From contig ONLJ01000028.1 of assembly GCA_900318605.1 (NCBI GenBank), positions 1-32,208 on the forward strand: a DNA stretch of 32,208 nucleotides, read 5' to 3'. Shown here piece after piece: positions 1-32,208 of this stretch. The notes beneath the pieces were generated by a model. The model saw nothing but the letters and a program-made list of their open reading frames with translations, was not told the origin of the DNA and searched no databases. Source of the DNA: an uncultured Rhodospirillaceae bacterium. GTDB lineage: Bacteria > Pseudomonadota > Alphaproteobacteria > RF32 > CAG-239. The stretch's first letter is position 1. Each line of letters starts with the position of its first letter. Both the position numbers and the translations under genes were made by a program.

Positions 1-1
1 C

Positions 2-730
2 AATGGTATTGATGTTAATTTGGAAACTGCAGAAAATCTTGTTTTGGGACATCGTTTGTTGATTGCCGAACTTTTGAACGAAAATCCTCAGATTATCAGT
101 TTTTCGCATAGGAATCTTAAGGGTGAAAATGAGATTATTGCACAAAAAACAATGCCGTTTATTGATATATCCGGTTTCCGAATCAATGTTCCGAGTGCCA
201 CATTTTTACAAGCTTCCGAACAAAGTGAACAAATACTGATTGATTTGGTGAAAAAATATGCCGGTGAACTGAAGGGAAATATTGCCGATTTGTTTTGCGG
301 AATCGGAACTTTTTCTTATCCGCTTGCCGCTGAGATAAAAAACAAAATTACGGCGGTGGATTCGTCGGAAGAATTGTTGAATGAATTTCAAAATAATATC
401 AATCGGCTGATGATTCCCAATATCAAAATATTGAAAAGAAATCTGTTTAAGTATCCGCTTCAAAATGAGGAAGTAAAAGGTTTTTCATTGATTGTTTTTG
501 ATCCTCCGCGCGCCGGAGCCGCTGAGCAAGTTAAAAAAATAATCGAACTGAAAACAGAAGAAAAGCCGCAAAAAATTGTTGCGGTTTCCTGTAATCCGCA
601 TACATTTGTGAATGATGCGAATGTATTGCTCTCCGGCGGATATTATATAAAAGAAATAACTATGGTGGATCAATTTAATTATTCCAATCATACGGAATTG
701 GTTGCATTATTTGAAAAAAAAGTGAGGTAA
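2..730 (+). CDS. TrmA/RlmD-type class I SAM-dependent RNA uracil-5 methyltransferase (5' end outside window)
   Basis: This is the C-terminal part of an RNA m5U methyltransferase of the TrmA/RlmC/RlmD family, which methylates uracil C5 in rRNA or tRNA using S-adenosylmethionine. The frame is open to the left edge; a TTG at 20 is an internal codon, so the true start lies upstream. Visible motifs in order: FLQASEQSEQ (RNA-binding/SAM entry), DLFCGIGTF (SAM motif I), FDPPRAG (motif IV), VSCNP with the catalytic cysteine, and the C-terminal HTELVALF whose Glu acts as general base. The N-terminal TRAM domain and any 4Fe-4S cysteines are outside the window, so rlmD, rlmC and trmA cannot be separated. 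The stop lies 2 nt before transketolase, so the two are probably cotranscribed. Confidence 0.88.
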   Translation, partial: NGIDVNLETAENLVLGHRLLIAELLNENPQIISFSHRNLKGENEIIAQKTMPFIDISGFRINVPSATFLQASEQSEQILIDLVKKYAGELKGNIADLFCGIGTFSYPLAAEIKNKITAVDSSEELLNEFQNNINRLMIPNIKILKRNLFKYPLQNEEVKGFSLIVFDPPRAGAAEQVKKIIELKTEEKPQKIVAVSCNPHTFVNDANVLLSGGYYIKEITMVDQFNYSNHTELVALFEKKVR

Positions 731-732
731 AA

Positions 733-2694
733 ATGAATATTGAAAACTCTAAACTACAAAAAATGGCTATGGCAATTCGGTTTTTGGTTGTCGATGCAAT
801 CGAAAAAGCAAATTCAGGTCATCCGGGAATGCCTTTAGGTATGGCTGATGTTGCAACGGTTTTGTTTGCTAAATACATCAATGTTAATCCTCAAGACGGA
901 AGTTGGTTTAATCGCGACAGATTCGTGCTTTCGGCCGGACATGGTTCAATGCTTTTATATTCTATTTTTTATCTTATGGGGTATTCCGATATTACGCTCG
1001 ATGATATCAAAAACTTCCGCCAGCTTGAAAGTAAGACCGCCGGACATCCGGAATATGGGCATTTATCAGGCGTTGATATGACAACAGGGCCGTTAGGGCA
1101 GGGGATTTCTTCTGCTGTCGGTATGGCTTTAGCGGAGAGAGTTTTGAATGCCAAATTTAAGGATTTATGCAATCACTATACTTATGTTATGTGCGGCGAC
1201 GGCTGTTTGATGGAGGGAATTTCGGAGGAGGCCGCTTCACTCGCCGGTTTGCTTAAATTAAATAAACTTATCGTATTTTGGGATAATAACGGCATAACGA
1301 TTGATGGTGCGGTTGATCAAGTCAATATTACAGATCAATCAGCCAGATTTAAAGCAATGGGCTGGAATGTTTTGCGCATAAACGGGCACAGCTATGACGA
1401 GATTATTGCCGCGATTGACAAGGCGCATAAGTCAGCGCTGCCGACTTTGATTGCTTGTAAGACGACCATCGGTTTCGGTGCGCCGACCAAAAGCGGAACT
1501 CCGAAAGTTCACGGTGCGCCGTTGGGAAAGGAAGAAATTGCTGCTATGCGTGAGCGATTCGATTGGGAAGCTAAAGAATTTGAAACTCCTGACGAGGCGA
1601 TGGCTTTGTGGCGAGCTGTCGGCTCAAAGTCTCTTTTGATGTATAATGAATGGCAACAAAAAACTAAGGAAAATCCGGAATTTTTGAATTATATCAACAA
1701 TGTTTTGCCGCTTGATTGGGACAAGGAATTGAATGAGTTGAAAAAGTCGGTTATTGCCGATCAAACTAAAGTTGCCACGCGAAAAGCCTCACAGATGTGT
1801 CTGGAAAAAATTGTTCCGCATATTCCGCAAATTATTGGTGGTTCTGCCGATTTGGCAGCATCTAATCTTACTTTTGTGAACGGTATGAAAACGATTACGG
1901 CGGATGATTATGACGGTAACAACGTGATGTATGGTATCAGAGAACACGCAATGGCGGCGATTATGAACGGTATGGCACTTCACGGCGGTGTTATTCCGTA
2001 CGGCGGAACGTTCTTCGTATTTTCCGATTATATGCGACCGGCAATGCGTTTGGCTGCATTGATGAGATTGCGCTCAATTTATGTGTTGACCCACGATTCC
2101 ATCGGTGTCGGCGAGGATGGTCCAACCCATCAGCCGATTGAACATCTCGCTTCATATCGGGCAATGCCTAATATAAATGTTTTTCGTCCGTGCGATGTGG
2201 TTGAAACTGCCGAGGCTTGGCAGCTCGCTTTGGAATCTGCGCATACGCCGAGTATTTTGGCACTTTCAAGACAAAGTGTGCCGACAATCAGAACATCGGC
2301 AGATGAGAATTTAACAGCCAAAGGAGGGTATATTATTTCTGCCGGAAAAGATAATCCGAAAGCTACGATTATTGCTACCGGAACCGAGGTTTCATTGGCG
2401 GTTGAAGCACAAAAAATTCTGGCGGATGAAAATATCAGTGTTAATGTGGTATCAATGCCATGTTGGGAATTGTTTGATTCTCAGCCGAAAAAGTATCGGG
2501 AAAAAGTTTTGGGAACAGCTCCGCGGATTGCACTTGAAGCCGGTATGAATTTCGGTTGGGAGCGCTATGTCGGTGCCTCCGATAATGTTATCGGAATGAA
2601 CGGATTCGGAGCTTCGGGTAAAGGTAACGAAGTTTATGAACACTTCGGAATAACCGTTGAGGCGGTTATCAATAAAGTTAAAAATATGATTTGA
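733..2694 (+). CDS. tkt: Transketolase
   Basis: Transketolase is the thiamine-diphosphate enzyme of the non-oxidative pentose phosphate pathway; it moves two-carbon ketol units between sugar phosphates in the cytoplasm. The 653-residue protein has the usual full length. It shows GHPGMPLG near residue 29, GPLGQGI, the ThDP/metal motif CGDG (154-157) followed by DNN about 26 residues later, the GIREHAM motif with the conserved proton-relay Glu near 404, and HDSIGVGEDGPTHQP in the Pyr domain. The ATG at 733 is preceded by GTGAGG, 5 nt upstream. It follows the methyltransferase by 2 nt and ends in a bidirectional terminator shared with the convergent rpsI. Confidence 0.97.
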   Translation: MNIENSKLQKMAMAIRFLVVDAIEKANSGHPGMPLGMADVATVLFAKYINVNPQDGSWFNRDRFVLSAGHGSMLLYSIFYLMGYSDITLDDIKNFRQLESKTAGHPEYGHLSGVDMTTGPLGQGISSAVGMALAERVLNAKFKDLCNHYTYVMCGDGCLMEGISEEAASLAGLLKLNKLIVFWDNNGITIDGAVDQVNITDQSARFKAMGWNVLRINGHSYDEIIAAIDKAHKSALPTLIACKTTIGFGAPTKSGTPKVHGAPLGKEEIAAMRERFDWEAKEFETPDEAMALWRAVGSKSLLMYNEWQQKTKENPEFLNYINNVLPLDWDKELNELKKSVIADQTKVATRKASQMCLEKIVPHIPQIIGGSADLAASNLTFVNGMKTITADDYDGNNVMYGIREHAMAAIMNGMALHGGVIPYGGTFFVFSDYMRPAMRLAALMRLRSIYVLTHDSIGVGEDGPTHQPIEHLASYRAMPNINVFRPCDVVETAEAWQLALESAHTPSILALSRQSVPTIRTSADENLTAKGGYIISAGKDNPKATIIATGTEVSLAVEAQKILADENISVNVVSMPCWELFDSQPKKYREKVLGTAPRIALEAGMNFGWERYVGASDNVIGMNGFGASGKGNEVYEHFGITVEAVINKVKNMI

Positions 2695-2702
2695 ACATCA
2701 TT

Positions 2703-2735
2703 AAAAAAGAGCCGGAGAAAACTCCGGCTCTTTTG
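2703..2735. terminator. Bidirectional intrinsic terminator between tkt and rpsI
   Basis: A perfect 9-bp stem GAGCCGGAG / CTCCGGCTC (2709-2717 and 2722-2730) with an AAAA loop is flanked by an A-run on the left and a T-run on the right. It can therefore stop transcription from both convergent genes. Confidence 0.9.
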
Positions 2736-2761
2736 ATAAAAAACATTGTTTTGTAATAAAA

Positions 2762-3241
2762 TCAACGTTTTGAGAATTGATAAGAACGGCGGGCTTTTGC
2801 TCTACCATATTTCTTACGTTCAACAACACGATCATCACGAGTTAAGAATCCGGCCTGTTTCAAAACAGTGCGCAATTCCGGCTCGTAATCGTTCAAAGCC
2901 TTGGAAATACCGTGCTTAATCGCACCGGCCTGACCGGACAAACCACCGCCCTTAACCGTGCAAATAACATCAAATTCATTTTCACGATTGGTAACAACGA
3001 ACGGCTGATTGATAACCATCTTCAAAACCGGACGAGCAAAATATTCATCCAAGCTCTTTTCATTTACGGTAATTACACCTTTACCCGGCTTAATCCAAAC
3101 GCGGGCAACAGCGTCTTTTCTCTTTCCGGTAGCATAAGTGCGACCGAACTTGTCCTTAACCGACTTGCGAGGTGCTTTAGCTTCCGAAGATTCAACGGAA
3201 GCGGTCTTCAATTCTTGTAATGATTCAATTTTTTTAGCCAT
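2762..3241 (-). CDS. rpsI: 30S ribosomal protein S9
   Basis: S9 of the small ribosomal subunit; its basic C-terminal tail reaches the P-site tRNA. The 159 residues include the family core [28 protein letters not shown] and the C-terminal [17 protein letters not shown]. An N-terminal extension of about 30 residues before the core is common in alphaproteobacterial S9. The ATG overlaps the rplM stop by one base (TAATG), with AAGGAG upstream inside the rplM end, so the two are translationally coupled. Terminated by the hairpin at 2709-2730. Confidence 0.97.
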
Positions 3242-3711
3242 TATAAAGCACTCCTTTTATTCTTTTCATTCTTCGAAGCAATATCCAAAACAATCGGATT
3301 TTGCGCTGTATGCGGGTGATTCTCGCCGGCATAAACCTTGAGTTTTGTCATCATCTGACGGCCTAAAGGATTGCGTGAAATCATGCGCTCAACTGCCTTT
3401 TCGATAACTCTCTCAGGAAAACGTCCGCTCAAAATTCTACCTGCGGTGGTGTCCTTAACACTGCCAACATATCCGGTATGTTGATAATAGTGCTTATCAG
3501 TGAGCTTTTTGCCGGTAAGTTTAACTTTTTCGGCATTGATAACGACAACATAGTCGCCGCAATCAAGACTCGGGGAAAAATAAGGCTTGTTCTTGCCGCG
3601 CAAAATCTTGGCAATTTCAGCCGACAATCTTCCCAATACAACGCCGCTGGCATCTACGACATACCATTTTCTCTCAATGTCAGCAGGTTTTGTTACATGT
3701 GTAGAAATCAT
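3241..3711 (-). CDS. rplM: 50S ribosomal protein L13
   Basis: L13, an early-assembly protein of the large subunit. The call is based on [44 protein letters not shown] and the C-terminal [14 protein letters not shown]. The reading frame stays open to 3792, but I start it at the ATG at 3711 (156 residues). That begins [16 protein letters not shown], which matches the family N-terminus, and the predicted promoter (-10 at 3752-3757) lies inside the longer version. The Shine-Dalgarno is weak (AAGAAAG). First gene of the usual rplM-rpsI pair. Confidence 0.95.
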
Positions 3712-3751
3712 TTTTATCACTTTCTTAAAAAATGTTATTAAATCGAAAGCC

Positions 3752-3779
3752 AATATACATAATATTTTTAAGCTGTCAA
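3752..3779 (-). promoter_or_regulatory. Sigma-70-type promoter of rplM-rpsI
   Basis: On the minus strand, TTGACA (3774-3779), a 16-bp spacer and TATATT (3752-3757), with TG just before the -10. It is close to consensus, as expected for a ribosomal protein operon, and gives a leader of about 35 nt before the ATG at 3711. Confidence 0.8.
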
Positions 3780-3888
3780 GTAAAAAAATCAAATTTTTTC
3801 AATATTTTAATTATGCGGTATTATGATACCTCTTAATTAACAGATTGATTTTATTTTCAAAATAAAGTAAAGCAACAAGCTAAATATT

Positions 3889-3910
3889 TTTTTGATAAAT
3901 TTTTGATAAA
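3889..3910 (+). repeat. Tandem 11-bp direct repeat upstream of lspA
   Basis: TTTTTGATAAA occurs twice head to tail (3889-3899 and 3900-3910) in the roughly 290-nt gap between the divergent rplM and lspA. The rest of that gap is very A/T-rich; apart from the rplM promoter I see no gene or hairpin in it. The lspA promoter must lie here but no convincing -35/-10 pair stands out. Confidence 0.6.
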
Positions 3911-4003
3911 AAAGTGTAGATTATCTCAATTTGTCTCTTTATTTTAAAGATAAAATCTGCTTATATTTTTTAAGTGATTTAAGTTTATAAAACGGAGAAT
4001 TAA

Positions 4004-4468
4004 GTGTTTTTCGGAATCGTTACGATTATTTTGACACTTCTGGCGGATCAGGCGAGCAAGTTTATTGTTGATACCAAACTTGTGATTGACGAACCGATTG
4101 AGGTTTGTGATTTTTTTAATTTGGTTAAGGTTTGGAATACCGGTATCAGCTTTTCGCTGTTTAATGATTATGGTAATGTTGGTAAATTTGCACTGGTTAT
4201 TTTTGCTCTTGCGGTGGTTATTTTTCTTTTGCGCTGGATGTATTATGAAAATAATCGGCTTAAAATTTTTGGTCTTGCACTAATTATCGGCGGAGCTTTG
4301 GGAAACGTTGTCGATCGTATCCGTGCCGGTGCAGTGCTTGATTTCTTGGACTTTCATTATCAAACCGTGCATTGGCCGGCCTTTAATCTGGCGGATTCTT
4401 TTATATGCATCGGTGCTTTTCTGCTGATTTTTTTGGAAATTACAAAACGAGAATCAATGTATAAATGA
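4004..4468 (+). CDS. lspA: Lipoprotein signal peptidase (signal peptidase II)
   Basis: LspA is the inner-membrane aspartyl protease that removes the signal peptide from diacylglyceryl-prolipoproteins. The 154-residue protein has four hydrophobic segments (about 1-20, 60-78, 86-104, 125-147). Family motifs are DQASK near the N-terminus, NTGISFSLF, GGALGNVVDRI followed by VLDFLDFHY, and FNLADSFI; the two catalytic aspartates are in the last two. The start is GTG at 4004, supported by GGAG at 3994-3997. It heads an operon of six genes, and the next gene encodes a lipoprotein that would be one of its substrates. Confidence 0.95.
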   Translation: MFFGIVTIILTLLADQASKFIVDTKLVIDEPIEVCDFFNLVKVWNTGISFSLFNDYGNVGKFALVIFALAVVIFLLRWMYYENNRLKIFGLALIIGGALGNVVDRIRAGAVLDFLDFHYQTVHWPAFNLADSFICIGAFLLIFLEITKRESMYK

Positions 4469-4477
4469 GGTATTAAA

Positions 4478-4690
4478 ATGAAAAAAATTTGTTTGATTTT
4501 AGCTTGTGCGACTTTGGTTTGTTCATTGAACGGATGCGGTTGGACTAAGGAAAAACTGGGGTTGACACGCCATGGTCCTGACGCCAGTAAAGTACAAACG
4601 CGCGATGAATTGATTTTGCCGCCGGAATATTCTGTTCGTCCGAAAAATTTGGAAGTTGACCCGGATGAAAAAGATTTATTTGAACAATAA
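4478..4690 (+). CDS. Small DUF3035 / BamF-like outer membrane lipoprotein
   Basis: A 70-residue lipoprotein with a signal peptide and lipobox LNGC (Cys20). The mature part carries LGLTRHGPD, TRDELILPPEY and SVRPKN. This matches my recollection of DUF3035, the alphaproteobacterial family containing Caulobacter BamF, where an R-x(n)-PPxxxxRP-type signature resembles the N-terminal segment of BamC. The likely role is an accessory lipoprotein of the beta-barrel assembly machinery at the periplasmic face of the outer membrane. It lies 9 nt after lspA; its 3' end overlaps the next gene by 26 nt. It is shorter than many DUF3035 proteins, which usually have a longer variable tail. Confidence 0.72.
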   Translation: MKKICLILACATLVCSLNGCGWTKEKLGLTRHGPDASKVQTRDELILPPEYSVRPKNLEVDPDEKDLFEQ

Positions 4691-6005
4691 GTTTTTGATT
4701 TTTGTCAGCGTTCTGCTATTCTGCTTTTGTGCGAATGCCGAGTTGTTCAAGGTTCATGAGTTTTCCTTGAATAATGGTTTGCAGGTTGTTGTGGTTGAAA
4801 ATCATAAGGCTCCGATTATCAAGCAAATGCTTTGGTATAATGTCGGTGCGATTGATGACGGGTTGGGTAAAGGCGGTCGTGCACACTTCTTGGAGCATTT
4901 GATGTTTCGCGGAACCGATAAGCTTAAAGACGGGGAATTTAATAATTTAATGGAAAAAAACGGTGTTTCCCATAATGCTTTTACCAGTTACGAATTTACG
5001 GCCTATCATGAATTTTCGGATATCAGCAAATTGGAGCTTCTAATGGCGGTGGAAGCCGACCGGATGAAAGGGTTGAATTTTGATGAAGCTGCTTTTGAAA
5101 CCGAGAAAAAAGTAGTAATTCAGGAGCGCAAACAGGTGGTGGAAAATAATCCGGCCGCGCCTTTTTATGAAAGATTGCGACATATGATTTGGGGAAATCA
5201 GCCTTTCGGACGTCCTGTTACCGGCTTAATCGAGGAAATTGAGGAACTTTCATATCAAGATGTCAGGGATTTTTATGAGCGCTACTATGCTCCGAATAAT
5301 ACAGTTTTGGTTTTGGCCGGAGATATTGATGCCGAAACGGCTAAAATTCTGGCGGAAAAATATTTTGGGGCGATTAAGGCTGTCAAAATCAAAAGAAATC
5401 CGATGCCTGTTCTGAAGGAAAAATTTTCTCAGCGTTTGGAAATGACCTTGCCGAATATTCAAACCGCAAAAATTGTTGAAGAATATATTTTGCCGACTTA
5501 TGCGGAGCTTGGAGGTAATCATCAAAACTATGATGCTTTGGCTGAATATCTCGGTGGCGGGCAAACTTCGGCTCTTTATCGTAATTTGGTTTTGGAGCGT
5601 AGAATAGCTGTTTCGGTCAGTGCGAGTTTTGATCCGATTAACCGTACAAATACTTCGTTTTCGCTTTCTTTGATTCCCGCAGACGGAGTTTCGGCATCTA
5701 AAGCTGAGCAAGCTTTGCATGAGTCATTGGAAAAGGCAATATCCGAACTTGATGAACAAAAAGTTGCTTCGTTAAAGAAAAAATTGGTTGCTGATTTGGT
5801 ATATATCAACGATAATCCGTCTGACAGTGCTTATCTGGTTGGCACCCTTATTGTCAGCGGACTTTCGCTTGAATATTTGAAAAACTACGAAGCCGATGTT
5901 AAAAAAATTTCTCTCAAAGGCGTTAAAGATGCTTATCGCGAAGTGTTTTTTAACTCAGCAAAAGCAACCGGCATTTTATTGCCTCAATCGGAGGATGAAA
6001 AATAA
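4665..6005 (+). CDS. Periplasmic M16B zinc peptidase, catalytic subunit
   Basis: Pitrilysin/insulinase-family (M16) zinc metallopeptidase of 446 residues. I start at the ATG at 4665, with GGAAG 9 nt upstream, rather than the in-frame TTG at 4656, because it gives a clean signal peptide ending CANA before ELFKVHEF. The inverted zinc motif HFLEH (74-78) lies in GGRAHFLEHLMFRGT, and the downstream acidic helix ETEKKVVIQE (about 145-154) supplies the third ligand. GNQPFGRPVTG and a C-terminal M16 repeat follow. The next gene is an M16 homologue without the zinc motif, so the pair probably forms the usual catalytic/non-catalytic heterodimer and clears peptides or misfolded envelope proteins. Confidence 0.93.
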   Translation: MKKIYLNNKFLIFVSVLLFCFCANAELFKVHEFSLNNGLQVVVVENHKAPIIKQMLWYNVGAIDDGLGKGGRAHFLEHLMFRGTDKLKDGEFNNLMEKNGVSHNAFTSYEFTAYHEFSDISKLELLMAVEADRMKGLNFDEAAFETEKKVVIQERKQVVENNPAAPFYERLRHMIWGNQPFGRPVTGLIEEIEELSYQDVRDFYERYYAPNNTVLVLAGDIDAETAKILAEKYFGAIKAVKIKRNPMPVLKEKFSQRLEMTLPNIQTAKIVEEYILPTYAELGGNHQNYDALAEYLGGGQTSALYRNLVLERRIAVSVSASFDPINRTNTSFSLSLIPADGVSASKAEQALHESLEKAISELDEQKVASLKKKLVADLVYINDNPSDSAYLVGTLIVSGLSLEYLKNYEADVKKISLKGVKDAYREVFFNSAKATGILLPQSEDEK

Positions 6006-7420
6006 TGTATCGACGCCGTAAAACCAAAGGTTTTTTTTATTATTTCAAAACGCTGATTTATGCGGCAATCGCCGTGTGTGCCGGTTATTGCGTTTATCAA
6101 AAAATTGTTGAGGAACAAAATCGGTTTAATGCCGATGAAATATTAGCACAATCGGTTTTGCAAAACAAAACTTTTACTGCTAAAGTTCAAGAAATTGAAG
6201 AAAGCGGAGTAAAAGCTTATTTGATGGAAGAACATTCCAATCCGATTGTCAGTATTGATTTTGAATTTGGCGATTCCGGTTACGCTCATGACCAAAACGG
6301 AAAGTTCGGTTTGGCTCAAATCGCCTCAAGACTTATTATGAAAGGTGCCGGAAAGTACAGTGATAAAACTTTACTGGATATAATGGAAGAAAATGGCATC
6401 AGAATCAGCTTCGGTGTCGATAATGATAGTCTTTCCGGAGCGATAATTTTTCCAAAATCGAATTCTAAAACCGCACAGTATTTGTTAAGGCTAATTATGT
6501 TCGAGCCGAAATTACCGGAAAAACATCTGGAGATAATCAAAGCGCAATTATTGAAGTCTTTGGAAATGCAAAATGAAAATCCGAACAGCGTTCTCTCGCT
6601 TGTTTATGCCGAGCAAATTTTTGCCAACCATCCTTATGCCCGTAATCCGTTAGGCAAAAAAGAGGATATCTTTAAAATCAGTACCGACGATGTTCGAAGA
6701 TATTTGGAAAAAACTTTTGCTAAAAACAATTTGATTGTCGGAATTTCCGGAGATATTAACCAAAAAGAAAGTAAAGTGTTTTTAAAAGATATTTTCGGCG
6801 AATTGCCTGAAAAAACAGGACAGAAACCTCTGGAAAAATTTGAATATAATTCAAAAGGAATGGAGTTTAATGTTAAAAGAAATATTCCACAGGTTATAGC
6901 AATTTTTTCTGCAAAAGGAACGGCTCGTACAAACAAAGATTTTTATCCGCTTTATCTTGCCAATTATATTTTTGGCGGTTCTGGTTTGACCTCGCGACTA
7001 AATAAGGAACTACGTGAAAACAACGGTTTGACTTATGGTGTTTATCACTATATGGCAAACAGTGATGCCGCATCTTTGTTAGAAGGAAAATTTTCTGCGT
7101 CAACGGAAAATTTTGAAAAAGCAAAAAAACTGTTGTTGGAACAATGGCAAAATTTGGCTCTAAACGGTGTATCTGAAAATGAACTGGAAATAGCAAAAAA
7201 ATCTTTGATTGATTCTTTTAATCTGCGTTTTGCTGATATCAGCGGAGTTTCAAGTATGCTTGTTGCTATGCAAAAGTATAACTTAGGGCGTGATTTTTTA
7301 CAAAAACGCAATGATTATATCAGAAATGTTACACTTGAAAAAGTTAATGAAACTGCTTCGAAATATTACGGTGTAGAACCGGATTTCGTAACAATCGGCG
7401 ATGAAAGGAAAAATAAATAA
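6005..7420 (+). CDS. M16 peptidase-like, non-catalytic partner subunit
   Basis: A 471-residue M16 homologue that overlaps its catalytic partner by one base (TAATG). A single hydrophobic segment (about 14-32) after a basic MYRRRKTKG start suggests a signal anchor. Where the catalytic subunit has HFLEH this protein reads KFGLAQIASRLIMKG, so the zinc ligands are absent. It keeps the R...Y signature of non-catalytic subunits, GGSGLTSRLNKELREN followed by GLTYGVYHY, which contributes to substrate binding in two-subunit M16B enzymes. It should act as the obligate partner of the upstream gene on the periplasmic side of the inner membrane. Confidence 0.9.
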   Translation: MYRRRKTKGFFYYFKTLIYAAIAVCAGYCVYQKIVEEQNRFNADEILAQSVLQNKTFTAKVQEIEESGVKAYLMEEHSNPIVSIDFEFGDSGYAHDQNGKFGLAQIASRLIMKGAGKYSDKTLLDIMEENGIRISFGVDNDSLSGAIIFPKSNSKTAQYLLRLIMFEPKLPEKHLEIIKAQLLKSLEMQNENPNSVLSLVYAEQIFANHPYARNPLGKKEDIFKISTDDVRRYLEKTFAKNNLIVGISGDINQKESKVFLKDIFGELPEKTGQKPLEKFEYNSKGMEFNVKRNIPQVIAIFSAKGTARTNKDFYPLYLANYIFGGSGLTSRLNKELRENNGLTYGVYHYMANSDAASLLEGKFSASTENFEKAKKLLLEQWQNLALNGVSENELEIAKKSLIDSFNLRFADISGVSSMLVAMQKYNLGRDFLQKRNDYIRNVTLEKVNETASKYYGVEPDFVTIGDERKNK

Positions 7421-9061
7421 ATGTTCGGACAGGAAAAAAGTGAAGCTTGGCAGAATATCTGTTCTGTTTATGAAAAATATAAAAATATCAATATACGCGA
7501 CTTGTTTACTCAAGATCCGGACAGAGCGAAGAAATATACGCTGGTTCTGGGAAATCTGTTGTTTGATTATTCAAAAAATCGTATAAACGATGAAATTATG
7601 GCGGCGCTTTTTGCACTTGCTCGTGATTGTCGGTTGGAAGAAAAAATCAGCGCTATGTTCGGCGGACGCAAAATAAATCGTACCGAAAACAGAGCTGTTT
7701 TGCATACTGCATTGAGGCACAGAGACGAAGAGCCGGTTATGCTCGGCTCAATCGATGTTATGCCGCAAATTAAGGCAACTTTGCTGAAAATGCGTAAATT
7801 TTCCGAAGATGTAAGATTAGGGAAATTCTGCGGATACACCGGTAAAAAACTTACCAATATCGTTAATATCGGTATCGGCGGTTCGGATTTGGGACCGTTT
7901 ATGGCAACTTCGGCATTGAAGTCGTATTGGGCAAAGGATATAAATTGTTTTTTTATCTCTAATATTGACGGTACGGCTTGTGCCGAAGTATTGAATAACA
8001 TAAATCCAGAAGAAACTCTTTTTATCGTTGCTTCTAAAACTTTTACCACCATTGAAACGCTTACCAATGCCAGAACTTGTCGTAAATGGTTGGTTGATGC
8101 TTTGGGAGAACATGCCGTTGCTAATCACTTTATTGCTCTTTCGACCAATCGTGAAGAGGTTGAAAAATTCGGTATAAATCCGAAAAATATGTTTGAATTT
8201 TGGGATTTTGTCGGCGGTCGCTATTCGATGTGGTCGGCTATCGGAATGATTATCTGTATTGCCATCGGTTTTGAAAATTTTGAGAAAATGCTAGATGGTG
8301 CCTATGCTATGGATAAGCATTTTGCTGAAACAGACTTTGAACATAATATTCCGGTAATTTTGGCTCTTATCGGAATTTGGTACAATAATTTTTATAATAT
8401 CCATCGCTATTGTGTTATTCCGTATGACCAATACTTGAAATACTTGCCGAATTATTTGCAGCAGCTTGATATGGAAAGTAACGGCAAAACTTTTACCTTT
8501 GAAAATAAGCCGGCAAATTATGCTACCGGACCGGTATTGTTCGGCGGTGCCGGAACAGATGTTCAACACTCGTTTTTTCAAATGTTACACCAGGGTACGG
8601 AAATTATTCCGGTGGACTTTATTATTCCGGCAATTTCGCACAATGAAATCGGTAATCATCACCGCATTTTGATTTCAAATGTTTTGGCGCAGGCCGAAGC
8701 TCTGATGAAAGGTCGCAGCGCCGATGAAGTTGCTTCCGAGTTGGAAGCTAAAGGTATGACAAAAGTTGAAATCGGTAAAATCAAAAACTATAAATCATTC
8801 AGCGGAAACCGTCCGTCAAATATGATTGTTTTAAGAAAAATCGATCCGTACAGTTTGGGTATGTTGGTGGCAATGTATGAGCATAAAGTGTTTGTTCAGG
8901 GAGCAATATGGAATATCAATTCGTTTGACCAGTTCGGAGTTGAGTTGGGTAAAAAAATGGCTCTCGATATTTTGCCGGAAATCGAAGGTATGTATTCGGA
9001 TATTGAGCATGATGCTTCGACAGCTTCGTTGATTAAATATATTCGAAAAATAAGAAAGTAA
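7421..9061 (+). CDS. pgi: Glucose-6-phosphate isomerase
   Basis: Interconverts glucose-6-phosphate and fructose-6-phosphate in glycolysis and gluconeogenesis. The 546 residues are full length for the long bacterial form. Signatures: GIGGSDLGP (about 151-159), SKTFTTIET, GGRYSMWSAIG, the MESNGK catalytic Glu near 352, the HQG catalytic His near 390, and the PROSITE-type segment ending in FDQFGVELGKK with the active-site Lys. The ATG at 7421 directly follows the stop of the M16 partner; AAAGGA about 11 nt upstream is the ribosome-binding site. A central-carbon enzyme inside an envelope-protein operon is probably just local clustering. Confidence 0.97.
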   Translation: MFGQEKSEAWQNICSVYEKYKNINIRDLFTQDPDRAKKYTLVLGNLLFDYSKNRINDEIMAALFALARDCRLEEKISAMFGGRKINRTENRAVLHTALRHRDEEPVMLGSIDVMPQIKATLLKMRKFSEDVRLGKFCGYTGKKLTNIVNIGIGGSDLGPFMATSALKSYWAKDINCFFISNIDGTACAEVLNNINPEETLFIVASKTFTTIETLTNARTCRKWLVDALGEHAVANHFIALSTNREEVEKFGINPKNMFEFWDFVGGRYSMWSAIGMIICIAIGFENFEKMLDGAYAMDKHFAETDFEHNIPVILALIGIWYNNFYNIHRYCVIPYDQYLKYLPNYLQQLDMESNGKTFTFENKPANYATGPVLFGGAGTDVQHSFFQMLHQGTEIIPVDFIIPAISHNEIGNHHRILISNVLAQAEALMKGRSADEVASELEAKGMTKVEIGKIKNYKSFSGNRPSNMIVLRKIDPYSLGMLVAMYEHKVFVQGAIWNINSFDQFGVELGKKMALDILPEIEGMYSDIEHDASTASLIKYIRKIRK

Positions 9062-9069
9062 GGCAAATC

Positions 9070-10917
9070 ATGGTTATCCGCGTTCTCGACCAAAACTTAA
9101 TCAATCAGATTGCCGCCGGCGAAGTTATTGAGCGTCCGGCTTCGGTCTTAAAGGAGTTGGTCGAAAATTCTCTTGATGCCGGCGCCAAAAAAATTGAAGT
9201 CAGTATTGAAGGCGGAGGAAAAAATTATCTTTCGGTCAGTGATGATGGTAAAGGAATAGCAAAAGAGGAGTTGCCAATAGCTCTCGAGCGACATGCGACT
9301 TCAAAACTTCCGGATAACGATTTATTCAATATCAGTTTTTTGGGATTTCGCGGTGAGGCTCTGCCCTCTATCGGTTCGGTGGCAAAACTGAAAATTACTT
9401 CGCGTTTGCAAGATGGCGACGATGCATGGAAAATAACCGTTAACGGCGGCAAAAAAGGCGAAGTTGAACCGGCTTCGGGAAATAAAGGTACTAAAGTCGA
9501 AGTAAGTGATTTGTTTTATACTACTCCGGCAAGGCTGAAATTTTTAAAAAATGATTCTTCGGAAGCGGCACAATGTGCCGATATGCTGAATCGGATTGCT
9601 CTGGCTAATCCGAATATTTCATTTGGTTTTTACAGCGACGGTAAGAAAAAATTTTCTTACGATTCCTGTCAGGGGGAACTTTTTGATGCGAGATTAACCC
9701 GTATTTCCGATGTAATGGGTAAAGAATTTTCCGAAAATTCACTGGCTGTTGCTGCAGAAAATGATTTTTGTAAGATCAGCGGATTTGTCGGGTTGCCGAC
9801 TTATAATAAGGCTAATTCGCTTTCCGAATTTTTGTTTGTGAATAATAGGCCGGTACGCGACAAGTTGATATTGGGAGCAATCAAAGGTGCTTATCAGGAT
9901 GTTATGCCGGCAGGTCGTTATCCGGCATGTGTAATCTTTATTGAAATTGCGCCGATGTATGTTGATGTTAATGTTCATCCGACTAAAGCCGAAGTTCGTT
10001 TTTATGACAACGGAGCAGTGCGCGGGTTGATTGTTAAAGCAATCAGAAATGCTCTTGATTTGGGAGCTAATAAAAGTATCGAAAGTGGGGGATTATCTCA
10101 TTTATTGGGCGATTCGCTTGAGCGTTTCGAACAGCCGAAGTATGAGGATAAAGAATATCGAACTCCGCAATATTCAGGATTTTATGCAGCTGAAAATCAG
10201 CATACTTTCCGTCGTCCGTCGTTTTCAATCGGTAAAAATTATTCAGCGCCGAAAGTTGATTTTTTGAAAGAGTTGAAAAATGATTATTCGGTGCGGATTG
10301 CCGACGAGCCTGAGCAAAAGACATTGGAACATGTCGGAGAGCTTGGTTTGGCAAAAGCTCAGTTCCACAACACTTATATAATTTCGCAAACCGAAGATGC
10401 TATCGTAATTGTCGATCAGCATGCCGCGCATGAGCGGATTACTATGGAAAAAATGAAGCATAATCTGGAACAGCATAAAAAAGCTCAAACTCAGATGTTG
10501 CTTATTCCGGAAGTTGTGGATTTAAGTTTATCTGAAAAAGAAGCGCTTTTGGCTTTGAGAGAAAATATGGCTTTTCTCGGATTGGTTTTTGAGGAGTTCG
10601 GTAATACGGCGGTTTTGGTGCGTGAAACTCCGGCACTTTTGGGAGAAACCGATGTTAAAAAGCTGGTTAAGGATTTAGCCGAGCAGGCCGCTGAATGGGG
10701 TGATGGGTATGCTTTGAGTGATAAAATTCATCATATTTGCGCAACGATTGCCTGTCATGGTTCGGTGCGCGCCGGTCGAACCTTAAATATTGAAGAAATG
10801 AATCATTTGCTTCGGGAAATGGAGCAAACAGAACACTCCGGACAGTGCAATCATGGTCGTCCGACTTATGTTAAAATTAAACTTAAAGATATAGAAAAGC
10901 TTTTTGAGCGGATATAG
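9070..10917 (+). CDS. mutL: DNA mismatch repair protein MutL (endonuclease type)
   Basis: MutL couples MutS mismatch recognition to strand nicking. The 615-residue protein has the complete GHKL ATPase domain: IAAGEVIERPASV with ELVENSLDAG, DDGKGI, RHATSK, GFRGEALPSI and GTKVEVSDLFYTTPAR, then VNNRPV and VNVHPTKAEVRF. After a variable linker (about 335-420) the C-terminal domain has the endonuclease motif DQHA-x2-E-x4-E (D449 to E460), ACHGSVRAG and QCNHGRP. This is therefore a nicking MutL of the kind found in bacteria that lack MutH. It begins 8 nt after pgi, with AAGG as the ribosome-binding site, and is the last gene of the lspA operon. Confidence 0.96.
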   Translation: MVIRVLDQNLINQIAAGEVIERPASVLKELVENSLDAGAKKIEVSIEGGGKNYLSVSDDGKGIAKEELPIALERHATSKLPDNDLFNISFLGFRGEALPSIGSVAKLKITSRLQDGDDAWKITVNGGKKGEVEPASGNKGTKVEVSDLFYTTPARLKFLKNDSSEAAQCADMLNRIALANPNISFGFYSDGKKKFSYDSCQGELFDARLTRISDVMGKEFSENSLAVAAENDFCKISGFVGLPTYNKANSLSEFLFVNNRPVRDKLILGAIKGAYQDVMPAGRYPACVIFIEIAPMYVDVNVHPTKAEVRFYDNGAVRGLIVKAIRNALDLGANKSIESGGLSHLLGDSLERFEQPKYEDKEYRTPQYSGFYAAENQHTFRRPSFSIGKNYSAPKVDFLKELKNDYSVRIADEPEQKTLEHVGELGLAKAQFHNTYIISQTEDAIVIVDQHAAHERITMEKMKHNLEQHKKAQTQMLLIPEVVDLSLSEKEALLALRENMAFLGLVFEEFGNTAVLVRETPALLGETDVKKLVKDLAEQAAEWGDGYALSDKIHHICATIACHGSVRAGRTLNIEEMNHLLREMEQTEHSGQCNHGRPTYVKIKLKDIEKLFERI

Positions 10918-10944
10918 TTTAAGGCTTAGAGATTTTTTAGCATG

Positions 10945-10976
10945 AAAAAAAAGGGCTTCGTTCAGAAGCCCTTTGA
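10945..10976. terminator. Terminator between mutL and the convergent amidotransferase-like gene
   Basis: A 10-bp stem AAAGGGCTTC / GAAGCCCTTT (10950-10959 and 10965-10974) with loop GTTCA. The A-run at 10945-10952 becomes a U-run for the minus-strand transcript, so it mainly terminates the 10979-11833 gene; in the plus direction only TTT follows. Confidence 0.85.
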
Positions 10977-10978
10977 AA

Positions 10979-11833
10979 TCATTTTTTTGAGTTGGAAACC
11001 AGCCACTTGAAAATTCGCAACTGCATTTCATCACCGGCGGCAGCCATGTTTTCAGGGTGCCATTGTACACCTAAAATACCCATGTTCATATCGCCGATTG
11101 CTTCAGGCACACCATCGATTGCGACCGCATATACCTCAAGAGGTAAAGCTGTGTTCGAAGCCAGTCCGAGGAGTTCATGCTGAATGCGAGCCGGAGCCAG
11201 CATTTCGCTGTGTCGTGAATTTACCTTCAATCGCCACTGATCGCCCATCATTTTCTTGAAAGGAGTACCGTCAACCAGCTCAACCTGATGTGCAATCGGG
11301 GCAGTGGTCTTGTGATTCCATGGCGATTCGATGTAGTCGGCTGAGCGATAGAGCTTGAATCCCATCTCGGCGGCAATTACCTGCATGCCGGCGCAGATAC
11401 CCAGAACCGGTTTTCCGGTTTCAAGCGCAAAAGCAAAACACTCGGCGTAAGCTTCTGCCCTTCTGTTGGGATATCCGTAAGAATCGTCAAATTTGGCATC
11501 AGTGTAATACCATTCGGGTGTCTTAAATGAACCTCCGGGAAGCAGTACCCCATCACACATGGCAAGCTGTAACGGATAGTTCTTGTAATCCAAGAATACA
11601 ATTCCGGCACCGGCCATGGCAAGAGCCTTGACATAGTCTTCACCAACTGTGTAATGCTTGGGTTCACGTCCCATCAGAATGCCGATAATCGGTGCATCGT
11701 CGTCAGGTTCACTACAGCCAAACCGAGCATAGTCTTCAGGGGCCAATGTCAGCAAGTCTTTCATCTTTTTCCAATCACTGTCCGCAATTCCGTATCCTTT
11801 GAACTGCGGAAGATAAGTTACATTTTTTTCCAT
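10979..11833 (-). CDS. Class I glutamine-amidotransferase-like / gamma-glutamyl-GABA hydrolase family (peptidase C26) protein
   Basis: A 284-residue cytoplasmic protein with a class I amidotransferase fold: LLPGG oxyanion region (97-101), nucleophile C147 in GICAGMQ, VNSRHSEM, and the His-Glu pair H259/E261 in VQWHPE. This pattern fits the PuuD/C26 hydrolases that cleave gamma-glutamyl amides. The substrate is unknown: no putrescine or GABA genes are nearby. It stands alone in its own promoter-terminator unit. The leader before the ATG is A/T-rich with no Shine-Dalgarno, unlike most neighbours, and its third codon positions look richer in G/C. Horizontal acquisition or a distinct expression class are both possible. 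Confidence 0.8.
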   Translation of the reverse strand: MEKNVTYLPQFKGYGIADSDWKKMKDLLTLAPEDYARFGCSEPDDDAPIIGILMGREPKHYTVGEDYVKALAMAGAGIVFLDYKNYPLQLAMCDGVLLPGGSFKTPEWYYTDAKFDDSYGYPNRRAEAYAECFAFALETGKPVLGICAGMQVIAAEMGFKLYRSADYIESPWNHKTTAPIAHQVELVDGTPFKKMMGDQWRLKVNSRHSEMLAPARIQHELLGLASNTALPLEVYAVAIDGVPEAIGDMNMGILGVQWHPENMAAAGDEMQLRIFKWLVSNSKK

Positions 11834-11884
11834 ACAAATTGGATTTAGGTAATTAATAATATAATAAAAACTAGAATTTATTTT

Positions 11885-11913
11885 TGTGTAGCATAAAATG
11901 ATTTATTTGTCAA
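11885..11913 (-). promoter_or_regulatory. Sigma-70-type promoter of the C26-family gene
   Basis: On the minus strand, TTGACA (11908-11913), a 17-bp spacer ending in TGC (extended -10) and TACACA (11885-11890). The predicted leader is about 45 nt of A/T-rich sequence without a Shine-Dalgarno. Confidence 0.65.
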
Positions 11914-11946
11914 TATTTTCGATTATAAATTTCCGATTGAATTTCA

Positions 11947-11983
11947 TAAAAAAAACGACTCGCTGTTAAAGCAAGTCGTTTTG
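11947..11983 (-). terminator. Intrinsic terminator of the rpsM-rpsK-rpoA operon
   Basis: On the minus strand, ACGACTTGC / GCGAGTCGT with one G-U pair and loop TTTAACA, followed by eight U residues (A-run at 11947-11955). It lies about 25 nt past the rpoA stop, so the operon ends with rpoA. Confidence 0.88.
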
Positions 11984-12005
11984 TAATATTTCAAATCTCA
12001 GAGTT

Positions 12006-13016
12006 TCAGAAATGTTCATCAATTCTTCTGATTAAATCTTCGATGTTCTCAGGCGGCCAACCCGGAGTTTCCATGCCCAAATGAATTCCCATCTTTGCCA
12101 GAACTTCTTTGATTTCATTCAAAGATTTACGGCCGAAGTTAGGAGTTCTGAGCATTTCAGCCTCGGTTTTCTGAACCAAATCACCGATATAAACAATGTT
12201 GTCATTCTTTAGGCAGTTAGCCGAACGAACCGAAAGTTCAAGCTCATCAACCTTTCTGAGTAAGTTGCGGTTGAACGGCAATTCTTCTCTAATGGATTCG
12301 GAGTCGCTGTCCGGCTCATCAAAGTTGATGAACGGCTTAAGCTGATCTTGTAAGATACGAGCGGCATAAGCAATAGCATCTTCTGGAGTTACGACACCGT
12401 TTGTTTCAACAATCATCGTCAGTTTATCATAGTCGGTAACTTGTCCGACACGGGTATTTTCAACCTTATAAGAAACTTTTTTAACCGGAGAATAAATAGC
12501 ATCAACGGCAATTAAACCGATGGTGTTCTCGGCCTGTTTGTTGTTATAAGCCGGAACGTAGCCTTTTCCTGTTGTTACGGTCAATTCCATATTGATTTTG
12601 GCACCGGCATCAAGCGTGCAGATTATATGGTCAGGATTGATAATCTCAACGTCATGACCGGTATCAATCATAGCAGCCGTAACAGTGCAAGGACCTTCAG
12701 CTTTTAAGGTCATTGTTTTTGCCGATTCGCTATGAACGGCAACAGCAAGTTCCTTGATGTTGAGTACAATGTCGGTAACGTCTTCGCGAACTCCCGGAAT
12801 AACGGAAAATTCGTGCAAAACACCATCAATCTTAATCGATGAAACGGCACCGCCCTGAAGAGAAGACAGCAGAATCCTTCTTAAGGCATTGCCTAATGTC
12901 AGACCAAAGCCTCTTTCCAAAGGTTCAACCACTATCTTTGCTTTATGAGAGCCTTCCTCCTGCGAAACTTGCAAGTTTGTCGGTTTAATAAGTTCTTGCC
13001 AATTCTTTTGAATCAC
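12006..13016 (-). CDS. rpoA: RNA polymerase alpha subunit
   Basis: Alpha nucleates RNA polymerase assembly and contacts upstream promoter DNA and activators. The 336 residues are the normal length. The N-terminal domain has [23 protein letters not shown]; the C-terminal domain starts after the ESIREELPF linker and has the helix-hairpin-helix [27 protein letters not shown]. The start codon is GTG at 13016, with AAAGGA about 8 nt upstream. It lies 91 nt after rpsK, a gap that contains a 9-bp hairpin. rplQ, usually the next gene, is not here: a terminator follows. Confidence 0.98.
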
Positions 13017-13062
13017 GGTTTTATCCTTTTCTTTAAGTTATATATGCATATATTTTCATATT

Positions 13063-13098
13063 CGGCGGCAGACCTTCAAAATCAAAAGGTCTGCACCG
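13063..13098 (-). promoter_or_regulatory. Hairpin in the rpsK-rpoA spacer
   Basis: A perfect 9-bp inverted repeat GCAGACCTT / AAGGTCTGC (13068-13076 and 13086-13094), extendable by 3 bp beyond a small internal loop. No U-run follows on the minus strand, so it is not a standard terminator. It could be an mRNA-processing or stability element, a partial attenuator, or a ribosomal-protein binding site controlling rpoA. Confidence 0.5.
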
Positions 13099-13107
13099 CA
13101 AAATCGC

Positions 13108-13497
13108 CTAAACGCGACGTCTTTTCTTTAATCGGCATCCGTTGTGCGGAATCGGAGTTACATCACGAATTGACGTAATGGTAAAACCGATAACCTGTAA
13201 TGCTCTGATTGCAGACTCTCTGCCCGAACCCGGACCTTTAACTTCAACTTCCAAAGTTTTCATACCGTTATCCTGAGCCTTTTTACCGGCATCTTCAGCT
13301 GCAACCTGAGCAGCATAAGGAGTGGATTTTCTTGAACCTTTGAAGCCTTGAGCGCCTGCCGTTGCCCAAGAAACCGTGTTTCCTTGAGCATCGGTAATCG
13401 TGATTCTTGTGTTATTAAAAGAAGAATCTACGTGAGCTACACCGGAAGTTATATTCTTTTTTTCTTTCTTTTTTCTTTGAATTGTTGCTTTTGCCAT
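13108..13497 (-). CDS. rpsK: 30S ribosomal protein S11
   Basis: S11 forms part of the platform of the small subunit. The 129 residues carry [50 protein letters not shown] and the C-terminal [16 protein letters not shown], all typical. The ATG at 13497 follows rpsM by 15 nt, with GAGG upstream. Confidence 0.98.
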
Positions 13498-13512
13498 TTG
13501 CGTTTACCTCAC

Positions 13513-13881
13513 TTATTTCTTCTTGTTAGCAACGGTCTTGCGCTTACCTTTACGGGTTCTGGCATTTTGTTTTGTGCTTTGTCCGCGAACAGGTAAACCC
13601 TTACGATGTCTTAAACCGCGGTAGCAGCCTAAGTCCATCAATCTTTTAATGTTAGTGCCAACTTCACGACGAAGTTCGCCCTCTACCAAATAACCGCTGT
13701 CAATAACTTCGCGAATTTTCATTACTTCTTCATCAGACAACTGACTAACCCTGCGGTTAACGTCAATTCCCGACTTTGCGCAAATGTCTTGAGCAGACTT
13801 TCTGCCAATGCCAAAAATATAGGTTAAAGCAACCTCAATCCTTTTGGCGCTTGGGATATTTACACCAGCTATACGAGCCAA
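13513..13881 (-). CDS. rpsM: 30S ribosomal protein S13
   Basis: S13 sits in the head of the small subunit and contacts the P-site tRNA and L5. The 122 residues begin [14 protein letters not shown] and include [14 protein letters not shown], the RRDVGTNIKR-like [25 protein letters not shown] and the basic [14 protein letters not shown] tail. GGAG lies about 8 nt before the ATG. First gene of this three-gene operon, with its own promoter; secY and adk, which often precede it, are not in the window. Confidence 0.98.
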
Positions 13882-13950
13882 ATTTAATCTCCATTTTTTA
13901 TAAAATTAAAACATTCAAAAAGTTGATCACCACTTTTCAAAATTAAGCGG

Positions 13951-13978
13951 ATTATATAACCTAATTTTATAGAGTCAA
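13951..13978 (-). promoter_or_regulatory. Sigma-70-type promoter of rpsM-rpsK-rpoA
   Basis: On the minus strand, TTGACT (13973-13978), a 16-bp spacer and a perfect TATAAT (13951-13956). The start site would be about 65 nt upstream of rpsM. The 437-nt gap between the divergent rpsM and rpsB also holds poly-T/A tracts (13979-14150) in which I see no gene. Confidence 0.82.
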
Positions 13979-14154
13979 TATTTTTTTTAACTTTTTTTAA
14001 ATTTTTTTTGTAATCGGATTTTGCTTTAGTTTTTAAGCATTTAAAAAAGGTTCAATAAACCGTTTCAGGCTTAAATTTTTTTATACTCCGTAAATATTAA
14101 GGAACTGATTTTTTATACGTCGCTGAGTTTTTAAGTATAAAAGTAAAAAAATGC

Positions 14155-14183
14155 TTGATTTTTTGTTAAGTTGTGATTATAAG
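14155..14183 (+). promoter_or_regulatory. Sigma-70-type promoter of rpsB-tsf
   Basis: TTGATT (14155-14160), a 17-bp spacer and TATAAG (14178-14183). This places the start site near 14190 and gives a leader of about 128 nt before rpsB. Confidence 0.75.
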
Positions 14184-14189
14184 ACTCGA

Positions 14190-14318
14190 GAAATCGCAAT
14201 GGTGCGGTTTTGTAATAAACACACACGCAGACAGGCGGAAATTGTTTTGATTTTCGCTCCGGTGCCTTAAAAAGCCAAGAGTCTGCGGAGGATTAACCGG
14301 AAAAAAGGATATATAAAT
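14190..14318 (+). promoter_or_regulatory. Structured 5' leader of rpsB
   Basis: The leader is more G/C-rich than the surrounding spacer and folds well by eye. An outer 7-bp stem CGCAGAC / GTCTGCG (14226-14232 and 14281-14287) encloses a 7-bp hairpin GCGGAAA / TTTTCGC (14235-14241 and 14251-14257). A second possible pairing, CCGGT (14259-14263) with ACCGG (14296-14300), is mutually exclusive with part of this fold. A GGAGG at 14287-14291 is too far from the ATG to be the Shine-Dalgarno; AAAGGA at 14304-14309 fills that role. By analogy with the S2-autoregulated rpsB leader known in gammaproteobacteria, this may be a feedback site for S2. That function is inference. Confidence 0.6.
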
Positions 14319-15119
14319 ATGACTTTACCTACTTTTACTTTGCGCCAGATGGTTGAAGCCGGCGTACACTTCGGACACCACGCTCGTCGTTGGAATCCGC
14401 AAATGGCTCCGTTTATTTACGGAAAAAAAGACAATGTTCACATCATAGATTTGCAAAAAACTTATCCGATGCTCTACAGCGCATTGAATGCTGTTCGCGA
14501 TGTTGCCGCTAACGGCGGAAAAGTTCTGTTCGTTGCAACAAAACGTCAAGCACAGGATATTGTTAAAGAAAACGCTGAAAGATGCGGTCAATATTACGTT
14601 AATTATCGTTGGCTCGGCGGTATGCTTACAAACTGGAAAACGGTTTATAAGTCAATCTCTCGCTTAAATAAGCTCAATGAAATGGAAGAAAAGGGTTCTT
14701 ATGAGGGATATACCAAAAAAGAAATCCTTAATTTGAAAAAAGAACGTGAAAAATTGGCTATTACCTTGGACGGAATCAAAAATATGGGCGGTCAGCCGGA
14801 TATGTTGTTCGTGATTGATACCCCGAAAGAATCTTTGGCAATTAAAGAAGCTAAAAAACTCGGCATTCCTGTTGTCGGTATTATCGATACCAATGCCAAC
14901 CCGAATGAAGTTGAGTTTCCGGTACCGGGTAATGATGATGCTATCCGTGCTATTCAGTTCTATTGTGAATTGATGTCAGGTGCGATTTTGGACGGTATGC
15001 AGGCTGAAATTTCAGCTAAAGGTTTGGATGTTTCCGAAATGGAAGCTCCGGCTGAAAAACCGGCTCCGAAGAAACGCGCTCCACGCAAGGCTAAAGCCGA
15101 AACTGCAAGCGCAGAATAG
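14319..15119 (+). CDS. rpsB: 30S ribosomal protein S2
   Basis: S2 binds late at the back of the small subunit and is needed for S1 binding. The 266 residues include MVEAGVHFGHHARRWNP, YGKKDNVHIIDLQKT, FVATKRQAQDIV, YYVNYRWLGGMLTNWKT, GGQPDMLFVIDTPKE and GIIDTNANP. A C-terminal tail (about 235-266) rich in Ala, Pro, Lys and Glu is low-complexity and probably disordered. Standard rpsB-tsf gene order. Confidence 0.98.
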   Translation: MTLPTFTLRQMVEAGVHFGHHARRWNPQMAPFIYGKKDNVHIIDLQKTYPMLYSALNAVRDVAANGGKVLFVATKRQAQDIVKENAERCGQYYVNYRWLGGMLTNWKTVYKSISRLNKLNEMEEKGSYEGYTKKEILNLKKEREKLAITLDGIKNMGGQPDMLFVIDTPKESLAIKEAKKLGIPVVGIIDTNANPNEVEFPVPGNDDAIRAIQFYCELMSGAILDGMQAEISAKGLDVSEMEAPAEKPAPKKRAPRKAKAETASAE

Positions 15120-15134
15120 GTTGATATTAAAAAA

Positions 15135-15155
15135 GGGCGGAAGCTTAATCCGCCC
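15135..15155 (+). promoter_or_regulatory. Hairpin in the rpsB-tsf spacer
   Basis: A 7-bp stem GGGCGGA / TCCGCCC (15135-15141 and 15149-15155) with loop AGCTTAA, in the 84-nt gap between rpsB and tsf. No U-run follows, so on the plus strand it is at most a partial attenuator or processing site that could adjust the S2 to EF-Ts ratio. Confidence 0.55.
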
Positions 15156-15203
15156 TCGTTAAAATAAAAATACAGTTTACAAAAATTTATAAGGAATAAA
15201 AAA

Positions 15204-16130
15204 ATGGCAGAAATTACAGCCGCTATGGTTAAAGAATTAAGAGAAACAACCGGCGCCGGTATGCTTGATTGCAAAAAAGCTTTGGTTGAAGCCGGTGCAG
15301 ATATGGAAAAAGCCGTTGATTGGCTCAGAAAAAAAGGTTTGGCTTCAGCTGCCAAAAAATCAAGCCGTATCGCTGCCGAAGGTTTGGTGGCAGTTGCAAT
15401 TGAAGGCAATAAAGGAGCAGTCGTTGAAGTTAACTCCGAAACCGACTTCGTTGCTAAAAATGATATTTTCCAAGATTATGTTGCAGATGCTGCCATCGTA
15501 GCCTTGAAAAATGACGGCGATATAGAAAAAATGAAAGCTTGCAATTGTCCGAAATGCGGCAAAACTTTCGGCGAGCGTTTGACTGATATGATTGCAAAAA
15601 TCGGCGAAAACATGAACTTGCGCCGTGCAAAAGTTATCAGCGTAAACAATGGTTTGGTTTGCTCATATATTCACAATGCCGCAAGAGATGGCTTGGGCAA
15701 AATCGGTGTTTTGGTTGCCTTAGAATCGTCCGCCGATAAGGCAAAATTGGCTGATTTGGGTAAGCATATCGCTATGCACATTGCGGCTTCCGCTCCGATT
15801 GCCTTAAATATTGATGGCGTTCCGGCTGAGGCTGTTGCTCATGAGAAGAGCATTTTTTCAGAACAGGCTGCCGCTTCCGGTAAACCGGCAAACATCATCG
15901 AAAAGATGGTCGAAGGGCGGATTCGCAAGTTCTATGAAGAAGTTGTGTTGGAAGAACAAGCTTATATTATGGATCCGGATAAAAAGGTTAAGGCTGTTAT
16001 TGCTGATGCCGCTAAGGATGCCGGTGCTGAAATTAAGCTGACCGACTATGCTTTCTTCAAGCTTGGTGACGGCTTGCAGAAAAAAGAAGAAGATTTTGCT
16101 GCCGAAGTTGCCGCTCAGCTGAAAAAATAA
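15204..16130 (+). CDS. tsf: Elongation factor Ts
   Basis: EF-Ts is the nucleotide exchange factor for EF-Tu. The 308 residues show the N-terminal UBA-like domain with RETTGAGMLDCKKAL, the core VEVNSETDFVAKN (TDFV contacts EF-Tu), and the C-terminal LEEQAYIMDPDKKV. Unusual is a cysteine cluster C113-x-C115-x2-C118 (CNCPKCGK) in the surface segment after the first core helix, where it resembles half of a zinc knuckle. The ATG at 15204 is preceded by AAGGAA. Ends with a strong terminator; pyrH, often next, is absent. Confidence 0.97.
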   Translation: MAEITAAMVKELRETTGAGMLDCKKALVEAGADMEKAVDWLRKKGLASAAKKSSRIAAEGLVAVAIEGNKGAVVEVNSETDFVAKNDIFQDYVADAAIVALKNDGDIEKMKACNCPKCGKTFGERLTDMIAKIGENMNLRRAKVISVNNGLVCSYIHNAARDGLGKIGVLVALESSADKAKLADLGKHIAMHIAASAPIALNIDGVPAEAVAHEKSIFSEQAAASGKPANIIEKMVEGRIRKFYEEVVLEEQAYIMDPDKKVKAVIADAAKDAGAEIKLTDYAFFKLGDGLQKKEEDFAAEVAAQLKK

Positions 16131-16157
16131 GTTTTCTTTAATTTTAAGAAAATTCAT

Positions 16158-16198
16158 AAAACTCTCAGACCTTATCGGGGTCGGGAGTTTTTTTTATT
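16158..16198 (+). terminator. Intrinsic terminator of rpsB-tsf
   Basis: Stem AAACTCTC-GACC (one bulged A) with GGTC-GGGAGTTT, followed by a run of T residues (about 16188-16195). It ends the rpsB-tsf unit before the next gene's promoter. Confidence 0.88.
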
Positions 16199-16213
16199 TT
16201 TGAAATTTTTATA

Positions 16214-16260
16214 TTGACGAAATAGTTAAGGTATGATAAAAACAAAGAAATTTGTATAAT
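16214..16260 (+). promoter_or_regulatory. Promoter region of the 16278-17129 gene
   Basis: A perfect TATAAT (16255-16260) lies 17 nt before the ATG and would give a leader of only about 11 nt. A TTGACG (16214-16219) lies further upstream, paired at 17-18 bp with a poor TAAAAA. Which pair is used cannot be decided by eye. No Shine-Dalgarno precedes the ATG in either case. Confidence 0.45.
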
Positions 16261-16277
16261 TTTTTAAAAAAATTTTT

Positions 16278-17129
16278 ATGGAGTTTAAACTATTTGAGCG
16301 TGCCGAGTTAGTGGCACTGAAAAAAGAAAACAAGTGGGGCCTGTTCAAGTACAACAGGGTCGGTGGAAAGGCTGAATTGATACCCTTGGATTTTGCCCAA
16401 GGTTTATCATCTCTTGAAGTTCATGAAGAATATAATCTTCTGATTACGTCAAACAATGTTTATTCGCTGAATGGTGAAAAAATTTTGGAGAATACCGGAA
16501 AAGTGGAAGTAATCAAGGTCGGATGCGTTTGTCTGTTGGTCTTTTACGATTATTCCAAGTTTTACAAAACTCAGATTGTTGTTTGGGATGGCGAAGGGGT
16601 TCTCTTTAGTGGATCTTGTAGCGATTTCAGGTATTCGTATCCATATCTGGCTTTGAAGTTCGGAAGTGTTTGGAGTTTGTTTGATGTAAAAGGTAATCCG
16701 CTTGATGAGGCTGCGTTTCAGGCAGATGACGTGGAGATGTATCGTGGTTTGCTGGTTGCAAAATGTCTTGGCAGTTGTGCTTTGTATTCGTTCGAAAAGA
16801 AATCTTTGATTAAGGAAGACCAGACTAGAATCGTCTGTAGTAAAGAGTGTAAACTTGCTTTGTGTGCCAGAATTGGTGATGATGCTTTGAATGTTTATCT
16901 ATCCGGTAAATGGCACATTATCCCCGAGGTCAACGATTTCGGCTTTGTTGAGGGCATGGACAACCTATTTTATATCAAGAGAGGAGAGAAGTATTTCCTC
17001 TATGAGGACGATATGACGCGTTTCATGCAGCATCTGTATCCCGAGGGGGTGGATTTTATTGCCTTCAATAACGGAATATTGATGATTGTCAATGACGGAG
17101 AGCCGTATTTCTACTCTCGAAATGATTAA
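16278..17129 (+). CDS. Unrecognised beta-rich protein with internal repeats (possible beta-propeller)
   Basis: I do not recognise a family for these 283 residues. There is no signal peptide or membrane segment, so it is probably cytoplasmic. About seven to eight units of roughly 36 residues recur, each with a hydrophobic strand then a short turn and an aromatic strand: ENKWGLFKY, NNVYSLNGE, QIVVWDGEG, GSVWSLFDVKG, GSCALYSFEK, LNVYLSGKWHI, GEKYFLYEDD, GEPYFYSRND. Several resemble WG-repeat cores (KWGLF, VWSLFD). The pattern suggests a beta-propeller or WG-like repeat scaffold, which is inference. It is monocistronic, lacks a Shine-Dalgarno, and shares a bidirectional terminator with the convergent 17168-17722 gene. 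Codons such as AAG, GAG, AAC and CTG are more frequent than in neighbours. Confidence 0.75.
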   Translation: MEFKLFERAELVALKKENKWGLFKYNRVGGKAELIPLDFAQGLSSLEVHEEYNLLITSNNVYSLNGEKILENTGKVEVIKVGCVCLLVFYDYSKFYKTQIVVWDGEGVLFSGSCSDFRYSYPYLALKFGSVWSLFDVKGNPLDEAAFQADDVEMYRGLLVAKCLGSCALYSFEKKSLIKEDQTRIVCSKECKLALCARIGDDALNVYLSGKWHIIPEVNDFGFVEGMDNLFYIKRGEKYFLYEDDMTRFMQHLYPEGVDFIAFNNGILMIVNDGEPYFYSRND

Positions 17130-17169
17130 AAAATAATACCGTGGTTTGATACCACGGTATTATTTTTTT
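17130..17169. terminator. Bidirectional terminator between two unrecognised genes
   Basis: A perfect 14-bp stem AATAATACCGTGGT / ACCACGGTATTATT (17132-17145 and 17151-17164), loop TTGAT, with an A-run on the left and a T-run on the right. The T-run reaches into the stop codon of the minus-strand gene (17168-17170). Confidence 0.93.
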
Positions 17170-17722
17170 AATCCAGAACTCTATTGAGCATCTCAAGATA
17201 GTCCTTCTTAGCTTCCTCAGTGGTAAAGCGTTCGGCAGCCTTGCGAAACTCTTTCTCATGGGCAGCAATGTAGCCCGAGAAATCATTTTTGACCATTGCC
17301 TTCAAACCATACGGATGGTAGAAGAAAAAGTCAAAGTTTTCGTGCTTGGTCTTGAGGTACTCATCAAGCATCTGCTCGGTAATCAGAGAGATGGTTTTTG
17401 AGTAAACCTTTTTGCCTAACTCCTTACGATAAGGAGGATAATGAGCGATGAATTCAGAGCTCAGACCATGATTGACGAATTCCTCAACCTGACCGAGGCG
17501 AGCCAACAAATCGTAGCGCTTCTCCCTAAACAGGATTTCCAAATCCAATGACTTGGCAAGAGACAAACGGTCATTGATACCTAAGTTCGGCACCAGACTC
17601 GCAAGACGTTCGGTAGTCAAAAGATACTCTGACTTTAGTGATTTACCAGAGATGATTTTTCCAACCAACCCCTTAGCACTCTTAACCTTGTCAAGCAGTG
17701 CAGAAAAAATTTTTTTATTCAT
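17168..17722 (-). CDS. Unrecognised helical protein
   Basis: A 184-residue basic-to-neutral protein I cannot assign. No signal peptide or membrane span is evident; composition and spacing suggest mostly alpha helix. It has a Lys-rich N-terminus (MNKKIFSALLDKVKSAKG), an aromatic patch ENFDFFFYHPYG near 128-139, and a charged C-terminal helix ending EMLNRVLD. The ATG at 17722 follows an A/T stretch (ATATATATAT) with no Shine-Dalgarno. It has its own near-consensus promoter. GAG, AAG and ATC are preferred where neighbouring genes mostly use GAA, AAA and ATT. It is convergent with the repeat protein at 16278; no interaction is implied by that alone. Confidence 0.75.
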   Translation of the reverse strand: MNKKIFSALLDKVKSAKGLVGKIISGKSLKSEYLLTTERLASLVPNLGINDRLSLAKSLDLEILFREKRYDLLARLGQVEEFVNHGLSSEFIAHYPPYRKELGKKVYSKTISLITEQMLDEYLKTKHENFDFFFYHPYGLKAMVKNDFSGYIAAHEKEFRKAAERFTTEEAKKDYLEMLNRVLD

Positions 17723-17756
17723 ATATATATATATTTAAAAAATTTAAATTTGCGGC

Positions 17757-17785
17757 ATTGTAACAAAGTTTTATTATTTTGTCAA
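17757..17785 (-). promoter_or_regulatory. Near-consensus sigma-70 promoter of the 17168-17722 gene
   Basis: On the minus strand, TTGACA (17780-17785), exactly 17 bp, then TACAAT (17757-17762). The leader is about 28 nt and A/T-only near the ATG. It sits in the 81-nt gap after the hydE stop; no terminator for hydE was found there, so read-through from hydE is possible. Confidence 0.82.
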
Positions 17786-17803
17786 TGTGTTACACTAAAA
17801 AAA

Positions 17804-18790
17804 TTATTTTTTGTGAGAACCGAAGTCGGTGCCGATTTTGCGCCCGATAGCATTGATTTTCATTTCAATACAACTGCGACAATGCAATGGCGTATCATTG
17901 ACACAGGCTTTATTAGGATAAAGCTCATATAAACGGCGGTATTCGCCGAAAGTTACGTTCGGCATAACTACGTTTGCTCCCGCTTTGAGTGCCATAATTC
18001 TCCCGTTCGGACGTAAACTCTCCATCGCCGTGGTCGCCGGAATATTGATGTCGGGAAGTAGAATTCGCATTATAGCCATTGTGCGAAGTGATAAATATAA
18101 ATTTCCGCTGTCTGCATTGGCTAATGGAGTTTGCGGATGAGCAATAAATGGGCCGATTCCCGCCATATCAACGCCCAAATCTTTTAAAAAAAGCAAATCA
18201 TCGGCAATCGATTCTATTGTCTGTCCCGGCAAACCAACCATAATCCCTGAACCCAGTTCATAACCCAGTTCTTTAAGAGCAAGCAAACATTCATAGCGCC
18301 TCTGCCAACTCATTAACGGATCAAGCTTGTGGTAAAGGTTTTTATCGGTAGTTTCGATTCGCATTAAATATCTGTCGGCACCGGATTCGCGGAATGCTTT
18401 GTAATCATCATAATTGCGCTCGCCTATACTTAAAGTCAGTGCAACGTTGAGTTTTTTGATGTTTTCGATAATCCGGCACATTTTATCTTTTGAAAACCAC
18501 AAATCTTCACCGGACTGTAAAACAATGGTCTTAAAGCCCATAGCAACCGCACTTTTTGCCGTATCAATCAGCTCATTTTCACTCATTCGATAGCGTTTAA
18601 CGGCAGTATTACCTTTGCGGATTCCGCAATACAGGCAGTTGTTGCGGCATATATTCGAAAACTCAATCAGAGCGCGCAGATGCACTTCATCGCCGACATT
18701 TTTTTTGCGTACATCATCAGCATGGGCAAAAAGCTTGTCCTGATTTTCTTCATCACTTAAAAGTTTGATAATTTCTTCTCTGGTAAGCAT
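17804..18790 (-). CDS. hydE: [FeFe]-hydrogenase maturase HydE (radical SAM)
   Basis: HydE is a radical SAM enzyme that works with HydF and HydG to build the 2Fe subcluster of [FeFe] hydrogenases. The call rests on VHLRALIEFSNI before the radical SAM motif CRNNCLYC (C48, C52, C55), the following GIRKGN and YRM, and the C-terminal CX7CX2C (C296, C304, C307) seen in HydE for an auxiliary cluster. That second motif argues against the related PylB. I use the ATG at 18790 (328 residues); an in-frame TTG two codons upstream is possible. No Shine-Dalgarno is visible for either. No hydA, hydF or hydG lies in the window, so the hydrogenase itself must be elsewhere. Confidence 0.88.
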   Translation of the reverse strand: MLTREEIIKLLSDEENQDKLFAHADDVRKKNVGDEVHLRALIEFSNICRNNCLYCGIRKGNTAVKRYRMSENELIDTAKSAVAMGFKTIVLQSGEDLWFSKDKMCRIIENIKKLNVALTLSIGERNYDDYKAFRESGADRYLMRIETTDKNLYHKLDPLMSWQRRYECLLALKELGYELGSGIMVGLPGQTIESIADDLLFLKDLGVDMAGIGPFIAHPQTPLANADSGNLYLSLRTMAIMRILLPDINIPATTAMESLRPNGRIMALKAGANVVMPNVTFGEYRRLYELYPNKACVNDTPLHCRSCIEMKINAIGRKIGTDFGSHKK

Positions 18791-18820
18791 ATACAAGCAA
18801 TAGCGCGGATTTTGTTAAAT

Positions 18821-18840
18821 GGCAAGTTAAAATAATTGCC
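18821..18840. promoter_or_regulatory. Inverted repeat upstream of hydE (possible operator)
   Basis: GGCAA-N10-TTGCC forms a perfect two-armed palindrome (18821-18825 and 18836-18840). It overlaps a possible minus-strand -35 TTGGCA (18837-18842) for hydE. It is not an FNR box (TTGAT-N4-ATCAA). Operator function is inference from position and symmetry. Confidence 0.35.
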
Positions 18841-18859
18841 AAAAATATTGTTTTTGTAC

Positions 18860-18888
18860 TTGATTTAAGAAAAGATATGTGCTAAATT
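18860..18888 (+). promoter_or_regulatory. Sigma-70-type promoter of the 18927-19607 gene
   Basis: TTGATT (18860-18865), a 17-bp spacer and TAAATT (18883-18888), giving a leader of about 32 nt with no Shine-Dalgarno before the ATG at 18927. It is divergent from hydE in a 136-nt gap. Confidence 0.65.
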
Positions 18889-18926
18889 AACGGAAAATTT
18901 TAATTATTAACTAAAAAAATAAGACT

Positions 18927-19607
18927 ATGTTAGAGGAATTTATTATTAAGGACCTTAGGGAGACCGAGGAGTCTTTCTTTGTTGCCGGAAGCGATGGCAA
19001 GGAAACGGAAATCCTTAAAAAGGATTTGGGGCCGATTGACCTTGCGGTGGGAAATCTGATCACTATTATTAAGCACCCAGGTTTTCCGGGAATTGCTGCC
19101 GGGCTTGATTTGTCGGGGCACCGAGTGTTTCATAAGTCGCGCGAAGAAGTCGCAGACGATTGGAGCAAAAACTGGAAAAAGAGGTTATTGGGCGGACTGC
19201 CGAATAGTGCCAAGCATCTATTAAAAATGTTTGAGATGTTTATGCCCGAGTTTAGAACCTATGAACTGGTGGAACTGGTGGCATTGTATTTGGGTTGGAA
19301 TCTGTATCAGGAAGTAAAGACTGAGAAGCTGATTGTAAACTTTGTAAAAATTACACATGAGGCTCAACTGATGATTCTTCCGGCACTCAAGAACAATCTT
19401 TTGCCTAGTGTTCCGGCTGAACGAATTGCCTTAGCAGCACTGGCTTTTGCTCATGATGAAGAGAAGAAAATCACTTGCGAAAAGGTAACTGATTTGCCTC
19501 TTTCTTCGGTGATGAGCCTGACAAATGCTACCGCTGAGCGCTATGGTGAATTTTGTAAGCCGCGAGCAAATTATATTGCTAAATATATGGCGGCAATTAC
19601 TCAGTAA
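18927..19607 (+). CDS. Unrecognised cytoplasmic protein
   Basis: A 226-residue protein I cannot assign. The N-terminal third (about 1-75) looks alpha/beta with IIKHPGFPGIAAGLDLSGH; the rest is helical, with a Trp/Lys segment DDWSKNWKKRLLGG and long amphipathic helices (about 95-200). No signal peptide, membrane segment or obvious catalytic motif is seen. It is monocistronic, divergent from hydE, with its own promoter and a strong terminator. Like the other orphan genes here its ATG follows an A-rich stretch (AAAAAAATAAGACT) without a Shine-Dalgarno. A hydrogenase-related role would be guesswork from position only. Confidence 0.72.
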   Translation: MLEEFIIKDLRETEESFFVAGSDGKETEILKKDLGPIDLAVGNLITIIKHPGFPGIAAGLDLSGHRVFHKSREEVADDWSKNWKKRLLGGLPNSAKHLLKMFEMFMPEFRTYELVELVALYLGWNLYQEVKTEKLIVNFVKITHEAQLMILPALKNNLLPSVPAERIALAALAFAHDEEKKITCEKVTDLPLSSVMSLTNATAERYGEFCKPRANYIAKYMAAITQ

Positions 19608-19648
19608 AAAAATCCGAAAACCCTGAGTGGTTTTCGGATTTTTTTTAT
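19606..19648 (+). terminator. Intrinsic terminator of the 18927-19607 gene
   Basis: A perfect 12-bp stem AATCCGAAAACC / GGTTTTCGGATT (19611-19622 and 19629-19640), loop CTGAGT, flanked by A and T runs. It could also serve the convergent DUF192 gene. Confidence 0.92.
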
Positions 19649-19669
19649 TATCTGAATTTCTTAATTAAG

Positions 19670-20158
19670 TCACATATTGCCAAGTATCGGTGTTTTTATT
19701 GTATCGCCTATTTGAATACCAAACTCTTTAACCTGACCGCCGTTTACTTCCAGTACCGCGCGCGGACGGGAAGGTGCCATAATCGCCTTGGTTGACAGCG
19801 GTTCGGCATTTTCGTAAATGTAATAAATCTTGCCGTTTTTATCAATAAAAATCATATCAAGCGGAATTAAGGTATTCTTCATCCACATGGCAATTTCCAT
19901 GTCGCTCGGTATCAGGTCAACATTAAAAATAAATCCGGAATCGGCATCAAGATGATTTCTGCCCATGAGACCTTTAGCCATGGTAGCTCTGGTTTCGGCA
20001 ACCTCTACAAAATAACCTTTTCTGACTTTAGATGTATCCTGCTCATAAATAACCAAACTTTGAGTATTGTTCGACTGTGCCGGTTCTTCGCTTTTTTCAT
20101 CGGAACAAGCAACGGTTATCATCAATAAAGCAAAAACAAAAAACTTAATCAATTTCAT
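19670..20158 (-). CDS. DUF192 (COG1430) exported protein, probable lipoprotein
   Basis: A 162-residue DUF192 protein. I start at the ATG at 20158, with GGGAG about 9 nt upstream, instead of the ATG at 20179. That gives an N-terminal signal MKLIKFFVFALLMITVAC; TVAC is an imperfect lipobox, so lipidation is likely but not certain. The domain (about 45-155) has GLMGRNHLDADSGFIF, MWMKNTLIPLDMIFID and VLEVNGGQVKEFGIQIGD, all characteristic. The family's biochemical role is not established. It lies about 147 nt after a convincing terminator of the upstream oxidoreductase gene, so it is probably transcribed separately. Confidence 0.88.
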   Translation of the reverse strand: MKLIKFFVFALLMITVACSDEKSEEPAQSNNTQSLVIYEQDTSKVRKGYFVEVAETRATMAKGLMGRNHLDADSGFIFNVDLIPSDMEIAMWMKNTLIPLDMIFIDKNGKIYYIYENAEPLSTKAIMAPSRPRAVLEVNGGQVKEFGIQIGDTIKTPILGNM

Positions 20159-20240
20159 GGATGAAATCTCCCTAAACATCGCTCATTATAGTATCAAATT
20201 TATTAAATAATTGCAAATTTAAAAGATTTTTAGTGGATGA

Positions 20241-20270
20241 TAAAATAAAAACCGCCGGCGATTGGCGGTG
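20241..20270 (-). terminator. Intrinsic terminator of the Gfo/Idh/MocA gene
   Basis: On the minus strand, ACCGCC / GGCGGT with loop AATCGCC, then TTTTATTTTA. It lies 36 nt past the stop at 20306. Two copies of TAAGCAATA (20281-20289 and 20294-20302) fill the gap. Confidence 0.82.
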
Positions 20271-20305
20271 TAACAATTTTTAAGCAATAGTCTTAAGCAA
20301 TAAAT

Positions 20306-21331
20306 TTAAGCGGCTTTTTTACTCTTGCTTGTTTTTGATTTGGTTTCGGATAAAAAGCCGAGCTTTTCCTGAATTGTCCAGATTACGCGCAAAGCATCAA
20401 GGGCCTGCTCGCCGCCCACACGCGGAGTTGCCTCGCCGTTTACGCATTTGATAAAGTGTGTTAATTCTGCCTGAAGCGGCTGATTGGTCGGAATAAACAA
20501 CTGTTCGACACTGCCCTTTAAGCCATAGTTCATCCACTCCGGAATTTCTTCCTGGTTTACATAAGGCATACGACCTTGAGAATGAACATTGATGCTTTGA
20601 TTGATAAAATCCATGTCAATATAGTTGGTGTCGGTTGTAACCGTTAATGTGCGTACGCGAGCTTGTGTTATGCGGCTGGCGGTAATATTTGCGGTTGCAC
20701 CGTTTTCAAATTCCAACAATGCGGTAATATAATCTTTCCCGAGCGGACTTTCTTTGGTTTTTACCGAAGCGGTTTGAATGTTGACAACCGGTGATTTTAC
20801 TAAGGATTGAATAACTTCGACATCGTGAATCATCAAATCCATCGAAACATCAACATCGGTAATTCTGCCGCTGGCAGCCGACATTCTCTGAGCCGTTAAG
20901 GAACGGATTTTAGAAGTATCCGATAAGAGCTTGCTCATTTGTTCAACTGCCGGATTGAAACGCTCAATATGACCGACCATCAAAACAACGTTGTTGTTTT
21001 TGGCGGCGTTGATTAAGCGCATGCAACCTTCCTCAGTGGTAGCCAAAGGCTTTTCCATCATGCAGTGAATGCCTTTGTTCATAAAAAATTCGCCGACATC
21101 GGCATGAGTAACCGAAGTTGTAACAACGCTTACGGCATCGACATTTTTAGCAACTTCTTCCATTGAGGAAAAAGCCTTAATACCATAGGTCTGGGCGGCT
21201 GCTTTTGCGGCTTCGGGGAATATATCGTAAACACCGACAAGTTTGACACCCTGCATATTGGCATAAGTTTTGAGATGGTTTTTGCCCATCATTCCGGCGC
21301 CGATAACGGCAACTTTAATATTCTTTGTCAT
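20306..21331 (-). CDS. Gfo/Idh/MocA family NAD(P)-dependent oxidoreductase
   Basis: A 341-residue sugar-type oxidoreductase. The N-terminal Rossmann fold has VAVIGAGMMGKNHLKTY (about 7-23), then EKPLAT near 94 with the conserved Lys, VGHIERFNPAV near 120, and MDLMIHDVEVI with the catalytic His. The substrate is not determined by these motifs. VGHIERFNPA recalls the GnnA-type UDP-GlcNAc 3-dehydrogenases used in making diamino-sugar lipid A, but no GnnB-type aminotransferase or lpx gene is in the window, so that is only a suggestion. The C-terminal tail KSKTSKSKKAA is basic and probably disordered. AGGG about 8 nt upstream serves as ribosome-binding site. Confidence 0.88.
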   Translation of the reverse strand: MTKNIKVAVIGAGMMGKNHLKTYANMQGVKLVGVYDIFPEAAKAAAQTYGIKAFSSMEEVAKNVDAVSVVTTSVTHADVGEFFMNKGIHCMMEKPLATTEEGCMRLINAAKNNNVVLMVGHIERFNPAVEQMSKLLSDTSKIRSLTAQRMSAASGRITDVDVSMDLMIHDVEVIQSLVKSPVVNIQTASVKTKESPLGKDYITALLEFENGATANITASRITQARVRTLTVTTDTNYIDMDFINQSINVHSQGRMPYVNQEEIPEWMNYGLKGSVEQLFIPTNQPLQAELTHFIKCVNGEATPRVGGEQALDALRVIWTIQEKLGFLSETKSKTSKSKKAA

Positions 21332-21378
21332 AAAAAATCCCTATTAAAAACAGATTTGAAACTAATCACTTATACCAC

Positions 21379-21405
21379 ATTATAAAGGTAAAATCTTTTA
21401 ACAAA
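21379..21405 (-). promoter_or_regulatory. Possible promoter of the Gfo/Idh/MocA gene
   Basis: On the minus strand, a perfect TATAAT (21379-21384) with a weak TTTGTT at a short 15-bp spacing (21400-21405). The -10 is convincing, the -35 is not. Confidence 0.4.
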
Positions 21406-21523
21406 TTATTTCATTTTGTTACAATGGGGATAACTCGGTAATCTGATTTTCAAAATCGGGCAGCCAAGATGTTGATGATATGATTTTTCGGTTTGCTGCT
21501 TGTGTATATTTACTTCAAAATGT

Positions 21524-21550
21524 TTGAGAAAACAAAAGCTTTTTTATAAT
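21524..21550 (+). promoter_or_regulatory. Possible promoter of the lolC/E-lolD unit
   Basis: A perfect TATAAT (21545-21550) with TTGAGA (21524-21529) at a 15-bp spacing, or GTTTGA (21522-21527) at 17 bp. It lies 31 nt before the TTG start at 21582. Confidence 0.5.
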
Positions 21551-21581
21551 ATGCCGCTAAGGATATTTTAAGGAGAAAAGA

Positions 21582-22826
21582 TTGTTTTCTAAATTTGAAA
21601 GAATGACTGCTTGGCGCTATATCAGAGCTAAACGTAAAGAGGGATTTATTTCGGTTATTACCGGTTTTGCTTTTACCGGTATTGCTTTAGGTGTTGCCAC
21701 GCTGATTATCGTGATGTCGGTAATGAACGGTTTTAAGGCGGAATTATTAAATCGGATTTTGGGAATTAACGGTCATATTTCTATTGTCGCTTCTGCCGGT
21801 TTCCCGTTCAATAATTACAAAAATGCGGTAGAAAATATTGAAAAGATTGATGGTGTCGAATTAGCGATTCCTCTGATTGAAAAACAGCTTCTGATTTCAT
21901 CAGGAAAGGAAGCTGAAGGTGCGATGGTACGAGGCATAAATGCCGAAGATATCTTGAAAAAAAAGGTGCTGCGTGACGGATTTGCTAAAATGGATATTGA
22001 CTATTTTAACGGCGATGTCGTGGCAATCGGAGATAAGTTGGCGCATAAATTGGGAGTTTATCTAGGTGATGAAATTACACTGATTTCTCCGAATGGTAAA
22101 GTTACGGCTTTCGGTACGGTGCCGAGAATTAAGTCATATAAAATTGTCGGAATTTTTTCACTCGGTATGTATGCTTATGATTCAAGCTATGTCTTTATGC
22201 CGATGGAAGCAGCGCAAAAATATTTTTCTCTTGCCGATTCGGCTTCAATGATTGATGTTACCTTAAAAGATGAGAGTGTACTTAAAAAAGTGCGTTCGGT
22301 AATTGAACAAAGTGTAAGTTTGGATGCTTATGTTTACGACTTCAAGCAGACAAATTCGGCATTTTTTAATGCTATTGATGTCGAGCGTAATGTAATGTTT
22401 TTAATCTTAACGCTGATTATTTTGGTGGCGGCTTTTAATATTATTACCGGACTGATTATGCTCGTTAAAGATAAAGGACGCGATATTGCCGTATTGCGCA
22501 CGATGGGGGCGACCAAAGGTATGATTATGCGTATATTCTTTATGGACGGTGCGTTTATCGGAATTGTCGGTACGTCTTTGGGTGTGGTACTCGGATTGTT
22601 GTTTTGCGAAAACATCGAAACAATCAGGCAGTTTTTGCAAAAACTTTCGGGTAAAGATTTGTTTTCTTCGGAAATATATTTTCTTTCGCAACTTCCGGCA
22701 AAAGTCGAAATAAACGAAGTTTTGCTCGTGGTTGCGGTAACTTTGGCGCTTTCATTTTTGGCGACGCTCTATCCGGCGTATCGCGCTTCAAAATTCGATC
22801 CGGCGGAGGCTTTGCGATATGAATAA
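21582..22826 (+). CDS. Lipoprotein-releasing ABC transporter permease (LolC/LolE family)
   Basis: Inner-membrane permease that, with LolD, extracts outer-membrane lipoproteins and passes them to LolA. The 414-residue protein has the family layout: WRYIRAKRKEGFISVITGFAF entering the first transmembrane helix (about 22-48), a periplasmic MacB-type domain (about 50-260), then three C-terminal helices (about 268-292, 315-340, 375-400) ending in [18 protein letters not shown]. The start is TTG at 21582, fixed by a perfect AAGGAG 6 nt upstream (21570-21575). Only one permease is present next to lolD, so it may act as a homodimeric LolF-like permease; a second copy elsewhere cannot be excluded. It overlaps lolD by 8 nt. 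Confidence 0.92.
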   Translation: MFSKFERMTAWRYIRAKRKEGFISVITGFAFTGIALGVATLIIVMSVMNGFKAELLNRILGINGHISIVASAGFPFNNYKNAVENIEKIDGVELAIPLIEKQLLISSGKEAEGAMVRGINAEDILKKKVLRDGFAKMDIDYFNGDVVAIGDKLAHKLGVYLGDEITLISPNGKVTAFGTVPRIKSYKIVGIFSLGMYAYDSSYVFMPMEAAQKYFSLADSASMIDVTLKDESVLKKVRSVIEQSVSLDAYVYDFKQTNSAFFNAIDVERNVMFLILTLIILVAAFNIITGLIMLVKDKGRDIAVLRTMGATKGMIMRIFFMDGAFIGIVGTSLGVVLGLLFCENIETIRQFLQKLSGKDLFSSEIYFLSQLPAKVEINEVLLVVAVTLALSFLATLYPAYRASKFDPAEALRYE

Positions 22827-23541
22827 TAAAACAGTTCTTCAACTTAAAAATATATGTCGAAATTTTTATCAAGGTTCGGAAATCTTGAAGGTTTTGCAAA
22901 ATGTTAATCTCGAAATAAAACAAAAGGAAGTGGTGGCGCTGATAGGTCCTTCAGGTTCAGGAAAATCGACGCTATTGCAGATTGCCGGCCTTCTTGACCA
23001 TCCGAGCTCCGGAGAAATTATCTTAAATGGCGAAATGTGTTCTTCGGTTTCGGATATTGAGCGTACCGAACTTCGCAGAGATTATTTGGGATTTGTTTAT
23101 CAGTACCATAATTTATTGCCGGATTTTGATGCGCTTGAGAATGTTATTATGCCGCAAATTATTGGCGGTGCAAACTATAAAGAAGCTAAGGATAAGGCCA
23201 TGTGGTTGTTGCAAAGATTGGGATTAAATGAGCGTGAACACCACCGTCCGGCCGAACTTTCGGGTGGTGAACAACAACGAGTTGCTATTGCCAGGGCTCT
23301 CGCAAATACTCCGAAATTGTTGCTTGCCGATGAGCCGACCGGAAATTTGGATCCGAATACTTCCGATAATGTTTTTTTGACACTTTTGGAGGTGGTTAAA
23401 GAAACCGGTCTTTCAGCGCTGATTGCTACGCATAATCTTGATTTGGCTCATAAAATGGACCGCGAAGTAAGTCTTAAAGGCGGACATTTGATTGATGTCA
23501 GAGCCACGAAATTCATAAAATCATCGGAAAATTTTTATTAG
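22819..23541 (+). CDS. lolD: Lipoprotein-releasing ABC transporter ATPase LolD
   Basis: ATPase that powers lipoprotein release from the inner membrane. The 240 residues show Walker [10 protein letters not shown] (43-51), a Q-loop [16 protein letters not shown], the signature [15 protein letters not shown] near 146, Walker [13 protein letters not shown] near 168 and the H-loop [14 protein letters not shown] is typical of the LolD/MacB subgroup. It overlaps the permease by 8 nt, with GGAGG in the permease end, so the two are translationally coupled. Functionally it links to lspA and the lipoprotein genes in this window. Confidence 0.95.
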
Positions 23542-23613
23542 TAGCGAAAATCATAACTTTTTTTTAAGAAAAATGTGTTTTGCTTGGAGCAATAAACTGA
23601 AGGAAAGTTAAAA

Positions 23614-23931
23614 ATGGGAATAATTTCATATATCGCGAGCAAATGCAAAAACTCCGGTTTTTTGGTGCTTTTGATGTTTTTATTTTCCTATTTTTCTTAT
23701 TTTGCCATTAAAGGCGATCGCGGTTTTTTGAAATATATGTACTTACAGGAAAAGGTCGCCGAAGGCGAAAAAATGCAGGCCGATTATGATAGGCAACATT
23801 CCGAATTGGAAGCAAAAGTGAAACTTTTATCTTCAAACAGTCTTGATTTGGATTTACTTGATGAGCGTGCGCGAGCCGTCTTAAATGTTATCGGTGATGA
23901 TGAGTTTATCCTGCTTGATGAAGATAAATAA
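23614..23931 (+). CDS. FtsB/DivIC-like septum formation initiator
   Basis: A 105-residue bitopic membrane protein: short cytoplasmic N-terminus, one transmembrane helix (about 15-34), a periplasmic coiled coil (about 40-75, EKVAEGEKMQADYDRQHSEL), then a conserved-looking DLDLLDERARAVLNVIGDDE. This layout and the LDERAR segment match alphaproteobacterial FtsB, which joins FtsL and FtsQ in the divisome. AAGGAAA precedes the ATG. It lies 72 nt after lolD, not next to eno or pdhA as in many alphaproteobacteria. Confidence 0.85.
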   Translation: MGIISYIASKCKNSGFLVLLMFLFSYFSYFAIKGDRGFLKYMYLQEKVAEGEKMQADYDRQHSELEAKVKLLSSNSLDLDLLDERARAVLNVIGDDEFILLDEDK

Positions 23932-24015
23932 AATATCGTTTTTTTGTAAAAAATTCATTCCTTTTTAAACCTTTTTTATTATCTTAAGAAAAAATATCTA
24001 TTAAAGAGGTATAAA

Positions 24016-25014
24016 ATGGAAAAAATTGCTATTGTCGGTGCAACCAACAGTTTGGGTCGTGAAATCTTAAATATTTTCGAAGAAAATAATATTAAAGCCG
24101 AAAATGTTATGGCTGTTGATGTAAACAGTCCGCTCGGAACACAGGTTTCGTATGGGGAAGATGTTGACATGGATGTATTTAATTTGGAGGATTTTGATTT
24201 TTCTTCGGTTAAATCGGCGGTGTTTGCAACAACTGAGGAAATTGCTAAACACTATATCAAACGTGCAGTTCAAAAAAAAGTAAAAGTTATAGATTGCTCG
24301 GGAGCTTATGCGCTTGATAATGAAGTTCCTCTGATTTTGAGTGGGTTTAATTCCGAAAAAATAAAAGAAGCAAAGAATGATATTATCGCCTTGCCTTCTC
24401 CTGAGGCGGCGCAAATAATAAAAGCGTTAAGTAAGGTAACGGAAAGTTGCAAAATTACCCGCATGGTTATAAATGCTTATATGCCGGCTTCGGTTTACGG
24501 TAAAGAAGGTATGGATGAGTTATTTACTCAAACACGTAAAATTTTTATGAATGAGCCTTTGGTCGATGATGAAAAGGTATTCAAAAGGCAAATGGCTTTC
24601 AATGTTTTGCCTCAAGTCGGCGAATTTATCGGAGATGAAACAAAATTTGAATGGGCGCTTAATGTCGAAATCAAAAAAATTCTCGGAGCTGATGTTAAAG
24701 TGCATGCAAATTGTGCTTTTGTGCCGTCTTTTGTCGGTATCGGCGAATTTGTTAACGTGGAATGTTCAGATGAGGTCGATGTTGATGAAATTCGTAATAT
24801 TATGCGTGATACTAATGGTGTTATAGTGTTTGATAAGCACGTTGATTGCGGTTATGTTTCGGTAACCGATGTTCAGGGCGAAAGCGACGTTTATGTCAGC
24901 CGCTTGCGTCAAGATGTTTCGGTTGAGAACGGTTTCAGTTTCTGGTGTGTCGCCGATGATTTACGTGCCGGCATCGCTCAGAGTGCGTATGCGTTGGTTA
25001 AAGAATGGATGTAA
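24016..25014 (+). CDS. Aspartate-semialdehyde dehydrogenase homologue lacking catalytic residues (Usg-like pseudoenzyme)
   Basis: The 332 residues align along their length with aspartate-semialdehyde dehydrogenase: NAD(P)-binding start KIAIVGATNSLGREIL, VIDCSGAYA, KRQMAFNVLPQVGEF, and a C-terminal dimerisation domain. Key positions are changed. The Asd motif ANPNCSTIQ reads ALPSPEAAQ (about 125-133), so the catalytic Cys is Pro129. The catalytic Gln of YQAVSGAG is Met156 (YMPASVYG). The RVPV-x-x-GH segment reads FVPSFVGIG, losing the Arg and the His (Ile242). It therefore should not catalyse the Asd reaction and resembles E. coli Usg-type homologues. AAAGAGG precedes the ATG; the MscS gene follows after 9 nt. 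A genuine asd must exist elsewhere if the organism makes diaminopimelate. Confidence 0.82.
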   Translation: MEKIAIVGATNSLGREILNIFEENNIKAENVMAVDVNSPLGTQVSYGEDVDMDVFNLEDFDFSSVKSAVFATTEEIAKHYIKRAVQKKVKVIDCSGAYALDNEVPLILSGFNSEKIKEAKNDIIALPSPEAAQIIKALSKVTESCKITRMVINAYMPASVYGKEGMDELFTQTRKIFMNEPLVDDEKVFKRQMAFNVLPQVGEFIGDETKFEWALNVEIKKILGADVKVHANCAFVPSFVGIGEFVNVECSDEVDVDEIRNIMRDTNGVIVFDKHVDCGYVSVTDVQGESDVYVSRLRQDVSVENGFSFWCVADDLRAGIAQSAYALVKEWM

Positions 25015-25023
25015 GGATTTAAT

Positions 25024-27438
25024 ATGTCAAAGATTTTGAAATATTTTCTGATTTTATTTTTTGCTCTTTCCTTAAATTTTTCTTGCGGTTATTGCGCCGA
25101 AACAGGGCAAAATGATGTTGTTGATGAAGAAATAAGTGCCAATAACATTAGTGAAGAATTGTCTTATGATGAGGCAAAATTAAAGGTTGAGAGTATATAT
25201 CAGGCCTTGCAGGAAGAAGTATCAAAAGAACAAATAGACAGTTATGTTTCCGAGTTGAGTAAAATTGAGACAATACTGACTAAAAAACGCGATAATATCG
25301 AAAAAGATGCTCGATATCTGCAAAAACAGCTTGATGCGTTAAGCGTTGAACCTCAAGAGATTGAAGATGAAACAATAACCAAACAACGCGAAGAAATATC
25401 TCAAAACCTCGCTGCTCAAAACAGAATTATTAAAGAGGCCGATTTACTCATTATTCAAATTGAAGAGTTAACCGTAAAAATTCTTAATTTACGCAATCAA
25501 AAAATTTATGGAGATTTGATTACAAAGCAGTCCGCTTTTATAAATCCGATGGTCTTTTTCAACGGGGTTAAATCCTACGTAATTTTCTTTTGGGATATTG
25601 TAAAATCGCCGCTTGATTGGTATAGCAGTATTCCGCAGCAGCAACGCTCTTATGCGCTTTTCAGCATTATCTCGATGATTTTTATTTTAATAATTGCCTT
25701 GATTATGGCGATTATGCTCAGACGCTTCATCTTAAATAATTGGGGATATAAAGCCGATATCGAAAATCCGTCATTCAACCGTAAATTACTTGCCGCAGTG
25801 GCAGTTGCCATTGCTCGCGGACTGATATTTATGTTTTTGATAATCGGCTGTATAATTTGGATGAGCAGTACTAAAATTTTTGAAGGTACATTATTGGAAA
25901 CAGTATTGATGACTTCATCATTCTGCCTTTTGTTGGTAATAGTCGAATCAACCGTTTCAAGAGTAACATTCGCGCCGAAATTTCCGCAATGGAGGCTCTT
26001 GAATATTTCAGATGAAAAGGCTATGCGCTTTACCAAAATGATTTTCCTGTACATTTTATGTAATGCTCTTGCCTTAATCCAGATGTATATAGCTAAAAAT
26101 TCCGATTATCCGCCGTCAACGCAACACTTTTTGATTATTATATCATGTGCGGTTACGGCATTTTTCTTGATGTGGTTTACCAAAATATGTTTTGAATCTG
26201 ATAAGTCGGAACAACCGGAGCTTTCGGAAAAAGAAGATATAAATGACGATAATAAAGCCGGAGATCACAAACTTAAAATATTGGTGCTTTCTTACTTGTT
26301 CTGCACCTTAACTTTTGCCGCATCATTGTTCGGATATCCGGAACTTTCATTATTTATTTTGCGGCGCACGGTCTTCTCGCTTATTTTGTGCGGCTTATTT
26401 GAAGTTTTGCGCCGGTCGTTGTTGGAAATAATCCGCAAGTTGATTTATTATATGCCGTTTATGAGAAAATTTAAAAACAATAAAAAAACGGCAAATAAAA
26501 TAAACTTTTGGCTTAAGGTAATTATCAACCCGCTGTTGGTTCTGTTTTTGATATTTTCTTTACTTGATTTATGGGGATTGCCGGGCGATTTTATGCTGCT
26601 TGCAATAAAGAAAATTATATTCGGATTTAAAATCGGCGGAATTCAAATTTCACTTATCGCCATAATACTTGGAATTGTCGTATTCTTCGGTTCTTTGGCA
26701 ATTTCGAGAATAATTAAAAATAAGCTTGCGGCAAGTCTTCAAACTTCTGATATGGACGATGGTATCAAACATTCTCTGGTTTCCGGTGTAAGCTTTATCG
26801 GCTTTATTATTTCCATTTTGCTGGCGATAGTGTCGATGGGAATAAATCTGACCAGTCTGGCATTTATCGCCGGTGCTCTTTCGGTCGGTATCGGTTTCGG
26901 TTTGCAAGACGTAATCAAAAATTTGGTTGCCGGTATTATTATCTTGCTTGAGCGTCCGTTTAGGGTCGGCGATTGGGTAATTATGAACGGCGAGGAAGGT
27001 AAAATTAAGCAAATAAATATTCGTTCAACCGAGATGGAGACATTCAAGCGTACAAGTGTTATTATACCGAATGCAACTTTGCTTTCAAGCTCGCTTACAA
27101 ACCTGACACATGACGACAATATGGCGCGACAAACAGTTAAAGTCGGTGTATCATATAATTCCGATCCGGAAAAGGTCAAACAGATATTGCTCGATTGTGC
27201 TAAAGAGCATAAAAATATTTTGCAAAATCCGGCTCCTTATGTATTGTTTCAGGATTTCGGTTCGAGCAGTTTAGATTTTGAGTTGCGTTATTATATCCGC
27301 AATTTGTGGGAATCGTGGACATCGCCGAGTGAAGTGCGTTTTACAATATTTAAGAAATTTGCCGAAAACGGAATAGAAATTCCGTTCAATCAGTTGGTTG
27401 TTTATAACGGCGATAAGTGTGGTAAATCTGAGCAATAG
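25024..27438 (+). CDS. Large MscS-family mechanosensitive channel with periplasmic coiled-coil domain
   Basis: An 804-residue inner-membrane channel that would release solutes under hypo-osmotic stress. A signal peptide (about 1-25, ending GYCA) is followed by a periplasmic coiled-coil region (about 45-165). Then come about ten to eleven transmembrane helices (from about 209 to 625). The MscS core begins near 579 and includes the pore-lining helix FIAGALSVGIGFGLQDVIKN (Gly/Ala-rich), LLERPFRVGDWV near 640 and the C-terminal beta/alpha vestibule to residue 804. The layout resembles DUF3772/MscK-type extended channels. AAGGA precedes the ATG, 9 nt after the pseudo-Asd gene. It ends only 8 nt from the convergent efflux operon. 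Confidence 0.92.
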   Translation: MSKILKYFLILFFALSLNFSCGYCAETGQNDVVDEEISANNISEELSYDEAKLKVESIYQALQEEVSKEQIDSYVSELSKIETILTKKRDNIEKDARYLQKQLDALSVEPQEIEDETITKQREEISQNLAAQNRIIKEADLLIIQIEELTVKILNLRNQKIYGDLITKQSAFINPMVFFNGVKSYVIFFWDIVKSPLDWYSSIPQQQRSYALFSIISMIFILIIALIMAIMLRRFILNNWGYKADIENPSFNRKLLAAVAVAIARGLIFMFLIIGCIIWMSSTKIFEGTLLETVLMTSSFCLLLVIVESTVSRVTFAPKFPQWRLLNISDEKAMRFTKMIFLYILCNALALIQMYIAKNSDYPPSTQHFLIIISCAVTAFFLMWFTKICFESDKSEQPELSEKEDINDDNKAGDHKLKILVLSYLFCTLTFAASLFGYPELSLFILRRTVFSLILCGLFEVLRRSLLEIIRKLIYYMPFMRKFKNNKKTANKINFWLKVIINPLLVLFLIFSLLDLWGLPGDFMLLAIKKIIFGFKIGGIQISLIAIILGIVVFFGSLAISRIIKNKLAASLQTSDMDDGIKHSLVSGVSFIGFIISILLAIVSMGINLTSLAFIAGALSVGIGFGLQDVIKNLVAGIIILLERPFRVGDWVIMNGEEGKIKQINIRSTEMETFKRTSVIIPNATLLSSSLTNLTHDDNMARQTVKVGVSYNSDPEKVKQILLDCAKEHKNILQNPAPYVLFQDFGSSSLDFELRYYIRNLWESWTSPSEVRFTIFKKFAENGIEIPFNQLVVYNGDKCGKSEQ

Positions 27439-27446
27439 ACAATAAG

Positions 27447-28814
27447 TCAGATTCCGGCTGATTTATAGAAGGCTATCATCTGCCTGATTTGCGCGCCTTG
27501 GGCAGAAATTACCGCCTTTTGCGCATTTATAAGGTTTTGACGCATAGTCAGAAGTTCTGAAAATTCCACCAAACCTTTATCATAACGTTGTTGCATAGCG
27601 CTGACCACCTGTTCCATCCTGGCTTTTGCCTCGCGTTGTTTTGCCAATGTTTTGCCGCTCATTTCCCAAGTAACACCGGCATTTTTAATCTCGGCAATCG
27701 CGTTTATCAATGACTTTCTATAAGCCGCTAAATTTTCGGCATAAATTTGTTTTTGCAACTCGATATTATTGCTCAACTTATTCCAATCCAATAGCGGCAA
27801 AACCGCCGTCGGATTATAGTTATAGTTTTGACTTTTGGAAGAAAAAAGTCCGTGCCCGCCCTGCGAGGCATATCCCCAGAAACCGCTGATACTTACATCC
27901 GGATACAGCTCGGCCACAGCCTTTCCGATAAGTGCGTTTTGTGCCGCCAATTTGCGCTCGGTTGCCGCAACATCAGGACGAAGCCGCACCGCTCCCGCCG
28001 GAATCCCGTAAACCAGCTTTTTATTTATGACATAATTGTGCTTGAAAAGCGGTGAATTTTGTGAAGTCATAATCTCAGACGGCAATGTTCCGACCAATAC
28101 CGCCAGAGCATTTTGATAACTTTCGATGTTGCTTTCATAAGCCGGAATATCCGCCTGAGTTTGAGCCAATAAATACTTAGCCTGATTATAAGTTATCGAA
28201 TCAACCAAACCGCTGTTGTATTTTGATTCAACGATTGAAAAAATGTCTTTTTGTAAAGCTTCATTTTCACGTGCCGTTCTTAACAATTCGCGATTTTGTA
28301 TCAAATACGTATAATCGGAGGCAATTTCCGCCGCCAAGGTAATTTTTACGTCTTTTAGTGAATATTCAAAAGCTTCAACTTGAGCTTCGTTAGCTTCGGT
28401 AAGTCTTCTGTTTTTGCCCCATAAATCAAGTTCCCACGAAGCATCAAATCCGGCATTGTAATAGTGTGAATCTGTGGCATATTTTATGTTTTTACTACCC
28501 TTATCATAGTTCCAACCGCCGGTTAGATTGATAAACGGCAAATCGGCTGTTTTATCAATATCCAGTTGCAACCGTGCCTCTTTTAGGCGCGCCGCTGCTG
28601 TTTCAACATCCGGACTTTGCTGCAATCCTTTATCAATCAGAGCCGTCAAATTTTTATCCCCGAGTTCGGCATACCATTTTTGCGGTAATTTATATTGCCG
28701 ATTTAAGCCAAGCTCATTTTTGATTACTTCATCACTGTAAATTTGAGGTCTTTGATAATCTTTACCGACCGTACAAGCGCTTAAAATCAGCAACAGTACC
28801 AAAAGTTTAAGCAT
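27447..28814 (-). CDS. NodT/OprM-type outer membrane efflux lipoprotein
   Basis: Outer-membrane channel of a tripartite RND pump. I start at the ATG at 28814 (455 residues), with a perfect AAGGAG 7 nt upstream; this yields a lipoprotein signal with lipobox LSAC (Cys14). The frame extends 33 codons further, but that is within acrB and lacks signal features. Typical segments are [34 protein letters not shown] and [12 protein letters not shown], and two repeated TolC-type halves. It overlaps the pump gene by 8 nt and is the last gene of the acrA-acrB-nodT order. Confidence 0.93.
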
Positions 28815-31800
28815 CTGATTTCTCCTTTTTTTCAAAAGGAATAAATTTTTCTTTGACGGTTTCAAAAACGGCGTAAAGCGGGGCAATAAATACGATTCCC
28901 ACCAATGTGGCAAAAATCATTCCGTAGAAAACTGCCGTACCGATGGCAATTTGCGAGCCGGCGCCGGCACCGGTGGCAATAATCATCGGAAATACACCCA
29001 AAATAAACGTAAACGCCGTCATCAAAACCGCACGATACCTTTCTTCAGCCCCCTTACATGCGGCATCAATAATACTCATTCCCTGCTCGTGGTACATTTT
29101 GGTAAATTCGACAATCAAAATCGCATTTTTTGCAGCCAAACCGATGAGCATAATCAATCCGAGCTGGGCATAAATACTCAAAGATTGTCCCATAAAATGC
29201 AAGCCGACAAGCGCCCCGAAAATCGCAAACACGGTTGAAAAAATTACCGAAAATGCCAGCATCCAACTTTCATATAAGGCAACCAAAAACAAATAACAAA
29301 AGATTATTGCCAAACAAATTAAAACCGCCGCTTCGCCTTGAGTTTTTACTTCTTGCAAGCTCAATCCGGTCCACGAAATGTTATAATTCTTCGGCATTGT
29401 TTTAATAAGCTCAAGCAATTTTTCAATCGCCGTACCGCTGCTGACCGACGGTTTGCTCAGAGCCGTAACACCGGCTGAGGTATGTTGATTAAATCGGCTG
29501 ATAACCTTGGGCGAAAGTTCGGTTTTTATTACGGCAAAGTTTTTGATTTGAATCATCGCTCCGTTTTTAGCCGTAATATATAAATTACCGATGTCTTCAA
29601 TACTTTTGCGATAATCGTAATCAGCTTGCAAAATAACTTTATTAACCTGACCGTTAAGCGTAATATTATTGATATAGCGCGAACCCAAATTGTTTTGCAA
29701 AACCGAAAATAAGTTTGCCACCGGAATTTGATAGTACTCCAGTTTTGTGCGGTCGATATCAAGATAAATATGCGGTGTCTGTGCCGTAAATGTACTGAAA
29801 GCATAGGAAAAATCGCCGCTTTGATTAACCTTATTCAGATAATTATTCATTTCATTAAAGACATCAATCGCCGTAAGATTATTATCGACGGTTAAAAATT
29901 CAAAAGAAAGTCCGTCGCTGTTGCCGACACCCGGAATGGAAGGCGGAGCAAAAAAGTTAATTTTAGCCCCGTTAATATCGGCAAAATCAGCACTTAAGTT
30001 TGCGGCAATCGCATCGGCGGAAAGCGATTTTGCCTTGCGCTTATCCCAATTTTCAAGCCCTACCACGCCGAGAGCCACATTTTCGCCGTTTCCTCCGAGC
30101 ATACTGTATCCGGCGACCGTTATAAAATATTTAACACCTTTTGTTGTCATAATTTTATCGTTCATTTTATTTAAGACTTCGGTGGTTTCGTTAATACTTG
30201 CGGTATCGGCAAGTTGCAAGTTGGCAAAAATAATTCCCTGATCTTCCTGAGGCAAAAACGAGGTCGCCGTGTACCTAAAACCGATAACGGTAAGCACTAA
30301 AGCCAGTAAAAAAATCAGCATCGTAATCTTCAAATGTGAACTGAAAAAATGTACTGCTTTTAAGTAATGCTTACGGCTGAAATCCAAAAATTTATCAAAA
30401 CCGGCAAAGAAAAAGTTCGGTTTATTATTTAGTGCATTTTTCTTTAATAATATTGAGCAAAGCGCCGGTGACAAGGTTAAGGCATTAAGCGAGGAAAAAC
30501 TCACAGCGGCGGCAATCGTAACGGCAAATTGCTGATATATTTTTCCGGTTATTCCGGCCATCAATCCGACCGGCACAAAAATTGCGAGCAGAACAAACGT
30601 TGTTGCTACTACCGCACCGCCGATTTGTTCCATCGCCTTGATGGCCGCTTCATGCGAGTCGAGCTGTTTATCCATCATCAGATATTGCACGCGCTCAACC
30701 ACAATAATTGCATCATCAACCACCAAACCGATAGCCAGAATCATTGCAAACAGCGTTAAGATGTTGATATTAAATCCCAAAAAATAAATCACGATAAATG
30801 CGGCTATCAATGACACCGGAATGGTAATCAGCGGGATGAGTGTCGTACGCATCTTTTGTAAAAAAATGTATGTTACCAAAACTACCAACATAAAAGTTAC
30901 AATCAGTGTATCGATAATACTTTCAATTGAGGCTCTGACATAATCGGTAGAATCATAAGCCACCTGCAATTCCATGTCTTCAGGCAAAATTTTGGATAAA
31001 TTCTCTATTTCGTTTTTGATGGCATCCATAATTTGTAATGAATTGGAATTCGGCATTTGGTTGACGGCCAAAATTACCGCCGGCGCATTGTCATAAGCGG
31101 ATTGAATATTATAAGTATCAGCACCGAGTTCAATACGCGCAACGTCTTTTAAATAAATAACCGCACCATCATCTGCAGTTTTAACTACAATATTTTCAAA
31201 ATCCTGAACCGTATCCAAAAGGCCTTTAGCCTTTAAATTAAGTACTATTTTATTTTTCTCGTTACTCGGTGCAGCACCGATTGCACCAATTGAAGCCTGA
31301 ACATTTTGATTTTGTACGGAATTTATGATATCGTTGCTTGAAAGTCCGAGCGCCGTCATTTTGGAAGAATTCAGCCATACGCGCATACTGTATTGCGGAC
31401 CGAAAATCTGCACCTGTCCCACGCCTTTGATACGCGAAATATTATTTTTGATATTAGCAAACGCATAGTTACTCAAATATAAATTATCATACGTTTGCTT
31501 TGGTGAGCGCAACACGAGCATTCCGAGCATATTGGCATTTTGTGTGCTTACCTTAACACCATATTTAGTAACTTCTTCCGGTAAGCTTGAAGTTGCCTGT
31601 TGTAAACGGTTTTGTACCTTAACCTGGGCAATATCGGGATCAGTTCCGATATCAAACGTAACAGTTAAGTTGTAAGAACCGTTATCATCGGAAGTTGAGT
31701 TCATATACATCATATTTTCAACACCGTTTATTTCATTTTCAATCGGAATGGCAACCGTATCAACCAAAACATCCGAGCCGGCGCCCAAATAAGTGGCGGA

Positions 31801-31938
31801 GACCACAATTTGCGGTGGCGTAATTTCCGGATATTGTGCGACCGGAAGCTCTTTTAAAGCCATTAAACCCATCAACACCAATACAATAGAAACAACGGCG
31901 GCAAAACACGGCCTGTTGATAAAAAATGCCGAAAACAT
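28807..31938 (-). CDS. RND multidrug efflux pump, AcrB/MexB (HAE-1) family
   Basis: Proton-driven inner-membrane pump of 1043 residues, the full HAE-1 length. It begins [22 protein letters not shown] (first helix) and shows the two large periplasmic loops and twelve-helix pattern. The proton relay is intact: [14 protein letters not shown] (Asp pair near 408-409) and [13 protein letters not shown] (Lys near 937). [12 protein letters not shown] and GAGSDVL are usual for the family. It probably exports drugs, bile salts or other amphiphiles; substrate cannot be read from sequence. The ATG at 31938 directly follows the adaptor stop, with GGAG inside the adaptor end. Confidence 0.97.
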
Positions 31939-32208
31939 TTATTTTTTCTCCGCCGATGTGTTTTTTGCTATTACTTTTTGCCCGATTAAATATGATTCAA
32001 CTGCTTGAGTTACCAATTGTTCTTTTTTTGAAAAATTATTTTCCAGAATATAAGAGGCATCGTTTTCGGTTAAAACTTTAACTTTTTTAAGTTTCAATTT
32101 TTCCTTATCTACCACATAAACATATTTACCGTCATTTTTTGCTACCAGCAAAGGCTTATCAATCACGACAACATCATCATATTTTTTCTCAACCATTACA
32201 TTAACATA
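31939..32208 (-). CDS. RND efflux periplasmic adaptor, AcrA family (3' end only)
   Basis: The last 90 or so codons of a membrane-fusion adaptor; the frame stays open through the right edge (YVNV before MVEKK), so the start is outside the window. The segment VVVIDKPLLVAKNDGKYVYVVD followed by KLKLKKVKV is the membrane-proximal beta domain typical of AcrA/MexA C-termini. It is contiguous with the acrB-type gene. Any TetR-type regulator usually found upstream would be beyond the window. Confidence 0.85.
   Translation of the reverse strand, partial: YVNVMVEKKYDDVVVIDKPLLVAKNDGKYVYVVDKEKLKLKKVKVLTENDASYILENNFSKKEQLVTQAVESYLIGQKVIAKNTSAEKK

Follow-up and report, generated by a model that had tools for sequence, protein, structure and literature searches.

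A pseudoenzyme of the Asd fold with a fixed channel-gene partner in gut Alphaproteobacteria

Positions 24016..25014 of the forward strand encode a 332-residue protein with the fold of aspartate-semialdehyde dehydrogenase (Asd) and, by alignment, profiles and structural model, none of the catalytic or substrate residues of that enzyme. Positions are those of the window, the whole stretch of 32,208 nucleotides that was analysed (contig ONLJ01000028.1, from an uncultured Rhodospirillaceae bacterium). The protein represents a new, misannotated family of pseudoenzymes whose gene has a fixed partner, that of a channel, and the family is real and general: its site is lost, its tree has a single origin, it is under purifying selection, LysC and DapB are absent around it, and its pairing with a gene for an MscK-like mechanosensitive channel is near-universal. 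This suggests a metabolic enzyme turned into a channel partner. The reading favoured here, at a probability of roughly one half, is that the dead Asd serves, without catalysis, as a cytosolic partner or regulator of the channel whose gene follows immediately.

The open reading frame starts with ATG, preceded by a Shine-Dalgarno-like AAAGAGG, and its product contains both Asd Pfam domains (PF01118, 62.7 bits; PF02774, 94 bits). An AlphaFold model (pLDDT 80.7, weak at residues 174-208) is matched over its full length by the fold of Vibrio cholerae AsdII (2qz9; Z 38.9, rmsd 2.4 Å, 314 residues aligned), and identity to canonical alphaproteobacterial Asd is at most 42%. Because the protein scores 253.8 bits against the NCBIfam asd equivalog NF011456 (TIGR01296), above the cut-off of 223, automated annotation would name the gene asd, the wrong call that the earlier note had anticipated. 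With no signal peptide or membrane helix apparent, the protein is predicted to be cytosolic, and it is probably still dimeric.

The active site was examined by aligning 29 members of the family with 18 canonical alphaproteobacterial Asd sequences, 17 of which entered the retention test. The former PNC motif reads P-S-P (residues 127-129, positions 24394..24402, forward strand), so that both Asn and Cys are gone; YQ has become YM (M156), RVP has become FVP (F235) and GH has become GI (I242). These four replacements, first read from the letters of the window, were borne out by the alignment. The positions of the catalytic Cys, Gln and His are now P129, M156 and I242, with the canonical residue in 0% of the 29 members. 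Substrate binding has fared no better: the Arg of SSxFR is A99, the Glu and Lys of ExxK are F211 and A214, and the Arg/Arg/Lys/Glu set as a whole (A99, F235, A214, F211) is canonical in 0-7% of the family. None of the eight catalytic and substrate residues is kept, each being canonical in 0-7% of members, whereas among the remaining 99 canonical invariants 62 are retained in most family members (Fisher p = 7e-4). In the careful alignment of 29 family and 17-18 canonical sequences, neither a Cys nor a His falls within the active site. The protein is almost certainly without Asd activity.

The loss extends to most NADP residues, in contrast with canonical Asd. In the GxxGxxG motif the outer Gly8 and Gly14 are retained and the middle Gly11 is found in only 10% of the family; elsewhere, Val13 is kept in 3% and Ser36, Ser39 and Gly73 each in 0%. 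To judge from these positions the NADP site is eroded, and the impression of a well-kept NAD(P)-binding region in the earlier note holds for the two outer glycines only. The same impression of the dimerisation region was right: mean entropy within the family is 0.70 in the dimerisation half against 1.00 in the nucleotide half, compared with 1.01 in both halves of the canonical set. The dimerisation half is the better kept, more constrained half.

The gene is not decaying and is under purifying selection. Between species of the genus dN/dS is 0.02-0.17, rising to 0.07-0.23 in the most divergent branch members; the frame is intact and free of stops in all Asd-like matches among the 153 genomes of the order; and columns of the family alignment are on average 74% identical. 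The family has 29 newly fixed positions relative to canonical Asd, several of them polar. Divergent members shed further pocket residues and retain HAN and RQD. In part of genus g32 (L120-L122) the glycine motif is gone as well and identity falls to 34-39%; here too the frame is intact and still adjoins the channel gene. The earlier proposal of selection for the fold without Asd catalysis agrees with the emptied site (0/8), the low dN/dS and the structural match to AsdII, and it is very probable that the protein has a selected, non-Asd function.

Unlike canonical asd, the Asd-like gene lacks its surrounding pathway and is linked to a channel gene. No other Semialdehyde-dh protein was found in its own genome (1.23 Mb, 85% complete) or in complete relatives, and a second one occurs in only one of the 153 genomes of the order (G144). 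The second, catalytic asd for which the earlier note proposed a search is thus missing, and the Asd-like protein is the sole Asd. It is not the sole Asd of a bacterium that makes diaminopimelate (DAP), because aspartokinase, DapB and MurE are missing. In the family no aspartokinase was detected, the sole AA-kinase match per genome being, apart from one fragment, a protein of ~240 aa that by its size is probably UMP kinase. DapB is absent from 152 of the 153 genomes, and MurE was not found in genera g1-g5; the case for pathway loss rests on these three enzymes, DapA having been looked for at locus L126 only. Going by gene content, the order, one of gut bacteria, appears no longer to make DAP, the pathway itself being missing. 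Most relatives named in genome records are Alphaproteobacteria assembled from rumen and gut metagenomes.

The one genome with DapB among these 153, G144, has a contiguous lysC-dapA-asd-dapB operon (L126:3777-7246) whose Asd carries PNC, YQ, R and H. This operon was apparently regained. The same genome retains the dead Asd 5' of its channel gene (L127), so the regained canonical enzyme did not displace it. A different combination is seen in G053 (family f23; L033/L149), which has the dead Asd/channel pair and lacks aspartokinase, but in which DapB and MurE are present; it may represent a point partway through the loss of the pathway.

In genera g1-g5 of this family neither MurD nor MurE exceeds its cut-off, whereas MurF and a MurC-like ligase are kept (L095:1837-3198, L096:3109-4467, L098:3182-5437, L102, L104, L108). 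The ligase falls below the murC cut-off and is also matched by Mpl, and a gene for an LD-carboxypeptidase-like protein adjoins it in several genomes. These bacteria may assemble their peptidoglycan out of murein peptides that they scavenge, with the MurC-like ligase acting as Mpl and followed by MurF, rather than de novo. A monomeric [FeFe] hydrogenase-like gene lies directly 5' of murF at L101:3019-4476 (TIGR04105), with similar frames at L097, L099 and L107.

In the reconstructed tree the Asd-like protein descends from alphaproteobacterial Asd with a single origin: the pseudo-Asd proteins of families f1, f2 and f23 group in a single clade (100/98), to which the canonical Asd of G034 is sister. 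The comparison with Usg drawn in the earlier note survives as an analogy and fails as a statement of descent. The Usg homologue of Pseudomonas aeruginosa (2hjs) likewise has an Asd fold with altered motifs, reading PCA, CL, QAP and GD at PNC, YQ, RVP and GH. It groups with gammaproteobacterial AsdII, and a joint clade with the family described here was rejected (AU p = 0.0036, in a test in which a single long-branched homologue represented Usg). Usg hosts also carry a true Asd; unlike them, the genome here has none. Usg, known from E. coli and Salmonella, resembles the Asd-like protein in having fixed gene partners, in its case the order pdxB-usg-truA-dedA (PMC6358828). The pdxB-usg-truA context is absent here: the next gene is that of the MscK-like channel at all 53 loci compared, and there is no fixed upstream gene.

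The downstream gene (25024..27438, forward strand, 804 aa) was assigned from Pfam and NCBIfam profiles and a fold match. Its product has a signal-like N-terminus, a helical N-terminal part, many hydrophobic helices and the MscS pore, beta and alpha-beta domains. MS_channel_2nd scores 79 bits and MS_channel_3rd 73 bits, PF00924 and PF21082 exceed their cut-offs, and the MscS beta and C-terminal domains are joined to a long N-terminal membrane part. The best fold match is E. coli MscK (7uw5, 7ux1), over most of the length and with a Foldseek E of 1.2e-22, for a model of moderate confidence whose global TM-score to EcMscK is only 0.28. By its fold the protein is predicted to be an MscK-like mechanosensitive channel; it differs from EcMscK in being shorter, in its identity of ~20% and in the pairing of its gene with an Asd-like gene.

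The two genes are tightly spaced. In the window the Asd-like stop codon ends at 25014 and the channel ATG is at 25024, the spacing of 9 nt given by the earlier note, and the channel gene has an SD-like AAGGA that overlaps the Asd-like stop region; across genus and family the spacing ranges from -1 to +21 nt. The link to the channel that had been suspected from this single locus holds throughout the order. In each of the 53 loci that have a pseudo-Asd and a next gene, this next gene is the channel gene, in the same orientation; one contig may have been counted twice (L085 and L129 look alike by length). Around the pair the neighbours are shuffled: the gene at -1 falls into 26 families (the largest in 7 of 51 loci) and that at +2 into 23. 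The FtsB/DivIC-like gene upstream (23614..23931, forward strand, by profiles), which had been read as a meaningful neighbour, is by locus comparison a neighbour in this window only and lies outside the unit. Behind the channel gene comes a member of the murD family in 18 of 46 loci (L085, L088-L090, L111-L125, L128, L129), a pointer to the cell envelope; in genera that retain MurD, its gene thus clusters with those of the dead Asd and the channel.

By coordinates, the pair lies within 264 nt in at least 125 of 138 genomes among the matches listed; in four of the other 13 the two are on the same contig with the channel partly aligned, and contig ends are also found among the rest. The pair is present in f2 (G032) and f23 (G053) as well. 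The G032 channel is placed as unlinked in the channel tree because of a contig break: its N-terminal part leaves one contig (L034) and the protein resumes at residue 147 on another. No channel match was found near canonical asd (0 of 18), the nearest pair on one contig being ~54 kb apart (G041), in a comparison of match coordinates. In G034 the MscK-like channel and asd are on different contigs. At L072 (G023) the channel gene is split into frames of 168 and 672 aa and the C-terminus of the dead Asd is altered, through either sequencing errors or a broken pair.

Pseudo-Asd is present in 138 of the 153 genomes of the order. Of the other 15, twelve have no channel match either (E 1e-30), among them five that are 91-100% complete (G008, G067, G069, G071, G098), and the remaining three (G070, G073, G116) have weaker channel matches only, apparently to the unlinked paralogue. 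Since the two genes are adjacent, their joint absence may reflect one deletion or one missing contig. That paralogue arose, in the channel tree, by duplication within f1; it is ~33-36% identical to the channel of the window and occurs in many of the same genomes with no Asd-like neighbour. Because such paralogues exist, this type of channel needs no Asd in general. Mean identity in the cytosolic alpha/beta domain is 0.66 among linked channels and 0.49 among unlinked paralogues. The extra conservation was considered as a docking signal and rejected: 18-19 of the 20 residues invariant in linked channels are common to outgroup channels, so these residues are ancestral and the difference reflects relaxation in the unlinked paralogues. 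In one g32 subclade the pseudo-Asd has fallen to 35-39% identity, while its channel stands at 37-39% against 39-42% in other members; this uneven divergence, strong in the pseudo-Asd and slight in the channel, disfavours a tight interface across the protein as a whole.

Several other accounts of the protein can be set against a partnership with the channel. It could still be an aspartate-semialdehyde dehydrogenase with a shifted active site, working in threonine/methionine or DAP synthesis, as its NF011456 score and its place as the only Asd in the genome would have it; this is very improbable given that there is no aspartokinase for the substrate and no DapB for the product, that Cys, His, Arg and Gln are gone, and that the sole genome with the pathway (G144) keeps a separate canonical Asd in it. 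Equally improbable is a functionless relic in slow decay after loss of the DAP pathway: without the pathway Asd activity is not needed, but the intact frames, low dN/dS and conserved columns are not those of a decaying gene. The newly fixed positions, with polar residues such as H230, N232, Y161 and Q299, could instead belong to a new enzyme that uses the Asd fold for another reaction. We consider this unlikely, as the old site has no conserved nucleophile, the NADP site is eroded, and the loss of pocket residues in divergent members that keep HAN and RQD reads as retention of a structural core.

A stronger competitor is a catalytically inactive Asd whose role has nothing to do with the channel, such as that of a metabolite-binding sensor or of a scaffold for another envelope protein, with translational coupling in one transcript alone keeping the pair together. 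The short spacing permits coupling for expression only, channel paralogues do without a partner, and with MurD so often behind the channel the unit may in fact be a larger cluster of peptidoglycan genes. Adjacency in every locus amid shuffled neighbours, and in three families, is however more than expression coupling usually preserves, and we regard this account as rather doubtful. The odds that the function of the Asd-like protein is tied to the channel are about even.

A partnership with the channel could have arisen as follows. In an ancestor of f1, f2 and f23, asd would have come to adjoin the channel gene, and DAP synthesis would then have been lost in the order. The catalytic and substrate sites and much of the NADP site would have eroded, with the dimerisation half staying constrained for a new role, plausibly that of tuning channel gating or assembly from the cytosol, in envelope or turgor homeostasis. 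We infer contact with the channel and an effect on gating; more tentatively, the Asd-derived dimer might dock on the cytosolic side of the MscK-like channel and set its gating or assembly, as an accessory subunit found order-wide.

Literature searches gave no account of an Asd/MscS pairing or of a comparable Asd pseudoenzyme, and we know of no MscS-type channel that has a soluble partner of its own with an enzyme as ancestor. The family shows, across an order, how a biosynthetic enzyme can lose pathway and activity alike, keep its gene and gain a fixed gene partner. Since curated models call it asd, metabolic reconstructions will credit these uncultured gut bacteria with a step of lysine, DAP and threonine synthesis that is absent from them.
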